This document shows, in pieces, positions 1-64,000 of a stretch of 64,000 bases of DNA. How positions within the stretch are numbered: the first letter of the stretch is position 1; the number at the start of each line of letters is the position of its first letter. Position numbers and translations under genes: made by a program. The DNA comes from Mycobacterium sp. Root265 (GTDB lineage: Bacteria; Actinomycetota; Actinomycetes; Mycobacteriales; Mycobacteriaceae): positions 436,651 through 500,650 of the forward strand of contig NZ_LMJA01000031.1 in the NCBI RefSeq assembly GCF_001428895.1. Direction: 5' to 3'. The notes below the pieces were generated by a model. It ran no database searches, had not been told where the DNA came from, and was given only the letters and a program-made list of their open reading frames with translations.

Positions 1-100
1 CGACGGGGTCTGCGGCCACCTCGGCGATCTTCCAGGCGAGGTGCTCGGTGCGGGGAAAGTCTTCGGCGCTGCGTCGTGTCCGGACGTCATGGATCTGCAT
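1..100 (-). CDS. prpD: 2-methylcitrate dehydratase PrpD (N-terminal fragment)
   Basis: Only the first 33 codons lie in the window; the gene runs off the left edge. The reading begins [20 protein letters not shown] and continues with [13 protein letters not shown], which I recognise as the N-terminus of mycobacterial PrpD (MmgE/PrpD family). PrpD dehydrates 2-methylcitrate in the methylcitrate cycle, which disposes of propionyl-CoA from odd-chain fatty acids and cholesterol. It is divergent from the PrpR-type regulator at 222, the arrangement known for prpR-prpDC in mycobacteria. The identity rests on a short fragment plus this context. Confidence 0.75.
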
Positions 101-127
101 ATTCCGCACGGTACGCAGGCGGCGATA

Positions 128-189
128 TCGTGCGAAAGTACCTGTAAATGCGTAATTGTGCGTCCTTGGCCGGCACATTTTGCGAATGT
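128..189. promoter_or_regulatory. prpD-prpR intergenic region with candidate ScfR-family operators
   Basis: Between the divergent prpD and prpR starts lie two copies of TGCGAA (131-136 and 181-186). The second sits in an inverted repeat, ACATT-TTGCG-AATGT, at 175-189. RamB/PrpR-family regulators are known to bind TTTGCAAA-like sites, so these are plausible autoregulatory operators. The match is approximate and the assignment is inference. Confidence 0.35.
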
Positions 190-221
190 TGTGTAAGACG
201 CCTGTTATAGGGTTACACCCG

Positions 222-1646
222 GTGGCGAAGACCTTCGCGGGAGCCCGGCTACGGCGGCTCAGAGATGAACGAGGCCTGACTCAGGTCGCACTGGCCCGCG
301 CTCTCGGCCTGTCCACCAGTTACGTCAATCAGCTGGAGAACGACCAGCGCCCGATCACCGTTTCGGTACTCCTCGCCCTCGCCGATCGCTTCGACCTACC
401 GACCCACTACTTCGCCCCGGATTCCGACGCCCGGCTGCTGTCGGATCTGCGGGAGATCCTCGCCGACGGGCCCGCCACCATCGCCCAGATCGAAGAACTG
501 GTGGCCCGGATGCCGGAGGTCGGCCAGACCGTCGTCAGCATGCACCGGCGACTGCACGACGCGACGTCCGAACTCGAAACCGTGCACGGGCGCGCCAACC
601 TCGACGCGCAAGCCGGGACCCAGCAGCCGATGCCGTTCGAAGAGGTCCGCGACTTCTTCTACGACCGGCGCAACTACATCGACGCGCTCGACCGGGCCGC
701 CGAGGAGCTGTTCACCCGACACCGTCTGCAACTGGGTGGTGTGGATGCCCAGTTGGCCACGCTGCTGGCCGACGAATTCGGGATCACGGTCATCGTCGAC
801 GACGGAGACAGGCTGGGTTCAGACGTGAAGCGGCGCTTCCACGCCGAGACGAACACGCTGTATCTCGCGCGCTGGCTGCTACCCGGACAACGTGCGTTTC
901 AGCTCGCCACCCAACTCGCGCTGCTACTGCATTCGGAGCTGATCTCGGCGATCGTCGCCACCGACGACCAGCTCAGCAACGAGGCACGGGACGTGGCCCG
1001 CATCGGGCTGGCGAACTACTTCGCCGGTGCACTGCTGTTGCCCTACCGGATCTTCCTGTCCGCCGCCGAGGAGCTGCGCTACGACATCGACCGACTGGCA
1101 CGGCGATTCGAGCTGGGTTTCGAAACGGTCTGTCACCGGCTGTCGACCCTGCAACGTCCCGACGCCCGCGGCGTGCCGTTCATCTTCGTCCGCACGGACA
1201 GCGCGGGGAACATCTCGAAGCGTCAGTCGGCCACCGCTTTTCACTTCTCCCGGGTGGGCGGCAACTGCCCGCTGTGGGTGGTGCATCATGCGTTCGCGCG
1301 CCCCGGCGAGTTCCTGACCCAGGTGGCGCAAATGCCGGACGGCCGCAATTACTTCTGGCTGGCCAAGACCTCGGTGTCCACACCCAGCCGGTATCTGGGC
1401 ACCCCGAAGAGCTTTGCGATCGGCCTGGGTTGCGACCTGGCCTACGCCGACAAATTGGTCTACTCGGTGGGCATCGACCTCACCGATGCCGACGCAGCCG
1501 TGCCGATCGGGGCCGGCTGTCGCATCTGCGACCGGCCGGTCTGCCCACAACGGGCGTTTCCGTATGTGGGCCGACCCGTTCAGGTCGATCCGCATACCAG
1601 CAGCAACCTGCCGTACCCGCCGGCCACGCGTAGCTTCGAACCGTGA
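222..1646 (+). CDS. prpR: PrpR-type short-chain fatty acyl-CoA regulator (XRE HTH)
   Basis: Transcription factor of the RamB/PrpR (ScfR) family, which senses short-chain acyl-CoA and controls the methylcitrate and glyoxylate pathways. The GTG at 222 gives 474 residues and places the XRE helix-turn-helix ([20 protein letters not shown] and onward) at the N-terminus. An upstream ATG at 156 would add 22 residues of poor quality. The middle contains an IrrE/DUF955-like region (residues about 160-330). A C-terminal cysteine cluster (CRICDRPVC) matches the Fe-S-binding tail described for PrpR. Divergence from prpD favours PrpR over the paralogue RamB. Its stop overlaps the start of the following oxidase (GTGA), so the two are probably co-translated. 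Confidence 0.8.
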
Positions 1647-2596
1647 CCGCGGCACTGCAGACCGTCGTGGTCGGCTCCGGGATCAGCGGGCTGACCACGG
1701 CCATCTCTCTGCTGGAGGCCGGCCACCGGGTGCGGATGGTGGCCGCAGACCGCGCCATGTCCACCACCTCGGCCGTGGCGGCGGCGGTGTGGTTCCCCAC
1801 CCACGTCGCCCCGTGGGAACGCGTATCGGGCTGGGGCGCGCACACCTTCGAGGTGCTCGCCGAGCAGGCGGCGGCGCACGCCCCGGGGATGGTGATGCGC
1901 GAGTCGCTCAGCCTCTATCGAACACCGCCGGGCGAACCCGGGTGGACAGCCGCCGTCGGCGATGTCCGGCCGGCCCGGCCGGACGAACTGCCTGAGGGCT
2001 ACCCCTACGGCTTGCGCTACGCGGTGCCGCTGGCGGAGATGCCCCACTACCTGCCATGGCTGGAGGCCCGGGTCCGCACCCTCGGTGCCCAGGTCACCCA
2101 GCGGCAGCTGGGGTCACTGGACGAGGTGGGCGACGGGGCCGACGTGGTGATCAACTGTGCCGGCCTCGGCGCGGGCGAATTGGTCGACGACCCGTCGGTG
2201 TATCCGGTGCGGGGGCAGGTCGTGCGGGTCAGCAATCCCGGTCTGACGATGTCGGTTCGCGACGAGGAGCATCCGGGTGGCCGCGCCTACGTGCACCCGC
2301 GGACCGAGGACTGCATTCTGGGCGGCACCCTCGATGAGGGGCAATGGGACACCACGGCCGACCCGGCCGTCGGCGCGGCGATCCTGGCACGGTGCGCCGA
2401 GCTGGTGCCCGCGCTACGCGACGCTCGAGTACACGAGCAGGTCGTCGGACTGCGGCCCGGGCGCCCGGCCGTCCGGCTCGAGGAAGGCGAGCGGTTGCGA
2501 TCCGGCGCACGAGTGGTGCACAACTATGGGCACGGCGGTTCGGGGATCACCTTGTGCTGGGGCTGCGCGCGCGAGGTCACCGCGCTCGTGGGCTGA
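1643..2596 (+). CDS. D-amino-acid oxidase
   Basis: FAD-dependent oxidase of 317 residues that would convert D-amino acids to 2-oxo acids, ammonia and H2O2. The N-terminus carries the FAD dinucleotide-binding motif VVVGSGISGLTTA (residues about 7-19). The C-terminus has the family signatures GLRPGRPAVRLE and NYGHGGSGIT. Length is normal for bacterial DAAO. The GTG start at 1643 overlaps the prpR stop by four bases, suggesting translational coupling. A link between prpR and D-amino-acid catabolism is not something I know of; it may simply be read-through. M. tuberculosis has a related enzyme (Aao). Confidence 0.85.
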   Translation: MTAALQTVVVGSGISGLTTAISLLEAGHRVRMVAADRAMSTTSAVAAAVWFPTHVAPWERVSGWGAHTFEVLAEQAAAHAPGMVMRESLSLYRTPPGEPGWTAAVGDVRPARPDELPEGYPYGLRYAVPLAEMPHYLPWLEARVRTLGAQVTQRQLGSLDEVGDGADVVINCAGLGAGELVDDPSVYPVRGQVVRVSNPGLTMSVRDEEHPGGRAYVHPRTEDCILGGTLDEGQWDTTADPAVGAAILARCAELVPALRDARVHEQVVGLRPGRPAVRLEEGERLRSGARVVHNYGHGGSGITLCWGCAREVTALVG

Positions 2597-2608
2597 CCCT
2601 CCCGGGAA

Positions 2609-3301
2609 TCAGCGGAAGTACTGCTCGTCACCCGACGGATAACCGCCGCCGGTGGTGGTGACATGCACGTGGTCGTAGTGGCCGTAACCGCCGGAGCCCG
2701 CCGCACCGCTCGGGGTGTAGTAGGTGCCCCGCCAGATGGCGTCCTGCATGCCGAAACGGGCGGCGTTCTTGGTGACGTAGGCGACGATCTGGTTGCCCAG
2801 CGCGACACCCTCCGCGCTTCCGGGGTTCGGGATCATCACGTCCAACGCCAGACCGTTGGGATGCCAGCGCAGCGCATCCGCGCGCACGCCGCCGATACTG
2901 CGGATTTCCGGGAACACCGCGCTGATGGCACGGGCGGCCAGAATCGTCTTGATCTGCAGACCGTGCTCGGGAGCCACGCCCTTGGGCAGCAGCAGTGATC
3001 GGGTGTCCGCGCGCCACCTCGACGCCGAGACGAGTTGCGCGGAGGCGACCTCAGGGGCGGCGGCCACGATGGCGGACGGGCTCCAGCCGAAGGATGCCGG
3101 CGCGGCCACGACCTCGACGCCCAACGGGGCGGCCTCGGCGGCGGTGACCACGGCCGGAGCAGCGACTCGTGCCCCGGGATCAGGGGCCGTACCAGGCTGG
3201 ATATCGCCGCCGATGGAGAAGAGCACGGCCGCCGGCGCCACGATGGCGGCGAGCGCGGCAGTCGACCGCAGTCGGCCGTGAGCCATTCCTTGTCGCCGCA
3301 T
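2609..3301 (-). CDS. Secreted protein with M15/ARB_07466-like peptidase domain
   Basis: A 230-residue exported protein. The N-terminus (MRRQGMAHGRLRSTAALAAI and onward) has basic residues followed by a hydrophobic stretch typical of a signal peptide. The C-terminal half has LRWHPNGLALDVMIP and GYGHYDHVHV, histidine/aspartate motifs resembling zinc-binding peptidases of the M15/VanY fold and the ARB_07466-like C-terminal domain. A role in peptidoglycan processing is plausible but not proven. A second ATG (MAHGRL, 3286) could be the true start. It is convergent with the oxidase, only 12 bases apart. Tandem direct repeats lie upstream (3379-3407). Confidence 0.65.
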   Translation of the reverse strand: MRRQGMAHGRLRSTAALAAIVAPAAVLFSIGGDIQPGTAPDPGARVAAPAVVTAAEAAPLGVEVVAAPASFGWSPSAIVAAAPEVASAQLVSASRWRADTRSLLLPKGVAPEHGLQIKTILAARAISAVFPEIRSIGGVRADALRWHPNGLALDVMIPNPGSAEGVALGNQIVAYVTKNAARFGMQDAIWRGTYYTPSGAAGSGGYGHYDHVHVTTTGGGYPSGDEQYFR

Positions 3302-3378
3302 TCACCACACCTTCGAGCTCGCCGACTTCGACTTCAGCAACCGCCGAGACCCGGCCGTTTGCTTGTCGTTACCTATCC

Positions 3379-3407
3379 GTGACTTAACCCGGGTGACTAT
3401 AACCCGG
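3379..3407. promoter_or_regulatory. Tandem GTGACT-AACCCGG repeats upstream of the secreted protein
   Basis: Two head-to-tail copies of GTGACT(A)TAACCCGG lie at 3379-3392 and 3393-3407. They sit in the 169-base gap between the Hsp70-like gene and the secreted peptidase-like gene, both leftward. Tandem spacing of about one and a half helical turns suggests a direct-repeat binding regulator. On the minus strand this reads as GTCAC direct repeats, reminiscent of MtrA sites at cell-wall hydrolase genes, but that is a guess. Confidence 0.3.
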
Positions 3408-3470
3408 CGTGTCGCAGCAGCTCAACTCTTTGTGAGATTGGTATGAGCAGGTGAAGTGGCAGGTCCCGGC

Positions 3471-5312
3471 CTACGGGGCCGCCGGAGCGGCCGGGTTGGG
3501 CACCTGGACAGGTATCGGCGGCAGCAAAGGAATGTTGATGTACGTCGTCGTCATCGCCGGTGCCTGAGACACCGTGGTGACCTCCGCGGTGGTGGTCGGC
3601 AACGTGCTCGGCGCCGTCGTCGTGGTGGTCGTCGGCACCGTCGTGGTCGTGGTCGTGGTCGTCGTGGTGGACGGCGTCGTGGTGGTCGTCGTGGTGGTCG
3701 TGGTCGTCGTGGTGGTGGTCGTCGTGGTTGTTGTCGGCGGCGTCGTCGTGGTCGTGTGCGTCGTCGGCGCCACCGGCTGCGGTGCGACGGGCTCCGGTGG
3801 CGGCGGCGGTGCGGGCGGCGCCTCGGTCACGGTGAGGACGGGCGGCGGCGTCTCGATCACCGGCGGCTGCTCAACAGGAGGTGGGGTGTACACCCCCGAC
3901 ACCGGCGCGGTCGACGGGGTTGGTGTGTCGGTTTCCGAGACACCGGTCAACGCGATCGCCACGCCGCCGAGCGCGACGACGGCCAGGATTCCCGCGGCGG
4001 CGAAAACCGCCATCGGCAGCCGTGGCACGCCCCGGGACTCGTCCTCGTATTGGGCCGGAACATGTTGGGAGACAATGCGGGTGGATTCATCCCCGATGTA
4101 CGGGTTCGCCGCACTGACCTCGGGGTAGTCGTCGGGGCCGGTGTAGGGCACCGGCTCGCCGCCGCCGTCGTCATCCTGCGACCACGCCAGCGCCCGGAAC
4201 GTCGAGGACCCGGACTGGTCCGGGATCACGATGGGCGGTGCCAGGCTGGTGGGGGCGTCGGCACCGAGTGCCGGAGCCATCCCGGTCTGCGCGCCGGCCT
4301 CGGCCGCACCGGCCGCGAACAGCGCCGCCCCGACGGCCGCGTCCAGTGCAGGCTGCGGGGTGCTGACCACCGGGATCTGGGTGTGCGCGGACAGCTGCCG
4401 GGTGATCAGCGGAATACTGGCACCGCCACCCGCGGTGGCGATCACGGATACATCGTTCCAGCCGATCCTGTTGCGCTGCAACAGATTGTCCAGCTCATCG
4501 AGAACCTGCTGCAGCGGCTCGGCGAGCAACGCCTCCAGCTCGGCGCGCGTCACCCGCACCACCGACCGGTATCCGGGCAGTGCCACCGGGATCTCGGTGG
4601 CCGTCGCCGCGGACAACCGCTCCTTGGCCTGCCTGCACTCCTCACGCAATGCACCGAGCAGCCCGACCGCGGCGGTGGCGCCCGGGTCGGTGTCCTCGAT
4701 GCCGGACAGCACGTGGGTCAGCAGCGCCTGGTCGATCAGGTCACCGGAGAATTCGGCCACCCGGGTCGTCTCGTCGAGCGGCTCGAAGGCCGCGCCGGAA
4801 TCGGCGAGAGTGATGCTGGTGCCACCACCGCCCAGATCCACCAGCACCACCGGACCGCCGGCGCTCAGGCCCGGATTGATGTGCAGCGAGGTCAACGCGG
4901 CGACGGCATCGGAGACCAGCCTCGGCGGTGTCCCGTTCGGGGAGAGCACCGGGTTGGTCCGCAGCGTCGCCCGCAGCGCCCGCAGCGTCGCAGCGTTCCA
5001 GTGCGCGGGAACCGCGACGGCTGTCTGCGCCGAAGCGGTGCCGCCCACGACACCGACCATCGCCTCCAGCGCCTCGGCCAACAGGTCGTCGGCCGGATAG
5101 GACGATCCGTCCGAGGCCACCAGCGGCACCGGATCCCCCACGCGGTCAACGAATCCGGTCAGCACCTGTCCGGGCTGACCGGATGGCGCACCGACTTCCG
5201 GCGCGCCCTGCACCGGAAGTGTCAGAACAGCGCGCCGAGTCACGGGCAGGTCGCCGACACGTGCCGCGACCAGGTTGGTCGTCCCGATGGACAACCCCAA
5301 CGGGTCGGTCAT
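3471..5312 (-). CDS. Hsp70-like membrane protein with polythreonine C-terminus
   Basis: A 613-residue protein. Residues 1-335 form an actin/Hsp70-type ATPase domain: phosphate-1-like LGLSIGTTNLVAARVG, phosphate-2-like VVLVDLGGGGTSITL (155-169) and adenosine-motif-like ATAGGGASIPLI. There is no recognisable Hsp70 substrate-binding domain. A single membrane segment at about 432-456 is followed by a proline-rich stretch (470-515), a threonine-rich tract (517-575) and a proline-rich end. The ATG at 5312 is chosen because MTDPLGLSIGTTN starts the fold directly; longer frames add unrelated residues. The ATPase is probably cytosolic, with the Thr/Pro tail outside and possibly O-mannosylated (inference). 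Not a housekeeping DnaK. Confidence 0.75.
   Translation of the reverse strand: MTDPLGLSIGTTNLVAARVGDLPVTRRAVLTLPVQGAPEVGAPSGQPGQVLTGFVDRVGDPVPLVASDGSSYPADDLLAEALEAMVGVVGGTASAQTAVAVPAHWNAATLRALRATLRTNPVLSPNGTPPRLVSDAVAALTSLHINPGLSAGGPVVLVDLGGGGTSITLADSGAAFEPLDETTRVAEFSGDLIDQALLTHVLSGIEDTDPGATAAVGLLGALREECRQAKERLSAATATEIPVALPGYRSVVRVTRAELEALLAEPLQQVLDELDNLLQRNRIGWNDVSVIATAGGGASIPLITRQLSAHTQIPVVSTPQPALDAAVGAALFAAGAAEAGAQTGMAPALGADAPTSLAPPIVIPDQSGSSTFRALAWSQDDDGGGEPVPYTGPDDYPEVSAANPYIGDESTRIVSQHVPAQYEDESRGVPRLPMAVFAAAGILAVVALGGVAIALTGVSETDTPTPSTAPVSGVYTPPPVEQPPVIETPPPVLTVTEAPPAPPPPPEPVAPQPVAPTTHTTTTTPPTTTTTTTTTTTTTTTTTTTTPSTTTTTTTTTTVPTTTTTTAPSTLPTTTAEVTTVSQAPAMTTTYINIPLLPPIPVQVPNPAAPAAP
3588..3764 (-). 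repeat. Low-complexity tract encoding polythreonine
   Basis: The plus strand shows near-continuous GTGGTC/GTCGTG trinucleotides; on the coding strand these are ACC/ACG/ACA threonine codons for residues about 517-575 of the Hsp70-like protein. Such a tract can vary in length by slippage and may be misassembled. Confidence 0.85.
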
Positions 5313-5381
5313 TGGGCCCACCATAACCGCCGCCACTCCGATCGGCCGAACGGACACAACGCGGGGAAAGCCTGTGTTGTG

Positions 5382-5861
5382 ATGTCGGGCATGGCTGACA
5401 ACCTCGCTGAAATCGAAGCAATCAAACAGGTCAAGTACCGCTACCTGCGTGCGCTGGACACCAAACACTGGGACGATTTCGCCGACACCCTCACCGAGGA
5501 CGTGGTCGGGGACTACGGCGAATCACTCGGCGAGGAGCATCACTTCACCGACCGCGCGACGCTCGTGGAGTTCATGCGCAACTCGATGCCGGCCGGCATC
5601 ATCACCGAGCACCGGGTGACCCATCCCGAGATCGCCATCGACGGGGACGAGGCCACCGGCATCTGGTACCTGCAGGACAAGGTCATCGCCGCCGAGTTCA
5701 ACTTCATGCTCATCGGAGCCGGCTTCTATCACGACAGCTACCGGCGCACCGCGGACGGCTGGAAGATCAGCAAGACCGGCTACGACCGGACCTACGACGC
5801 CTCGCTGTCCACCGAGACCGTCGGCTTCAAGGTGAAAGCCGGTCGGGCCGTGAACATCTGA
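5382..5861 (+). CDS. SnoaL-like nuclear transport factor 2 family protein
   Basis: A small protein (159 residues from ATG 5382, 156 from ATG 5391) of the SnoaL/NTF2-like fold. The N-terminus AIKQVKYRYLRALDTKHWDD matches the first helix of the SnoaL_4 family. Further conserved features are TEDVVGDYG and a C-terminal YRRTADGWKISKTGYDRTY strand. Relatives bind or isomerise small hydrophobic substrates such as polyketides or steroids; the actual substrate cannot be read here. The GGGAAAG at 5364-5370 sits better with the 5382 start. It is divergent from the Hsp70-like gene and ends one base before the L,D-transpeptidase stop. Confidence 0.75.
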   Translation: MSGMADNLAEIEAIKQVKYRYLRALDTKHWDDFADTLTEDVVGDYGESLGEEHHFTDRATLVEFMRNSMPAGIITEHRVTHPEIAIDGDEATGIWYLQDKVIAAEFNFMLIGAGFYHDSYRRTADGWKISKTGYDRTYDASLSTETVGFKVKAGRAVNI

Positions 5862-6512
5862 CTACTTCGAGACGGCGATCAAGGCTCCCGGGCGCAGCCA
5901 CCGGATGATCTTCACCAGCGCGGCGTCATCGATGGCGACGCACCCCGCCGTCGCGCTGCCGTCGGTGGTGTGCAGGAAGAACGCACTACCCGCGCCGGGC
6001 GCCCGCGCCTTGTTCACCCCCATCACCACCGCGTGCGCGTACTGCGGGATCTGCAGGTTCTCGGTGCCGCTGTCCTCGGTCGCGAACGGGCACTGCGCCT
6101 TCTCGCACACCTGCATGGTGTTGTAGGTCGCGCTGTTCACATCGCCGTCCCACCAGTGATTCGGCCCCACCTGGACGTAGGGCAGACCACCACCGGGATT
6201 GGCCTGGGTGCCGAACGCGAAGTCGAGGCTGAACACACCCATCGGCGTCTTCATCGAACCCTCGCGGATCTCCTGTGCCATGCCGCTCGAACCGATGTGG
6301 GCCGGTATGCCGATCCCGACCGGGTTCCAGCCCGCGGCGGTCCGCTCCCACACATCGATTTTCGCCGTCGTAGGCCCCACGCCCACAACCGAAATCACCT
6401 GCGTGGCGTTGCCGACGGAGTTGACGAACCAGGGTGTCTCGGCGGCGTTGACGACCGGCGCCGACCCGAGGGCCAGCCAGAGCGCGCTCAACACCACGAG
6501 TAGTCGGCGCAT
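5862..6512 (-). CDS. Secreted L,D-transpeptidase family (YkuD-like) protein
   Basis: A 216-residue exported protein. A signal peptide is clear (MRRLLVVLSALWLALGSAPV, cleavage near VNAAE). The C-terminal half contains HTTDGSATAGCVAID, the H...SxxGC catalytic motif of YkuD/L,D-transpeptidase domains, with the nucleophilic cysteine in GCVAI. The short YafK/COG3786-like layout without Ig domains differs from the main mycobacterial LdtA-E enzymes, so it may be an auxiliary cross-linking or hydrolytic enzyme. It acts outside the membrane on peptidoglycan (family knowledge). It is convergent with the SnoaL-like gene. Confidence 0.75.
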   Translation of the reverse strand: MRRLLVVLSALWLALGSAPVVNAAETPWFVNSVGNATQVISVVGVGPTTAKIDVWERTAAGWNPVGIGIPAHIGSSGMAQEIREGSMKTPMGVFSLDFAFGTQANPGGGLPYVQVGPNHWWDGDVNSATYNTMQVCEKAQCPFATEDSGTENLQIPQYAHAVVMGVNKARAPGAGSAFFLHTTDGSATAGCVAIDDAALVKIIRWLRPGALIAVSK

Positions 6513-6556
6513 CCGACCATCGTCGGCACCGCAGGTGACTCAGGTCAAGTCAAGGT

Positions 6557-6583
6557 TTGGACACGGCGCTTTGTGCGTACCTT
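6557..6583 (+). promoter_or_regulatory. Candidate promoter for leaderless PAP2/lipid-kinase mRNA
   Basis: A TANNNT -10 element (TACCTT, 6578-6583) ends six bases before the ATG at 6590, and a TTGGAC -35-like hexamer lies at 6557-6562 with a 15-base spacer. The geometry would make the A of the ATG the transcription start, as in many mycobacterial leaderless genes. Confidence 0.4.
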
Positions 6584-6589
6584 GTAGCC

Positions 6590-8032
6590 ATGGGACTTGG
6601 AACGGTCGACCGGCGCATTTTCCTGGCCGTTGCAGAATCCGACAGCAAAGTACTCGATACGGTGATGCCCAAGCTGACTTCGGCCGCCGACCACTCGAAA
6701 CTGTGGTTCGCGATCGGCGCCGGACTCATCGCCGCGGGTACCCCATCCATGCGCCGCGGCGCAGCCCGCGGCCTGCTCACGCTGTCGGTGACCAGCCTGG
6801 TCACCAATCAGGGAGCCAAGCGCATCTGGGTGCGGCAGCGACCGGACTTCGCAACGGTGCCCTTCGTCCGGCGCTCGCGGCGCATGCCGACATCGAACTC
6901 GCTGCCGTCCGGGCACTCCGCCAGCGCGGCCGCCTTCGCGGTCGGTGTCGGCCTGGAGAATCGCAACCTGGGTTTCGGTCTCGGTGCGCTCGCCGGCCTG
7001 GTCGGCCTGTCCCGGGTGGCCACCGGCGCGCACTATCCGGGCGATGTGCTGGCCGGATTCGGAATCGGCACCGCCATCGCGCTCGTCGGCGCAGGCGTGG
7101 TGAAACCGCTCAGACAACCCCCGGCCATCGCGTCCGAGCCGCGCGTTTTAGACACCGAGCCCCGCCCGAACGGCGAGGGCGTGGTGCTCGTGGTCAACCC
7201 GAACTCCGGCAGCGGCACCGGCGGGCGCATCCTCGACGAGGTCCGCGAGGCACTGCCCAAGGCCGAGATCGTCGAGGTCGGCGACACCGAAGACATCGAG
7301 GAGAAGTTGCGCGAGGCCGCCGATCGGGCCGAGGTACTGGCCGTCGGGGGCGGCGATGGCACCGTCTCGTGCGCCGCCGGAATCGCCTACGAGGCGAACG
7401 TGCCGCTGGCGGTTTTTCCGGGCGGCACCTTCAACCACTTCGCCAAGGACATCGGCTGCGAGACGGTCGCCGCCACCGTCGAGGCGATCCGCGCCGGATC
7501 CGCCGCGTACGTCGACATCATCCGGTTCAACGACTCCGACACCGTCGTCAACACCGCGAGCATCGGCGCCTATCCGAAGTTCGTCCGCATCCGGGAAAAG
7601 CTCGAGCACAAGATGGGCAAACCCCTGGCCGGCGCCTACGCGCTGTACCGGACGCTGAGCAGCGACGCCACGGTGCGCATCCGGTACGACAACAAGACCG
7701 TGCAGACATCGCTGTTCTTCCTGGGCAATTCGCTGTACTCGCCGTCGGGTTTCGCGCCGTCACGCCGGGTGCGGATGGATGACGGCCTCATCGACGTCAG
7801 GATCCTGGAAACCGGTCGTAGGTTCAGCACGGTGCGGATCCTGACCGCCCTGGCGACGGGCAGGCTGGTGTACAGCCCGCTCTACCGCGAACTGCGGGTC
7901 CCCGAGTTCAGCTTCACCGCTGTGGACGGTCCCACGCCAATCGCGCACGACGGTGAGGTGGAAGTCGTTGCGCAGGAAGCGAATTTCAAGGCGCTGTACC
8001 GGGCGCTGCCGGTTTTTCGTCCACTACCGTGA
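6590..8032 (+). CDS. PAP2 phosphatase / diacylglycerol-kinase-type lipid kinase fusion
   Basis: A 480-residue bifunctional protein. The N-terminal PAP2 domain (about 20-170) shows all three acid-phosphatase motifs: KRIWVRQRP, PSGHSASAA and SRVATGAHYPGD. The C-terminal DAGK/sphingosine-kinase domain (about 195-480) shows VVNPNSGSGTGG, the nucleotide loop VGGGDGTVSCA and PGGTFNHFAKD. It would dephosphorylate one lipid phosphate and phosphorylate a lipid acceptor, presumably in phospholipid turnover at the membrane. The ATG at 6590 is favoured by the leaderless promoter geometry over 6557. It overlaps the 3' end of a convergent second PAP2 gene by 47 bases. Confidence 0.85.
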   Translation: MGLGTVDRRIFLAVAESDSKVLDTVMPKLTSAADHSKLWFAIGAGLIAAGTPSMRRGAARGLLTLSVTSLVTNQGAKRIWVRQRPDFATVPFVRRSRRMPTSNSLPSGHSASAAAFAVGVGLENRNLGFGLGALAGLVGLSRVATGAHYPGDVLAGFGIGTAIALVGAGVVKPLRQPPAIASEPRVLDTEPRPNGEGVVLVVNPNSGSGTGGRILDEVREALPKAEIVEVGDTEDIEEKLREAADRAEVLAVGGGDGTVSCAAGIAYEANVPLAVFPGGTFNHFAKDIGCETVAATVEAIRAGSAAYVDIIRFNDSDTVVNTASIGAYPKFVRIREKLEHKMGKPLAGAYALYRTLSSDATVRIRYDNKTVQTSLFFLGNSLYSPSGFAPSRRVRMDDGLIDVRILETGRRFSTVRILTALATGRLVYSPLYRELRVPEFSFTAVDGPTPIAHDGEVEVVAQEANFKALYRALPVFRPLP

Positions 8033-8717
8033 CGCGCCTGCTGGTGAGTATCGGCAGACAGACCAGCACCCACAGGTAGCCCAGCGCCCAACCGGCCAGG
8101 ACATCGGAGGGGTGATGCACGTTGAGCACCACCCGGCCCACGCCGACCGCGACGACGATCAGCACGCCGATCGCGATGGCCGCGCTGCGCCACCGGCCGC
8201 GCAGCCACGGTGACGCGGCGAACAACATCGCCGTCACCGCCACCGCCGTGCCGAGCGCGTGGCCGGACGGGAAGGACGACGAAAACTCCGGGACCAGCGC
8301 GGTGACCGGACGTGGCCGCGACACAACCGCTTTCGCGAACACCACGATCAGCGCGGAGAACTCCACCGTCGCCGCCAGGAACAACGCCACCCGGTACCGG
8401 TCCGGCCTGCGCCCCATCAACAGGTACACGATCCAGATCAGGGCGATCAGGCGGAACACCGCCGGGTGGAACACCGTGCACAGCACATCCCACGCGGTTA
8501 CCCAGCCCGGATGCGCGACGCCGTAGCGGTACAGCGGATCCAGCACCGCCCAGTCGGCGTTCTCCATCCACTCCCACCGCCCGAGCACCCCGGCCAGGGC
8601 GAGCAGGAAGACCGCCGCGGCAGGCACGGCGCCGGCCTGCAGCGCAGTGCGGCGTGCGCCCACGTCCCACCCCACTCTCGCCGTTCCCCCTGCGGACATC
8701 GGTCTGCGGCCGAGCAT
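7986..8717 (-). CDS. PAP2 family phosphatase (membrane)
   Basis: A 243-residue multi-pass membrane protein with about six hydrophobic segments. All PAP2 motifs are present: KAVVSRPRP, FPSGHALGT and GRVVLNVHHPSD. It probably acts on lipid phosphates such as phosphatidic acid, undecaprenyl pyrophosphate or decaprenylphosphoryl intermediates. It is tail-to-tail with the PAP2/kinase fusion with overlapping 3' ends, so two related phosphatases share the locus on opposite strands. An internal ATG at 8699 (MSAGG) is an alternative start. Confidence 0.8.
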   Translation of the reverse strand: MLGRRPMSAGGTARVGWDVGARRTALQAGAVPAAAVFLLALAGVLGRWEWMENADWAVLDPLYRYGVAHPGWVTAWDVLCTVFHPAVFRLIALIWIVYLLMGRRPDRYRVALFLAATVEFSALIVVFAKAVVSRPRPVTALVPEFSSSFPSGHALGTAVAVTAMLFAASPWLRGRWRSAAIAIGVLIVVAVGVGRVVLNVHHPSDVLAGWALGYLWVLVCLPILTSRRVTVVDEKPAAPGTAP

Positions 8718-8760
8718 AGGCGACCACCGGATCGCCGCCGCCGCGAAGTCGGGTTGCCGG

Positions 8761-8766
8761 TATCGT
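8761..8766 (+). promoter_or_regulatory. Candidate -10 element (leaderless) for the gene at 8774
   Basis: TATCGT fits the mycobacterial TANNNT -10 consensus and ends seven bases before the ATG at 8774. This supports that start over the in-frame GTG at 8765, which lies inside the -10. Confidence 0.4.
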
Positions 8767-8773
8767 GCGAAAC

Positions 8774-9256
8774 ATGGCGGTGTTCCTGCGCAAACTACTG
8801 CGCATCGGCAAACTTCCCAGCGAGTTGCGCGAGGCTGTGGAAGCCGAAGGCGTCATCCACTACGCCGAATACGTGCCCGTCACCAGGCGTTTCACCGGAA
8901 AGGTGCCCGGGAAACGCTCGGTCGGCAGCGTCACCAGTTTCTCCGGTTCACTGGTGTTCACCTCCCAGCGTGTGCTCGGCACGCTGTCCACCGTCCCCAA
9001 GCTCGCCGGACGCGCCATCGACCTGCAATGGGACGCACCGCAATCGGGCCCGGTGATCGCCGATATCTCCTCGGCCGGCCTGGTCATCAACCTCGATGTC
9101 GCCCAGGTCGACCCACGGTGCTCGGGCCAGCTGTCCCTGCATTACAAGGAGCCGTTGAGCGACGACGTGCTGGCACGCCTGCCGCGCCGGTCGCTGGCCT
9201 ACGACGTGCCGCCGGAGTTCATCTTCCGTGCCGTCGGGGTGCCGTACCACCCGTGA
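8774..9256 (+). CDS. Conserved hypothetical protein
   Basis: A 160-residue soluble protein beginning MAVFLRKLLRIGKLPSEL. I do not recognise a named domain. The body is beta-rich, with TSFSGSLVFTSQRVLGTLST and a later HYKEPLSDDVL, loosely resembling the pleckstrin-like/GRAM fold in which proteins read out membrane lipids, but that is speculation. No signal peptide or transmembrane segment is evident. It overlaps the NUDIX gene start by GTGA, so the two are probably one operon. Confidence 0.65.
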   Translation: MAVFLRKLLRIGKLPSELREAVEAEGVIHYAEYVPVTRRFTGKVPGKRSVGSVTSFSGSLVFTSQRVLGTLSTVPKLAGRAIDLQWDAPQSGPVIADISSAGLVINLDVAQVDPRCSGQLSLHYKEPLSDDVLARLPRRSLAYDVPPEFIFRAVGVPYHP

Positions 9257-9969
9257 CCATCAGCTACGACGAACATCTGCGGGAGCGGATCCGGGCCAAC
9301 CTCGCCGGGCATGAGCGCCGCACGTTCACCGACACCACCAAGCGGCGTGCCGCCGTCGCGGTGACGCTGGTGGACTCGCACCTGGGCGAGGATCGGGTGG
9401 ACCCGGCACCGGTCGAGGACTGGATCGCCGGGCGGCCCATGCCCGACTCGCTGGACGGCCGGATGGTCGACGTCTCCGGCGGTGCCGCTTTCCTGTTGTG
9501 CCGCAGGGCGTCCCGGCTCAACTCGCATGCCGCACAGTGGGCATTGCCCGGCGGGCGCCTCGACCCGGGCGAGTCCTCCGTCGATGCCGCGTTGCGCGAA
9601 CTCCACGAAGAGGTCGGTGTCGATCTGCCGGGCAGCTCGGTTCTGGGCCTGCTCGACGACTACCCCACCCGCTCCGGCTACGTCATCACCCCGGTGGTGC
9701 TGTGGGGCGGGGGCCGGCTGGATCTGCACCCATCCCCTGACGAGGTGGTCGCCGTCTACCGGGTCGGCCTGCACCAGCTGCAACGCGCGGACTCACCACG
9801 TTTCATCACCATCCCGGAAAGCCCGCGCCCGGTGGTGCAGATCCCGTTGGGAAATGACCTGATCCACGCGCCGACGGGCGCGGTGCTGCTCCAGATGCGC
9901 TGGCTCGGGCTGGAGGGTCGCGGCGACGCCGTCGACGAACTCGAGCAGCCGGTGTTCGCCTGGAAGTGA
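9253..9969 (+). CDS. NUDIX hydrolase
   Basis: A 238-residue NUDIX family pyrophosphohydrolase. The Nudix box is intact: GGRLDPGESSVDAALRELHE followed by EVGVDLPG, matching Gx5Ex7REUxEExGU. The long N-terminal segment before the box is like CoA-pyrophosphatase and NudL-type members; the substrate (CoA derivative, ADP-ribose, dNTP) cannot be decided from sequence. The GTG start overlaps the preceding stop by four bases. Confidence 0.8.
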   Translation: MTISYDEHLRERIRANLAGHERRTFTDTTKRRAAVAVTLVDSHLGEDRVDPAPVEDWIAGRPMPDSLDGRMVDVSGGAAFLLCRRASRLNSHAAQWALPGGRLDPGESSVDAALRELHEEVGVDLPGSSVLGLLDDYPTRSGYVITPVVLWGGGRLDLHPSPDEVVAVYRVGLHQLQRADSPRFITIPESPRPVVQIPLGNDLIHAPTGAVLLQMRWLGLEGRGDAVDELEQPVFAWK

Positions 9970-10082
9970 CTAGCACATGCGGTGAGGGCCGTACAGCGCA
10001 CGAACCGCGCTGCGCAAAACCCAACGGCGGACCAGACTTCCGCTGTGGGATATTGCCAACAGACGAATAGGAGGTGTCCGTT

Positions 10083-11462
10083 GTGACAGACGCACGGCGC
10101 GACAATGTGCTGATCGTGCACTGGCATGACCTGGGCCGCCATCTCGGGGCGTACGGGCACAGCGATGTGCGCAGCCCGCGACTGGACCAGCTCGCCGCCG
10201 AGGGGATCCTGCTTGCCCGCGCGCACGCCACCGCGCCGCTGTGCTCGCCGTCGCGGGGGTCGCTGTTCACCGGCCGCTACCCGCAGAGCAACGGACTGGT
10301 CGGCCTGGCGCACCACGGCTGGGAGTACCGCACCGATGTGCGCACCCTGCCGGACATCCTCGGCAAGTCCGGCTGGCACACCGCACTGTTCGGTATGCAG
10401 CACGAGACGTCCTACCCCAGCCGCCTCGGGTTCGACGAGTTCGACGTCTCCAATTCCTACTGCGAGTACGTCGTCGAACACGCCGACACCTGGCTGCGCC
10501 AGGCACCGGCGGCTCCTTTCCTGCTCACCACCGGATTCTTCGAGACGCACCGTCCCTACCCGCATGACCGTTACGACCCCGCCGACCCCACCGCGGTGCA
10601 GCTGCCCGACTACCTGCCCGACACCCCGGCGGTCCGCCAGGACCTCGCCGATTTCTACGGGTCGATCACCGTGGCCGACGCTGCTGTGGGCCGACTGCTG
10701 GACACCCTCGCCGAGACCGGGCTGGACCGCAGCACCTGGGTGGTGTTCATGACCGACCACGGTCCGGCGCTGCCGCGAGCCAAGTCCACGCTGTACGACG
10801 CGGGCACCGGGATCGCGATGATCGTGCGGCCACCCACCGGGTCGGCGGTGCCGCCACACGTCTACGACGAACTGTTCAGCGGCGTCGATCTGGTCCCGAC
10901 CCTGCTGGATCTGCTCGGTGTCGAGGTGCCCACCGAAGTGCAGGGTCTGTCACATGCCGCGGGTCTGCTCGCACCCGCCGAGAACGACGTGCCGGTGCGC
11001 ACCGAGGTGTACTCGACAAAGACTTATCACGATTCTTTCGACCCCATCCGAGCCATTCGCACAAAGGACTTCTCGTATATCGAGAATTACGCATCACGAC
11101 CATTATTGGATTTGCCCTGGGATATCGCCGACAGCGCCCCCGGCGCCATCGTCGGCCCGAATTCGCTGAGCCCGCGGCCGGAGCGGGAGCTCTATGACCT
11201 TCGCACCGATCCTGGCGAGTCCACGAACCTTCTCGAGACGAGTTCTGGCGCCGAAATGGAGGAAGTCGCCCGTGACCTCGCACTCCGACTGAACGACTGG
11301 CGCGAGAAGACCAACGATGTCATCCCCTCCGAGTTCGCCGGCACCCGCATTTCGGAGCGCTACACACAAACGTATTTGACGATCAAGGAATGGCCGGCAT
11401 TGAGCCGCTCGGCGATTGCGGCCGACCGCGGTATCGAAGACGCCGAGCAGTCTTCGCAATAG
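10083..11462 (+). CDS. Sulfatase (formylglycine type)
   Basis: A 459-residue arylsulfatase-fold enzyme that hydrolyses sulfate esters. The sulfatase signature is CSPSRGSLFTGR, with the cysteine at about residue 54 (CxPSR) predicted to be oxidised to formylglycine. Other metal-site pieces are WHDLGRHLGAYG and VFMTDHGPALP. No signal peptide is seen, so it is probably cytosolic. An AGGAGG at 10069-10074, eight bases before the GTG at 10083, fixes that start; the GTG at 10074 lies inside the ribosome site. It heads the cassette with stf0, cysD and cysNC. The order next to stf0 matches M. tuberculosis Rv0296c-Rv0295c. Confidence 0.85.
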   Translation: MTDARRDNVLIVHWHDLGRHLGAYGHSDVRSPRLDQLAAEGILLARAHATAPLCSPSRGSLFTGRYPQSNGLVGLAHHGWEYRTDVRTLPDILGKSGWHTALFGMQHETSYPSRLGFDEFDVSNSYCEYVVEHADTWLRQAPAAPFLLTTGFFETHRPYPHDRYDPADPTAVQLPDYLPDTPAVRQDLADFYGSITVADAAVGRLLDTLAETGLDRSTWVVFMTDHGPALPRAKSTLYDAGTGIAMIVRPPTGSAVPPHVYDELFSGVDLVPTLLDLLGVEVPTEVQGLSHAAGLLAPAENDVPVRTEVYSTKTYHDSFDPIRAIRTKDFSYIENYASRPLLDLPWDIADSAPGAIVGPNSLSPRPERELYDLRTDPGESTNLLETSSGAEMEEVARDLALRLNDWREKTNDVIPSEFAGTRISERYTQTYLTIKEWPALSRSAIAADRGIEDAEQSSQ

Positions 11463-11515
11463 TTAAATTCAGCCTGACGCGAATATCCCGTCTGCGCCGG
11501 GAAAACAATAGCGGT

Positions 11516-11521
11516 TAGAGT
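11516..11521 (+). promoter_or_regulatory. Candidate -10 element (leaderless) for stf0
   Basis: TAGAGT fits TANNNT and ends seven bases before the stf0 ATG at 11529, consistent with a leaderless transcript. It would allow stf0-cysD-cysNC to be expressed without the sulfatase. Confidence 0.4.
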
Positions 11522-11528
11522 CTCGCCC

Positions 11529-12329
11529 ATGGCTCATCCGAAGGCGTATCTCGTCCTCGCATCCCAGCGCAGTGGCAGCACGCTGCTCGTCGAATCACTG
11601 CGTGCCACCGGTGTCGCCGGTGAGCCGCAGGAGTTCTTCCAGTACCTGCCCACCACCAGTCAGTCGCCCCAGCCGCGTCAGTGGTTCACCGGCGTCGAGG
11701 ACGAATCCATCCTGCGCCTGCTCGACCCGCTGGACGAGGGCAAACCGGATCTGGCGCCGGCGACCATCTGGCGCGATTACATCCAGACGGTCGGCCGCAC
11801 CCCGAACGGGATCTGGGGCGGGAAGCTGATGTGGAATCAGACCCCGCTGCTGCTGGACCGTGCCGCCGGGCTGCCGGACCGCTCCGGTCAGGGCCTGCTG
11901 TCGGCCATCCGCGACGTCGTCGGCAGCGATCCGGTGCTGGTGCACGTCTACCGGCCCGATGTGGTGTCGCAGGCCGTCTCCTTCTGGCGCGCAGTGCAGA
12001 CCCGCGTGTGGCGTGGACGTCCCGACCCGAACCGCGATGCCCGGGCCGAGTACCACGCCGGGGCAATCGCGCACGTCATCACCATGCTGCGGGCGCAGGA
12101 AGAGGGCTGGCGGAACTGGTTCGAGGAAGAGGGCGTCGAACCGCTCGACGTGTCCTACCCATACCTGTGGCGCAACCTCACCACCGTCGTGGCCACCGTG
12201 CTGGAGCAGCTGGGCCTCGATCCCCGGCTGGCGCCGGAACCGGTCCTGGAACGTCAGGCCGATCAACGTTCCGACGATTGGGTAGACCGTTATCGCGCCG
12301 ACGCACACCGAGAGGGGCTGCCGACATGA
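11529..12329 (+). CDS. stf0: Stf0 trehalose 2-sulfotransferase
   Basis: A 266-residue sulfotransferase, essentially the length of M. tuberculosis Stf0 (267). The N-terminal PAPS 5'-phosphosulfate loop is [20 protein letters not shown] followed by EPQEFFQ, the Stf0 hallmark; the 3'-phosphate-binding region is near [20 protein letters not shown]. Stf0 transfers sulfate from PAPS to trehalose, the first step toward sulfolipids. Fast-growing mycobacteria carry Stf0 and sulfated trehalose without full SL-1, so the end product here is uncertain. The stop overlaps the cysD ATG (ATGA), tying sulfotransferase to PAPS supply. Confidence 0.9.
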
Positions 12330-13243
12330 CCGCCAGTACCGACACCGTTCTGGTCGATGAGCTCCGGCTGTTGGAGGCCGAAGCCGTCCACATCATCCGC
12401 GAGGTCGCGGCCGAACTGCAGCGCCCCGTGCTGCTGTTCTCCGCGGGCAAGGACTCGATCGTCCTGCTCCGGTTGGCGGAGAAGGCTTTTCGGCCCGGAC
12501 CACTGCCGTTTCCGGTGCTGCACGTGGACACCGGGCACAACTTCGCTGAGGTCATCGAGTTCCGCGACCGGCGCACCACCGGCGTCGGGCACAAGCTGCT
12601 CGTCGGATCGGTGCAGGAGACCATCGACAGCGGCCGGGTCGCCGACCCGGGCCCGGGTGCGTCGCGCAACCGGCAGCAGACTCGCACCCTGCTCGACGCC
12701 CTGGAGGCCGGCGGTTTCGACGCGGCGTTCGGCGGTGCGCGCCGTGACGAGGAGCGGGCTCGGGCCAAGGAGCGCATCCTGAGCTTCCGCGACGAGTTCG
12801 GACAGTGGGATCCGCGCGCGCAACGGCCCGAACCGTGGTCGCTGTACAACGGTCGGATCCGCAAGGGCGAACAGGTGCGCGTCTTCCCGTTGTCGAACTG
12901 GACCGAGATCGACATCTGGCGCTATATCGAGTTGGAGAACCTCGAACTGCCCTCGATCTACTTCGCGCACGAACGTGAGGTGTTCGAGCGTGACGGCATC
13001 CTGCTGGCGGTATCGGAATTCGCCAAGCCCACCGGCACGGAGACCGCGGCGGTGGAGTGGGTGCGCTACCGCACCGTCGGCGACCTCACCATCACCGGTG
13101 CGGTCCGCTCCACAGCCACCACGATCGACCGGGTGATCACCGAGATCTCGGCGGCCACCGTCTCCGAACGCGGGGAAACCCGCGCCGACGACCGCACATC
13201 CGTTGCGGCAATGGAAGACCGCAAGCGAGAGGGCTATTTCTGA
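12326..13243 (+). CDS. cysD: Sulfate adenylyltransferase subunit 2 (CysD)
   Basis: A 305-residue PP-loop ATPase of ATP sulfurylase, catalysing ATP plus sulfate to APS together with the GTPase CysN. The PP-loop motif [20 protein letters not shown] lies at residues about 35-55; [19 protein letters not shown] and [16 protein letters not shown] are also conserved. Length is normal for CysD. It starts by ATGA overlap with stf0 and is followed 43 bases later by cysNC. In M. tuberculosis cysD-cysNC is elsewhere (Rv1285-Rv1286), so its position behind stf0 is notable. Confidence 0.93.
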
Positions 13244-13247
13244 TGAT

Positions 13248-13282
13248 GGGGCGAGCGCAGCGCAGCGGAGCGACGGGGGAAA
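13248..13282 (+). repeat. GC-rich GGGGCGAGCG...GGAGCGACGGGG repeat, copy 1
   Basis: This stretch fills the cysD-cysNC gap and ends in GGGGGAA, which also serves as the cysNC ribosome site. A shorter relative occurs at 34927-34950. The shared ends are GGGGCGAGCG and GGAGCGACGGGG; the middle expands with GCAGC units. Confidence 0.6.
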
Positions 13283-13286
13283 CAGC

Positions 13287-15137
13287 ATGAGCACGCGTCA
13301 GCTGCTGCGCATCACCACCGCCGGTTCGGTCGATGACGGCAAGAGCACCCTGATCGGTCGGCTCATGCACGACACCGACAGCCTGCCGCTGGATCATTTG
13401 GAAGCCGTCACCGACGAGGAGGGCGTGGCGGACCTGGCTGCGCTGTCCGACGGGTTGCGCGCCGAACGCGAGCAGGGCATCACGATCGATGTGGCGTATC
13501 GGTTCTTCTCCACCGAGAACCGCAGCTACATCCTGGCCGACACCCCCGGCCACGAGCGCTACACCCGCAACATGTTCACCGGTGCCTCCAATGCACACGT
13601 GGCGATCCTGCTGGTCGACGCCCGCGCCGGCGTGCTGCGCCAGACCCGCCGCCACGCCCGCATCGCAAAGCTGCTGGGCATCAAGCATTTCGTGGCCGCC
13701 GTCAACAAGATCGACCTGGTGGACTTCGACCAGGCCCGGTTCGCAGAGGTCGAGCAGGAGCTGCGCCTGGTGGCTGAGCGGCTCGGCGGGGCGGAGCTGA
13801 CCGTCATCCCGATCGCGGCCAAGCTCGGCGACAACGTCGTGCACCGCTCCGACAACACCACCTGGTACTCCGGGCCCACCCTGCTGGAATACCTTGAGGC
13901 CGTCGAGCTCTCGGCGCCGCACCCGGAGCCGTCCAGCCTGCGCCTGCCGGTGCAGTGGGTGTCCCGGCCCACCGCCGAACAGCGCCGGCGCTACACCGGG
14001 CGACTGTCGGCGGGCACCCTCAAGGTGGGCGACCCGGTGGTCAGCCTGCCGTCGGGCACCCAGTCCACCGTCACCGTCGTGGACACCCTGGACGATGAAC
14101 GCAGCACAGCGGTTGCGCCACTGTCGGTTTCCATCGAACTCGCCGACGATATCGACGTCGGCCGCGGCGATGTCTTCGTCAGCGCCGCCGACGATGCAGT
14201 GCTGCCGGTGCTGGCCCGCGAGCTGGACGCCACCGTCTGCTGGTTCCTCGACGACCCGCTGCGCGCCGGTGACCGGCTCGCACTCAAACAGGGCACCCGT
14301 ACGGTGCGAGCCACCGTGCAGGAACTGCACACCAAACTCGACCCGGAGACCCTGGATGAGGTGGACGGCCCGGTCGAGCTGTCGCTCAACGACATCGGGT
14401 CGATCACCCTGCGCACCAGTTCCATCGTGGTCGCCGACTCCTATGCCGACAACCGGGACAGTGGTGCGTTCATCCTGATCGACGAGGTGTCCAATGACAC
14501 CGTCGGCGCCGGCATCATCGCCGAGCCCCGCGAGGTCAAGCCCAGCGGACACAACCGTTCCGACATCAAGTGGCACCCGTCCTCACTGGATCGCGAATAT
14601 CGTTGGGGAAAAACGGGACAACGCGGCGCGACCATCTGGTTCACCGGTCTGCCGGCGTCCGGCAAGTCGACCCTCGCGGTCGCGGTGGAGCGGGCGCTGG
14701 TGGAGTCCGGCCGGGTCGCCTACCTGCTCGACGGCGACAACCTGCGCCACGGCCTCTCCGATGACCTGGGGTTCTCCGCGGGCGACAGGGCCGAGAACAT
14801 CCGTCGCGTCGGGCATCTGACGCGTCTGCTCGCCGACTCCGGGGTGGTCGCGCTGGCCTCGCTGGTGTCCCCGCTGAAATCCGACCGCGAACTGGCCCGC
14901 GCCCTGAACGACGCGGCCAAGCTGCCGTTCCTGGAGATCCACGTCGCCACCCCGGTCGCCGAATGCGAACGCCGCGACCCCAAGGGCCTGTACGCCCGCG
15001 CCCGGGCCGGTGAACTCAAGGGGCTCACCGGTATCGACGCACCCTACGAGCCACCGGAGAACCCGGATCTCGTCGTCGACACCACCGGCGCCGATATCGA
15101 TCAGCTGGTCGCCCAGGTCATCGCGCTGCTCGACTAA
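13287..15137 (+). CDS. cysNC: Bifunctional sulfate adenylyltransferase subunit 1 / APS kinase (CysNC)
   Basis: A 616-residue fusion. The CysN GTPase part (1 to about 430) has G1 [10 protein letters not shown]3 [12 protein letters not shown] and G4 NKID motifs, followed by EF-Tu-like beta barrels. The CysC part (about 445-616) has the P-loop [26 protein letters not shown] and the loop [10 protein letters not shown]. Together with CysD it makes APS and then PAPS, the donor for Stf0 and for sulfate assimilation. ATG 13287 is preceded by GGGGGAA at good spacing. Its stop overlaps that of tam on the opposite strand. No cysH reductase is adjacent, which points toward sulfation rather than reduction. 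Confidence 0.93.
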
Positions 15138-15898
15138 CGCACCTGTGCGACCACGAAGATCCGCCGGAACGGGAAGAAGGTGTGCCCGTCCGCGCGGGCC
15201 GGATAGGCCTGCGCCAGTTCGGGAATGATCGCCTCCCGGTACTGCTGCCACTGCAGCTCGGTGAGCCGCTCCTTCACCTGGGTCAGCGCGGTGCCCGTGA
15301 TCCAGTCCAAAACCGGTGTCTCACCCTCCAACTCATGCACATAGGTGGTTTCCCAGGCATCCACCACGCAGCCGGCGTCGGTCAGCAGCCCGGCGTACTC
15401 GACCGGCGTGCCGACCACATCGGCGTCGCGCCACGGCATATCGCGCAGCGCCTCGACGAAAGGCTCACGACGGGCCACCGCACGCACCGCGGCGTGCGAG
15501 GGGGCGTCGAAGTTTCCCGGCACCTGGAACGCGATCCACGATCCGGGCGCCAGTTGCCCGGCCCAGCGCATTACGAGCTCACGGTGTTCGGGTAGCCACT
15601 GCAGCGCCGCGTTGGAGATGACCACATCGGTATCGGCTTGCGGTGACCACTCGGCGATCCCACCGACGCGCACATCCAGACCACGACCGGTGGCCGCGGC
15701 AACCATCTCGGGTGAGGAATCCCAGCCCTGCACCACCGCGCCGGGCCAGCGCCTGCTCAGCGTCTCGGTGAGGTTGCCCGGTCCGCAGCCCAGGTCGGCC
15801 ACCCGGCGGGGCTGCCGCGCGGCCACCCGGTTCACCAGGTCGAAGAACGGCCGGCCACGGTGGTCGGCGAAGGCCAGGTAGGTGTCGGGATTCCACAT
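15134..15898 (-). CDS. tam: Trans-aconitate 2-methyltransferase
   Basis: A 254-residue SAM-dependent methyltransferase. Motif I is [15 protein letters not shown] and motif II/post I gives [32 protein letters not shown] at the N-terminus is the Tam signature, so the ATG at 15898 is chosen over a longer frame. Tam methylates trans-aconitate, an inhibitor of aconitase. The gene lies next to the stf0 region as Rv0294 does in M. tuberculosis. Its start is only 19 bases from the divergent amidohydrolase start. Confidence 0.88.
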
Positions 15899-15917
15899 AC
15901 TGACATCATCGACGGTG

Positions 15918-16805
15918 ATGGATGAGGCAACAACGGTTCGGCGCATCTGGGAGTCTCTCGGGCTGCCCGGAATCATCGACGTACACACCCACTTCATGCC
16001 GAAGAACGTGATGGACAAGGTCTGGCTGTATTTCGACAGCGCCGGGCCCCTGGTGGGGCGGGAATGGCCGATCACCTATCGCGCCGATGAGAACGATCGG
16101 CTGCACACCCTGCGCGCGTTCGGCGTGCAGGCCTTCACCTCGCTGGTGTACCCGCACAAACCGCAGATGGCGGCCTGGCTCAACCAGTGGGCGGCGCAGT
16201 TCGCCGCCGACACACCGGACTGCCTGTCCACCGCCACCTTCTTTCCCGAACCCGGCGCGGCCCGGTACGTCACCGCGGCCATCGAGGGCGGTGCCCGGGT
16301 CTTCAAGGCCCATGTCCAGGTCGGTGGGTATGACCCGACCGATCCCCTGCTCGAGGACGTGTGGGGCGTGCTGGCCGACGCCGGGACACCCGTCGTCATC
16401 CACTGCGGCTCGGGTCCCGCCCCCGGCACGTTCACCGGTCCGGAGCCGATCGAGGCCGTGCTGACCCGTCATCCGCGGCTCCGGCTGATCGTCGCGCACA
16501 TGGGTATGCCGGAATACGAGCCGTTCCTGGACATCTGCGAGCGCCATGCCGGCGTGCATCTGGACACCACGATGGCCTTCACCGCGTTCGCCGAGGAGAC
16601 GATGCCCTTCCCACCCGGCGCGTACCCGCGGCTGCGCGATCTGGGCGAGCGCATCCTGTTCGGCAGCGATTTCCCGAACATCCCGTACCGCTACACCCAC
16701 GCGATGTCGGTGCTCACCGCACTGCCCGGGATCGACGACGACTGGCTGCGCGGGGTGTTCCATCGCAATGCAGCCGAACTGTTCGCTTTACAGATACCCG
16801 ACTGA
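15918..16805 (+). CDS. Amidohydrolase family protein (Amidohydro_2)
   Basis: A 295-residue metal-dependent hydrolase with a TIM-barrel fold. Metal ligands are visible in [11 protein letters not shown] (HxH), [21 protein letters not shown] and ILFGSDFPN (final Asp). This is the Amidohydro_2/ACMSD-like group, which hydrolyses or decarboxylates small carboxylic acids; the substrate is unknown. The ATG at 15918 leaves just 19 bases to the divergent tam start, so the promoters must overlap coding sequence or each other. In M. tuberculosis I recall no amidohydrolase between tam and Rv0293c, suggesting an insertion. Confidence 0.75.
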
Positions 16806-16865
16806 CTGACACCTTCATCCGGGCCGGGCTACCATCGGCGGGCCGCAGCGAGAAAGGCCAGCGAC

Positions 16866-18071
16866 GTGACCGACGCGCCACCGCTCGATACCGCACCCGT
16901 TGATCCACCCATCCCGGTGCCCGACGTTCCCGGTGCCGACGCCACCGCGCGCGGACTGCCGCGGCGCAGCGACCTCACCCTCCAGCAGCGGATGGTCGTG
17001 GATGCTTCGGCCGTCGCCGATCTCGGCCTGCGCACCGCCGTCGCCAGCATCGTGGGTGCAGCGATGCTGCCGCGCCTGGCCGGTGCCGCCCTGCACCCGA
17101 ACCGGGTCCACGATGAGGACGCCGCACTCGATTTCTACATCGACCTTGCCGCACAGAAGGATCCGCTGCTGTCGTTCCCCGCACCGACGGCTCTGCCGCG
17201 GGTCTCGACGCGGCCTGCCAACCAGCTGGCGTCCTGGATCGCGCACGGGTCGGTGAACAACATCGAGTTCGCCAGCAGTTTTCAAGCCGTCAATCCCGCA
17301 CTGCGCGAGCAACGCGGCTCCTATGCCCGCAACAACGTCGTGCACGCCCAGCACTGGGTGCACGGCGACGGGCCGCGCCCGACGCTGTGCCTGATCCACG
17401 GCTTCATGGGGTCGGCCTACCTGTTCAACGGGCTGTTCTTCTCGTTGCCGTGGTTCTTCAAATCCGGGTACGACGTGCTGCTCTACACGCTGCCGTTCCA
17501 CGGCAGGCGTGCCGAGGCGAACTCGCCCTACAGCGGGTACGGCTATTTCGCCGACGGGATGGCCGGGTTCGCCGAGGCGATGGCCCAGGCGGTGCACGAC
17601 TTCCGTTCGGTGGTCGACTATCTGGAGTCCACCGGCGTGGATCGCATCGCGCTCACCGGGATGTCACTGGGCGGCTACACCTCCGCGCTGATCGCCGGGG
17701 TCGACGACCGGATCCAGGCCGTCATCCCGAACGTGCCGGTGGTGACACCCGAGGCGGCGTTCGACGACTGGTTCCCCGCCAACATGCTGGTGCGGTTGGG
17801 GAACCGGCTGACGGGCGTGGACAAGGCGAAAGCCGACGCGGCGACGCTGTTCCACTCACCGCTGACCTACCCACCCCTGGTGCCCAAGGACCGTCGGCTG
17901 ATCATCGCCGGACTCGGCGACAAGCTGGCGCCGCCGCAGCAGGCCGAAATCCTGTGGCGGCACTGGGATCGGTGCGCATTCCACTGGTTCCCGGGTAACC
18001 ACATCCTGCATGTCAGCCAGCCGGACTACCTGCGCCGGATGACGAGGTTCCTGCGGCCGTTCATGTTCTGA
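16866..18071 (+). CDS. Alpha/beta hydrolase, ABHD18-like (Rv0293c homologue)
   Basis: A 401-residue predicted hydrolase. The oxyanion region is LIHGFMGSAYLFNG, the nucleophile elbow is ALTGMSLGGYTSALIAG (GxSxG), and a late histidine occurs in HWFPGNHILHVS. These resemble the ABHD18-type hydrolases. GTG 16866 is preceded by AGAAAGG. Position beside eccE3 and length (about 400) match M. tuberculosis Rv0293c. Its last 11 bases overlap the end of eccE3 on the other strand. The substrate is unknown; the N-terminal 90 residues are not part of the hydrolase core. Confidence 0.75.
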   Translation: MTDAPPLDTAPVDPPIPVPDVPGADATARGLPRRSDLTLQQRMVVDASAVADLGLRTAVASIVGAAMLPRLAGAALHPNRVHDEDAALDFYIDLAAQKDPLLSFPAPTALPRVSTRPANQLASWIAHGSVNNIEFASSFQAVNPALREQRGSYARNNVVHAQHWVHGDGPRPTLCLIHGFMGSAYLFNGLFFSLPWFFKSGYDVLLYTLPFHGRRAEANSPYSGYGYFADGMAGFAEAMAQAVHDFRSVVDYLESTGVDRIALTGMSLGGYTSALIAGVDDRIQAVIPNVPVVTPEAAFDDWFPANMLVRLGNRLTGVDKAKADAATLFHSPLTYPPLVPKDRRLIIAGLGDKLAPPQQAEILWRHWDRCAFHWFPGNHILHVSQPDYLRRMTRFLRPFMF

Positions 18072-18966
18072 CGCCCACGCCCGTCGGCCAGCGGAGTTCC
18101 TCGGCCAGCGCGGGGCCGGCGGGCTGATGGTCGCCGACACGCCGCGACGACAGCGGGTCCAGCGCGTCGAGCACCGTGCGCTGACGGCCGCCCAGCGTGG
18201 CCAGCCCGGAGATCGGCGCCGCTGATGCGGGGCGTTCGGCGGTACGCACCGCGCATACCGAAGCCACCGTGCCGGGACCGAATTCCACTGCGGTCCAGGT
18301 CTCCTCCGACGGATGCGCCCATACCGCGGCCAGCGTCTCCGGCAATGCGGCCGTCGGGATGCGGTAGGCCGTCAGGAATCCGGAGCCGTCGGTGATGGCC
18401 CGCCAGGTCTCCTTGGCCTCGCCGGACAGCGGTGCGGGACGGTTCCCTTCGTCGATGGCCGTCACCGCCCAGCCGTTCTCGCGCAGGTGGTCGGCCAGTC
18501 GCCGTCCGAGCACGTCGGCGGTGTCGTGCAACGGGATCCGCGGTGACCGGGCCTGCAGCGACCGCAGGTTCTCGGCGGCGTCCAGCGTCAGGGTGATCCA
18601 GGTCTGCCGTTCACCGGCCAGGTCGCGGCTGGTGATCCGGACCTTGTCGCAGCGCAGTCCGTACCGGTCGGTGTAGCCGGCGATCAGTGCCACCGGAAGC
18701 TCATCGGATGCCGGTTCGTCGATACGCAGCAGCACCGTGGCGGTGTCGCCCGCCTCGGCGACACCGGCCTCGGAGTGGTTGCCCCGCCAGATCGTCCATC
18801 GTCGCGCCAGCTTGGCGGTCGCGAAATCACCTTTCCACCAGGCGAACAGCAAGATCACCACTGCCACCGCGACGCCGAGGATCCAGCGCTGGGTCACCGT
18901 CTCGTACGGGTATGCCAGTGCGGCGGGCACGATGAACAGCAGCGCCAGGGCGAGTCGGGCCGTCAT
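18061..18966 (-). CDS. eccE3: ESX-3 type VII secretion protein EccE3
   Basis: A 301-residue membrane protein, the last gene of the ESX-3 operon. Two N-terminal hydrophobic segments (LALALLFIVPAALAY and WILGVAVAVVILLFAWW) precede a cytosolic domain, as known for EccE. EccE flanks the periphery of the ESX membrane complex with EccB, EccC and EccD. The ATG overlaps the mycP3 stop. ESX-3 exports the EsxG-EsxH pair and PE5-PPE4 and is needed for mycobactin-mediated iron uptake (established for the family). Confidence 0.9.
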   Translation of the reverse strand: MTARLALALLFIVPAALAYPYETVTQRWILGVAVAVVILLFAWWKGDFATAKLARRWTIWRGNHSEAGVAEAGDTATVLLRIDEPASDELPVALIAGYTDRYGLRCDKVRITSRDLAGERQTWITLTLDAAENLRSLQARSPRIPLHDTADVLGRRLADHLRENGWAVTAIDEGNRPAPLSGEAKETWRAITDGSGFLTAYRIPTAALPETLAAVWAHPSEETWTAVEFGPGTVASVCAVRTAERPASAAPISGLATLGGRQRTVLDALDPLSSRRVGDHQPAGPALAEELRWPTGVGVRT

Positions 18967-20363
18967 GCGGCTTTGTCCTTCCGTCGGTGTGCGGCGATCG
19001 CGGCGGTCACGAGGGCAGCCAGTGCGAGCACACCGGTGCCGATATACGCGACGGTCCGCGGTGTGGAGTCCTGTTGTACCGGTTCCGGCGGTGCCGCAAC
19101 GGGTCTGGTCGTCTCGGCGGGGCTACCCGGACCGGGCACATCCCAGGTCAGGGCGGCCACCGGGTCGACAGTGCCCGCACCCACCAGTGACGACGGCGAG
19201 CGGTCCGCGCCGCGCGCGGTACTGGTGAGCCTGCGCACCACCTGTTCGGCGCTCAGTTCGGGAAAACGGCTGCGGACCAGGGCCGCAACGCCGGACACGT
19301 AGGCGGCGGCATAGCTGGTGCCGCTGACCGGCGCCAACTCGCCTTTCTCGTTGGGCTGCCCGTTGGCCAGCCCGCCGTCGGGGGTGTTGCTCACCGAGGT
19401 GATGTTCTCTCCCGGCGCGGCCAGGCCGAGCCAGGGACCGGACATGCTGAACGGCGCGGGCTGGCCCGCCGGGTTCAGCGCCCCCACCGACAGCACGTAG
19501 GGCTGCCACCACGAAGGCGTCGATACCGAGGTCACCCCCGCCCAGTTGCGCGGATCGTCCGGCCGGGCCGGGTCGGTCAACGGGTTGGCCGCACAGGCGC
19601 TTCCGCCGGCGATACCGCCGCCGGTGTTACCGGCCGCCGCGATGATCACCACGTCCTTCTCGACGGCCGCGTAGCGCAGCGCCGCACCGAGCGCGCTCTG
19701 ATCGAGGGAAGTGTTCGCCGGGACACACGCCACCGACGAGATGTTGATGATGCGGGCGCCCAGGTCCGCGGCGCGTACCACGGCGCGCGCCAGCGTCGCG
19801 ATGTCGTTGCTGGCCTCCACGATCACCGGGTCCTGGCCCGGCTGGTTCGGCGAGCCCGCCGGGGAATATCGAGCCGAGGTCTGCCGGATGGACAACAGCT
19901 GCGCGCCCGGCGCGACACCGGAGAAACCGTCCGCACCCGGCTGGCCGGCGATGAGTCCGGCGACCATCGTGCCGTGTCCGTCGCAGTCGGTCAGTCCGTC
20001 GGTGCCGGCGACGAAGTCACCGCCGGGTTCGACATTGGGCAGCCGGGGTCCCGGTTGTACACCGGTGTCGATCACCGCGACCGTCTGGCCGTCACCGCGG
20101 CTGTGGCGCCATGCTTCGGCGAGGTCCAGCGTCAGCTGATTCGGACTGACGACACCGGGATCGGTGCCCGGGATCACCCCGGTCACCGTGCAGGTGCCGC
20201 GTTGCGCCATGGTCTGCACGGGCCCGGCGGCACCCGACGGGGGTGCGGTGTCGGCATCCACCTCGGGCGGGGTGATCGCGCCCGCGGCCGGGCAGCCGAC
20301 CGCTGCGACCGCGAGAACCGCTGCCAGCACGGCGGTTCCGCGACGCAGTAGCTGTGCTGTCAC
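18963..20363 (-). CDS. mycP3: Mycosin-3 subtilisin-like serine protease
   Basis: A 466-residue S8 protease from the GTG at 20363, which overlaps the eccD3 stop (GTGA); an ATG at 20378 would add five residues. A signal peptide (LLRRGTAVLAAVLAVAAVGC) is followed by the catalytic triad: Asp99 in VAVIDTGV, His130 in CDGHGTMVAG and Ser350 in SGTSYAAAYVSG. A C-terminal membrane anchor (YIGTGVLALAALVTAAIAA) ends in a basic tail. Mycosins cap and stabilise the ESX membrane complex on the periplasmic side. Confidence 0.93.
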   Translation of the reverse strand: MTAQLLRRGTAVLAAVLAVAAVGCPAAGAITPPEVDADTAPPSGAAGPVQTMAQRGTCTVTGVIPGTDPGVVSPNQLTLDLAEAWRHSRGDGQTVAVIDTGVQPGPRLPNVEPGGDFVAGTDGLTDCDGHGTMVAGLIAGQPGADGFSGVAPGAQLLSIRQTSARYSPAGSPNQPGQDPVIVEASNDIATLARAVVRAADLGARIINISSVACVPANTSLDQSALGAALRYAAVEKDVVIIAAAGNTGGGIAGGSACAANPLTDPARPDDPRNWAGVTSVSTPSWWQPYVLSVGALNPAGQPAPFSMSGPWLGLAAPGENITSVSNTPDGGLANGQPNEKGELAPVSGTSYAAAYVSGVAALVRSRFPELSAEQVVRRLTSTARGADRSPSSLVGAGTVDPVAALTWDVPGPGSPAETTRPVAAPPEPVQQDSTPRTVAYIGTGVLALAALVTAAIAAHRRKDKAA

Positions 20364-21769
20364 CTGTTCAGAACCCATTCGAACAGACCGACCAGGTAGG
20401 CGGCCACCGGAATGACGGAGGCGTCGACGGCGGAACTGGCGAAGCCGAACAGCCGGCGAGCGGGCAGCGAGTAGGTGTCCGGGGAGGCGATCCGCGGGTT
20501 CAGCGCGACCACGATCCAGACGACGGTCACGGCCACCAGGGCAGCCAGCGCCCACCAGGCCGCCGCGTACCGCTCGGTCAGGGCGAAGGTCACCAGCAGC
20601 GCGGCGGGCAGCAGGAAGGACTGGCTCAGCAGCCAGGCCTTGCACGGCGTCGAATCCCACACCCGGGCACGCAGAGTGGTGCCCAGCGCCGCCGCGATCA
20701 CCAGCACCCAGGCCCACGGCGACGCGCCCGCCGAGCCGACGAGGATCAGCGAGCCGACCACCGACAGCAGGACACCGGCGGCCAGGAATCCGGTCTGGTG
20801 CGCGTCGGTGACGCGGATGCGGCGCGGCAGATCCTCCAACACGCGCAGTGGCTGCGCCGACGGGGTCGGATCGCCGGGGGCGGGAATGGTCGGCACGGGC
20901 AACCGCGCCCACAGTGCGGACAGGCGGGCGGCCTGCACGGTCACCAACAGCGCGAAGACGATGAGACCGGACCCGGTGCGGATGTCGGTCATGTCCCAGA
21001 TGGTGGCCAGCACCGCGAACAGCAGCACGCCGAGCCCGAGCACCGTCGACGCGGTGAACGTGGCGATGGCGCGTTCGAAGACGACGATGCTGATCACCGA
21101 CCAGGCGGCCACACCGGCGGCGGCCAAGAGCACCTGCGCGGCACCGAAATCGCCGGGGACGGCGAGCGCGAAGGCTGCGGCGACGGGGGCCAGCGCGGTG
21201 AGCCCGAGCGCGGTACCCAGGCCCGGGAACCGGGCTCGGGTGGCGAACGACGCGATCACGGTGACGGCGGCGATACCGGCGACGGTGAACAGTCCGGCCG
21301 AGTGCCCGCTGACGACCCGGGCGGCCGTCGCGAGGGCGGTGCCCAGCAGGATCAGCGCGATGACGGCGACCGCGGCCGCACGCTGGATCTGCGCCGGACC
21401 CCATGGCCGTTCGCGTGCGGCGGAGAAGATGACGGCGGCATCGGCGATGTCCTCGATGATGCGCGGTGCGGCAGGTCCGTTCGGGATGGCCTGCAGCGCC
21501 AGCAGATCGCCGTCGACGACACCGACGGTGTCCAGCGTCGCGTCCAGGCTGAACGGGGCACCGCCGATGGGTGCCAGGCTCAGCCGTGCCGGAGCGCCCT
21601 CGGGGGCGTCTGTCGACGGCAGCACGGTGCGCTGCACGGCCGGGATGATCTCGCGCAGCGGCAGTTCGGCAGGCAGCGCCATCTCGGTGAGCCGCCCGGC
21701 GCCGTCGGCGCCGTCCCCGGCGGCCAGCACGGCCACCCGCACGATCGGCATCACAGTGTTGTCGGGCAT
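20360..21769 (-). CDS. eccD3: ESX-3 integral membrane channel protein EccD3
   Basis: A 469-residue protein (M. tuberculosis EccD3 is 472). The N-terminal 90 residues form the ubiquitin-like domain typical of EccD ([14 protein letters not shown] and onward), followed by eleven or so hydrophobic helices. EccD dimers line the large membrane cavity of the type VII complex. ATG 21769 ([10 protein letters not shown]) overlaps the end of espG3 by 19 bases; the longer frame upstream runs inside espG3 and is rejected. Confidence 0.92.
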
Positions 21770-22611
21770 CGGTCTTCCGTTCTCTGGTCGAAATCTCGGT
21801 TCTGAAGCGCGCCGGGAAACCACGATCCGTGCGGCAGTGTTGCGATCAGTCTGTCGACCGCGGCGGCGATGGCCACCGCGGTTCCGGGTGCGAACGTGGA
21901 CACCCATTCACCGTCAAAGGCTTTCGAGGGGCTCACCAGGATGCGGCCGGCCTCGGAGTCGACGACGCTCACGCCGACCTCGGTACTGACCCGGTGACCG
22001 TCTCGGTGTTCGCCTGCGACGATCTCCACGTAGCTCCGCCTGCCGGTGAACACTGCCTCCACCACCGGCCGTGCGGACGTCGGAATGCCCAGGTATTCAA
22101 GCACTTCGGCCAGGTTGGAGCCGGCTCGCAGCTTCTCGTCGGCGCGGGCCCCGGCCCGGACGGGTACGGTGAAATCATCGAAGGACGCAGCGCGCCGTCC
22201 GGCCAGGCCGGCCACCAGCACCGGCACCAGGTCGTTCGGGTGCAGCAGTTCCATCGCGGTGAAGGTCACCAGACCGCCGCTGCGCAGCGCGACCACCGAG
22301 GTCTCGTCGTGTCGCGCAACGAGACCGCGCAGCATGTCGCCGTGCGCTCCCACGATCCGTAACTCGAGCCACTGCCGCGCCCGGCAGGTCTGCTGAATCC
22401 ACTGGACGACAGCGGGATTGATGACTCCGCTGCCGGACATCACTCCCAGCTCGGTCAGCTCGGCAACCCGATCGGCCGCGAACTGTCCGGCGGCTGCCGG
22501 CTCGCTGTAGGGCGGCGTGATCGCCAGCACCCACGGGAACGAGCCGGAGCCGACCTCTTCTGCAATGAACCAGGCCTGCTCGACGGTCAGCTCGACCGCA
22601 TTAGCAGCCAT
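21751..22611 (-). CDS. espG3: ESX-3 PE/PPE chaperone EspG3
   Basis: A 286-residue cytosolic chaperone (about 295 in M. tuberculosis). The N-terminus [20 protein letters not shown] and the later [20 protein letters not shown] and [13 protein letters not shown] are EspG3-like. EspG3 binds the tip of PPE4 and keeps PE5-PPE4 soluble before secretion. It begins directly after the esxH stop, and its 3' end overlaps eccD3. Confidence 0.92.
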
Positions 22612-22899
22612 CTATCCCCATTTGGCGCCTTCTGCCCGGTCCCGGGCATTCATCGACATGGTGTTGGTCTCATGGGTGCTCGCCATCGCCTGGTACGCAC
22701 GCACCAGCTCGGTCATGCTGGCGTTCCACTGGGCCTGCCAGGCCTGGTAGGTCATACCGGTGTCGCCCTGCCAGGCGCCCGACAGCGCGGCCTGCTCGGC
22801 GGCGATATCCGCGCCGACGGCGTTCAGAGCGCCTGCGAAACCGTTCATCTCGGCTGACAGCGCGAGCATGGCCGGGTAGTTGTACATGATCTGCGACAT
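22612..22899 (-). CDS. esxH: ESX-3 secreted WXG100 protein EsxH (TB10.4)
   Basis: A 95-residue helical-hairpin protein starting [20 protein letters not shown], clearly EsxH. The WxG turn is AWQGDTGMT (W43, G45). It forms a heterodimer with EsxG and is exported by ESX-3. Of the four zinc ligands known in the M. tuberculosis protein (H14, H70, H76, E77), only H76 and E77 are present; positions 14 and 70 are Leu and Gln. It lies 27 bases after esxG. Confidence 0.96.
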
Positions 22900-22926
22900 G
22901 TGGATTCTCCTGGTCGGCTTGCGTTG

Positions 22927-23220
22927 TCAGATCGAGGTGTAGGTGCTGGCGGCCGCCGCGTCCTGCGCGACGTAGGTGCCCGCGGCGTCGGCCAGGTTGA
23001 CCTGGGCGATGTCGAGCAGGGCGTTCACCCGGGCCGAGACCTCGATGAACCGGGCGTGCGCGGCCTGGAAGGCGGCCGAGGACTCGCCCATGTGGAAGGC
23101 CTGCGAGGCCTGGGCGGCCTGCTCGGCCTGGGCGATGGTGCTGCGCATCAGCGCGGCCTTGGCGCCGAACGCCGATTCGGAGGCGACCAGTTGGGGGATG
23201 TGCGCGTCGAGCATGCTCAT
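22927..23220 (-). CDS. esxG: ESX-3 secreted WXG100-like protein EsxG
   Basis: A 97-residue partner of EsxH, the same length as M. tuberculosis EsxG. It starts MSMLDAHIPQLVASESAFGA. The C-terminus contains YVAQD, matching the YxxxD/E secretion signal. It lies 52 bases downstream of PPE4, the largest gap inside the operon. EsxG has no tryptophan at the usual WxG turn (FHMGESSAAF instead), as is typical for EsxG. Confidence 0.95.
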   Translation of the reverse strand: MSMLDAHIPQLVASESAFGAKAALMRSTIAQAEQAAQASQAFHMGESSAAFQAAHARFIEVSARVNALLDIAQVNLADAAGTYVAQDAAAASTYTSI

Positions 23221-23272
23221 GGCGTTTCCTTTCGGGGGTATCTGTGGGCGATCTGGGGTGTCCGGGGTGCGC

Positions 23273-24832
23273 TCAGCTGTGCTGTCCCCCTCCCGGTGCC
23301 GACGGATCGTCGGGACTCCAGGAGCCCGGCAGCATGGGATTGGTCGGCCCGTTGCCGAACGAGTCGCCGGTCAACTCGGTCACACCGGTCGCCGTGGTGT
23401 CCTCGCCGGGGACCGCACCGGTGAAGCCCATCGGTCCGGCACCGTGTTCGGAGGCCGTCACGCGGGGCTCGGGGCGCGGTCCGCGCGGCGCGGGATCCTC
23501 GTCGTAGTCCATGTATTCGTCGGCGTAGGCGCGGTCCTTGATCTCGCCGCCCTTCTTGCGCCGACGTTTCCGGCGCTCGGCCGCCGACAGTGCCGCGGCC
23601 GAGGCGACTGCCGCCGACGAACCCGAGGCGGGTGCCTTGGCCGACGTGGTGTCGCGCACGGTCGGGCTGAAACCGCCGCCCGGGTGCCCGCCGTAGACCG
23701 CGTAGGCGGCCAGCGCCGGAGTGGCGGCCGCCGGTGCCGCCGCGGGCGCGCTCGCCGGCGCCGAGGCGGGGGTGCCTGCGGGAGCAGCGGACGGGGCCGG
23801 GGTACCGGCCGGCGCGACGCTTGCCACCGGCAGCGTGGGTTCGCGCTGCGCGGCGGCCGGAGGCTCACCGAGATCCAGCATCGGCAGATCGGTGAACTTC
23901 GGCAGCAACTTGTCGATGATCAGGATGAGGCCGACGATGCCGAGGGTAGCCAGCGCAGGCAATAGGAACGGCGCCGCGAAGATCATTCCCCAGGTGGGCC
24001 AGCCGACCAGGTTGAAGAACACCTGATAGGCGACCGCGAACAGGAACGGACCCCAGGTCGTCAGTGCCGCAGCGGGGTTGGTGAGGAAGTCGGTGAGCAG
24101 CGCCTGCAGGTTGCCGATCGGGTTCTGGATGAACTCGATGATCAGCTGACCACCCGGCACGTTCTTGAGGTACTGCTCCAGGAACTGCAGGATGAAGTTC
24201 GAGTCATTCAGTGCCGCAGCCGAATTGATGGCCTGGGCCTGCGCGATCATCTGGGTGGAGGTCGCGCCGGCGCTACCCGCCTCACCGACACCGGGAGCCA
24301 GCAGCATCGGCGCCGGTTCCAGCACCGGCGTCGCCGCGACGGTGGCCGCGGACACCGCCTGATAGGTGGTCATGGTGGTGGCGGCCTGGATCCACATCCG
24401 GACGTAGTCGGCTTCGGTGACCGCGATCGGGATGGTGTTGATACCGAAGAAGTTCGTGGCCAGCAGCGTGCCGTGCAGGGCATGGTTGGCGGCCAGCTCG
24501 GCCAGTGTGGGCATGGTCGCCAACGCGGTGGTGTAAGCGGCTGCGGCGGTCTCGTGTTGGGCCGCGGCGACCGCGCTCTTCGCGCCGGCCTGCGCCAGCC
24601 AGATCAGGTATGGCTGGTGGGCGGCAACGTACTGCTCGGAACTCGGCCCCTCCCACGCGCCGGCCGCCACACCACCCAGCGTGGAGACCAGTTCGGCTGC
24701 CGCGGCGGCATATTCGGCGCTCAGTGACTGCCAGGCTCCCGCGGCGGCAAGCAGCGACCCGGGACCCGGACCGCTGCTGAGCAGCGCCGAATGAACCTCG
24801 GGCGGCAGTGCCATCCAGACGGGAGCGGTCAT
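23273..24832 (-). CDS. PPE4: PPE family protein PPE4 (ESX-3 substrate)
   Basis: A 519-residue protein (M. tuberculosis PPE4 is 513). The N-terminal PPE domain has PPE at residues 10-12, a WxG-like turn [10 protein letters not shown] (W60) and the EspG-binding hydrophobic tip. A hydrophobic region lies in the middle (about 265-320). The C-terminal half is Ala/Pro-rich and ends with a very basic stretch ([10 protein letters not shown]) and an acidic/Gly tail. It pairs with PE5, encoded one base upstream. Confidence 0.92.
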
Positions 24833-24833
24833 C

Positions 24834-25145
24834 TCAGCCGCCGCGCGCGATCAGGTAGGTCGACGCGGCCAGCGCGTCGCCGGTGGCGTAGCTGGTGCCG
24901 GACTGCGCGACACCCATCCCGGCGCGGCCCAGCTCCTCCACGGCCAGCGCGGCGACCGCGCTGTGCTCGTTACCGGCGGCACTGAACCCGGCGGCCGTCT
25001 GCAACGACACCGGGTCGGCTGCCGGCGGCACCACCACGTTCACCACCGGTGCCGCCGCGGCGTGCGCGGCGGCAAGCCGCGCGGTCAGCGCTTCGACCGC
25101 CGAACCGGCGGCGGCCAATCCTTCGGGAACCACGCGCAGAGTCAT
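24834..25145 (-). CDS. PE5: PE family protein PE5 (ESX-3 substrate)
   Basis: A 103-residue protein (102 in M. tuberculosis) beginning [20 protein letters not shown], with the Pro-Glu pair at residues 7-8. It is a helical hairpin that dimerises with PPE4 for export via EspG3 and ESX-3. ATG 25145 overlaps the eccC3 stop (TGATG). A longer open frame to 25469 runs inside eccC3 and is not coding. Confidence 0.92.
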
Positions 25146-28100
25146 CAGCTGTATTCCTTTCCGTTCGTACCGGCAGGCGAAACTTCCTCGGGCACGAGGG
25201 GGTTCACCAGTTGCACATAGGTCGCCTCTTCGCTGTCGCCGAGCAGCATCGCCCGGCCCGCCGGCAGCCTGCTGAAGCGCATGCCCCGCAGTTTGCCACC
25301 GTCGGCGGGACTGCCCGACAACATCACGGTAGTCGCCTGTAGATCGTTGAGGCGGCGCAACAATGGCGCGGTCATCACCGCGTGCGCCGATCCACTGGCC
25401 CTGGCGGTGACGATGACCCGCAGACCGAGGTCGCCGGCCTCGGCCAGCAGCCCCAGCAACGGGCTCCACGGCCGCTGGCCCGCGTACGGACCGCTCACCG
25501 CGGGACCGTCCGGGATCTGATCGACATCGTCGATGATCAGATAGTGGGTCTGCCCTTCGAAACTCCAGCGGCGCAGGTCCTCCGAGGACAGGCCGGCCGG
25601 CGGGCGGCGGTGCTTGATGAGCGCGGACAGGCCCAGCATCGCCGGGGTGATCCGGTCGATGTTCGGCGTGTACTCGTTGTCGGGGAACAGCGGCTCCTCG
25701 ACCAGGTGCAGCCGCCGGTCGATGACCGTGAAGGCGACCTGGTCCGCGGTCGAGTTGTCCCGGATGCTGCGGATCAGATGCCGCAGCAGGGTGGTCTTGC
25801 CCGATCTGCTGTCGCCGAACACCATCATCAGTGGGTTGCGCGCGAAGTCGATCGCCACCGGGCGCAGGTCTTCCTCGCGCTGCCCGATGACCACCTGCTC
25901 CGGGCCCACATAGATCCTGCCGACGGCGGCGGGGGTGAGCTGGGTGGGCAGCAGCCGGATCGCGGGGGCGTGCTCGCCGGGATGGCGGGCGTTGATGACC
26001 GCGATATCGCGCAGGTCCGGCGCCGCGAACAGGAAATGTTCGGCGGCCATGGTCAGGCCGCGTCCCGGCTGATCGGCGGGCACACTGTCGGCCGGGCGGG
26101 TCAGCGCGCCGACGACCCGGACATTGCTGTCGTGGGAGTCGTTGAGCTTGAGCTCAAGTCGCAGCCCGAGGCCGTCACGCATGGCCAACGGCACTTCGAG
26201 CCAGTTCGGGGTGGTGATCACGACGTGGATGCCATAGGACAGCCCGGCATTGACCAGCTCGGTGACCCGGGCCAGCAGCGGGTTGCGGGTGTTGAAGGTG
26301 TCGATGTTGTCGCGGCTGAACGCGTACAGGTTGTCGATCACCAGGAAGACCTCGCCGTAGCCGTCCTCGTAACCGCCCGAGCCCGGGCGTGCCCCGGTCT
26401 CCTGGCGGGTGCGCAGCAGCTGCTCCAGCTCGGCGAAGGTGCGCCGGATGAGCTCGGGTTCCAGCGGCGTCGCGACGGCGCCCACATGGGCCAGGTCGGC
26501 GACTGCGCGCAACTGGCCGCCGCCGTAGTCCAGGCAGTAGAAGCTGACCTCGCCGGGCGCGTGCAGCGCCGCGGCCGACAGCATGAAGGTCTGCAGCGCA
26601 GTCGACTTGCCCGATTTCGGTCCGCCGTGGATCAGTAGGTTGCCCGCCGCGGTGCCGGCGTCGAACACCAGCGCGTCGCGGCGCATCTCGAAGGGCTTGT
26701 CGATTTCGCCCAGCGGCCAACGCCATGTGCGTTCGCCGATCTCGGTGCGCGCCAACAGGTCGACGAGCGGAATGGCCTCCTCCAGCGGGGGCAGCCACAG
26801 CTGCGGTGCGCGCGGGCCGTAGTTGGCCAGCTGGTCGCCGATGGTGGCGATCAGCTTGCGCGGCGGCGGGACGTCCTCGATCTCGCCGGTGACGATGACG
26901 GTGTCCGGCGCCGGTTCCACCCAGCCTGCGGTGAACAGCTGCGGTTCTGGCACCGAATGCACGACCACCGAGTGGCCGGTGCGCGGCGGGTCGTAGATGC
27001 CGTCGACGTAGGTGCTGCGGAACTTGACCGGGTTAGCACCGGGTGCGGGCACCAAGAAGCCCTCACCCTTGTGCTCGCGGCCCGACTCGATCTGGAAAGC
27101 GTCCTCGGTGCCGATGATCTGACGGCTGATCGACGGGCTGGCCACCTTGAGGCCGATGCGGTACGAGGTGTTCTTGTCGATGTCCTTGATGCGGCCGACA
27201 TCCAGCGTCTGGGACGCGAACAAGATGTGGATGCGGAACGAGCGTCCCTTGCGGGCGACGTAGTCGAACAGCTCCGCGTACTCGGGATGCTCGGCCAACA
27301 TCAGGGTGAACTCGTCGGCCACCACGAACAGCGTGGGGATCGGCGCCAGGTCGTGGCCGGCGGCGATCGCCGCCTCGTACTCGGTGACCGAGTTGAAGGC
27401 GCTGCCCTGAACGCGGCGCCCGGCCTCTTTCAGCAGTTGCTCACGCCGCGCCACTTCGCCGCGCAGGGTGTCCGCGAAACGATCTGCCAGTGAACGCTTC
27501 TCGGCCATGTTCGAGATGACGGCGACGACCTGCGGGAAGTGCCGGAAGATATCGGCGCCGGCCTCACCCTTGAAGTCGGCGTAGATGACGATCAGCCGTT
27601 CCGCGGAATGCGTGGTGAGCAGCGAGAGCAGGATCGACATCAGCGTCTGGGACTTGCCCGATCCGGTCATACCGATCATCAGGCCGTGCGGGCCCATACC
27701 GCCCTCGGCCTCGTCCTTGAGGTCGAAGATCAGCGGTTCGCCGGTCGCGGTGACCCCGATGGGCACCCGAAGCTCCTCGTCGCGGTGCCGCGGCGCCCAC
27801 AGCGCCGCCACGTCGAGTGCGGAGGCGTCCGGGATACCGAACAGCGTGGTGAACGTCGTCGCACCGGTGGCTGCCGTGCGGGCTTGCTCCGGGTTGGTGT
27901 CCCAGCGTGCCAGCCGGCGCGCCAGGTGCTCGGCCTGCGCATCGGAGAATGCGTCCGCGGTGTCGACGTAGGGCTGCCAGCCGCCGGTCTGCCAGCGCGC
28001 GATCTTGCCGTCGGCAATCTTCAGGATGGGCCGCTCCGGGTCCGAATACTGTTCGCGGTGCGGTTCTTTGGCGGACCGGTGGATCAGGGTGACACCTGCT

Positions 28101-29101
28101 GCACCGGTGCGGCCGACGACGGCGTCGGGATCGGCGTCGGGATCGTCGAGCAGCACCAGCAGGTGCTTGCCCGAGGCCAGTGCGGCGCCGGTGAAGGCGT
28201 CACGCTCGTCCAGCACCGGGGCCAGCAGACCGTGCAGGCCGTCGGCGGTGGTGGCCAGGTACCGGGCCGGGCCGACACCGTCGGCTTTGCCGGGAACGTC
28301 GTTGTGCGGCAGCCACTTCAGCCAGGACCAGTCCGATGCCTCCAAGTCCGGGGCCGCCAGCGCCACCCCGAGCACCGCCGGGTCATGCCAGGTGACCGCC
28401 TGGGCGACCCAGGCGCGCAGGGCGTCACGGACTTCGTCGGGCTCACCCAGCACGGTGATGCGGGAAACCTTGGCCAGGTCGATCCCGGTCGGTGCGTTAC
28501 GCACCGTGCGGTGCACATCGAGCAGACCACGAAGGGTGGTGTGCGCCACCGGTTCCAGGTCGATCTCGTCGGCGGCGTCCTTGACCCGCAGCGTGGTGTT
28601 CAGCGGCACATCGGTCAGCCCGGTCCGCACCACCAGGAAATCGCTGTCGCGGGGGTCGCGCTCCCACTGCCTGCGGGTGCCGGGCACCGCGGCGAGCAGA
28701 TCCGGCTCCGGGTGCGACCACTCCAGTGCCGCACGCTGATCGGCGGCCTGCGCGCGGACGTTGTCCCGCACCACCGACAGGTAGCGCAGGTAGTCGGCGC
28801 GTTCGGCATCGACCTCCTCGGTGCGCAGCTTGTTGTCGGATCCGCGGTAGAGCGCGGTCGCGGCGAGCAGCAGCACGAACGGGAAGAACAGCATCGTCGG
28901 CGAGATCATCCGCATTCCGGTCGCGAACAGCGCCACGATCATGCCCACGATCAGGATGACGATCAAGTACGGCAGCACCCTGCGCAGCAGCGACGGCGGC
29001 ACCAGTCGGGGCAGCGACGGCGGCGCCTCGATGGTGATGGTGCCCTTGCGCGCCTCCGGCGCGGGCAGGCGGCGGCGAGCCTCGAAGATCAAGCGACTCA
29101 T
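25145..29101 (-). CDS. eccC3: ESX-3 FtsK/SpoIIIE-type ATPase EccC3
   Basis: A 1318-residue motor protein (about 1330 in M. tuberculosis). Two N-terminal membrane helices (about residues 40-85) are followed by three FtsK-like ATPase domains. Their Walker A loops are GMTGSGKSQ (about 477), GGPKSGKST (about 827) and GDSRSGKTT (about 1099). EccC recognises the secretion signal of Esx and PE/PPE substrates and powers export. ATG 29101 overlaps the eccB3 stop (TGATG); the upstream 38-residue extension lies within eccB3. Confidence 0.95.
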
Positions 29102-30648
29102 CAGTTTTCTCCCTCGCGGCCGGACGCGACCGCGGACGACACGGCATCGTGCGCGACGAGCGCATCCGCCCTGGAAAGAGTGGGTCCGGCCGCGAACTGG
29201 GTGAGCACCGACCACGGCACTGCCAGGGGCGGCGGCGTCAGACCCAGCGCAGTAACGGTTTTGGCGTCACCGGAGGCATCCACGCCGTACCGGACGCCGG
29301 TGTCGCTGACCCAGAAGGCCGATCCGGCGGGTGGTGCGCCGGCATCGGATCCGACGGATTGCACGAAATAACCGCTACCGGGGGCGAGCGCAACCCGGTT
29401 GGCGGTCGATCCGCCGCCGGCGCCGACCAGGTCCACGGTGCGCAACCCGTCGGGCAGCGGCAGCGCGGCACCGGCGAGCAGGCTCAGCGAGCTCTCGGTC
29501 GCGTCGGCAGGCTTGGACCAGTGGGCGCAGGTGACCGGCGCCGGACCGGGCTCGACCAGGGTGACCTCATCGGCGGGGTAGGCGTTGGTGTCGATACCCC
29601 CGACGACCGGCAGCTTCGCCACGTCGTCGGCACCCAGGCGTGGCGGCTGCTGCAGCCCATAGGAATTGGAGTTCCGCAGGATCGCGGCCAGCACCGGCGA
29701 CACCTGCTGCAGGCCGTCGGCGTGCACCGCGAAGTAACGGATCGTGTTGTCGGCTTCATAGGCGGCGACGACGGCTCCGACCGGGGCCGGGACCGGCAGG
29801 GCGAAGCGCGGTGGCTCACCCGCGCCGGGCAGCGCCGGGGCGACCAGCGGAGCGGACTCCGGGATGGCGTTGAACAGGCCGGGCGCGATCACGCGCGGTG
29901 CGGGGATGTCGGTGCCCAGCCCGAGGGCGTCGGTGACGGCCCGGTTGCCCAGGTCGATGGGGCTGCGTTTGCCATTCCACAGCAGCCAGGTGCCGGAGTG
30001 CACGCCGCCGACGTTCTGCACCAGGACCGCGCGGTCATCGGGCAGCGCGGTGGCCCGCTCGCCCTGCTCGTCCGGGGTACCGGCGATCACGGTGACGCCG
30101 GTGGCGCTGCCGGTGACGGCGTCGCACACCGTCCAGTTGGCGTCACGAGAGGTGTTCTGCACCATTCGTTCCGGGGCGCCGGGAATGCCGATGAGGTTGC
30201 CACGGGCGAACTTGTCGATCTCGCTGCTCTTCACCGTGGTCGGGTTGTCGGCCTGGCCGGCGATCAGCCGGGCCGAGGTGAGGTTCAGCGCCGGGTGCAC
30301 CACGTCACCGATGCGCACATACAGTGCGGAGGTGTCGCGGTCGGCCAGGATGGTCGAGCTTCCCGCGTCTCCGCCGGGGCGGATCAGGGAGAACACGAAG
30401 CAGCCTGCGACGACGGTGACCGATACCAGGGCGCCCACGAGCACCGCGCGGTTCTGGGTGCGCAGCGGGTCGACGAGCATCCGGGTGTCGTGCAGCGCAA
30501 CGCCGGATGCGATGCGGCGCATGACGAATCGCCAGCCCGAGACCTGGTGACGGGTGACGAAGCCGCGACGGTAGGCGACACGGTCGGGGTTCTCGTTGAC
30601 CGGTGTGCGCGAGGTGAACTCGCGACGGTCCTCTGGCGTCTCACTCAT
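29101..30648 (-). CDS. eccB3: ESX-3 membrane protein EccB3
   Basis: A 515-residue protein (538 in M. tuberculosis). The cytosolic N-terminus contains [20 protein letters not shown], an EccB hallmark. A single membrane helix ([20 protein letters not shown]) is followed by a large periplasmic domain with paired cysteines (VCDA and VTCAHW). EccB forms the periplasmic part of the ESX complex. It overlaps eccA3 by ATGA at 30645-30648. Confidence 0.93.
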
Positions 30649-32483
30649 TTCTGCGGCACCGAAAGCCCGAGCCCACGCAGCAGCGGGGCGGCCGAGCGGC
30701 TCACGTCGTCGGCGGTGATCGCCATCAACTCTTCATCGGTGAAGTCGTCGGAATCTGAGTGGTCCAATCGGTATTCGCGCTCCTCTTCGGAACGCTCGAC
30801 AAGGTTTCGGACGAACCGGCCGTTGCCCGCGATATCAAGGCTGCGCCGCGCGGTGCCGGTGGCATCCGGGGTGGTGCTGGCGGCCAGATGGGCGAACAGT
30901 GCCTCCATCTCGTCGTGGGCGACCTGTTCGAAGACGCTGTCGCGCTTCTCGGCCATCCGGGTCGCCATCTCGACGAGTTCCGGTGCGCTGTAGGACGGGA
31001 AGTCGATGCTGCGGGTGAAGCGGGATCGCAGACCTTCGTTGGTGTCCAGGAAGCGGTCCAGGTCGGCCCGGTAGCCGGCGACGATGACGACCAACCGGTC
31101 GCGGTCGTTCTCCATCCTGGCCAGCAGGGTGTCGATGGCCACCAGGCCGAAGTCGTTCTTGGCGCCGGTGGACACCAGGGCGTACGCCTCGTCGAGGAAC
31201 AGCACGCCGTCCAACGCGCTGTCGATGATGGCGTTGGTCTTGGCCTCGGTCTCGCCGATGTGCTGGCCGATGAGGTCGGCACGGTGCACTTCGCGGACCG
31301 TCTCCTTCTTCAGAAGTCCGAGCCCGCAGTAGATCTTGGCGACCACCCGGGCGATGGTGGTCTTACCGGTTCCCGGCGGACCGGCGAAGACCAGGTGGTT
31401 GGTGCGCTGGGCCACGGTCAGCCCGCGTTCCTGGCGCCGGATCGACATGGCCACCGAACTTTTAAGGCGTGCGACCTGATACTTGACCTCTTCGAGGCCG
31501 ATGAATTCGGCGAGTTCGGCCTCCGCCTCGATGAGCAGGTGCGCCTTGCGTTCCTTGGCACCCGGGTCCACGAAGTCGGACTCCCCCGGCTCGGTCGCGG
31601 GGTCCCACGGATTGCTGCGGGCCTCGATCCGCGCAGCGGTGGTGGTGTCCAGCCCGAATGACTGGTCCGACAATGCCTCTTCCACCCCGGCATGCTCGGG
31701 GTTGGCGGCGTACAACTCAGCCAGCACGTCGGCGGCCTCGTCGTCCTCGCCCTGCGCCCGCAGGCACAGCCCCTTCACCAGACCACCGTCGACGGCGGCG
31801 ACCGGGACGGGACCCTCCGGGTTCTCCAGGTGCGACAGCGCGGGGGCGAACATTCCCAGGTTTGCCAGCGCGATGGCCAGCGTCACCCGGGCGGCGTGGG
31901 CGTAGTGCTCGTCGAGCTTGGGGTCGTTGACCACCGGGGTGAGCGTGCGCACCACATCCGACCAGCGCCGGCTGCGGTGATAGAGGGCCACCCGGACCCA
32001 GCGCGCCTGCAGCCAGGCGGGACGGCGTGAGATCAGTTCCCCGACAAGCTGATCGGCGTCGGCGAAGTCACCGGCCTCGCCCAGTGTGGCGGCATAGGCC
32101 AACACGATATCGTCGCGGCTGGTCGCGCGAAACTGCAGGTACAGTCCTGTGTCGTAGGTGAATCCGAGATCCTCGGCGCCCAGGTCGATTTCGCGGGTGA
32201 GCGCGCCGAGGGTGCCCAGGGTGCGCCAGATGGTGGTGATGACGCGGCCGGCGTTCTCGCCTGCGCCGGCGGCCGCCAGTCCGATCCAGGCGTCGCACTG
32301 TTCGCGGGCGATCCGGGTCAGCTCGGTGAACCCTGACCGCGCGGCGGCCAGGTCCGCGGGCCGCTGCCGGTCGTTGACCGACAGGCCCAGCGATCGACAA
32401 CAGGTCGCGAACCTGTTCACCACGTCGCGATCGACGCGGGTTCCCCCTACGCTCGAGGTGAGCGTGTCACTGACCGTGTCCAT
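30645..32483 (-). CDS. eccA3: ESX-3 AAA+ ATPase EccA3
   Basis: A 612-residue cytosolic CbxX/CfqX-type ATPase, first gene of the ESX-3 operon. The N-terminal TPR-like domain (1 to about 280) is followed by the AAA+ domain with Walker A FAGPPGTGKTTIARV (about residue 368), Walker B VLFLDEAYAL and sensor region GYRADLDRFLDTNEGL. EccA is thought to act on PE/PPE-EspG complexes. ATG 32483 lacks a strong ribosome site. Its promoter region contains IdeR-type boxes, so expression is expected to rise under iron limitation. Confidence 0.94.
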   Translation of the reverse strand: MDTVSDTLTSSVGGTRVDRDVVNRFATCCRSLGLSVNDRQRPADLAAARSGFTELTRIAREQCDAWIGLAAAGAGENAGRVITTIWRTLGTLGALTREIDLGAEDLGFTYDTGLYLQFRATSRDDIVLAYAATLGEAGDFADADQLVGELISRRPAWLQARWVRVALYHRSRRWSDVVRTLTPVVNDPKLDEHYAHAARVTLAIALANLGMFAPALSHLENPEGPVPVAAVDGGLVKGLCLRAQGEDDEAADVLAELYAANPEHAGVEEALSDQSFGLDTTTAARIEARSNPWDPATEPGESDFVDPGAKERKAHLLIEAEAELAEFIGLEEVKYQVARLKSSVAMSIRRQERGLTVAQRTNHLVFAGPPGTGKTTIARVVAKIYCGLGLLKKETVREVHRADLIGQHIGETEAKTNAIIDSALDGVLFLDEAYALVSTGAKNDFGLVAIDTLLARMENDRDRLVVIVAGYRADLDRFLDTNEGLRSRFTRSIDFPSYSAPELVEMATRMAEKRDSVFEQVAHDEMEALFAHLAASTTPDATGTARRSLDIAGNGRFVRNLVERSEEEREYRLDHSDSDDFTDEELMAITADDVSRSAAPLLRGLGLSVPQK

Positions 32484-32528
32484 ATGTCATTCGCAAAGAA
32501 GCACACGCCCCCCTGCCGTCTCCTTTGG

Positions 32529-32577
32529 TATGGCTAGGCTAACTCCGCCGAAGTTAGCATTGCATTAACTAACCTGT
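32529..32577 (-). promoter_or_regulatory. Two IdeR iron-box-like sites upstream of eccA3
   Basis: Against the IdeR consensus TTAGGTTAGGCTAACCTAA, the 19-mer at 32529-32547 (core CTAGGCTAAC) matches 12 positions, nine of them contiguous. The 19-mer at 32559-32577 (containing CTAACCT) matches 10. They lie 46 and 76 bases upstream of eccA3. A GTTAG/CTAAC inverted repeat spans 32553-32573. IdeR repression of ESX-3 by iron is established in mycobacteria. I see no clear Zur box. Confidence 0.75.
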
Positions 32578-32715
32578 CGAGACGTTCGGGGTCGGCCGGG
32601 ACCGTGACGGCGCTCACCGCGTGCCACGAATCCAGTGACCGCGGACGGTTAAGGGCAGCCGGCGTGGTTGACCTCGGCTGATGCGATTTTCAGCAAATGG
32701 GGCCCGGCGTGGACG

Positions 32716-33594
32716 TCAGACCAGCGGACGGCCGGTGCGGATGCGCCAGTCCAGATCCTTGAGTAACACATTGAAGGGGAACTGGCGGAGCGCGCCGGGT
32801 ATCACGTTGTTGACCACGCGCAGCGCCCTCATCAGCCGGTCGAAGCGGCGCTGACGCTTCAGATCCCAGGGCAACCGCATCTCCTCACGGAACCGCTGGG
32901 GCAGGAAGCCGGTGGTGATCAGCCCAGCGGTGTCCTCATGCAGTCGCTGCAGGCGGCCGGGGAGCCGCAGACCGCGCAGCCGGCCCACCGCGATCGGATA
33001 CAGATATTCGCGAATGGTGTCGTCGATGTGCACCTTGTCCAGCTGTTCCTGCCAGTACTTGTCGAAGGCGGCGCGGTCGGCGGGCCACATCTCGGGGGGA
33101 ACCTGCAGGGTGGTGCCCAGCGTCATCCCGTCCAGGTAATGCTTGTCGGCGGTCTCGTCGTCCATCTCCCCGACGAACATCCGCTGGATGTCGACCGAAC
33201 CCTTGTAGAGGCAGGCAGCCACCCACATCTGCAGGTCCTTGTCGAAGGCGTTGTATTGCACGGGGCTCTCCGGGGTGGAGCGCACCTGGGCGTGCGCCGT
33301 GTTCACCGCGCGCCGGAAGGCGGCCTTCTGCTGGTCGGTGCCCCGGCCCGCGACGGCCAGGTAGGTGAAGGTGGTGCGGGCGCGCTTGACGGGATGACGG
33401 TCCACGCGACCGCTCTCGACCGTGCTCTCCTGCACGCCGTAACCGACACCGGGGCGGGCGAGTTGCATGACCACGTTCGCCGGACCCGCCAGCAGCGCAA
33501 CCCCCATGAGCCCGTCATCGACGGTGGCGCCCCAGCGTGGCCGGCGGGTCGGCACGCCGGCGGTCTGGCTGATCGGACGTTCGGTGATCGTCAT
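32716..33594 (-). CDS. Oxygenase MpaB family protein (DUF2236)
   Basis: A 292-residue protein of the DUF2236/MpaB family, a haem-type oxygenase fold. Conserved pieces are VMQLARPGVGYGV, HPVKRARTTFTYLA, WVAACLYKGSVD and YLDGMTLGTTLQVPPEMWP. The actual reaction is unknown. ATG 33594 has AGAGGTG at suitable spacing, preferred to the GTG at 33600. It corresponds by position and length to M. tuberculosis Rv0276 and is divergent from a TetR (Rv0275c-like). The genes found between Rv0276 and eccA3 in M. tuberculosis are absent here. Confidence 0.75.
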   Translation of the reverse strand: MTITERPISQTAGVPTRRPRWGATVDDGLMGVALLAGPANVVMQLARPGVGYGVQESTVESGRVDRHPVKRARTTFTYLAVAGRGTDQQKAAFRRAVNTAHAQVRSTPESPVQYNAFDKDLQMWVAACLYKGSVDIQRMFVGEMDDETADKHYLDGMTLGTTLQVPPEMWPADRAAFDKYWQEQLDKVHIDDTIREYLYPIAVGRLRGLRLPGRLQRLHEDTAGLITTGFLPQRFREEMRLPWDLKRQRRFDRLMRALRVVNNVIPGALRQFPFNVLLKDLDWRIRTGRPLV

Positions 33595-33665
33595 TGACAC
33601 CTCTGTGGATGAAAGTGAGAACGAATGTTTCCTGATATTGCCTCGCCCATCGGACGGGTGTCAAG

Positions 33666-34289
33666 ATGGACGATATGACGCAGCTCCGGCCCTACCGCGG
33701 CGTTGCGGCGCCGCAGCGATTGGCCGAGCGGCGCCGCCGCTTCCTGGAAGCCGGCCTGGACCTCCTCGGCGAGACCTACGACGAACTCACGGTGCGGGCC
33801 ATCTGCCGGCAGTCCGGTATCGCCACCCGCCATTTCTACGAGGCGTTCGCCGACAAGGACGAGTTCGTCGCGGCGGTTTTCGACTCGGTGATCGGCGAGA
33901 TCGCCAGCACCACCCAGGCGGCGGTCGCGGCCGTCCCACCACCGGAACAGAACCGGGCCGGCATCACCAACCTGGTGCGGACCATCGGCGATGACGCGCG
34001 GATCGGCAGGCTGCTGTTCGATCCGCAGTTGTCCAACGCAATTCTGGTGCGCAAGCGGGCCGAGCTGGGCGGGTTCTTCGCCGTGCTGGCCGGCCAGCAC
34101 GCGCAGACCGTGCTGGCCCGCGAGGACAGCGACGAGATCAAGGCGATCGCGCACTTCATCGTCGGCGGGGTCAACCAGACCATCCACGGGTGGCTCACCG
34201 GGGCTATCGCGCTGACCCGCGACGAGCTGATCGAGCTACTGACCGCCTTGCTGAATACGTTCCCCGACCCTCGGCGGGCAGGAGTGTAG
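33666..34289 (+). CDS. TetR family regulator (Rv0275c-like)
   Basis: A 207-residue repressor. The helix-turn-helix is in LTVRAICRQSGIATRHFYEA (about residues 40-60), ending in the TetR-typical FYEAFADKDEFVAAVF. It is divergent from the DUF2236 gene with 71 bases between starts, so it probably controls that gene and itself. An ATG at 33675 (MTQLRP) is an alternative start. The ligand is unknown. Confidence 0.82.
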   Translation: MDDMTQLRPYRGVAAPQRLAERRRRFLEAGLDLLGETYDELTVRAICRQSGIATRHFYEAFADKDEFVAAVFDSVIGEIASTTQAAVAAVPPPEQNRAGITNLVRTIGDDARIGRLLFDPQLSNAILVRKRAELGGFFAVLAGQHAQTVLAREDSDEIKAIAHFIVGGVNQTIHGWLTGAIALTRDELIELLTALLNTFPDPRRAGV

Positions 34290-34341
34290 CGACCCGGGAA
34301 ATCGGTCGGCGGGCAGGACCTGGCGAAAACGAGCGGCAGTT

Positions 34342-34917
34342 CTAGACCACTGCGCGCGGCCGCCGGTCGGCGGCGGTCTTGGGCACCGTGGTGGTGTCGG
34401 CCTCGGTGAACTCCTTGATCCAGCAGGCGAACTCCAGTGTGATGCCGTCCGGGTCCTGGAAATAGAAGGAGCGCACGTACACACCCGGATGCAACGTCGG
34501 CGAGGCCTGCCATTCGCTCTCGTCGTGGTTGAGCACCGGCCCGACGCGCACGCCCTTGGCCTTCAGCTTCTCCCGGTACTCGTCGAACTTCTCGGCGGGC
34601 ACGTGGAAGGCGAGGTGGTTCATGGTGGTCACCGCGCTGGTGATCTCCCCGAGGCCCGGCAGCGCGACCGGCGCGGATACACCGGGGATGCCGTCCGGGG
34701 CGTCGGTGAACCAGAAGAAGGCCACGCAATCGCCGTTACCGGCATCGAAGAAGAAGTGCTGCCCCATCCCGCCGGGTAGATCTAGCGACTTGATCAGCGG
34801 CATGCCGAGCACGCCGGAGTAGAAGTCGACGGTGCGCTGCATGTCCGAGCACACCAGTGCAACGTGGTTGATACCCCCGAGGGTGAACTCGGAGTTGGGG
34901 TTGTCGGGCTTGATCAT
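34342..34917 (-). CDS. VOC (glyoxalase/dioxygenase superfamily) protein (Rv0274-like)
   Basis: A 191-residue vicinal-oxygen-chelate protein. The first beta-alpha-beta module has GINHVALVCSDMQRTVDFYS; the second starts MNHLAFHVPAEKFDEYREKL and ends SFYFQDPDGITLEFACW, with His and Glu as likely metal ligands. It could be a dioxygenase, glyoxalase or epimerase. ATG 34917 has AGGAG six bases upstream. It is divergent from the TetR at 35035, with a striking inverted repeat between them that probably controls both. Confidence 0.8.
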   Translation of the reverse strand: MIKPDNPNSEFTLGGINHVALVCSDMQRTVDFYSGVLGMPLIKSLDLPGGMGQHFFFDAGNGDCVAFFWFTDAPDGIPGVSAPVALPGLGEITSAVTTMNHLAFHVPAEKFDEYREKLKAKGVRVGPVLNHDESEWQASPTLHPGVYVRSFYFQDPDGITLEFACWIKEFTEADTTTVPKTAADRRPRAVV

Positions 34918-34926
34918 GGCTCTCCT

Positions 34927-34950
34927 GGGGCGAGCGGAGCGACGGGGAAA
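34927..34950. repeat. GGGGCGAGCGGAGCGACGGG repeat, copy 2
   Basis: A shorter copy of the element seen at 13248-13282, lying just upstream of the VOC gene start in the divergent promoter region. Both copies share GGGGCGAGCG and GGAGCGACGGGG. Confidence 0.55.
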
Positions 34951-34976
34951 GGCTTGTGCAGCTCTGGCGCAGATCT

Positions 34977-35006
34977 GAATCTGAATCTAACATCAGATTC
35001 AGATTC
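34977..35006. promoter_or_regulatory. Operator: 12-bp perfect inverted repeat of GAATCT hexamers
   Basis: GAATCTGAATCT at 34977-34988 is mirrored exactly by AGATTCAGATTC at 34995-35006, with a 6-base spacer. Each arm is itself a direct repeat of a hexamer, so four GAATCT half-sites are present. It sits midway between the VOC gene and the TetR gene, as expected for a TetR autoregulatory operator binding two dimers. Confidence 0.7.
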
Positions 35007-35034
35007 GATCAACGAACTCCGGGGAAAGGGTTCC

Positions 35035-35658
35035 GTGACCGCACGGGTAGAGCTGCCCACCGCACGCGGGCGTCAGACACAGGCCGCCATCGACGCGGCA
35101 GCACGAACGGTTATCGCGCGCAAGGGAATTCTGGCCACCACCATCGCCGATATCGCCGCCGAGGCGGGCCGTTCCACCGCGTCGTACTACAACTATTACG
35201 ACTCCAAGGAGGCGATGGTCCGGGAGTGGGCCGTCCGATTCCGCGATGAGGCCCGCGAACGCGCCATGGCCGCCGCCGAACCCGGTCTCACCGATGCCGA
35301 GCGCGCACACGCCGCCGCCGCCGCGCACTGGAACACCTATCGACACCGGCTCGCCGAGATCATCGCCGTTTCGCAATTGGCCACGGTCAACGACGATTTC
35401 GCGCAGTACTGGGCCGACATCTGCGCCCTGCCGATCGCCCTGGTCACCAAGATGGTCCAGCGGGCCCAGCGCAAAGGCTGCTGCGCAGGCGATGACGCGC
35501 ACCTGATCGCCGTCGCCCTGGTGTCGATGCTGAACCAGTTCTGCTACACCCAACTCTCGGGTACCGGAGCCCAGACCGCCGACGACGACGCCTGCGTCGC
35601 CACCCTGGCCGCGATCTTTCACCGGACGATCTATCACAAGGAGATTGCGCAGTCATGA
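35035..35658 (+). CDS. TetR family regulator (Rv0273c-like)
   Basis: A 207-residue repressor. The HTH is TTIADIAAEAGRSTASYYNY (about residues 36-55) followed by YDSKEAMVREW. The GTG at 35035 has GGGGAAAGGG just upstream and is chosen over a frame opening at 34864 inside the VOC gene. Its probable operator is the GAATCT inverted repeat at 34977-35006. It overlaps the next hydrolase by ATGA, so repressor and hydrolase form one transcript. Confidence 0.83.
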   Translation: MTARVELPTARGRQTQAAIDAAARTVIARKGILATTIADIAAEAGRSTASYYNYYDSKEAMVREWAVRFRDEARERAMAAAEPGLTDAERAHAAAAAHWNTYRHRLAEIIAVSQLATVNDDFAQYWADICALPIALVTKMVQRAQRKGCCAGDDAHLIAVALVSMLNQFCYTQLSGTGAQTADDDACVATLAAIFHRTIYHKEIAQS

Positions 35659-36788
35659 CGTCGAAAGGCCCGACGCCGGGGGTCACCCGGGAATTCGTCG
35701 GAACGGACTCCCCGACCGCGCGCCGCGCCGGCGCCGGCGGGCACCCGTGCCAGGGTCTGTATCACCGCGGGGTCGGCCGCAAACCCAAGGTCGCGGTGAT
35801 CGCCACGCACTATCAAATCGACTTCTCCGAGCACTATCTCGCCGATTACCTGGCCACCCGCGGGATCGGGTTCCTCGGGTGGAACACCCGCTTCCGGGGT
35901 TTCGAGAGCACCTTCCTGCTGGACCATGCGCTGGTCGACATCGGCGTCGGGGTGCGCTGGCTGCGGGAGACACAGGGCATCGAAACCGTGGTGCTGCTGG
36001 GCAATTCCGGTGGCGGCTCCCTGATGGCGGCCTATCAGGCCCAGGCTGTGCACCACCACGTCACCCCGCTCGACGGGATGCGCCCGGCGGCGGGTCTCAC
36101 CGACCTGCCCGCGGCCGACGGCTACGTGGCCAGCGCCGCGCACCCCGGCCGTCCCGATGTGCTCACCGCGTGGATGGACGCCTCGGTCACCGACGAGAAT
36201 GACGCGCTGGCCACCGATCCCGACCTCGACCTGTTCGGCGCGCGCAACGGCCCGCCCTACTCGAGCGACTTCATCGCCCGCTACCGCGCCGCGCAGATCG
36301 CCCGCAACGAGGCCATCACCGACTGGGCGGAGGCCGAGCTCACCCGCGTGCGAGCCGCCGGGTTTTCGGACCGGCCGTTCACCGTGCTGCGCACCTGGGC
36401 GGATCCGCGGATGGTCGATCCTGCACTGGAACCGACGAGGCGTCAGGCCAACATGTGTTACGCCGGACCCCCGGTCAAGGCCAACCGGTCCGCCTACGGC
36501 ATCGCAGCCGCGTGCACGCTGCGCAACTGGATCGGCATGTGGAGCCTGCGGCACGCCCAGACCCGGGCCGAACCTCATCTGGCGCTCATCGACTGCCCGG
36601 CGCTGGTCATCAACGCCGACCAGGACACCGGCGTCTACCCCTCGGACGCCCAGCGCATCCACGACGCCCTGGGTAGCGACGACAAGGCGCTGTTGTCGAT
36701 CGACACCGACCACTACTTCACCACGCCGGGTGCGCGCAGCGAGCAGGCCGATACCATCGCCAAGTGGATCGCGAAACGGTGGCGCTGA
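35655..36788 (+). CDS. Alpha/beta hydrolase family protein (Rv0272c-like)
   Basis: A 377-residue protein, the length I recall for M. tuberculosis Rv0272c. The nucleophile elbow is VVLLGNSGGGSLMAAYQ (GNSGG), and the C-terminal IDCPALVINADQDTGVYPSD and SIDTDHYF supply the likely acid and histidine. The substrate is unknown. The start overlaps the TetR stop (ATGA). The 3' end overlaps the hydroxyacid dehydrogenase start by 10 bases. Confidence 0.75.
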   Translation: MTSKGPTPGVTREFVGTDSPTARRAGAGGHPCQGLYHRGVGRKPKVAVIATHYQIDFSEHYLADYLATRGIGFLGWNTRFRGFESTFLLDHALVDIGVGVRWLRETQGIETVVLLGNSGGGSLMAAYQAQAVHHHVTPLDGMRPAAGLTDLPAADGYVASAAHPGRPDVLTAWMDASVTDENDALATDPDLDLFGARNGPPYSSDFIARYRAAQIARNEAITDWAEAELTRVRAAGFSDRPFTVLRTWADPRMVDPALEPTRRQANMCYAGPPVKANRSAYGIAAACTLRNWIGMWSLRHAQTRAEPHLALIDCPALVINADQDTGVYPSDAQRIHDALGSDDKALLSIDTDHYFTTPGARSEQADTIAKWIAKRWR

Positions 36789-37729
36789 GAGTTCTCGCCC
36801 ACTTCACCCCCGGCCAGAAAGTACTCGATCTCGTTGCCGCAGAATCGGATTGGCTGCACGTTCGGTGGTGCGCCGAGGACGATGACACCACCCTGGAGCG
36901 CGAGCTGCCCGACGCCGAGGTGATCTGGCATGTGCTGCGACCGCTGTCGGCCGGCGATCTGGAGCTCGCAGTGAACTGCCGGCTGGTGCACAAGCTGGGC
37001 GCCGGGGTGAACACCATCGACGTCGACGCGGCGACACGCTGCGGTATCGCGGTCGCGAACATGCCCGGAGCGAACGCCCCGTCGGTCACCGAGGGCACCC
37101 TGCTGCTGATGCTCGCCGCGCTGCGCCGGTTGCCCGTCCTGGACCGCGCCACCCGCGAGGGCCGGGGCTGGCCGTCGGATCCGAGTCTCGGTGAGACGGT
37201 CCGCGACATCGGCGGGTGCACGGTCGGGCTGGTCGGCTACGGCAATATCGCCAAGCAGGTCGAGACGGTGCTGAGGACGCTGGGCGCGCGGGTGCTGCAC
37301 ACCAGCACCCGCGACGACGGCCACCCCGACTGGCGGCCGCTGCCGGCACTGCTCGCGGGAAGCGACATCGTCTCGCTGCACCTACCACTCACCTCGGCGA
37401 CCCGGCACCTGATCGACAAGGACGCGATGGCGCTGATGAAACCCGACGCCGTGCTCGTCAACACCGCGCGCGGGCCGATCGTCGACGAGGAAGCACTGGC
37501 CGCGGCGCTGCGGGAGGGCCGCCTGGCCGCCGCCGGGCTGGACGTCTTCTCCACCGAACCGGTCGAGCCCGGCAATCCGCTGCTCGGCCTGGACAACGTG
37601 GTGCTGACGCCACATGTCACCTGGTACACGGTCGACACCATGCGCCGCTATCTGGAGGTCGCGGTGGACAACTGTCGCCGGTTGCGGGGCGGCCGGGAGT
37701 TGGCCAACGTGGTAAACCAAGTCAGCTAG
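36779..37729 (+). CDS. D-isomer-specific 2-hydroxyacid dehydrogenase
   Basis: A 316-residue NAD(P)-dependent oxidoreductase. The Rossmann motif is VGLVGYGNIAKQVE (GxGxxx); catalytic residues are the Arg in NTARGPIVDEEAL, the Glu in FSTEPVEPGNPL and the His in LTPHVTWYT. It would interconvert a 2-hydroxy acid and its 2-oxo acid. GTG 36779 overlaps the preceding gene and is preferred to the GTG at 36764, since the fold starts right after it. It looks inserted between the Rv0272c-like gene and fadE6, compared with the M. tuberculosis order. Confidence 0.82.
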   Translation: MALRVLAHFTPGQKVLDLVAAESDWLHVRWCAEDDDTTLERELPDAEVIWHVLRPLSAGDLELAVNCRLVHKLGAGVNTIDVDAATRCGIAVANMPGANAPSVTEGTLLLMLAALRRLPVLDRATREGRGWPSDPSLGETVRDIGGCTVGLVGYGNIAKQVETVLRTLGARVLHTSTRDDGHPDWRPLPALLAGSDIVSLHLPLTSATRHLIDKDAMALMKPDAVLVNTARGPIVDEEALAAALREGRLAAAGLDVFSTEPVEPGNPLLGLDNVVLTPHVTWYTVDTMRRYLEVAVDNCRRLRGGRELANVVNQVS

Positions 37730-37815
37730 GCCACTGGTGTGGCCCCTGTCACCGCGGGGTACCCTCGAAACCCAACCGACCGGTTAATAGGGAAGTTGCC
37801 CCATGGAGGTTAAGC

Positions 37816-40017
37816 GTGCCCATCGCGATCAACTCTGAACACAATGACCTGGCCGATTCGGTCAAGTCGCTGGTAGCCAAAGTCGCCCCGGCAGATGTCC
37901 TGCACGCGGCGCTGGAGACACCGATCTCCAATCCCCCGCCGTACTGGAAGGCCGCCGCCGAGCAGGGCCTGCAGGGCGTGCACCTGTCCGAGGACGTCGG
38001 CGGCCAGGGCTTCGGCATTCTGGAACTGGCGATCACGCTGGCCGAGTTCGGTTACGGCGCGGTGCCGGGACCCTTCGTCCCGTCGGCCATCGCCAGCGCC
38101 CTGATCTCCGCCCACGACGCCGAATCGCCACTCCTCGGCGGCCTGGCGTCCGGTGACACCATCGCCGCCTACGCGATCGACTCCGGCCTGACCGCCACCC
38201 GTCAGGGTGACAAGCTCGTCATCCGCGGCGAGGTGCGCGCCGTGCCGGCCGCGGCGCAGGCGTCGCTCCTGGTCCTGCCGGTCTCGATCGAGAGCAGCGA
38301 GGAGTGGGTGGCGCTGGACGCCGACGCCCTGGAGGTCGAAGACGTCAAAAGTCTCGACCCGCTGCGCCCATTGGCGCACGTGCGCGCCAATGCGGTCGAG
38401 GTCGGCACCGATCGGGTGCTGTCCAACCTCAGCCGCGACCACGCCAGGGCGCTCATCACCACGCTGCTGTCGGCCGAATGCGTCGGCGTCGCCCGTTGGG
38501 CCACGGACACCGCGACCGAGTACGCCAAGATCCGCGAGCAGTTCGGCCGGCCCATCGGTCAGTTCCAGGCCATCAAGCACAAGTGCTCCGGCATGATCGC
38601 CGAGACCGAGCGGGCCACCGCCGCGGTCTGGGATGCCAGCCGCGCGATCGACGAATTCCATTCGGGTTCGGCTGGCGGCAGCGAGGATTCGAAGTACGCC
38701 TTCGCCGCCGCGGTCGCCGGCACGCTGGCCCCGGTTGCCGCTCAGCACACCGCCCAGGAGTGCATCCAGGTGCACGGTGGTATCGGCTTCACCTGGGAGC
38801 ACGACACCAACGTCTACTACCGCCGGGCTTTGGTGCTGGCGGCTTCGTTCGGGCGGGCCGCCGATTACCCGCAGCGGGTCGTCGACACCTCGACCGCCAA
38901 CGGTCTGCGCAAGCTGGACATCGACCTGGACCCCGATACCGAAAAGGTCCGCGAAGAGATCCGCGCCGAGGTCGCCGGCCTGAAAGCCATTGCGCGCGAA
39001 GAGCGCAACGCGGCAATCGCCGAGGGCGGCTGGGTGCAGCCGCATCTGCCCAAGCCGTGGGGCCGCGATGCCGCACCGATCGAGCAGATCATCATCTCCC
39101 AGGAGTTCTCCAGCGGGCGGGTGGCCCGGCCGCAGATGGGTATCGCCGCCTGGATCATCCCGTCCATCGTCGCCTACGGCACCGATGAGCAGCAGCAGCA
39201 GTTCCTGCCGCCCACCTTCCGCGGCGAGATGATCTGGTGCCAGCTGTTCTCCGAGCCGGGCGCCGGCTCCGATCTGGCCAGCCTGACCACCAAGGCCACC
39301 AAGGTCGACGGCGGCTGGCGCATCACCGGCCAGAAGATCTGGACCACCGGCGCGCAGTACTCCCAGTGGGGCGCACTGCTGGCCCGGACCGATCCGACTG
39401 CGCCGAAACACAATGGCATCACCTATTTCCTGATCGACATGAAGTCGCCCGGCGTGGAGGTGAAGCCGCTGCGCGAGCTCACCGGTGACGCCATGTTCAA
39501 CACGGTGTTCATCGATGACGTCTTCGTGCCGGACTCGATGGTGCTCGGCGAGGTGGACCGCGGCTGGGAGGTCAGCCGCAACACCCTCACCAACGAGCGG
39601 GTGTCGATCGGTAGCGCCGAGCCGCCGTTCCTGGCCAGCCTGGAGCAGTTCGTGGAGTTCGTGCGTGACGGTCAGTTCGACCAGATCGAGCAGAACCACG
39701 CGGGCCGGCTGATCGCCGAGGGCTACGCGGCCAAGGTGCTCAACCTGCGCTCGACGCTGCTCACGCTGGCCGGGGGCGATCCGATGCCGGCCGCGGCGAT
39801 CTCCAAGCTGCTGTCCATGAAGACCGGCCAGGGTTACGCCGAGTTCGGCGTCTCCTCATTCGGCACCGACGGCGCGATCGGCGACAAGGAGCAGGATCCG
39901 GGCAAGTGGGCGGAGCGACTGCTGTTCAGCCGGGCCACCACGATCTACGGCGGTACCACCGAGGTGCAGCTCAACATCATCGCCGAGCGTCTGCTCGGCC
40001 TGCCCCGCGACCCGTAA
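37816..40017 (+). CDS. fadE6: Double-length acyl-CoA dehydrogenase FadE6
   Basis: A 733-residue protein made of two acyl-CoA dehydrogenase modules in tandem. Module 1 (about 1-375) has AKIREQFGRPIGQFQAIKHK and CIQVHGGIGFTWEHD. Module 2 (about 385-733) has WCQLFSEPGAGSDLAS, ITGQKIWTTGAQYS and ATTIYGGTTEVQLNIIAERL. M. tuberculosis FadE6 (Rv0271c, 731 residues) has the same form. It would oxidise an acyl-CoA at the alpha-beta bond using FAD. GTG 37816 has GGAGG six bases upstream. It faces an SDR gene across a long hairpin. Confidence 0.88.
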   Translation: MPIAINSEHNDLADSVKSLVAKVAPADVLHAALETPISNPPPYWKAAAEQGLQGVHLSEDVGGQGFGILELAITLAEFGYGAVPGPFVPSAIASALISAHDAESPLLGGLASGDTIAAYAIDSGLTATRQGDKLVIRGEVRAVPAAAQASLLVLPVSIESSEEWVALDADALEVEDVKSLDPLRPLAHVRANAVEVGTDRVLSNLSRDHARALITTLLSAECVGVARWATDTATEYAKIREQFGRPIGQFQAIKHKCSGMIAETERATAAVWDASRAIDEFHSGSAGGSEDSKYAFAAAVAGTLAPVAAQHTAQECIQVHGGIGFTWEHDTNVYYRRALVLAASFGRAADYPQRVVDTSTANGLRKLDIDLDPDTEKVREEIRAEVAGLKAIAREERNAAIAEGGWVQPHLPKPWGRDAAPIEQIIISQEFSSGRVARPQMGIAAWIIPSIVAYGTDEQQQQFLPPTFRGEMIWCQLFSEPGAGSDLASLTTKATKVDGGWRITGQKIWTTGAQYSQWGALLARTDPTAPKHNGITYFLIDMKSPGVEVKPLRELTGDAMFNTVFIDDVFVPDSMVLGEVDRGWEVSRNTLTNERVSIGSAEPPFLASLEQFVEFVRDGQFDQIEQNHAGRLIAEGYAAKVLNLRSTLLTLAGGDPMPAAAISKLLSMKTGQGYAEFGVSSFGTDGAIGDKEQDPGKWAERLLFSRATTIYGGTTEVQLNIIAERLLGLPRDP

Positions 40018-40025
40018 ACCCTCTG

Positions 40026-40087
40026 CGCGAGCAGACACGAATGGCCCCCAAATCGCTTGATTTGGGGGCCATTTGCGACTGCTCGCG
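40026..40087. terminator. Nested long hairpin between convergent fadE6 and SDR
   Basis: The inner stem is a perfect 15-bp inverted repeat (AATGGCCCCCAAATC, 40040-40054, and its complement at 40059-40073) with a GCTT loop. The outer arms CGCGAGCAG (40026-40034) and CTGCTCGCG (40079-40087) also pair perfectly. There is no long T-run, but position and symmetry suit a bidirectional terminator. The outer motif resembles a recurring mycobacterial intergenic palindrome (recollection). Confidence 0.75.
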
Positions 40088-40096
40088 GGAAGTACG

Positions 40097-40876
40097 TCAG
40101 GGCAGGATCGCGTCGACGTACCCGCCGTCCACGCGCAGCGCACCACCGGTGGTCGCCGAGGCCAGCGGGGACGCCAGGTAGGTGACCATGTTGGCGATCT
40201 CCTCCGGCTCGATCAGCCGCTGCAGCAACGACTGTGGACGGTGCTTGATCATGAACTCGCGCTGCGCCTCGTCCCACGGCACCGACTTGTCCACCAGCTG
40301 GTAGACGAAGTCCTCCACACCGGCGGTGTGCGTCGGCCCGGCGATCACGGAGTTCACCGTCACGCCGGTGCCTGCGGCATCCTTGGCGAAGCCGCGGGTC
40401 ACCGCGAGCAGCGCGGTCTTGGACACCCCGTAGTGGATCATCTCGGCCGGGGTGACGATCGCGGAGTCACTGGCGATCTGAATGGCTCTGCCCCAGCCCT
40501 TTTCGGTCATCGAGGGCAGGTAGGCACGGATCAGCCGGACCGCCGAGAGCACGTTGACGTCGAAGTAACGCCGCCACTGTTCGTCGGTGACCTCCCGGGC
40601 CGGCACCGCCTCGAAGATGCCGAGGTTGTTCACCAGCACATCGACATCGGGGAACTTCTCGACGACGGCGTCCGCACCGGCGGCGTCGGCCACGTCCGCG
40701 GCCACGCCGATGGCATCACCGCCGATCGTGGCGACCGCCTCATCGACCCTGGACTGGGTCCGGCCGTTGACAATGACCCGCGCACCGGCCGAGGCCAGCC
40801 CCTGCGCGATGGCCAGGCCGATGCCCTGGGTGGAGCCGGTGACGAGTGCGGTCTTGCCAGATAGGTCGATATTCAC
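40097..40876 (-). CDS. Short-chain dehydrogenase/reductase
   Basis: A 259-residue classical SDR. The cofactor motif is TALVTGSTQGIGLAIAQGLA (TGxxxGIG), followed by VDVLVNNLGIF (NNxG) and the catalytic Ser in QIASDSAI and Tyr-Lys in IHYGVSKTAL. The Arg after VIVNG suggests NADP(H) preference. The substrate is unknown. It sits between fadE6 and fadD2, so involvement in acyl-chain metabolism is possible but unsupported. Confidence 0.85.
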   Translation of the reverse strand: MNIDLSGKTALVTGSTQGIGLAIAQGLASAGARVIVNGRTQSRVDEAVATIGGDAIGVAADVADAAGADAVVEKFPDVDVLVNNLGIFEAVPAREVTDEQWRRYFDVNVLSAVRLIRAYLPSMTEKGWGRAIQIASDSAIVTPAEMIHYGVSKTALLAVTRGFAKDAAGTGVTVNSVIAGPTHTAGVEDFVYQLVDKSVPWDEAQREFMIKHRPQSLLQRLIEPEEIANMVTYLASPLASATTGGALRVDGGYVDAILP

Positions 40877-40916
40877 GCCGTAGTACTACCCCTACGGCGC
40901 CACCGCTATTCCCCGG

Positions 40917-42599
40917 CTAGTCGTCGACGGAGATCTCGCGCAGCTCGCGCTTGAGGATCTTGCCCGTCGGGTTGCGCGGCAGTTCGTCGAGGAAGATGAC
41001 CTCACGCGGCACCTTGTAGCGGGCCAGGTTGTCCTTCACATAGGCCTTGATGACGTCCTCGTCGACGCTCGCACCCTCCACCTTGACGACGAAGGCACGC
41101 AGCCGGTGGCCCCACTCCTTGTCCTCCACGCCCAGCGCGGTGGCCTCGATGACCTCCGGGTGACCGCTGATGAGGTCTTCGACCTCGGCGGGGAAGACGT
41201 TCTCGCCGCCGCACACGATCATCTCGTCGTCGCGCCCGGAAACATAGAGCAGTCCGTGCTCGTCGAAGTAGCCCACGTCACCGGAGGACAGCATCCCGTC
41301 GATGATCTGCTTACCGCCGCCGCCGGTGTAGCCCTGGAAGGGGAAGGTGTTGCGCACGAAGATCCGCCCGACATCGCCCTGCGGGACTTCACCGCCGTTG
41401 TCGTCGAGGATCTTTACCGTGATGCCCTTGACCGGCGGGCCGACGGTCGCCGGGTTGATGGACAGATCCTTGGGCCGCGCGATGGTCGCGAACGCGATCT
41501 CGGTGGAGCCGTACAGGTTGTAGATGATCGGCCCCAGCTCGCGCAGCGCCCGGCCGGCGAGTTCGGCGCCCAGCTGGGACCCGGAGACGAAGGCGATCCG
41601 CAGGCTCGACAGGTTCGGCTTGGGCTGCATCTTGTCGAGTTCGTCGAGCATGCGCGACAACATCACCGGGACCACCACGATGCCGGTCACCTTGTGCTTC
41701 TCGATATCGGCGAACACGGTGGCCGGTTTGAACCGACGGCGCAGGACCAGGGTGGTGCCCAGCATCATCGCGATGGTGGCGTGCAGGAAGCCCAGTGCGT
41801 GGAACATCGGCGCGGGCAGCGAGGTCACCTCGCCGGACTTGAACGGGACGTGGGACAGCACGCCGCCGATGGGCGCGAGCGACGGCGGCGTGCTGCGGTT
41901 GGCGCCCTTCGGGGTGCCGGTGGTGCCGCTGGTCAAGATGATCACCGACGAATGCTTGGTCACCTTGGGGGCGGGCTGCTTGCTGCTGCGCGCGATCAGG
42001 TCGGCCAGGGTGTCATCGGTGGAACCCGAGGGCTCATCCTTGTCGGGGTTGGTGGCCAGGGCCCGGAATTTGCCCAGCGCCGGGTCGGCCTGCGACACCG
42101 CGGCGGTGTACTCGTCGTCGTAGATGATGATCTGCGCGCCCTCGCGCTCGGAGACCTCTTTGATCTGCGGCCCGGAGAACTCACTGTTGAGCAGGATGAT
42201 CCGGGCGCCCACCCGGGCCGCTCCGTACACACCGACCAGGAACCAGCGGTGGTTGCGGATCAGCAGCGCGACACCGTCGCCGCCCTTGACGCCCTTGGCG
42301 CGCAGCCCGTTGGCCACCGCGTGGGCGGCACGATCCAGCTCCCCGAATGTCATCTCGCCGTCGTCGTCGATGATGGCGACGGCGTCGGGATGGCGACGGG
42401 CGTTGAGCGCCGGGATCATCCCGAACTCGCCCCAGCGCCGGATATCGGCGAGCATGGCGGCCATCGCCTGCGGCGACTCGAGCCGCAGGGCTCCCGCCTC
42501 GAACATCTTGCGCGCGTAATGCAACTCTGCGGCGCCGCGGCTGAGGTATTGCTGGGCCTTGGCCGCTGCCTGAGCGGGCAGGTCTGTGAGACTGGGCAT
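40917..42599 (-). CDS. fadD2: Acyl-CoA synthetase FadD2
   Basis: A 560-residue AMP-forming ligase, identical in length to my recollection of M. tuberculosis FadD2 (Rv0270). The P-loop is SVIILTSGTTGTPKGANRS, the A5 motif is NLYGSTEIAFA, and the A7-A8 region is GDVGYFDEHGLLYVSGRDDE. PTGKILKRELRE carries the catalytic Lys. It activates fatty acids as acyl-AMP, then acyl-CoA. ATG 42599 is preferred to GTG 42608. It is divergent from the LigD-type polymerase. Confidence 0.88.
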   Translation of the reverse strand: MPSLTDLPAQAAAKAQQYLSRGAAELHYARKMFEAGALRLESPQAMAAMLADIRRWGEFGMIPALNARRHPDAVAIIDDDGEMTFGELDRAAHAVANGLRAKGVKGGDGVALLIRNHRWFLVGVYGAARVGARIILLNSEFSGPQIKEVSEREGAQIIIYDDEYTAAVSQADPALGKFRALATNPDKDEPSGSTDDTLADLIARSSKQPAPKVTKHSSVIILTSGTTGTPKGANRSTPPSLAPIGGVLSHVPFKSGEVTSLPAPMFHALGFLHATIAMMLGTTLVLRRRFKPATVFADIEKHKVTGIVVVPVMLSRMLDELDKMQPKPNLSSLRIAFVSGSQLGAELAGRALRELGPIIYNLYGSTEIAFATIARPKDLSINPATVGPPVKGITVKILDDNGGEVPQGDVGRIFVRNTFPFQGYTGGGGKQIIDGMLSSGDVGYFDEHGLLYVSGRDDEMIVCGGENVFPAEVEDLISGHPEVIEATALGVEDKEWGHRLRAFVVKVEGASVDEDVIKAYVKDNLARYKVPREVIFLDELPRNPTGKILKRELREISVDD

Positions 42600-42642
42600 G
42601 AACGCCACAATATGTGACGGGTGTCGAGTCGCGGCAGATAAC

Positions 42643-42648
42643 TACCAT
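42643..42648 (+). promoter_or_regulatory. Candidate -10 element (leaderless) for the polD2-like gene
   Basis: TACCAT fits TANNNT and ends six bases before the ATG at 42655, consistent with a leaderless mRNA. It helps reject the out-of-frame ATG at 42647, which lies in the element. Confidence 0.4.
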
Positions 42649-42654
42649 GGCCGT

Positions 42655-43908
42655 ATGGGCGCTTCGGCCGGCAGTCGCAGGACGCTGGAGGTCGGCGGGC
42701 GCGAGGTCTCCGTCAGCAATCCCGGCAAAGTCATCTTTCCCGGCGCCGACGGGCGGGCCGATGTCACCAAGAGCGACCTCGTCGACTATTACCTGGCCGT
42801 TGCCGATGGCGCGCTGCGCGGTGTGCACAACCGGCCGATGATCCTGAAACGGTTCGTCAAGGGCATCAGCGAAGAGGCGATCTTCCAGAAACGTGCCCCC
42901 GAGAAGCGTCCGGACTTCATCGACGTGGCCGAGTTGAAGTACGCGTCCGGGACGTCGGCCAAGGAAGCGGTGATCACCGAGAACGCCGGCCTGGTCTGGG
43001 CGGTCGGTCTGGGCTGCATCGACTTCAACCCGCACCCGGTGCAGGCCCAGGATCTGGAACACCCCGACGAGCTGCGGGTCGATCTGGATCCGATGCCCGG
43101 AGTCGACTGGGGCCAGATCCTGGCCGTCGCGGCGGTGGCCCGTGAGGTGCTCGAAGATCACGGCCTGACCCCGTGGCCGAAAACCTCGGGTTCCCGCGGA
43201 TTCCACATCTACGCGCGAATCCACCCGCATTGGCCGTTCAAGCAGGTCCGGCTGGCCGCCGAGACGGTGGCCCGGGAGGTGGAGCGGCGGGCGCCCGACC
43301 TTGCCACCGCCCGGTGGTGGAAGGAGGAACGCGGCGCGCGTGTGTTCGTCGATTTCAACCAGAACGCCAAGGACCGCACCGTCGCCTCGGCCTATTCGGT
43401 CCGCGCCAAGCCAGACGCCCGGGTGTCCACCCCGCTGTACTGGGACGAGGTCGCCGATTGCCTGCCGGAGGCGTTCACCGTCCGCACCGTGCCGGCCCGT
43501 TTCGCCGAGATCGGCGATCCATGGGCTGATATGGATGCCCATCCCGGTGATCTGACCGAACTGCTGGAACTCGCCGAGCGGTTGGGGCCCGCGGAGAAAC
43601 CGCCCGGCAAGAAGAGCGCCGACGGGCGCCGCGCCTCACAGATGCCGTTGATCGAGGTCGCCCGGACCAAGACGCGCGACGAGGCGATGGCGGCGCTGGA
43701 GTTGTGGCGGAGCCGCCATGCCGAGGCGTCCGAGCGGCTGGAGCCGGTCGACGTTCTCATCGACGGGATGCGTGGTCCGAGCTCGATTTGGTACCGCGTG
43801 CGGATCAATCTGCAGCACGTGCCGGAGGGCATCCGCCCACCCCAGGAGACCTTGATCGCGGACTATTCGCCGTGGGATGGATATTCGGGAAATCAGTTCA
43901 AACGCTGA
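42655..43908 (+). CDS. Stand-alone LigD-type primase-polymerase (PolD2-like)
   Basis: A 417-residue archaeo-eukaryotic primase-like polymerase similar to the LigD polymerase domain. The metal-binding pair is in LRVDLDPMPG (D143, D145). The nucleotide-binding motif is TSGSRGFHIYARI (SxRGFH), and the third acidic site is near ARVFVDFNQNAKDRT. It has no ligase or nuclease domain. M. tuberculosis Rv0269c and M. smegmatis PolD2 are the matching neighbours of fadD2. Such enzymes prefer ribonucleotides and fill gaps in repair (family knowledge). No ku or ligase gene is adjacent. Confidence 0.85.
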   Translation: MGASAGSRRTLEVGGREVSVSNPGKVIFPGADGRADVTKSDLVDYYLAVADGALRGVHNRPMILKRFVKGISEEAIFQKRAPEKRPDFIDVAELKYASGTSAKEAVITENAGLVWAVGLGCIDFNPHPVQAQDLEHPDELRVDLDPMPGVDWGQILAVAAVAREVLEDHGLTPWPKTSGSRGFHIYARIHPHWPFKQVRLAAETVAREVERRAPDLATARWWKEERGARVFVDFNQNAKDRTVASAYSVRAKPDARVSTPLYWDEVADCLPEAFTVRTVPARFAEIGDPWADMDAHPGDLTELLELAERLGPAEKPPGKKSADGRRASQMPLIEVARTKTRDEAMAALELWRSRHAEASERLEPVDVLIDGMRGPSSIWYRVRINLQHVPEGIRPPQETLIADYSPWDGYSGNQFKR

Positions 43909-44141
43909 CCCTGAAATTTAGGCTACTCGACGGTACGGTTTACCCGCCGTTTCGGGTAATTAAACTCATCGCCGAAAAGCGTTGCAGCACAACGGCTTAC
44001 ATTTCGCTCAGCGAAACCTTACCCGGCTCTCAGACTATCTTCTTAGCAAAGTCTCAATCACTACTCCCCGGTACCTTAAATTCGGCCGATAACTTCGGTG
44101 ATATCGAGAACGACAGGTCAGAACCAGAAGGGAGGCAGAAC
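43909..44141 (+). promoter_or_regulatory. AT-rich leader upstream of the STAS gene
   Basis: This 233-base gap is visibly richer in A and T than the rest of the window. It contains an inverted repeat TTACCCG-N6-CGGGTAA (43940-43959), a small hairpin TTTCGC-TCA-GCGAAA (44002-44016) and another TTACCCG copy near 44019. A GGTTT/GGGTA pair resembles SigF elements but has a 12-base spacer, too short. It probably holds the promoter and a structured 5' leader. Confidence 0.45.
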
Positions 44142-44564
44142 ATGACGATCGCATTCCGCTACGGCAACCCGGCGGTCAAGTGCGACGGCGCCGAACTGCG
44201 AGCTCAGTGCCGCCACCTCGCGATGGTGGTGACCGTCTCCGGTGTCATCGATGACGACAACTTCGATCGACTCACCCACAAGGTCCGCCGACTGGTCCTC
44301 GCGGAGAAGCCGTTCGCACTCGATCTGAGTGACGTGACGTTCCTTTCCGCGCGTGGTGTGTCTCTCCTCTACGCCCTCGATGATGAGTGCGATATCGCCG
44401 GAGTCGAGTGGGCGCTCATCGCGAGCCCCGCGGTCCTCGACGTCCTGCGCATGCTCGACGACGCATTCCCCATCACGGTCTCCGTCCCAGAGGCGCTGCA
44501 CCACTTCGCCGAGGGCACTCTCGCCCGGCGCCGGCTGCTCCCACTCCTGCACAAGACCGCATAA
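44142..44564 (+). CDS. STAS-domain protein (anti-sigma factor antagonist-like)
   Basis: A 140-residue STAS protein. The core is MVVTVSGVIDDDNFDRLTHK followed by PFALDLSDVTFLSARGVSLL and a helix YALDDECDIAG. In anti-anti-sigma factors the phosphorylated Ser sits in a DSSG-like loop; here the loop reads LSARG with Ser at about 69, so phospho-control is possible but the motif is degenerate. It likely binds an anti-sigma/kinase encoded elsewhere. The ribosome site AGGGAGG is strong. A long AT-rich leader precedes it and a 20-codon ORF plus terminator follow. Confidence 0.75.
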   Translation: MTIAFRYGNPAVKCDGAELRAQCRHLAMVVTVSGVIDDDNFDRLTHKVRRLVLAEKPFALDLSDVTFLSARGVSLLYALDDECDIAGVEWALIASPAVLDVLRMLDDAFPITVSVPEALHHFAEGTLARRRLLPLLHKTA

Positions 44565-44583
44565 CCAGAAAGGCGGAACACAT

Positions 44584-44646
44584 ATGCTGCTCGATGTTCG
44601 CTGGCTGACCGCTCTGATGGGCCGTCACCGCAAGCCCGCCCGCTAG
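44584..44646 (+). CDS. 20-residue mini-ORF downstream of the STAS gene
   Basis: The frame reads MLLDVRWLTALMGRHRKPAR and stops at TAG. An AAAGGCGG ribosome site lies seven bases before the ATG, and the start is 19 bases after the STAS stop. A strong hairpin terminator follows 14 bases later. The peptide has a hydrophobic first half and a very basic end (RHRKPAR). Nothing is known to me about it; it could be a real small protein, or a translated attenuator. Conservation would decide. Confidence 0.45.
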   Translation: MLLDVRWLTALMGRHRKPAR

Positions 44647-44660
44647 GGTCCCTACTTTTC

Positions 44661-44702
44661 CGAGTTGAGCCCTCCCACCGCCAGGTGGGAGGGCTCAACT
44701 CG
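44661..44702 (+). terminator. Strong intrinsic-type terminator after the STAS operon
   Basis: A perfect 19-bp stem (CGAGTTGAGCCCTCCCACC, 44661-44679, and its complement at 44684-44702) with a GCCA loop is followed by TTT. It ends the STAS/mini-ORF transcript and also lies downstream of the convergent cupin gene. Confidence 0.8.
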
Positions 44703-44735
44703 TTTCTGACGACTCCCTTTTCGACGATGTCGCGG

Positions 44736-45131
44736 TCAGGCCTGCGCCTGCCACCGTCGGTCTCTGCGCTGCCCCAATTCCTCTGGGTCGACCAGTTCCA
44801 GCATCGGCCGGCCGGGCACACACATCATCGTCACGGTGAACTTGCTCGGGATGTCGGTGCGGTTGTTGCCGTCGCTGTAATGGATGACATCACCACCCGG
44901 CTCCCAGAACGCCTCGCCGGCCTTCACCACACGCGGTGACTCACCCTCCAGTTCGAACAGCATCTCGCCCTCGATGACGTACCCGAAGGCGGGCCCGGGG
45001 TGCCGGTGTGGCGGCGTTCCGGGGTCACCGGGCGGGAACTCGATGACGACGGTCATCACGTGCGCCCCGGGCGGGATGTCGGGCTGCGCCTCCTGCAGAA
45101 CGGTCAGCGCCGTCTTCCATGCATCAGACAT
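44736..45131 (-). CDS. Cupin-domain protein
   Basis: A 131-residue single cupin. Motif 1 is GTPPHRHPGPAFGYVIEGEM (HxH ... E) and motif 2 is WEPGGDVIHYSDGNN, with the final His. The metal site is intact. The function could be a small dioxygenase, isomerase or sensor. ATG 45131 has AGGAGAG five bases upstream. It is third in the ECF sigma-SDR-cupin operon (16-base gap from the SDR). Confidence 0.8.
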   Translation of the reverse strand: MSDAWKTALTVLQEAQPDIPPGAHVMTVVIEFPPGDPGTPPHRHPGPAFGYVIEGEMLFELEGESPRVVKAGEAFWEPGGDVIHYSDGNNRTDIPSKFTVTMMCVPGRPMLELVDPEELGQRRDRRWQAQA

Positions 45132-45147
45132 GTCAGCTCTCCTGTCT

Positions 45148-45876
45148 CTAGGCGGCAGCCCCGCCGCCATCGGCGTGCAGGGTCAGTCCGGTGACGAAAC
45201 TCGATGCGCCTGAAGCCAGGAACAGCACCGCCTGTGCGATCTCGGCGGGTTCCGCGGTGCGGCCCAGTGGCAGGGTCCGTCCCAGTTCGTCATTGGTGTC
45301 ACCCCATTCGGCGACCACCCCTTCGGTGTTCGTCGGTCCGGGTGCCACCGTGTTGACCCGCACACCGCGCGGACCGAACTCGGCGGCCCAGGTGCGGGTC
45401 AGTGACTCGACCGCGGCTTTCGAGGCGCTGTACACCGACGCGCCCGGCACCCCCTTGGACGCCACCATCGAGGTGACGTTGATGATGCTGCCGTAGCCGC
45501 GGTCCAGCATTCCCGGAACCAATCCGGCCACCAGGAAGTACGTTCCCCGGACGTTGGTGTCGAACGTCGACTCGAAGGAGACCACGTCCTGTTCCACGGT
45601 CATGGCGCCGGGGAAGGTGGCGGCGTTGTTCACCAGGATGTCGACCCGTGGATTCTGTTCGACCAGCGCCGCGATCGATGTGAGGTCGGACATGTCGGCT
45701 TGAATGAAGCGGACCTTGCCATCGATGGCGGCCGCCGCGGCCTCGCCCCGCTCCCGGTTGCGCCCGGTGATCAGCACCGTGGCTCCCGCGGCGGCCAGCA
45801 GTCGCGCACAAGCCAGCCCGATACCGGCCGTGCCGCCGGTCACCAGAGCGGTCTGTCCGGTCAGTTCCTTTGTCAT
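45148..45876 (-). CDS. Short-chain dehydrogenase/reductase in the sigma-factor operon
   Basis: A 242-residue classical SDR: TALVTGGTAGIGLACARLLA, VDILVNNAATFPG, the Ser in INVTSMVASKG, and YSASKAAVESL with catalytic Tyr and Lys. ATG 45876 (MTKELTG) has AAAGGAG nine bases upstream; nearer ATGs at 45885 and 45897 are badly spaced. It starts 17 bases after the ECF sigma gene and precedes the cupin, so the three are probably co-transcribed. Substrate unknown. Confidence 0.83.
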   Translation of the reverse strand: MTKELTGQTALVTGGTAGIGLACARLLAAAGATVLITGRNRERGEAAAAAIDGKVRFIQADMSDLTSIAALVEQNPRVDILVNNAATFPGAMTVEQDVVSFESTFDTNVRGTYFLVAGLVPGMLDRGYGSIINVTSMVASKGVPGASVYSASKAAVESLTRTWAAEFGPRGVRVNTVAPGPTNTEGVVAEWGDTNDELGRTLPLGRTAEPAEIAQAVLFLASGASSFVTGLTLHADGGGAAA

Positions 45877-45893
45877 GTCGTGCATCTCCTTTT

Positions 45894-46496
45894 TCATGCG
45901 GAAACCTGTTCGAGCTGAACGCGGCCCATGCCGCGTTCGCGGGCGACGCCGGCCAGGGTGGCGCGCAGTTGAGCGCGGCCGCGGAACACCCGGGACATGA
46001 CGGTGCCGACGGGGGTGCCCATCACCCGGGCCGTCTCGGCATAGGTCAGTCCCTGCACGTCGGCGTAGTAGAGGGCGATCCGGAAACCCTCCGGAAGTTC
46101 GTCGAGCGCGGCCTTGATGTCGGCGTCCGGGAAGACGTCCATCACCGCGGCCTCCGCCGACGGGGTGCTGCGCATCAAGCCGGCGGGCAGGTCCAGATCG
46201 GCAACCGACTCGACCGCGTACTCCGCCGGGCGTCGCTGCTTCATCCGGTAGCCGCTGATCCAGCGGTTGTGCAAGATGCGAAACAGCCAGGCGTTGAGAT
46301 TGCTGCCGGGCTCAAACCGGCGGAAACCCATGAATGCGTGCATGAGGGCGTCCTGCAGCAGGTCCTCGGCGTCGGCCTCATTGCGGGTCAGCCGGCGGGC
46401 ACCCCGCATCAACACGGGCCGCAGCGGCGCGGTGTCACGTTCGAAACGCGCGGCCAGCTCGGCATCGGACTCGGTGACGGTGCTGATGAGTTTCAC
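45894..46496 (-). CDS. ECF-type RNA polymerase sigma factor (SigH/SigR-like)
   Basis: A 200-residue sigma-70 family member with region 2 (RLTRNEADAEDLLQDALMHA and FRILHNRWISGYR) and region 4 (ALDELPEGFRIALYYADVQG then TYAETARVMGTPVGTVMSR). Region 4 resembles SigH/SigR. The typical partner, a zinc anti-sigma (RshA/RsrA-like) immediately downstream, is missing; the next genes encode an SDR and a cupin. GTG 46496 is chosen because longer frames add only unrelated residues. It is divergent from an NAD(P)-binding gene that has a candidate ECF promoter. Confidence 0.82.
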   Translation of the reverse strand: MKLISTVTESDAELAARFERDTAPLRPVLMRGARRLTRNEADAEDLLQDALMHAFMGFRRFEPGSNLNAWLFRILHNRWISGYRMKQRRPAEYAVESVADLDLPAGLMRSTPSAEAAVMDVFPDADIKAALDELPEGFRIALYYADVQGLTYAETARVMGTPVGTVMSRVFRGRAQLRATLAGVARERGMGRVQLEQVSA

Positions 46497-46536
46497 GGTT
46501 CCCAGATTTGTCCCTCCCGCCCCCGGGCGGACCCTT

Positions 46537-46563
46537 GGAAACCCGTAGTCAGCGGTCCGTAGG
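46537..46563 (+). promoter_or_regulatory. Candidate ECF-type promoter ahead of the NAD(P)-binding gene
   Basis: GGAAA (46537-46541) and CGTAGG (46558-46563) are separated by 16 bases, close to the GGAAC-N16/17-CGTT pattern of ECF sigma promoters. It lies between the divergent sigma-factor gene and the gene at 46664, which could be a target of that sigma factor. Confidence 0.3.
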
Positions 46564-46663
46564 GCGACGCCGTAGCCGGTGATGGATGACTTCGGGGTGA
46601 TTGCGCCGTTCTGGCTGTCGGGCGCGTCACACATGGCACGTCATCGACCGGAGGGGGTTCATC

Positions 46664-47428
46664 ATGAGGATCGTCGTGATCGGGGGCACCGGGCTGATCG
46701 GGTCACAGGTGGTGCGGGAATTGACCGAACACGGCCACGACGCTTTCGCCGCCGCGCCGTCGACCGGGGTGAACACCATCACCGGCGAGGGGCTCGCCGA
46801 GGTACTGGCCGGCGCCGACGTCGTCGTCGATGTGTCGAACTCGCCGTCCTTCGAGGATGAGCCGGCCATGGAGTTCTTCCGGACCGCCACGACCAATCTG
46901 CTGGCGGCCGAGGCCGCCGCCGGTGTCGGTCACCATGTGGCGCTGTCGGTGGTGGGGACCGAGAAGCTGGCGCCGCAGAGTGGCTATTTCCGGGCCAAGC
47001 TGGCCCAGGAGTCACTCATCCGGGAAGCCGACGTGCCGTTCACCATCGTGCGGGCGACGCAGTTCTTCGAGTTTGTCGCCGGCATCGCCGACGCCGCGAC
47101 CGACGCCGGCACCGCGCGGCTGGCGCCGGTCTCCTTCCAGCCGATGGCCTCCGCGGATGTGGCCGAGGCGGTCGCCATCGCCGCCGCCGGCGACCCGGTC
47201 GGGGGCATCGCCGACGTCGCGGGCCCGCAACGTTATCGGCTCGACGAGCTGATCCGGACTGCGCTCACCGCGCATGGTGACAGCCGGTCGGTGGTGGCCG
47301 ACCCGGGTGCGCGCTACTGGGGCGCCGAACTGCAGGACGACACCCTGGTTCCCGGCGCCGGAGCGACGTTGTTCGGGATCCGGTTCGAGGATTGGCTACT
47401 GGAGTCCAGCGCTCATCCCTTGAAGTAG
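46664..47428 (+). CDS. NmrA-like NAD(P)-binding protein (atypical SDR)
   Basis: A 254-residue protein with a Rossmann start MRIVVIGGTGLIGSQVVREL. The later segments HHVALSVVGTEKL and SGYFRAKLAQESLIREADVP match atypical SDRs of the NmrA/YwnB type, which often act as redox sensors or reductases; there is no standard YxxxK pair apart from YFRAK. GGAGGGGG precedes ATG 46664. It is divergent from the ECF sigma operon. Genes like this commonly neighbour sigma factors in actinobacteria. Confidence 0.78.
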   Translation: MRIVVIGGTGLIGSQVVRELTEHGHDAFAAAPSTGVNTITGEGLAEVLAGADVVVDVSNSPSFEDEPAMEFFRTATTNLLAAEAAAGVGHHVALSVVGTEKLAPQSGYFRAKLAQESLIREADVPFTIVRATQFFEFVAGIADAATDAGTARLAPVSFQPMASADVAEAVAIAAAGDPVGGIADVAGPQRYRLDELIRTALTAHGDSRSVVADPGARYWGAELQDDTLVPGAGATLFGIRFEDWLLESSAHPLK

Positions 47429-48210
47429 ACGATCTGGTGGCTGGTGGCCAGCAGCGTGCCACCGGTCCCCCAGATGTGGGCGGTCTGGTCGAAATGACCG
47501 GACGAATACTGTTGTGCGCGTGCGGTCGCCAGCACGTGGTCATCGCCCTGGGCGGCCAGGGTGTCGGTGTCGGCGTGGAAGTACACGGTGATCGACACCG
47601 TGCCCGCCGGCAGCAGACGGCCGAGCCGCAGGAAGACCCGCGGGTAGAAGATATCGCACACGGCGGTCAGTGCGGCGAAATCCCATGGCCGGGGCGGATT
47701 GTCGCGCACCCACAGGGTGGTCTCCGAGGATGCGGATTCGCCGTCCGCGGGATCCGGGATGGCACCGGTGACATAGCGCATGTCGTAGTTGCGCATCCAG
47801 GTCGGGCCGTTGTCCGGCCCGACGGGCACCTCCGCGGGAGCCGGCACCGCGGGCCTGGCCGGTTCGGTGTCACTCCAGGTGTCCCGCCGGATCCCGAAAA
47901 CCGCGGTGGCGGTGGTCTTCACCTCGCCGTCCTGGCTGAGCTCGACGAGCCAATGCTGATTGGACCGGTTGGTGCGCACTGCACGGGTGCTGATCTCGAA
48001 GTCGCCGTCCACGATCGGGGCCAGGTAGTTCACCGTCAGGGCCACCGGTTGGCCGTGCACATCGGGCTGCAGTTCGATGGCCCGCAGCAGCGCCGCGGCG
48101 GTGATGCCGCCGAACGGGCCGACCATGTTCGCCCATTCGGGCACGGTGCGGCCCCGCAGCAGCCCGTCACCGGCGGGTTCAAGGGCGATTCCATTGTCGA
48201 AGGCCGTCAT
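47413..48210 (-). CDS. Acyl-CoA thioesterase family (double hot-dog)
   Basis: A 265-residue protein of the TesB-like 4HBT_3 group. The N-terminal hot dog has GPFGGITAAALLRAIELQPD and VALTVNYLAPIVDGDFEIST; the C-terminal one ends with a tail in which GTGGTLLATSHQIVYF is typical of acyl-CoA thioesterases. It would hydrolyse acyl-CoA to acid and CoA. ATG 48210 has GAAGGAAG upstream. The 3' end overlaps the NAD(P)-binding gene by 16 bases. Confidence 0.78.
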   Translation of the reverse strand: MTAFDNGIALEPAGDGLLRGRTVPEWANMVGPFGGITAAALLRAIELQPDVHGQPVALTVNYLAPIVDGDFEISTRAVRTNRSNQHWLVELSQDGEVKTTATAVFGIRRDTWSDTEPARPAVPAPAEVPVGPDNGPTWMRNYDMRYVTGAIPDPADGESASSETTLWVRDNPPRPWDFAALTAVCDIFYPRVFLRLGRLLPAGTVSITVYFHADTDTLAAQGDDHVLATARAQQYSSGHFDQTAHIWGTGGTLLATSHQIVYFKG

Positions 48211-48319
48211 CGGTCTTCCTTCACAGTCGGGCGGTTCGGTCGGTCGACAGCGCTGCCGACCGCCAACCCAAGCTACCTGCGGGCCGCCGCGCGCCTCGCG
48301 CGGCCACCCCACTGCGGCG

Positions 48320-49396
48320 CTACTTGAACCGTCCGGCAAAACCGCGCAACGGCAGATCCGCACTGGTGAGCAGGCCGGGCCGCGCCGCGACCACCGACCT
48401 GATCGCGTTCAGCGCGGGCAGACCGGTGACGGTCATCCCGATCGACGCGAAGCTGGTCGGGTCGGACAGGTCGACGCCGGGCTTCGGGAAGATCATGTGC
48501 TTGTTGTAGACGCACGGGTCGCCCATGACCTGAGTGATGTAGCAGCCCTTGATATCCCAACTCGGGTCGGTGTGCGGGGTCATCTGCCATTCCAGATGGG
48601 TCTCGATCTTCGGCACGCCGCCGACCAACCCCTGGTACTTGATGTAGTTGCCGCCCAGCGATCCCTTCGGCAGCTGATACCAGCCCAGATCGACATCCTT
48701 GGTGCAGGCCCCGAGTTCGTAGCTGAACTTCACCTCGTCGAGCTGCACATCGAAACAGTCGGCCATCAGCAGCACGCTATCGGCGAAGACACGGGTGTAC
48801 TTCTCCAGCATGCCGGGCAGTCGCGGGTCATCGACGGGAAGTCCGTAGCCGACCTCTTTCCAGGTGTCGGCGGAGTGGTGGCAGGAGACGTCCACCGATT
48901 CGATGGTGGTGATGTTGTCGATCTCGGCGACGTCGGCCGAACACACCACGCCCAGAATCTGATTCAGGCCGGGGTTCATCCCGGTGCCGTAGAACGTCGC
49001 CCCGCCCTTGGCGGCGGCCGCGGCCAGCACCTCGCTGACCGGACGCCCGGACGGATGCGGATGGTTGGTATCGCGGTGCCATCCGGTGATCCAGTCGGCG
49101 GTGGTCACGATGTTGATTCCGGCTTCGAGCACCTGCACGTACAGGTCTTCGTCGGGGAACACCCCGTGGAAGGTGACCACATCGGGTTTGGCCGCGATGA
49201 TCTCCTCGACCGAACCGGTGGCGATCACGCCGTTGGGCGCCAGGCCGACGATCTCGCCGGCGTCGCGGCCGACCTTCTCCGGCGTATAGCAGTGCAGCCC
49301 GATGAGCGACAGATCAGGATGCGCGGCAATCCGTTTGATCATCTCGGTGCCCACGTTGCCGGTGGCAACCTGGAACACGCGGATCTGCTCGGTCAT
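48320..49396 (-). CDS. DapB-like NAD(P)-binding dehydrogenase
   Basis: A 358-residue protein with a Rossmann N-terminus (IRVFQVATGNVGTEMIKRIA) and a fold similar to dihydrodipicolinate reductase and 2,4-diaminopentanoate dehydrogenase-like proteins. GMNPGLNQILG and SVDVSCHHSADTWKEVGYG are family-typical. Mycobacteria have several such proteins beside Rieske oxygenases and lipid genes; the substrate is unknown. The ATG at 49396 overlaps the Rieske gene stop (ATGA), so the two probably act in one pathway. Confidence 0.72.
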   Translation of the reverse strand: MTEQIRVFQVATGNVGTEMIKRIAAHPDLSLIGLHCYTPEKVGRDAGEIVGLAPNGVIATGSVEEIIAAKPDVVTFHGVFPDEDLYVQVLEAGINIVTTADWITGWHRDTNHPHPSGRPVSEVLAAAAAKGGATFYGTGMNPGLNQILGVVCSADVAEIDNITTIESVDVSCHHSADTWKEVGYGLPVDDPRLPGMLEKYTRVFADSVLLMADCFDVQLDEVKFSYELGACTKDVDLGWYQLPKGSLGGNYIKYQGLVGGVPKIETHLEWQMTPHTDPSWDIKGCYITQVMGDPCVYNKHMIFPKPGVDLSDPTSFASIGMTVTGLPALNAIRSVVAARPGLLTSADLPLRGFAGRFK

Positions 49397-50421
49397 AGGG
49401 TGTCGACCTTTCTCACTCTGGCAAGGTCCGCAGCGCTGCCACCGAGACCATCTGGATAGAACTGCATGGCCCACTTGCGAATTGCGGTGAAGCCCTCGTA
49501 CTCGGCGGTGGCCAGCGCCGGCGGATCCGAATAGCGCTGGTGCGACCAGATGTGGATGTCCTGGGTGAACTGCCGGATGACTTCCTCACCGAAATCGCGG
49601 GCCTTGTCCTCCGCCCGCTGGTCGTCGCGCCCCGGGGTGCGGCCGATGTACACCATGAAACGGACATCGGAGGTGCGGTCGTCAACGGGGGTGACCGCCG
49701 AGATCGTCCGGTTGTCGACCATCCCCCAGCTCTTGGTCACGGCGATACCGAGCCCACCGTTGATGGCCTCGACGCCGCTGTTGACATCCTCGATCTTCTG
49801 TCCGTCGTCGCCTTCGAAGGTGATGGTGAAGTCGACGTAGGACACGGGTTCGGCGAAGTCGTGGCGGGTGAACACCGGCACGATGGGCGTCTGGTGCACG
49901 TACTTGAAATGCGCGAAGTCCACCCCGTTCTCCAGGACGTACTGCGGATGCAGTTCCAGCCCTTGCCGGAACAGCCGTTGCTGCGGGTAGTAGTCACCCT
50001 CGGTGCGGTCGCCGAAGTCGGCGAAGATGTCCGGCGCGTCGAAGAACGGTTCCCGGTTCTCGACGTCATGCCAGATGTAGACCGACGCATTGCGCTCGAC
50101 CACCGGATAGATCCGCATCCGCCTGCCGCGGTTGGGCCGCTCCTGGTACGGGATGCAGACGTTGCGGCCCTCGTCGTTCCACTGCCAGCCATGGAAAGGG
50201 CATTGCAGGACTTCGCCTTTCACCTGCCCGCCGTAGCCCAGGTGGGCGCCGAGGTGTTCGCAGTAGGCGTTCATGACGGTCAGCCGGCCGGACTCCGCCC
50301 GCCAGGCGACCATCTCCTGATCGAAGTAGGTCATCCGGTTTACATCGCCGACGGCGATCTCGTCCGACCAGGCCACCTGGAACCAGCCCGTCGGCTTCAT
50401 CGACAGTGGTGGCTTTGCCAT
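49393..50421 (-). CDS. Rieske [2Fe-2S] oxygenase (KshA-like)
   Basis: A 342-residue terminal oxygenase component. The Rieske ligands are CEHLGAHLGYGGQVKGEVLQ followed by CPFHGWQW (CxH...CxxH). The mononuclear iron site is consistent with VDFAHFKYVHQT (D/N-x-x-H-x-x-x-x-H). It resembles steroid 9-alpha-hydroxylase oxygenases but is shorter than KshA. No reductase (KshB-like) is adjacent. It is the first gene of a pair with the DapB-like dehydrogenase and is divergent from a TetR, 56 bases away. Confidence 0.83.
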   Translation of the reverse strand: MAKPPLSMKPTGWFQVAWSDEIAVGDVNRMTYFDQEMVAWRAESGRLTVMNAYCEHLGAHLGYGGQVKGEVLQCPFHGWQWNDEGRNVCIPYQERPNRGRRMRIYPVVERNASVYIWHDVENREPFFDAPDIFADFGDRTEGDYYPQQRLFRQGLELHPQYVLENGVDFAHFKYVHQTPIVPVFTRHDFAEPVSYVDFTITFEGDDGQKIEDVNSGVEAINGGLGIAVTKSWGMVDNRTISAVTPVDDRTSDVRFMVYIGRTPGRDDQRAEDKARDFGEEVIRQFTQDIHIWSHQRYSDPPALATAEYEGFTAIRKWAMQFYPDGLGGSAADLARVRKVDTL

Positions 50422-50464
50422 GGGCCAAGAATCACAGAGGGTTCTATTAAAGTCAAGAGTCGCG

Positions 50465-50470
50465 TAGCAT
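50465..50470 (+). promoter_or_regulatory. Candidate -10 element (leaderless) for the TetR at 50478
   Basis: TAGCAT fits TANNNT and ends seven bases before the GTG at 50478, suggesting a leaderless transcript starting at the G of GTG. Confidence 0.4.
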
Positions 50471-50477
50471 CCACCCG

Positions 50478-51089
50478 GTGACCGAAGCCGCCGAGCGCCG
50501 CACCAACCGGCGGGGGCAGGCCAGCCGCGAGAGCATGCTCGATGCGGCGTTGGAGGCGTTGGCATCCGGAGCTCCCGGCTCGGTCTCGGGCAATCGCATC
50601 GCCAAGGACGCCGGCGCCACCTGGGGCACGGTCAAGTACCAGTTCGGCGATATCGACGGGCTCTGGGCGGCGGTGTTGCGACGCACCGCCGAACGCCGCG
50701 GCACCATCCCGGCGCACGCGGCACCGCACGGTTCCCTGGCGCAGCGCGTCACCGGGATTCTGGACATCCTCTACGACGGGCTCAGCGGCACCGATTCCCG
50801 GGCCATCGAGAATCTGCGTGCCGCACTCCCCCGCGATCGCACCGACCTGGAGCAGCACTATCCGCAGACCGCGGCCGAGCTGGCCTCCTGGCAGAAGACC
50901 TGGATCACCGACTGCCAGAGCGCATTCTCCGATCTGGATGTGGATCCGGCCCGGGTCCGTGAGGTCGCACTGTTCATCCCGGGCGCAATGCGCGGCATCA
51001 CCTCCGAGCGCCAACTCGGCTCCTACATCGATCTCGACGAGGCCCGGCACGGGCTGTCCAAGGCGATCGTCGCGTACCTAGAGGGTTAG
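50478..51089 (+). CDS. TetR family regulator
   Basis: A 203-residue repressor with an HTH at SGNRIAKDAGATWGTVKYQF (about residues 37-56), an unusual GTVKYQFGD in place of the common xxYYHFxxK. It is divergent from the Rieske oxygenase gene and probably controls it. Its stop codon lies inside the DosR box of the next gene. Confidence 0.82.
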   Translation: MTEAAERRTNRRGQASRESMLDAALEALASGAPGSVSGNRIAKDAGATWGTVKYQFGDIDGLWAAVLRRTAERRGTIPAHAAPHGSLAQRVTGILDILYDGLSGTDSRAIENLRAALPRDRTDLEQHYPQTAAELASWQKTWITDCQSAFSDLDVDPARVREVALFIPGAMRGITSERQLGSYIDLDEARHGLSKAIVAYLEG

Positions 51090-51105
51090 GGACTTCCGGC
51101 CCTAC
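51086..51105 (+). promoter_or_regulatory. DosR (DevR) binding box upstream of the Acg-family gene
   Basis: TTAGGGACTTCCGGCCCTAC at 51086-51105 closely matches the DosR consensus TTSGGGACTWWAGTCCCSAA in its conserved GGGACT...GGCCCT form. It overlaps the upstream TetR stop codon and lies 34 bases before the acg-like ATG. Hypoxia and nitric oxide control through DosR is therefore expected. Confidence 0.85.
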
Positions 51106-51138
51106 CGGCCCGACTGCACACCGGCGCAGACTCGTTTC

Positions 51139-52122
51139 ATGGCAACGACATCGCCGACCCTGGTCCCTGCGAAGACCATCGAGGACATGGTGCACCTCGC
51201 GTGCCGCGCCCCGTCGTATCACAACAGCCAGCCGTGGCGGTGGGTCATCTCGGCCGAGGGCGTGCAACTGTTCGTCGACACCGACCGGCTGGTGGCCACC
51301 GACGCCGGCGGCAGGCAGGCCGTGATCAGTTGTGGCGCAGCACTGGACCACTTCCGGGTCGCCGCGGCCGCCGCCGGATTGGACGCTCGTGTGCAGCGCT
51401 ACCCCAACCCGAACGACCACCACCACGTGGCCACCATCACCTTCGGCACGCTGGACACCGTCACCGATGGTCATAGACGCCGTGCCGATGCCATACTGCG
51501 CCGCCGTACCGACCGGCTACCGATGACGGCGCCCGCCGACTGGGAGTCCTTCGAGTTGCTGCTGCGCGAGTCCGCCGATCCCGCTGTGGCAGTGGACATC
51601 ATCGCCCCTGCCGACCGGCCCGCCGTCGCGGACGCCTCCCAACTCACCGACGCGCTGCGCCTCTACGACTCGGCGTACCATCACGAGATCGACTGGTGGA
51701 CATCGCCCTTCGAGGTGAACGACGGCATTCCGCACAGCTCGCTGGTGTCGGCGGCCGAGGCGGATCGCGTCGACGTCGGGCGGTCCTTTCCCGTCACGCA
51801 CAATCAGGAGCGTCGCCGCAATGTCGTCGAGGACACCGCCCAGCTGGCGGTCATCTCCGCGCTCGAGGACACCCGCGACGACCTGCTGCGCTGCGGTGAG
51901 GCCCTTTCCGCTCTGCTCCTCGACGCCACCATGGCGGGTTACGCATCGTGCACCCTGAGTCACCTGACCGAGGTGCCGGTCAGCCGGGACATCGTCAGCG
52001 CGCTGGTCGGCCGGCCGTTCCCACAGGTGGTGGTGCGCCTGGGCCGGATTCCCGAACTCGACGAGACGGCGCCACCCACTCCTCGTCGGCCGCTTCGAGA
52101 CGTGCTGCGGGTCAAGCTCTGA
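51139..52122 (+). CDS. Acg-family FMN-binding nitroreductase-like protein
   Basis: A 327-residue protein of the Acg/Rv3131 family. Hallmarks are ACRAPSYHNSQPWRWVIS at the N-terminus, RRRTDRLPM in the middle and GYASCTLSHLTEVPVSRDIV near the C-terminus. These proteins have a nitroreductase fold but block or sequester flavin rather than carry out clear reduction, and belong to the dormancy (DosR) regulon. The DosR box at 51086-51105 agrees with this. The end overlaps the convergent TetR by 11 bases. Confidence 0.87.
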   Translation: MATTSPTLVPAKTIEDMVHLACRAPSYHNSQPWRWVISAEGVQLFVDTDRLVATDAGGRQAVISCGAALDHFRVAAAAAGLDARVQRYPNPNDHHHVATITFGTLDTVTDGHRRRADAILRRRTDRLPMTAPADWESFELLLRESADPAVAVDIIAPADRPAVADASQLTDALRLYDSAYHHEIDWWTSPFEVNDGIPHSSLVSAAEADRVDVGRSFPVTHNQERRRNVVEDTAQLAVISALEDTRDDLLRCGEALSALLLDATMAGYASCTLSHLTEVPVSRDIVSALVGRPFPQVVVRLGRIPELDETAPPTPRRPLRDVLRVKL

Positions 52123-52696
52123 GCGCAGTGAGCATCGCGTGTAGACGGCGGCCCACCGCGGCCAGCGGGTCGGTACTGCGCTCGGCGCGGCTCATGGCCA
52201 CCGCGCCTTCGACGGCGGCCACGATCAGGATCGCCGTGTCGGTCGCCCCGGGGTCGGCCACACCCGCGTGACGCAGCGCTCTCGCCAGGATCGTCGTCCA
52301 GTTGCTGAAGGCGAACACTGCGGCATCCCGCGGCGCGGGATCGTCGTCGTCATCGGTCGAGTTCTGCACCGCGACCGCCAGGACCGCGCAGCCACGCTGA
52401 AACTCGCTGTCCACCAACACTTTGTTCCAGCTGCGCAGCAGCACATCCAGCATCGCGGCAGGGCCGGCGTCGGCGACCTGCTGCAGTTCGGCCGTCGTGT
52501 GCGCATCGGCCCAACGGACCGCTTCGGCGGCCAGTTGCGCCTTCCCGCCGGGAAAGTAGTGGTACGTCGAACCCAGCGGTGCGCCCGCGTGCCTGGCGAG
52601 ATCGCGCACGGTCATCGCGCTCAGACCGCGCCGCCCCAGCATGTCGGCCGCTCCGGACACCATGCGGTTGCGCGCATCGTGATCGGTTATCCCCAT
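52112..52696 (-). CDS. TetR family regulator (LmrA/YxaF-like)
   Basis: A 194-residue repressor. The HTH is TVRDLARHAGAPLGSTYHYF followed by PGGKAQLAAEAV, the GSTYHYFPGGK motif typical of the LmrA/YxaF subgroup. ATG 52696 has AAGGGTGG six bases upstream and is preferred to GTG 52705. Immediately upstream is a palindrome (ACGATCGT) that could be its operator. The target gene is unclear; the ferritin-like gene at 52922 is divergent. Confidence 0.82.
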   Translation of the reverse strand: MGITDHDARNRMVSGAADMLGRRGLSAMTVRDLARHAGAPLGSTYHYFPGGKAQLAAEAVRWADAHTTAELQQVADAGPAAMLDVLLRSWNKVLVDSEFQRGCAVLAVAVQNSTDDDDDPAPRDAAVFAFSNWTTILARALRHAGVADPGATDTAILIVAAVEGAVAMSRAERSTDPLAAVGRRLHAMLTALRA

Positions 52697-52710
52697 AGCG
52701 TCCACCCTTC

Positions 52711-52726
52711 TATAACGATCGTCATA
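52711..52726. promoter_or_regulatory. Palindromic operator candidate for the TetR at 52696
   Basis: TATAACGATCGTCATA holds the perfect palindrome ACGATCGT (52715-52722), flanked by near-symmetric TATA/CATA. It lies 14 bases before the TetR start. A second, weaker inverted repeat AACTG-N9-CAGTT occurs at 52737-52755. Confidence 0.45.
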
Positions 52727-52921
52727 CCTTAGCTTGAACTGCTGTTATTACAGTTGACATAGCGCCCGAGTCGAGACAGGAAGCCGCGAGAACGAGATCT
52801 GGGCCACATCCCCCGGCCTTTCTGTGTCAAGCGCAGGGGGTCCGGGTAGCCGACTGGACAGGGCGCGTCCGCGTCGCACGGCCATCACGGCCGTGACCAA
52901 CAATTTCAGGGGGCCCACGTC

Positions 52922-53878
52922 ATGACTGACACCACCACTCTCATCACGAACTTGCGAACCGTGCTGGAACTGACCAGCACCGAGATCCAGATCGCTGAAT
53001 TCCGCACCAGCCAGGCGCGCACCGATGCGGTGCACGAGGAGCTGACCAAGAATGCCGAGAACGCCCGCACCCGCGCCGCGCTGATCGAGGCGACCATCCG
53101 CGAGCTCGGCGGTTCGCCCACCTTCTTCGGACCGTTCCTCGGCCGCGCCGCCGCGCTGGTGAAGGCACTGACCGAGCAGGCTGAACCGTTCGCCGAAGCG
53201 CTGCTGGGCGATCTCGCGCTGGAGCATCTGCTCGTCGATCGCGCGCGTTACCTCAAGTCGCTGGCCGTCGCGGCCGGTAACACCGAGGTGCAGGAACTCG
53301 CCGACTCGCTGATCGAGGCGCACAGTGCGACCGTCATCTGGCTGACCACCGTCCTCGCAGAGGACGCGCTGGGCGGCCCTGCGGCGCTGCGCCGCACGCC
53401 GATTCAGGCCGCGGCCGGTGCGGCGGTCAAGCTGGCCAACCTGCCGGGGCAGCTGGCCACCCGCGCATTCGACCGGGTGCTGACCACGGTCCGCTCCACC
53501 CGCCCGGCCGTCGACGAGGCGCTGGCCCGCGGCAGCCAGGCAGGCGACATCGCCGCCAAGACGCTGTCCGCCTCCCGGGACGCCGCGCTGTCGGCGGCCG
53601 AGAAGGTGAGCCGGCGTGAGGGCGCCGACGATGTGGCCGATGCGCTGCACAACCTGCGCGGCAACACCGGCGTCCTGGAGGCGTCGGAACTTCCCATCGC
53701 CGGCTACGACGAGCTCAACGTGAATGACGCCGTCGCGGCGGTGAAGGAACTGGACGAGCCGGCGGATATCCGCGTGGTGATCGCCTACGAAGAGTTCCAC
53801 AAGAATCGCCAGCGCGTGGTTTCGGCCGCTCAGTCGCGGTTGAGCACCATCGCCCAGGAGATTGTCGGGATCGGCTAG
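52922..53878 (+). CDS. Ferritin-like domain protein, mycobacterial hypothetical
   Basis: A 318-residue mostly helical protein beginning MTDTTTLITNLRTVLELTST. The first half (about 1-150) resembles DUF892/ferritin-like four-helix bundles, with EIQIAEFRTSQARTDAVHEE and EHLLVDRARYLKSLAVAAGN. The second half is Ala-rich and helical, with no known domain. No signal peptide is seen. The role is unknown, perhaps stress-related. ATG 52922 has AGGGGG upstream. A long open frame on the opposite strand (52748-53911) is a shadow. Confidence 0.68.
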   Translation: MTDTTTLITNLRTVLELTSTEIQIAEFRTSQARTDAVHEELTKNAENARTRAALIEATIRELGGSPTFFGPFLGRAAALVKALTEQAEPFAEALLGDLALEHLLVDRARYLKSLAVAAGNTEVQELADSLIEAHSATVIWLTTVLAEDALGGPAALRRTPIQAAAGAAVKLANLPGQLATRAFDRVLTTVRSTRPAVDEALARGSQAGDIAAKTLSASRDAALSAAEKVSRREGADDVADALHNLRGNTGVLEASELPIAGYDELNVNDAVAAVKELDEPADIRVVIAYEEFHKNRQRVVSAAQSRLSTIAQEIVGIG

Positions 53879-53914
53879 CAGGTCCGGATCTTCGGATCCA
53901 TTTCCAACCACGAC

Positions 53915-53949
53915 AACCTACGGTACCGTAAGTTACGGTACCGTAGGTT
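53915..53949. promoter_or_regulatory. Nested 35-bp perfect palindrome upstream of the desaturase
   Basis: The sequence from 53915 to 53949 is a perfect palindrome around G53932 with 17-bp arms. Each half contains the 12-bp palindrome TACGGTACCGTA (53919-53930 and 53934-53945), so two identical sites lie head to tail with centres 15 bases apart. It sits 30 bases before the desaturase ATG, an obvious operator for two dimers. A MadR/DesT-type desaturase repressor is a good candidate. Confidence 0.85.
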
Positions 53950-53979
53950 TCGTTGTATGCAGAGGAAACGGAGTCCGCC

Positions 53980-54897
53980 ATGGTGGATCAGACCAGCGTG
54001 TTACACGAGTTGGAACCGATCGTCGAGCAGAACCTCGAGCGCCACCTCAGCACTGTCAAACCGTGGGACCCGCACGACTACGTCCCGTGGAGCCGGGGGC
54101 GCGACTTCGCCTTTCTCGGCGGCGAGGACTGGGCGCCCGAGGACTCCCCGCTGGACCCGGTCGCCAAGGCCGCGCTCACCGTCAACCTGCTGACCGAGGA
54201 CAACCTGCCGTCCTATCACCGCGAGATCGCCACCCGGTTCGGACGCGACGGTGCCTGGGGCACCTGGGTCGGTCAGTGGACTGCCGAGGAGGGACGCCAC
54301 AGCATCGCGCTGCGCGACTACCTGGTGGTGACCCGTGGCGTGGACCCCTCCAAGCTCGAGGCACTGCGCATGGAGCACACCATCGCCGGATACGACTCGG
54401 GCGACAAGACACCGCTGGCGGCGCTGGCCTACGTGTCATTCCAGGAGCTCGCCACCCGCGTCTCGCACCGCAACACGGGGCGGGCCTCCGGCTGCCCGAT
54501 CGCCGACCAATTGCTCGCCCGGATCGCAGCCGACGAGAACCTGCACATGGTCTTCTACCGCAACCTGATGGCGGCCGCGCTCGAGATCGCTCCGGACGCC
54601 GCCATGCAGGCCATCCGCGATGAGGTCATCGGATTCACCATGCCCGGCGCCGGCATGACCGACTTTCACGAGAACTCCATCCTCATCGCCAAAGCCGGTA
54701 TCTACGATCTGCGCATCCACCACGACGAGGTGCTGCAGCCGGTGCTGCGCTTCTGGCAGATCTTCGACCGCAGCGACTTCGGTCCCGACGGCGAACAGGC
54801 CCGCATCGAACTCGCCCAGTTCCTGGCCGCCGTCGACGAACGGGCCCGCTTCTACGAGGAGAAGGCCGCTCGCCGCAAGGTCGGCGCCTCGGCCTAG
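53980..54897 (+). CDS. Acyl-ACP desaturase (DesA1/DesA2-type)
   Basis: A 305-residue soluble di-iron desaturase. Ligand motifs are TEDNLPSYH (E73), WTAEEGRHSIAL (E104, H107) and IAADENLHMVFYRN (ExxH). It introduces a double bond in an acyl-ACP and, in mycobacteria, the DesA enzymes feed mycolate desaturation. ATG 53980 has GGAG six bases upstream. The length lies between DesA2 (275) and DesA1 (338), so no symbol is given. A nested palindrome precedes it. The end overlaps the lysG-like gene by four bases. Confidence 0.88.
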   Translation: MVDQTSVLHELEPIVEQNLERHLSTVKPWDPHDYVPWSRGRDFAFLGGEDWAPEDSPLDPVAKAALTVNLLTEDNLPSYHREIATRFGRDGAWGTWVGQWTAEEGRHSIALRDYLVVTRGVDPSKLEALRMEHTIAGYDSGDKTPLAALAYVSFQELATRVSHRNTGRASGCPIADQLLARIAADENLHMVFYRNLMAAALEIAPDAAMQAIRDEVIGFTMPGAGMTDFHENSILIAKAGIYDLRIHHDEVLQPVLRFWQIFDRSDFGPDGEQARIELAQFLAAVDERARFYEEKAARRKVGASA

Positions 54898-55760
54898 CGG
54901 CCGCGCTGCCGCAGCGCTGCGGCCGCGCTCAGCACGGCCGCCCCGACGGTGCCGACCAGCACACTGTCCATCTTCCAGCTCTGCCAGTACAACGGCACGT
55001 CCAGATGTACGTCGGCGATCTGGACGAAGTCCGCGTTGACGAGCTGCTCGGGATACATGCCCCACCCCACACCGGCCCGCACCGCCGCCCCGAAACCCTC
55101 GGCTGTCGGTACATAGTGCACCGGGCGAGCGATCGGTCTGCGGAACACCTTGCGGATCAGGTTGTCCTGCAGAGCATCATCTCGATTCCACGCCAGTGAC
55201 GGTGCCGCCGCCGCAGCAGCGGCGGTGAACCCGCCGGGCAGGTGCGCACGCACATACTCCTCGACGGCCACCGGCACGTAGCGCATCACGCCCAGTGGCT
55301 GCACGCGGCAACCCGGCACCGCGGTGCGTTCGGTGGTCACCGCACCCATCACCGCCCCCTCGCGCAGCAGCCTCGCCGAGTGGTCCTGATCCTCGATCCG
55401 GATATCGAAGAGCACGCCGGGCAGCTGAGCGAACACCCCGTTGAACCAGGTCGCCATCGAATCGGCATTGACCGCAATCGCGATGCGGGTGCGTTCGGTC
55501 GACCCGCCCGCGGTCTCGGCCAGCGCCTCGGACTCCAGGATCGCGGTCTGCGCGGCCAACCGCAGCAACGGAATTCCGGCCGCGGTTGCCCGACAGGGCT
55601 TTTCACGGACCACCAGGACCTGACCCACCCGCTGTTCGAGGCCCTTGATGCGCTGACTGACGGCCGACGGGGTGACATGCAGCCGCTCGGCGGCAGCATC
55701 GAAGCTGCCGAGCTCGATCACCGCGGCGAACGCGGCCAGCTGCTGACCGTCCAGCTTCAT
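54894..55760 (-). CDS. lysG: LysR-type regulator, LysG/ArgP family
   Basis: A 288-residue LysR regulator. The N-terminal winged HTH is LGSFDAAAERLHVTPSAVSQ, and VVREKPCRATAAGIPLLRLA, ADSMATWF and SLAWNRDD are nearly word for word LysG (M. tuberculosis Rv1985c). LysG normally activates the divergent exporter gene lysE in response to lysine and arginine. Here the divergent gene is an acyl-CoA thioesterase, so either lysE has been lost or the regulator controls something else. A strong inverted repeat lies between them. Confidence 0.83.
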   Translation of the reverse strand: MKLDGQQLAAFAAVIELGSFDAAAERLHVTPSAVSQRIKGLEQRVGQVLVVREKPCRATAAGIPLLRLAAQTAILESEALAETAGGSTERTRIAIAVNADSMATWFNGVFAQLPGVLFDIRIEDQDHSARLLREGAVMGAVTTERTAVPGCRVQPLGVMRYVPVAVEEYVRAHLPGGFTAAAAAAAPSLAWNRDDALQDNLIRKVFRRPIARPVHYVPTAEGFGAAVRAGVGWGMYPEQLVNADFVQIADVHLDVPLYWQSWKMDSVLVGTVGAAVLSAAAALRQRGR

Positions 55761-55808
55761 GCGCTCAGGCTAATCCACCGACTCGGCCCACCACCGCAAT
55801 CGCCACGA

Positions 55809-55831
55809 GTTACCGTTGCAACAACGGTAAC
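55809..55831. promoter_or_regulatory. LysR operator candidate: 10-bp inverted repeat
   Basis: GTTACCGTTG (55809-55818) and CAACGGTAAC (55822-55831) form a perfect 10-bp inverted repeat with a 3-base spacer, between the lysG-like gene and the thioesterase gene. It includes T-N11-A symmetry typical of LysR sites. Confidence 0.65.
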
Positions 55832-55860
55832 GATTTCGGCAGTATCTCGGAAGGAACCAC

Positions 55861-56682
55861 ATGACGAGCACCACGGCGACGCCGTTTCTCACCCGCCGCG
55901 GCGACGAGTTGGTGCCCAACCCCGTCGCCCACGGCGGCTGGGGGCCCACACTGGGCGGCCAGGTCGTCGGCGGTCTGCTGGCCCGCGCCATCGAGGCCCA
56001 GGTCGATGACCCCGACCTGCACCCGGCCCGGCTTACGGTCGAGATCCTGCGCCGGGTGGCCACCGAACCGGTCCGGGTCAGCGCCACCGTGGTGCGCGCC
56101 GGCGGCCGGATGCGCGCCGTGGACGCCGCGATGCTCCAGGACGGCCACCTCGTGGCCCGCGCCTCGGCGCTGTACCTGCGTCGCGGCGCCCAGCCCGACG
56201 GTGAGTTCTGGAGCACCGCCCTCACTCTCCCGCCGATACCGGCCGAACCCGCCAACATCGGGGACACCGTCCCGATGTTCATCCGGGCCTACGGACCCAC
56301 CGCCGACTCGAACAGCCTGGAATTCCCTTGGCAGCAGGCGGGACCGCGGTACGCGTGGGTCCGCGAGTTCCGTGATCTGGTGGCCGGCGAAGCGCCGACG
56401 CCGTTCATCCGGGCGGCGATGGCCGTCGATGTCACCAGCTCGATGACCAACTTCAGCACCGCGGGGCTGGCGTTCATCAACGCCGACTACACCCTGGCGC
56501 TCAGCCGGTTACCCGACGGCCCGTACATCGGCCTCGCCGCGCTGAGCCACACCAGCGCCGACGGGATCGCCACCGGATCCACCGGGCTGTTCGACCGCCT
56601 CGGACCGATCGGCACCGGATTATCCACCGCCATAAGCAATTCCGGGTTCGACCCGAAAGGCAAGTACCGGCGCCCGAACTAA
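55861..56682 (+). CDS. Acyl-CoA thioesterase family protein
   Basis: A 273-residue double hot-dog protein. Key segments are HGGWGPTLGGQVVGGLLARA (substrate pocket), ARLTVEILRRVATEPVRVSA and the C-terminal TGLFDRLGPIGTGLSTAISN. It resembles TesB/4HBT_3 thioesterases, with a likely acyl-CoA substrate. CGGAAGGAA precedes ATG 55861. It is divergent from the lysG-like regulator, and its stop overlaps the convergent F420/FMN oxidoreductase. Confidence 0.75.
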   Translation: MTSTTATPFLTRRGDELVPNPVAHGGWGPTLGGQVVGGLLARAIEAQVDDPDLHPARLTVEILRRVATEPVRVSATVVRAGGRMRAVDAAMLQDGHLVARASALYLRRGAQPDGEFWSTALTLPPIPAEPANIGDTVPMFIRAYGPTADSNSLEFPWQQAGPRYAWVREFRDLVAGEAPTPFIRAAMAVDVTSSMTNFSTAGLAFINADYTLALSRLPDGPYIGLAALSHTSADGIATGSTGLFDRLGPIGTGLSTAISNSGFDPKGKYRRPN

Positions 56683-57137
56683 CGCGGGGGCGGGAAGCCG
56701 CCGGTGGCGACCGGTCCCCACCGTCGAGGTGTGATGCGCAGCAGGCACTTTCCCTGATCGACCATGGCCTGGCGATACTCATCCCAGTCCGAGTGCTCGC
56801 CGGCCACCGCACGAAAATAGTCGACCAGTGGCTCCACCGCCTCGGGCAGGTCGATGCGTTCGGCATCGCCGTCGACCTGGACGTACGGGCCATTGAACTC
56901 CTCGGACAGCACGGTCACGCTGGCCCGCGGGGTGCGCCCGATGTTCACCGATTTGGCGCGCTGCGGATAACTGGCGATGACGATGCGGCCCTGCTCGTCC
57001 ACCCCACCTGTGACCGGGGAACTCTGCAGCGACCCGTCGGCGCGGAAGGTGGTCAGCACCATTGCGTGACGAGGGCGGACAAACGCCAGCAGTTCTTCGA
57101 GGGAGACCGAGTCAGCAGTCGCATAGTTACGGGCCAT
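56679..57137 (-). CDS. PPOX-class F420/FMN-dependent oxidoreductase
   Basis: A 152-residue split-barrel flavin/deazaflavin protein. SLEELLAFVRPRHAMVLTTF at the N-terminus, SSPVTGGVDEQGRIVIASYP and ASVTVLSEEFNGPYVQVDGD are typical of the F420-binding PPOX/PNPOx group. It could reduce a small quinone or tetrapyrrole-type substrate; the exact one is unknown. Mycobacteria have many such proteins. It is convergent with the thioesterase gene with a four-base stop overlap. Confidence 0.78.
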   Translation of the reverse strand: MARNYATADSVSLEELLAFVRPRHAMVLTTFRADGSLQSSPVTGGVDEQGRIVIASYPQRAKSVNIGRTPRASVTVLSEEFNGPYVQVDGDAERIDLPEAVEPLVDYFRAVAGEHSDWDEYRQAMVDQGKCLLRITPRRWGPVATGGFPPPR

Positions 57138-57209
57138 GCCCCGATTCTAGGCGGCTATTTGACGATGAGCTTGCGCTGCGACGCCATGGTGAAGACCGCG
57201 GCGCTTTCT

Positions 57210-57264
57210 CGTGATTTGTGGAGCCGCGGTCGGAATGGTTCCGACGGCGACTCCACAAATCGCG
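57210..57264. terminator. 26-bp-stem hairpin downstream of the DszC-like gene
   Basis: The arms at 57210-57235 and 57239-57264 pair over 26 positions with two mismatches and one G-T pair, with a TGG loop. The outer arms are GATTTGTGGAG/CTCCACAAATC and the inner arms GTCGGAA/TTCCGAC. It starts two bases beyond the stop of the leftward gene, so it is probably its terminator. No clear T-run is seen. Confidence 0.7.
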
Positions 57265-57266
57265 GG

Positions 57267-58484
57267 TCAGAAGTAGCCGCTGCCGGGGAGTTTGGTGCCG
57301 CGGGTGTACAGCGCGCCGATCGCCTGGGCCTTGTAGGACGTCGGGTTGTGTGAGGCCAGGGTCCGGATGTTGCGCCAGTGCCGGTCCAGCAGGTGGGACT
57401 GCCGCACCACCGAGGCGCCACCGACATCGAAGATCTGCGATGCGGCCTTCTGCGCGAGCTGATCGATGACCACCTTGGCCGCCGCGGCCTGCAGCGAAGC
57501 CTCGTGCGCGAGCTCCAGATTCGGGTCGGTCTTGCTGATGTCGGCCGCATAGGCGATGGCCAGCGCGTCGGCGGCGGCCAGCACGGTGGCCTCCCCGACA
57601 TAGGCTGCGGCGGCGATCTCCCCGATCTCGCGCTGCAGCAGGGGGTCATCCGGCGCCGACGGGTTGGGGGCCCAGGTGAAGCTGCGGGCCCGCTGATGCA
57701 CGTGCGCGACGGCGTCAGCGCGAAGCGCATGCAGCACACCGACTTCCAGTGCCGTCACATACAGCTGGAAGAACGCGCCCGAGTGGTACAGCGGCGGCCG
57801 CTCGGCATCGGTTTCCGGCGGGGAGAACTGCAGCAGCTCGTCGGCGGAGACCGCGACGTTCTCGAAGATCGCGGTGCCGGTGCCGGTGGCCCGCTGACCG
57901 AAGCCGTCCCAGTCGTCGAGTACGGTTACCCCGTCGCGGTCGGTGGGCACCAACGCGATGACCGAGGCGTCGTCCGGGTCGCTGGCCAGCACCTCGGCGT
58001 AGTCGGCGTACAACGTGCCGGTGGTGAAGAACTTCTTTCCGTTGAGCCGGTAGGCATCTCCGTCCTTGGTGAGCTTGGTCTGCCAGACGAAACCGCCGGC
58101 GGGCTCGGAGCCGAGTTCGGTCGAGGCGTTACCCACGATGGCACCGGACAACGCCAGATCGATCGCCCGCTGCCGGTCGTCGCCGGAGAGGCGCAACCGT
58201 TCCTCCACATGGGCGAAATGCCCGCGCAGGATGTGCGCGACGTTGACATCGGCGGCCGCCAGCGCGATGACGGTGGCGAACAGTTCGCGCAGGCTGGCGC
58301 CGCCTCCGCCGTCTGCCACCGGCACCCGCAGCGCACCGAGGCGTTCCTCGCGGATCCGGTCGATGACCGCGAATGGGCGGTCGTTGGCGCGTTCACGCTC
58401 CAACGCGCCTTCGCCGATCTCGGCCAGCAGCGCGGCCAGGCGTGCGGAACCGTGGGTCAGCGGTTCGATCGCGGTCGATGTCAT
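57267..58484 (-). CDS. DszC/SfnB-like flavin monooxygenase (acyl-CoA dehydrogenase fold)
   Basis: A 405-residue acyl-CoA dehydrogenase-fold protein. It includes RVPVADGGGGASLRELFATV, GNASTELGSEPAGGFVWQTK, NGKKFFTTGTLYADY and the C-terminal QIFDVGGASVVRQSHLLDRH WRNIRTLASHNP. This is the DszC/SfnB group, flavin-dependent monooxygenases using reduced FMN, rather than a true dehydrogenase. It overlaps the DszA-like gene by ATGA, so the pair probably oxidises organosulfur or a related substrate together. A long hairpin follows its stop. Confidence 0.78.
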   Translation of the reverse strand: MTSTAIEPLTHGSARLAALLAEIGEGALERERANDRPFAVIDRIREERLGALRVPVADGGGGASLRELFATVIALAAADVNVAHILRGHFAHVEERLRLSGDDRQRAIDLALSGAIVGNASTELGSEPAGGFVWQTKLTKDGDAYRLNGKKFFTTGTLYADYAEVLASDPDDASVIALVPTDRDGVTVLDDWDGFGQRATGTGTAIFENVAVSADELLQFSPPETDAERPPLYHSGAFFQLYVTALEVGVLHALRADAVAHVHQRARSFTWAPNPSAPDDPLLQREIGEIAAAAYVGEATVLAAADALAIAYAADISKTDPNLELAHEASLQAAAAKVVIDQLAQKAASQIFDVGGASVVRQSHLLDRHWRNIRTLASHNPTSYKAQAIGALYTRGTKLPGSGYF

Positions 58485-59851
58485 CGGGTTGCCTCCTGGG
58501 TGACGCGGCGGTACCCCGCCGCACGATGGGTTTGGGGTAGGCGGGCTCCACGCCCGAACAGCTTGTGCCGCAGGGTGCCTTCGGTGTACTGCGTCTTGTA
58601 GACCCCACGTCGCTGCAGTTCGGGGATCACATGGTCGATGAAGTCGGCGAACGATCCGGGGGTGATGACGTTGGTGATGTTGAATCCGTCCACGTCGGTG
58701 TCCTCAACCCAGGACTGCAGGTCATCGGCGACCTGGGTGCCCGAGCCGACAGTGAAACCACCCTCGGCGTCGATGGCGTGGGCGTCGATGAAATCACGCA
58801 GCGTCCACTGGCCCTGCCCGAACATCTGCACCGACGATTTCAGGTATTCGTTGTCGGTGACCGCCACTGGGTCATCGAGATCGAATTTCGACAGATCGCT
58901 GCCCAGCCAGCCCGACCAGAGCGCCAGGGCCCCTTCCGGATCGGTGTACCTGCGGAAATCCTCGTAGCGCGCCTTGGCGGCAGCCTCGGTCGCGCCCGTC
59001 ACCGCCACATGGCCGTTGACAATTTTGACGTCGTACGGGTCGCGGCCCGCATCGGAGGCGCGGGTGCGGATGTCGGCGACCGCTTCGCGCAGAACGTCCT
59101 TGGTCGGTGCGCCGATGAAGATCACCTCGGCGTTCTCGGCGCCGAACGCGCGGCCGCGGTGGGAAGCGCCGGCCTGATACAGCACCGGGGTGCGCTGCAG
59201 CGAGGGTTCGCAGAGGTGGATGCCCGGCACCCGGAAGTGCCTGCCGTCATGCTCGATGGCGTGCACCTTCGCGGGATCGGCGTAGTGGGCGCGGTCGGGG
59301 GCGGTGCCTACCGCGTCGTCCTCCCAGGACCCCTCCCACAGCTTGTAGAGCACCTCGGTGTACTCGTCGGCGATGTCATAGCGATCGGCGTGCGGGGTGA
59401 TGGTGTCCAGGCCGTGGTTGCGGGCCGCGCTCTCCAGGTAGCCGGTGACCACGTTCCAACCGATCCGGCCCTTGGTGAGGTGATCGAGCGTGGACATCCT
59501 GCGGGCGAACGAGTACGGGTGCTCGAAAGACGTTGCCGCGGTGATACCGAATCCGAGATGCCGGGTGGCCGCCGCCATCGCCGACACGAGAAGCATCGGA
59601 TCATTGACCGGCACTTGGGTTCCGGCCCGCAGGGCCGCCTCCGGACCGCCGCCGTACACGTCGTAGATGCCCAGCACATCGGCGATGAACAGCCCGTCGA
59701 ACAACCCGCGTTCCAGCAGCTTGGCCAGATCGGTCCAGTACTCCAGGTCTTTGTACCGGGCCGCCTGCGATTCGGGATGGCGCCACGTGCCGGCGACGAT
59801 ATGGGCCACGCAGTTCATGTCGAACGCGTTCAAGATGATCTGCTTGCTCAC
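58481..59851 (-). CDS. NtaA/SnaA/DszA family FMN-dependent monooxygenase
   Basis: A 456-residue luciferase-like monooxygenase. VSKQIILNAFDMNCVAHIVA at the N-terminus, GLFDGLFIADVLGIYDVYGG, GRIGWNVVTGYLESAARNHG and FRVPGIHLCEPSLQRTPVLY QAGAS are the class C flavin monooxygenase signatures. Members cleave C-S or C-N bonds of sulfones, nitrilotriacetate or sulfonated compounds with reduced FMN. GTG 59851 is chosen over the GTG at 59884 because the fold begins there; neither has a strong ribosome site. It forms an operon with the DszC-like gene. No flavin reductase gene is adjacent. Confidence 0.83.
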   Translation of the reverse strand: MSKQIILNAFDMNCVAHIVAGTWRHPESQAARYKDLEYWTDLAKLLERGLFDGLFIADVLGIYDVYGGGPEAALRAGTQVPVNDPMLLVSAMAAATRHLGFGITAATSFEHPYSFARRMSTLDHLTKGRIGWNVVTGYLESAARNHGLDTITPHADRYDIADEYTEVLYKLWEGSWEDDAVGTAPDRAHYADPAKVHAIEHDGRHFRVPGIHLCEPSLQRTPVLYQAGASHRGRAFGAENAEVIFIGAPTKDVLREAVADIRTRASDAGRDPYDVKIVNGHVAVTGATEAAAKARYEDFRRYTDPEGALALWSGWLGSDLSKFDLDDPVAVTDNEYLKSSVQMFGQGQWTLRDFIDAHAIDAEGGFTVGSGTQVADDLQSWVEDTDVDGFNITNVITPGSFADFIDHVIPELQRRGVYKTQYTEGTLRHKLFGRGARLPQTHRAAGYRRVTQEATR

Positions 59852-59929
59852 CGCGCCACGATGGCCGAACCGAGGTGGCGACACCAGCTATCCGATCGAC
59901 GCGATTCTGGGCTGTAACGTTTGGTCACA

Positions 59930-60703
59930 ATGCACTACTTCGAACGTCTCGGCGATTCGAGCTTCCGGGCCACCGAATACACCCTGGGTGCCTGGAGCCC
60001 CTCCGAGCAGCACATCGCGCCATCCCTCGGACTCCTCGCGCACGTGATCGAGCGTGACCGTGACCGCCGTCGTGACGACCGGTTACCGCTGACCCGGTTG
60101 TCCTACGACATCCTGGGCACGGTGCCCGTCGCGGCGGTCGAGGTGGCGGTCCGGGTGCTACGACCGGGCCGCAGCATCGAACTCGTCGAGGCGACGATGA
60201 GCCACGGCGGCCGCGCGGTGCTGGTGCTGCGCGCCTGGCTGATGCAGCGGTTCCCGACCGCACATCTGGTGGGCTCGGCGCTGCCGTCGATCCCCGGCGC
60301 CGGCGAGATGCCGTCCTGGGACATGTCGGGGGTATGGCCGGGTGGGTTCATCGCATCGGCCGAGGTGCGCCGCCTCGCGCACGCGCCGGGCCGCTCCTGC
60401 GCGTGGGTGCGCACCGATACCGGGCTGGTCGCCGGTGAACCGGTCAGTCCATCGGCCCGGGCCATCGGACTGCTCGACATCGCCAACGGGCTGGCCGTGC
60501 GCGCCGAGCCCACCGAGGTGAGCTTTCCCAATATCGACCTGACCGCACACCTGTTCGCCGAGCCGCGCGGCGACTGGCTGGGTTTCGACACCACCGTGTC
60601 GTTCAGCGCCGACGGACTCGGCTTGACCCACAGCATCATTCACGACGACAGCGGGCCGATCGGGGCGTCATCGCAGATGCTGACGGTGCGGCCGATTCCG
60701 TAG
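59930..60703 (+). CDS. Thioesterase-like acyl-CoA hydrolase family protein
   Basis: A 257-residue double hot-dog protein. MHYFERLGDSSFRATEYTLG and WSPSEQHIAPSLGLLAHVIE match TesB-like thioesterases of actinobacteria. The middle PVAAVEVAVRVLRPGRSIEL and the C-terminal GDWLGFDTTVSFSADGLGLT are the repeats of the hot-dog strands. It is divergent from the DszA-like gene. TAACGT lies nine bases before the ATG. The substrate is unknown. Confidence 0.72.
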   Translation: MHYFERLGDSSFRATEYTLGAWSPSEQHIAPSLGLLAHVIERDRDRRRDDRLPLTRLSYDILGTVPVAAVEVAVRVLRPGRSIELVEATMSHGGRAVLVLRAWLMQRFPTAHLVGSALPSIPGAGEMPSWDMSGVWPGGFIASAEVRRLAHAPGRSCAWVRTDTGLVAGEPVSPSARAIGLLDIANGLAVRAEPTEVSFPNIDLTAHLFAEPRGDWLGFDTTVSFSADGLGLTHSIIHDDSGPIGASSQMLTVRPIP

Positions 60704-60723
60704 GGACCGGCGATAGCCCACGG

Positions 60724-60729
60724 TAGCGT
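60724..60729 (+). promoter_or_regulatory. Candidate -10 element (leaderless) for the esterase gene
   Basis: TAGCGT fits TANNNT and ends seven bases before the ATG at 60737, so the mRNA may begin at this ATG. This argues against the in-frame GTG at 60728. Confidence 0.4.
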
Positions 60730-60736
60730 GTCAGCC

Positions 60737-61648
60737 ATGTCGAACCCCCGGATCGCGCCGCTGGAGTACGCGCTGGCGTACCTGGCGCAGCAGGCCGCTC
60801 CGCTGGTGTTCCGGCCACCCAACATCCCCAGACCGGCGCACCGTCTCGACCCGCCCGCCGTGGTGCGGGTGCCCACCCGGCACGGGCCGGTCCGCTGTTT
60901 CGTCTACCGGCCGCATCCCGCGTCGCCGCTGAGCGGCACCGCCACCCGCCGCCCGCCGCTGCACATCGACATCCACGGCGGCGGCTTCGTGCTGCGCAAC
61001 ACCCACGAGGACGCCCACATCTGTCGCTACCTGGCCTCCGATATCGGCTGTGTGGTGCTCGCGATCGACTATCACGCTGCCCCGCAGGTGACATTCCCTG
61101 TGGCAGAAGAGGAGTGCATCGATGTGCTGCAGTGGGCGCTCGATCATGCCGACCAGCAGGGCTGGGATGCCGAGCGGGTCAGTGTCGGTGGGGCCAGCGC
61201 CGGCGCCAAGCTCAGCATGAACCTCGCGCAGTACGCGCACGACACCGCGATCACACTGCGCGCGGCGGTGCTGTCCTACGCGGTCGCGGACTGCACGCGC
61301 ACCGACCGCACGTCGCCCAAGGCCAACGCGGCGATTTCTCCGACACTGCAGAAGCTTTCGGCCCGCCTCTATTTCGTGGACCCGGCCAGTCACGACAGTC
61401 CGGTCGCATCGCCGTACCACGACACCGACCTGCCGAAGAAGATGCCGCCCACCCTGATCCAGACCGGTGACCTCGACACCCTGGGCCCGGAGATGGTGGA
61501 GATCGCCGGCCGGCTGCGGGAGGGCGGCGTCGATGTCACCCACACCGCCTACCCGGTCGATCACGCCTTCAACACTCAGGGAAACCGCGAGATCATGGAC
61601 ACCTCGATCCGCGAGATCGGCACCTTCCTGCTGGAGCGGCTGACGTGA
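60737..61648 (+). CDS. Alpha/beta hydrolase fold-3 esterase (HSL family)
   Basis: A 303-residue carboxylesterase. The oxyanion motif is DIHGGGFVLRNTHED (HGGG), the nucleophile is in VGGASAGAKLSMNL (GxSxG), and Asp and His are in IQTGDLDTLGPEM and YPVDHAFNT. This is the hormone-sensitive-lipase family like the mycobacterial Lip proteins. It acts on short acyl esters. The stop overlaps the GTG of the membrane protein gene. Confidence 0.83.
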   Translation: MSNPRIAPLEYALAYLAQQAAPLVFRPPNIPRPAHRLDPPAVVRVPTRHGPVRCFVYRPHPASPLSGTATRRPPLHIDIHGGGFVLRNTHEDAHICRYLASDIGCVVLAIDYHAAPQVTFPVAEEECIDVLQWALDHADQQGWDAERVSVGGASAGAKLSMNLAQYAHDTAITLRAAVLSYAVADCTRTDRTSPKANAAISPTLQKLSARLYFVDPASHDSPVASPYHDTDLPKKMPPTLIQTGDLDTLGPEMVEIAGRLREGGVDVTHTAYPVDHAFNTQGNREIMDTSIREIGTFLLERLT

Positions 61649-62163
61649 GGCCGCCCACGGTGCAGGACGGCCCGGAGGTCGAACATGTGGTGGCCGCGTT
61701 GCGGGAGCGGATGTACGGCGCGATCTCGTGTCTGGCCACCCTCGCGGCACTGGCCCGCTACACGAATATCGACACCAACGCCTGGTTCCGGGTGATCGAC
61801 GTCGCGGTCGCCGCGGGCGGGCTGTGGGCGGCGGCGCTGCTGGCCGAATTCATCGCCCGGCTCAGCGTGGAGGGAAAGGCGCCGCGGGGTCGGGCGGCCT
61901 GGGCGATGCTGGCATCCTCCGGTCAGATCCTGCAGGCTGCGGCGGCGCCCGCATTGATCTTGGCGCTGGCCGGTTTTGGCGTACTGGACACCCCCACCGC
62001 GGTGTGGATCGCCATGTGGTTCCTGGTCGCGGAGATGGGGCTCATCGCCTTCGCGGCGGTGCACCGGGCGGGGCTGGTCTGGTGGCAGCAGGCAATGGCC
62101 GTGCTACTGCTCGCCGGTGCGGGTGCCGCGGTGGTGGCGGTCAAGATGATCGCCCATCACTGA
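61645..62163 (+). CDS. Small multi-pass membrane protein, hypothetical
   Basis: A 172-residue protein with four hydrophobic helices (about 28-40, 50-70, 95-115 and 145-165), separated by short charged loops (for example RLSVEGKAPRGRAAW). No known family is recognised. The GTG start overlaps the esterase stop by four bases, so it is probably co-translated with it. Its stop region overlaps the end of the convergent sulfurtransferase by seven bases. Confidence 0.65.
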   Translation: MRPPTVQDGPEVEHVVAALRERMYGAISCLATLAALARYTNIDTNAWFRVIDVAVAAGGLWAAALLAEFIARLSVEGKAPRGRAAWAMLASSGQILQAAAAPALILALAGFGVLDTPTAVWIAMWFLVAEMGLIAFAAVHRAGLVWWQQAMAVLLLAGAGAAVVAVKMIAHH

Positions 62164-62999
62164 TCACCGGTCTGGACCGGTCCGTCCTGCGCACTCCACT
62201 GCGACCACGAGCCGGGGAACAGCGCCGCGTCCACTCCGGCCGCCGACAGGGCGGCCACCAGAAAAGCGGCGGTGACACCCGAGCCGCAGTACACCCCGAC
62301 CTGCTCGGAACCGCCGAACGACCAGGCCAGCGCCGCCAGCTCATCCTCGGACAGCAGGGTCCCATCGTCGGTCAGTACCGACGTGCTGGGCAGGTTCTTG
62401 GCGCCGGGGATGTGGCCGGCCACCGGATCGACAGGCTCGACCTCGCCGCGAAACCGCTCCGGCGCGCGGGCGTCGAGCAGGTTCGGATGTTCGGCGGCTT
62501 CCTCGGCGGTCAGTGTCGGCAGTGCGCCTGCGTACAGATCATCGTGTTCGACGACGATGTCCCCGGGTGGCGGTGTCGACGACCCGGTCTGCACCGCACC
62601 CCCGGCAGCCCGCCACCTCGCCAGCCCGCCGTCGAGGATGCGCACATCATCGATGCCCGCGGCGCGCAGCACCCACCAGGCGCGGGCCGACCCCGCACGG
62701 TTCCAGTCGTCATAGACCACCACCGGCACCCCGCGGCGCACACCCCACCGCCGGGCGGCCTCCTGCAGATCCGTGCCGGACGGCAGCGGATGCCTACCGC
62801 GATCGGCCACGCCGTGATCGCTGAGTTCCTCCTCCAGTGCGACGTACACCGCTCCGGGTAGGTGCCCGGCTTCGTACGCGTCACGCCCGTCGGGCGCACC
62901 CAGTTGCCACCGGACATCCAGGATGGTCGTCGGGTCGCCGGCGTCCAGCCGCTGGACGAGCTCGGGCACAGATATGAAGACATCACCGCGTGCAGTCAC
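62157..62999 (-). CDS. sseB: Thiosulfate sulfurtransferase (rhodanese) SseB-like
   Basis: A 280-residue tandem-rhodanese protein. The N-terminal domain has ILDVRWQLGAPDGRDAYEAG, and the C-terminal active loop is VYCGSGVTAAFLVAAL (CxxGVTA with the catalytic Cys). M. tuberculosis SseB (Rv2291) is 284 residues. It transfers sulfur from thiosulfate or mercaptopyruvate to a thiol or cyanide. GTG or ATG at 62999 starts MTARGDVFISVPELVQRL. It adds to the sulfur theme of the window. Confidence 0.85.
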   Translation of the reverse strand: MTARGDVFISVPELVQRLDAGDPTTILDVRWQLGAPDGRDAYEAGHLPGAVYVALEEELSDHGVADRGRHPLPSGTDLQEAARRWGVRRGVPVVVYDDWNRAGSARAWWVLRAAGIDDVRILDGGLARWRAAGGAVQTGSSTPPPGDIVVEHDDLYAGALPTLTAEEAAEHPNLLDARAPERFRGEVEPVDPVAGHIPGAKNLPSTSVLTDDGTLLSEDELAALAWSFGGSEQVGVYCGSGVTAAFLVAALSAAGVDAALFPGSWSQWSAQDGPVQTGDQ

Positions 63000-63066
63000 C
63001 CGGCGAGGGTCTCAGATCCGGTCAAGATGTGGAATAGCCGGCGCCGGGCGTGCTGTTATTGGCCCT

Positions 63067-63489
63067 ATGACTGACAACCCCGAGCTGAGCCCCACCGACT
63101 GGGTACGCGAACAGACCAAACGCATCATCGAGAACGGCACCACCGACGGGGTCGAGGTCCTGGACCGCCCGGTCGTGCTGTTCACCACCACCGGCGCCAA
63201 GTCCGGGAAGAAGCGCTATGTGCCACTGATGCGCGTCGAGGAGAACGGCAAGTACGCCATGGTCGCCTCCAAGGGCGGCGATCCACAGCACCCGTCCTGG
63301 TACCACAACGTGAAGGCCCACCCGCAGGTCACCGCCCAGGACGGCGACAAGGTCGTGGAGCTGACCGCCCGCGAGATCGAGGGCGCCGAGCGCGAACACT
63401 GGTGGAAGCTCGCTGTTGACGCCTACCCGCCGTACGCGGAGTACCAGACCAAGACCGACCGGCAGATCCCGGTTTTCGTGTTGGAGTAA
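63067..63489 (+). CDS. Ddn-family deazaflavin (F420)-dependent nitroreductase
   Basis: A 140-residue protein with the Ddn-like split barrel: VVLFTTTGAKSGKKRYVPLM (F420-binding loop), MVASKGGDPQHPSWYHNVKA and the C-terminal EYQTKTDRQIPVFVLE. This group includes the pretomanid activator Ddn and Rv1558-type F420H2-dependent quinone reductases. It would reduce menaquinone or other acceptors with F420H2. It is followed after seven bases by a convergent HNH gene. Confidence 0.85.
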   Translation: MTDNPELSPTDWVREQTKRIIENGTTDGVEVLDRPVVLFTTTGAKSGKKRYVPLMRVEENGKYAMVASKGGDPQHPSWYHNVKAHPQVTAQDGDKVVELTAREIEGAEREHWWKLAVDAYPPYAEYQTKTDRQIPVFVLE

Positions 63490-63496
63490 CCGGCGC

Positions 63497-64000
63497 CTAG
63501 TTGGTCGTCGGCGGTGGTGGCGCGAAGGGTGTGTACCACCACCATTGCGCGCGTTCCCCGAGCGGTCCCGGGCACGGTGCTACGTCGGGTGGCGGTACCG
63601 TCGGTGGCCGGGCCAGCGACGCGTTGATGAGGGTTTCACCGTCGCTGTCGGTGACTTTCAGGTTCTCGGCGGGTCCAGTGAGGGTGATGCCGCCTTTGTG
63701 GTGCATCCGGTGGTGGAACGGGCAGAGCAGGACCAGGTTGGACAGCTCGGTCGCCCCGCCGTTCTCCCAGTGCACCAGGTGATGGGCATGCAGACCTCGG
63801 GTGGCCCCGCAACCCGGGACAACGCAGGTCTGGTCGCGGTGCTCCAGGGCGCGGCGCAGCCGGCGGCTGATCGTTCTGGTCGCCCGGCCCACCCCGATGG
63901 GGCGGCCGTGGCGTTCGAACCACACCTCACACGTCGCATCACAGAGCAGATATCGCCGATCGTCTGCTGTCAGCGCAGGACCCAGATGCAGTGACGCCAC
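63497..64000 (-). CDS. HNH endonuclease / 13E12 repeat family protein (truncated by window edge)
   Basis: A 3'-terminal fragment of 167 residues; the N-terminal DUF222 part lies beyond 64000. The HNH domain is visible as CVVPGCGATRGLHAHHLVHW and LSNLVLLCPFHHRMHH, with the cysteines, His pairs and final HH. Mycobacteria and relatives carry many DUF222-HNH proteins of the 13E12 family; their true role is unknown. The C-terminus is a proline-rich tail (FAPPPPTTN). Confidence 0.85.
   Translation of the reverse strand: MASLHLGPALTADDRRYLLCDATCEVWFERHGRPIGVGRATRTISRRLRRALEHRDQTCVVPGCGATRGLHAHHLVHWENGGATELSNLVLLCPFHHRMHHKGGITLTGPAENLKVTDSDGETLINASLARPPTVPPPDVAPCPGPLGERAQWWWYTPFAPPPPTTN

Follow-up and report, generated by a model that had tools for sequence, protein, structure and literature searches.

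The closest described counterpart of the locus analysed here is in Rhodococcus qingshengii IGTS8, for which the portions of PMC8557817 drawn on here describe a CysN2C-CysD2-Stf0 cluster and a sulfatase (IGTS8_peg167-170), with sulfatase, CysD2 and Stf0 upregulated when dibenzothiophene replaces sulfate and with this second activating complex existing alongside a separate cysDN in the cysH operon. In the relevant parts of two further sources, rhizobial nodPQ-nodH likewise needs a second CysDN-type complex for carbohydrate sulfation but uses another sulfotransferase and has Nod factor and polysaccharide as acceptors, and NodPQ, which according to a review also feeds cysteine synthesis, is not described there as exclusive (PMC6192434, PMC4216712). 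Xanthomonas raxP/raxQ-raxST resembles our locus in that an ATP sulfurylase and an APS kinase are required by one sulfotransferase pathway, yet in Xanthomonas tyrosine is sulfated and raxST shares its operon with raxA and raxB (same portion of PMC4216712).

We analysed a stretch of 64,000 nucleotides from Mycobacterium sp. Root265, referred to as the window, whose cassette encodes the same four products as the IGTS8 set and likewise places a second activating complex with a fused APS kinase beside stf0. In IGTS8, judged by gene number, the sulfatase is on the far side of cysNC, whereas in the window it is upstream and in the same direction; the IGTS8 reductive operon has its own cysDN, whereas cysI-cysH of the window genome has none. 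The same gene set is thus already published for IGTS8; the mycobacterial survey, promoter and kinase-loss results come from this analysis, none of them being met in the portions of PMC8557817 consulted, and the evolutionary evidence for the cassette is unusually clean. Taken as a whole, the probable explanation is a stf0-cysD-cysNC operon with dedicated sulfate activation and a neighbouring sulfatase that acts as an eraser.

Organization of the locus and identity of Stf0

Sulfatase, Stf0, CysD and CysNC are encoded in one array on the + strand, and frames and profile searches showed the span given by the sequence-only reading, 10083-15137, to be exact; the ATGA overlap it had reported between stf0 and cysD was confirmed at 12326-12329 (Table 1). 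The sulfatase begins with a GTG preceded by AGGAGGT. CysD and the CysN-CysC fusion are both present, with GTPase and kinase motifs intact (profiles, alignment). The spacer between cysD and cysNC is about 2 nt in several relatives versus 43 nt here, and no further copy of it occurs in the window. We use tam as a marker of the site; it is not thought to be a member of the sulfation module.

Table 1 Features of the cassette. NCBIfam cut-offs are 400 (TrhSuTaseStf0), 396.6 (TIGR02039), 715 (NF004035) and 320 bits (NF010703); the tam start is inferred from the extent of the NF010703 match.
Feature	Position	Strand	Evidence or remark
Type I (formylglycine) sulfatase, putative AtsG orthologue	10083..11462	+	PF00884 140 bits; motif CSPSR
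-10-like hexamer TAGAGT, 7 nt 5' of stf0 ATG	11516..11521	+	Predicted leaderless promoter, stf0-cysD-cysNC
stf0, trehalose 2-sulfotransferase	11529..12329	+	PF09037 352 bits; NCBIfam equivalog TrhSuTaseStf0 453 bits; 1TEX
ATGA stop/start overlap, stf0/cysD	12326..12329	+	Sequence
cysD ("type A"), ATP sulfurylase small subunit	12326..13243	+	TIGR02039 425 bits
G+C-rich spacer, 43 nt, cysD to cysNC	13244..13286	+	Sequence
cysNC, ATP sulfurylase GTPase subunit fused to APS kinase	13287..15137	+	NF004035 777 bits; PF01583
APS kinase domain of cysNC	about 14622-15080	+	APS_kinase PF01583 208 bits; kinase motifs intact (alignment)
tam, trans-aconitate 2-methyltransferase, convergent	15134..15898	-	NF010703 422 bits

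Stf0 passes the trehalose 2-sulfotransferase equivalog (453.2 versus a cut-off of 400 bits) and aligns gap-free with PDB 1TEX over residues 3-265 of 266 (526 bits). The 1TEX protein yielded trehalose-2-sulfate in vitro, according to the part of PMC10638397 used here, and trehalose-2-sulfate is the likely product of the window enzyme as judged by homology. It might be argued that Stf0 of this clade acts on a sugar or glycolipid other than trehalose, given that in other genera Stf0 drops to 51-70% identity versus 81-86% for CysD; the equivalog score and the gap-free alignment speak against this, and we regard it as very improbable.

A predicted leaderless-type promoter at stf0

In 78 of 80 named stf0 genes (the best 80 of 313), a TANNNT hexamer lies 6-7 nt 5' of the initiation codon, against 1.5 expected by shuffling, and at the other starts of the named loci it is found in 1/68 sulfatase, 0/67 cysD, 0/63 cysNC and 0/59 tam genes. 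Because stf0 thus has its own predicted leaderless-type promoter, a single transcript for all four genes is unlikely. There are probably two, with the sulfatase transcribed apart from stf0-cysD-cysNC. Since they were chosen as the best 80 of 313, the named loci lean towards the window.

An additional sulfate-activating complex tied to Stf0

A copy count established that cysDNC of the window is an extra copy: the genome holds two cysD matches, that of the window and one at C2:361826 (64-65% identical), and the accompanying second cysNC is 50% identical to that of the window. The possibility that the window carries the sole cysDNC is thereby rejected. The kinase motifs of the second CysNC are intact by alignment, so that PAPS need not come only from the window complex, and, with a CysQ-like gene after it, the second copy could feed Stf0, which counts against a private supply. 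As had been noted from the sequence, cysH is absent from the array; it is on another contig, beside cysI. That PAPS is dedicated to sulfation does not follow from this absence, since in M. tuberculosis the reductive branch begins at APS (PMC3141025, in the part consulted), and since the second cysDNC is also off the cysH contig.

The argument for a tie between sulfate activation and Stf0 is carried instead by linkage. Type-A cysD was found in 57 of 148 genus genomes, and among the matches listed, in which window-type cysD ranks first, all 57 have stf0, directly upstream in 53. The arrangement is therefore not due to chance. Among the same matches, none of the 40 genus genomes without stf0 has type-A cysD, and 51 of the 108 with stf0 lack type A, which counts against a need for a private supply. 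In a draw of 301 family genomes, 83 have type A and stf0, 7 type A only, 19 stf0 only and 192 neither; 79 of 91 type-A genes lie directly behind stf0. The 7 of 90 type-A genomes in which stf0 is missing count against the tie, as does a genome (G175) with type-A cysD behind cysI-cysH while its cysNC remains with stf0. Both draws are samples of one genome per species, so genome counts are not independent events, and about seven or eight first-look candidates were scored per genome in two genome searches.

The M. tuberculosis locus, stf0-atsG-tam, presumably has the same sulfatase, stf0 and tam neighbours, with no cysDNC between stf0 and tam. The sequence-only reading had set the locus against this layout, which is not supported as the reference state: the set containing cysDNC extends across other genera, and on the Stf0 tree the short layout appears at scattered positions. 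Among the best 80 of 313 loci, tam adjoins the full cassette in 47, and in 13 it adjoins sulfatase-stf0 alone, the short layout as in M. tuberculosis. Mycolicibacterium neoaurum ATCC 25795 is one of the relatives that carry the full cassette. The sulfatase-stf0-tam layout without cysDNC looks like a derived, reduced state, and comparison with relatives suggests an old gene set from which loss of genes produced the shorter layouts. The presence of the cysDNC set in other genera also led us to reject the cassette as a local mycobacterial insertion.

Retention and loss of the APS kinase

The P-loop of the kinase is kept in 78 of 79 complete stf0-linked copies from the family and in 65/65 complete copies from named relatives, the one exception carrying a frameshift but having a normal kinase score. 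It is also kept in 5/5 unlinked type-A copies from genomes with stf0 elsewhere, and it occurs in 0/6 copies behind cysI-cysH and in 0/2 copies from stf0-less genomes without cysH next door. APS_kinase scores set the two kinds of copy apart, at 203-208 versus at most 49 bits. This pattern suggests that it is the supply of PAPS to Stf0 that maintains the kinase. One genome with stf0 (G357) has both a kinase-intact and a kinase-dead copy, and the dead copy counts against this. The six copies behind cysI-cysH are nested within the type-A clade in the tree, and the losses of the kinase come down to roughly two evolutionary events, the first in a single genus and the second in a basal pair, which may never have been linked to stf0.

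The family tally covers 80 stf0-linked loci, made up of the 79 of 91 genes and G148, and a contig end truncates one of the 80; the named tally covers 67 loci, two of them cut, with L143 and L219, both of which retain the P-loop, set aside as special. Both tallies relied on the P-loop together with relaxed minor-motif patterns. A strict five-motif scan passes 70/92 family and 33/67 named copies, lower counts that reflect minor-motif patterns that are too narrow.

Alternatively, the second cysDNC could be a general back-up, mainly raising the capacity for APS/PAPS when sulfur is limiting or sulfite causes stress, its proximity to stf0 being historical. Consistent with this, CysD2 of IGTS8 was seen only when the culture had dibenzothiophene and no sulfate, and a route from sulfite to PAPS is proposed by the authors (both in the consulted portions of PMC8557817); type A also lies inside a cysI-cysH operon in one genus and, in G066, follows two genes, one luciferase-like monooxygenase and one acyl-CoA-dehydrogenase-like. 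A back-up would, however, sit poorly with the absence of type A from stf0-less genomes among the matches listed for the genus and of the P-loop behind cysI-cysH, and we consider it unlikely.

A sulfatase that tracks Stf0

The predicted sulfatase contains the C-x-P-x-R motif, and the genome has four putative FGE-family genes (PF03781). CSPSR is kept in 68 of 69 sulfatases of named relatives; the best solved relative is the S1_8A sulfatase 9bb9 (157 bits). We take the protein to be a probable orthologue of AtsG, a name given from its neighbourhood. The proposed pairing with Stf0 is upheld by co-occurrence: among 148 genus genomes, 107 have both genes, 37 neither, and 4 are discordant, the complete genome G119 having the sulfatase without stf0. 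The genes are adjacent in 67 of the 107, so that joint loss may reflect single deletions.

They are unlinked in the other 40, which led us to reject the idea that the sulfatase is lost where stf0-cysD-cysNC sits away from tam. In eight unlinked sulfatases that were examined, a tam match lies no more than 1.5 kb away, and C-[ST]-P-S-R is kept in all eight. Although one stop had been flagged, we rejected the suggestion that they are broken: seven of the eight align as a single piece, five of these free of stops and the other two (L317, L320) interrupted solely within the last five residues, and the eighth (L323) aligns in two pieces.

The same genes could instead mark a sulfoglycolipid locus, in which trehalose-2-sulfate is no more than an intermediate to be acylated and exported and the sulfatase scavenges foreign sulfate esters. 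Two stand-alone acyltransferases in the genome match the trehalose-2-sulfate acyltransferase PapA2 (6AEF; 556 and 488 bits). A papA2 gene is annotated in M. nivoides (PMC13095810, in part), and AtsG is reported from membrane and culture-filtrate fractions in the part of PMC4734655 consulted, a distribution that argues somewhat against an eraser confined to the cytosol. Against this reading, both PapA2-like genes are off the cassette contig and NCBIfam assigns neither a name, so their substrates may be acyltrehaloses that carry no sulfate; the association of the sulfatase with stf0 persists where the two are unlinked; and the PF00884 match of the sulfatase begins at residue 8, which, judged from the domain start alone, leaves little space for a signal peptide. 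We regard the sulfoglycolipid reading as rather unlikely.

Proposed pathway and implications

Under the operon explanation, stf0, cysD and cysNC would form a three-gene operon with a leaderless transcript beginning at stf0. CysD and the GTPase half of CysNC would produce APS, the kinase half would convert APS to PAPS, and Stf0 would transfer sulfate from PAPS to trehalose, giving trehalose-2-sulfate. The window cysDNC would be kept for sulfation, apart from the other cysDNC, which can supply cysteine synthesis. The sulfatase, a separate transcription unit, would most likely hydrolyse the Stf0 product or a derivative, returning sulfate. Promoter use, the product in this species, the sulfatase substrate and regulation by sulfur supply are steps that we infer. 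Of the dedicated make-and-recycle module first envisaged, the extra cysDNC tied to Stf0 and the sulfatase that tracks Stf0 stand, the cysH argument falls away, and a single transcript is unlikely. What is found is a PAPS synthase besides the housekeeping copy and a linkage to the sulfotransferase that is beyond chance and spans lineages.

A broader reading, which we advance only tentatively, is that trehalose-2-sulfate is an old, free and reversible metabolite of the family, made from private PAPS and erased by the sulfatase, with its use in sulfolipids a later adoption. In that reading it would be a sulfur reserve, a sink for sulfite or PAPS, or a charged compatible solute. Sulfolipid use presumably belongs to the tuberculosis lineage, which we take to be without the private supply. 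Haloalkaliphilic archaea reportedly use 2-sulfotrehalose, chemically the same sulfated disaccharide, as an osmolyte. Among the literature matches listed for trehalose-2-sulfate in other species, we found none on what the free compound does.

The missing kinases offer a natural experiment on the role of APS kinase in bacteria with an APS-based reductive branch. If the free-metabolite reading is true, trehalose-2-sulfate would be the natural substrate of AtsG, and the cassette bears on the reason why stf0 is retained in so many mycobacteria.

The cassette and sulfate activation in the genome

Open reading frames and family matches confirm that the sulfatase, stf0, cysD and cysNC lie in one array, as the sequence-only reading had proposed. 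The window Stf0 scores above the NCBIfam cut-off of the trehalose 2-sulfotransferase equivalog, and its residues 3-265 align with the solved Stf0, 1TEX; among the matches listed, Mycolicibacterium sp. P9-22 has the nearest named protein (98%). The best solved relative of the sulfatase is an S1_8A sulfatase, and by its neighbourhood the window sulfatase is a probable AtsG orthologue. Four genes of PF03781, the family of the formylglycine-generating enzyme, are present in the same genome. The cysD-cysNC spacer has no second copy within the window.

Genes and spacer of the cassette (window positions)
Feature	Position	Strand	Remark
type I sulfatase	10083-11462	+	CSPSR motif
stf0	11529-12329	+	NCBIfam equivalog, 1TEX match
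cysD	12326-13243	+	ATGA common to stf0 end and cysD start
spacer	13244-13286		43 nt, G+C-rich; several relatives lack it
cysNC	13287-15137	+	
tam	15134-15898	-	tail to tail with cysNC

A count of cysD/cysNC copies, which the earlier reading had suggested, gave the window set and one more, a cysD (65%) and cysNC (50%) on a different contig; no third cysD was found in the genome. The kinase motifs of the second cysNC are also intact, and the next gene after this set (L036, 7779-11361) belongs to the inositol-monophosphatase family and may be a cysQ, its predicted product looking as CysQ would. The absence of cysH from the cassette had been read to mean that its PAPS appears dedicated to sulfation. 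This argument fails because in M. tuberculosis, according to PMC3141025, the reductive branch departs from APS, and because the second cysDNC is also not beside cysH, which adjoins cysI away from the cassette.

Linkage of type-A cysD to stf0

Among 148 genomes of the genus, window-type (type A) cysD (at least 87% identity) occurs in 57 and stf0 (at least 69%) in 108; G075, a would-be 109th stf0 genome, was left out as it holds only a fragment. The remaining cysD matches among those listed have 63-68% identity, and 146 of the 148 genomes have some cysD match. All 57 type-A genomes have stf0, directly upstream of cysD in 53 and elsewhere in G116, G060 and G066; G015 is interrupted by contig breaks. 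A further 51 carry stf0 but no type-A cysD, and 40 have neither. In the family draw (301 genomes; E 1e-140 for type A, 1e-30 for stf0), type A was found in 90 genomes (91 genes) and stf0 in 102, with both in 83, type A only in 7, stf0 only in 19 and neither in 192, and stf0 is the immediate upstream neighbour of 79 of the 91 type-A genes. One genome, G148, falls below the family threshold: its type-A cysD, adjoining stf0, matches in two pieces. Twenty stf0 loci were fetched from other genera; 16 carry cysD and cysNC, a 17th cysNC alone, and 12 a sulfatase inside the fetched stretch, in several orientations.

Type-A cysDNC of G066 (L149, 6720-9301) comes immediately after acyl-CoA-dehydrogenase-like and luciferase-like monooxygenase genes, a neighbourhood reminiscent of organosulfur desulfurization. 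G039 has a decaying second cassette with partial sulfatase, stf0, cysD and cysNC matches (L161, 6542-13478), and in the 3.3 Mb genome of G075 sulfatase, stf0 and tam are reduced to fragmentary matches (L162). A membrane protein gene of PF03601, the YeiH family, is downstream of type-A cysNC in M. asiaticum (L067, 10711-11901) and G116 (L147, 2398-3516). YeiH-family sulfate exporters are mentioned in PMC8557817.

Direction of change

In a tree of the CysN part, which has a midpoint root only and drew a program warning of long branches for its basal pair, the window copy falls within a multi-genus type-A clade (100/99), separate from type B, which includes the genome's second copy (100/99), and from type C (100/100). 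Type-C loci have cysH directly upstream in 10/10 cases and cysI in 9/10; across the stretches of the nine type-B loci included, neither gene was found.

Among the named mycobacterial loci (the best 80 of 313), 47 have sulfatase-stf0-cysD-cysNC-tam, nine this order but no tam within the stretch, 11 stf0-cysD-cysNC without a sulfatase in the stretch, and 13 sulfatase-stf0-tam. The last, short layout is also that of M. tuberculosis. On the Stf0 tree the 13 loci without cysDNC require 12 changes, at least six forced by well-supported branches, and their clustering is at the level of shuffled labels (237/500 shuffles as low). In M. deserti (L111, from 7798) 28 residues from the beginning of cysD persist directly behind stf0 as a scar of cysDNC loss; no such remnant was found in the remaining 26 loci compared (E 0.05). 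Because the cassette occurs in other genera, and given this scar, repeated loss is a better reading than repeated gain.

Fate of the APS kinase

Of the 79 complete family copies that adjoin stf0, 78 retain an intact APS-kinase P-loop, and the remaining one (L279) has a frameshift upstream and a kinase domain of 206 bits; in the named set (best 80 of 313) it is intact in 65/65 complete copies, and away from stf0 in stf0-bearing genomes in 5/5. It is absent (0/8) from six copies directly behind cysI-cysH (L211, L242/L285, L218, L215, L214 and L216) and from two copies of stf0-less genomes (L212, L213), in which Pfam APS_kinase gives at most 49 bits or no match, versus 203-208 in working copies. 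The six come from one genus and consist of type-A cysDN with a decayed kinase tail attached. They nest inside type A in the CysN-part tree, so loss of the kinase took place within that type. The pattern amounts to about two evolutionary events, and linkage to stf0 may never have existed in the basal pair. One genome, G357, carries one copy with the P-loop and one without and still has stf0: there the kinase was lost with relocation, not with stf0 loss. A counter-case is G175, where cysD lies behind cysI-cysH without a cysNC there; its cysNC still adjoins stf0 (L143, L210), and one CysD may serve both pathways. The intact P-loop beside stf0 and its absence from the set of eight argue that selection would protect PAPS-making for Stf0.

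Co-occurrence of sulfatase and stf0

At E 1e-120 the sulfatase was found in 110 of the 148 genus genomes; 107 have both it and stf0 and 37 neither, with the sulfatase only in G005 and G070 (both incomplete) and G119 (complete) and stf0 only in G008 (incomplete). In 40 of the 107 the two genes lie on separate contigs or have more than 6 kb between them. Contig breaks may account for some of these cases, but seven of the 40 are single-contig assemblies (G006, G029, G031, G045, G105, G110, G143). Joint absence is scattered, with six changes, five of them forced, on a housekeeping CysD-CysNC tree of 22 genus genomes (14 drawn from the 37 that lack both genes, 7 that have the two, and G119) and two outgroups. 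Where the genes adjoin, one deletion could remove both. On the simplest reading, the substrate of the sulfatase would be what Stf0 makes, or a derivative of it.

Predicted transcription units

In 78 of the 80 named relatives (best 80 of 313; 1.5 expected by shuffling), the stf0 start is preceded at a distance of 6-7 nt by a TANNNT hexamer; so it is in 18/20 loci of other genera, a count without a shuffle control. In the same 80 the hexamer occurs at 1/68 sulfatase, 0/67 cysD, 0/63 cysNC and 0/59 tam starts, and SD-like four-mers precede 1/80 stf0 starts versus 44/68 sulfatase starts. Across the 59 loci whose spacer is 7 nt long, and whose alignment rows are related sequences, most positions upstream of -17 stay below about 0.65 bit (the exceptions are -58, -34, -33 and -28). 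Leaderless mRNAs follow a spacing rule in the hexamer-to-start distance, and the stf0 start region has the pattern predicted for one. Given this motif and the SD-like four-mers at sulfatase starts, there are probably two units, one of the sulfatase alone and one of stf0-cysD-cysNC, though read-through may occur.

Known systems and product

The closest known case is published for R. qingshengii IGTS8, in which CysN2C-CysD2-Stf0 is accompanied by a sulfatase (peg167-170; PMC8557817). That paper lists the sulfatase, CysD2 and Stf0 as upregulated on dibenzothiophene in place of sulfate and puts forward a sulfite-to-PAPS route. The nodPQ-nodH system has the same general plan, a spare sulfate-activating complex serving a sulfotransferase (PMC6192434, PMC4216712). 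Among the titles listed from openly licensed papers, at most 20 a search, no account was found of conservation across the family, of the short layout as a derived state, of the kinase loss, of a leaderless promoter or of sulfatase-stf0 lockstep.

Two acyltransferases encoded in this genome resemble PapA2 (6AEF; 556 and 488 bits), so acylated sulfotrehalose is a possible product. Both genes are stand-alone and on contigs other than the cassette's (L341, 1291-2748; L342, 1474-2970). A tie to sulfur supply would rest on the Rhodococcus proteomics; a free, erasable trehalose-2-sulfate suits the sulfatase better than an acylated product.
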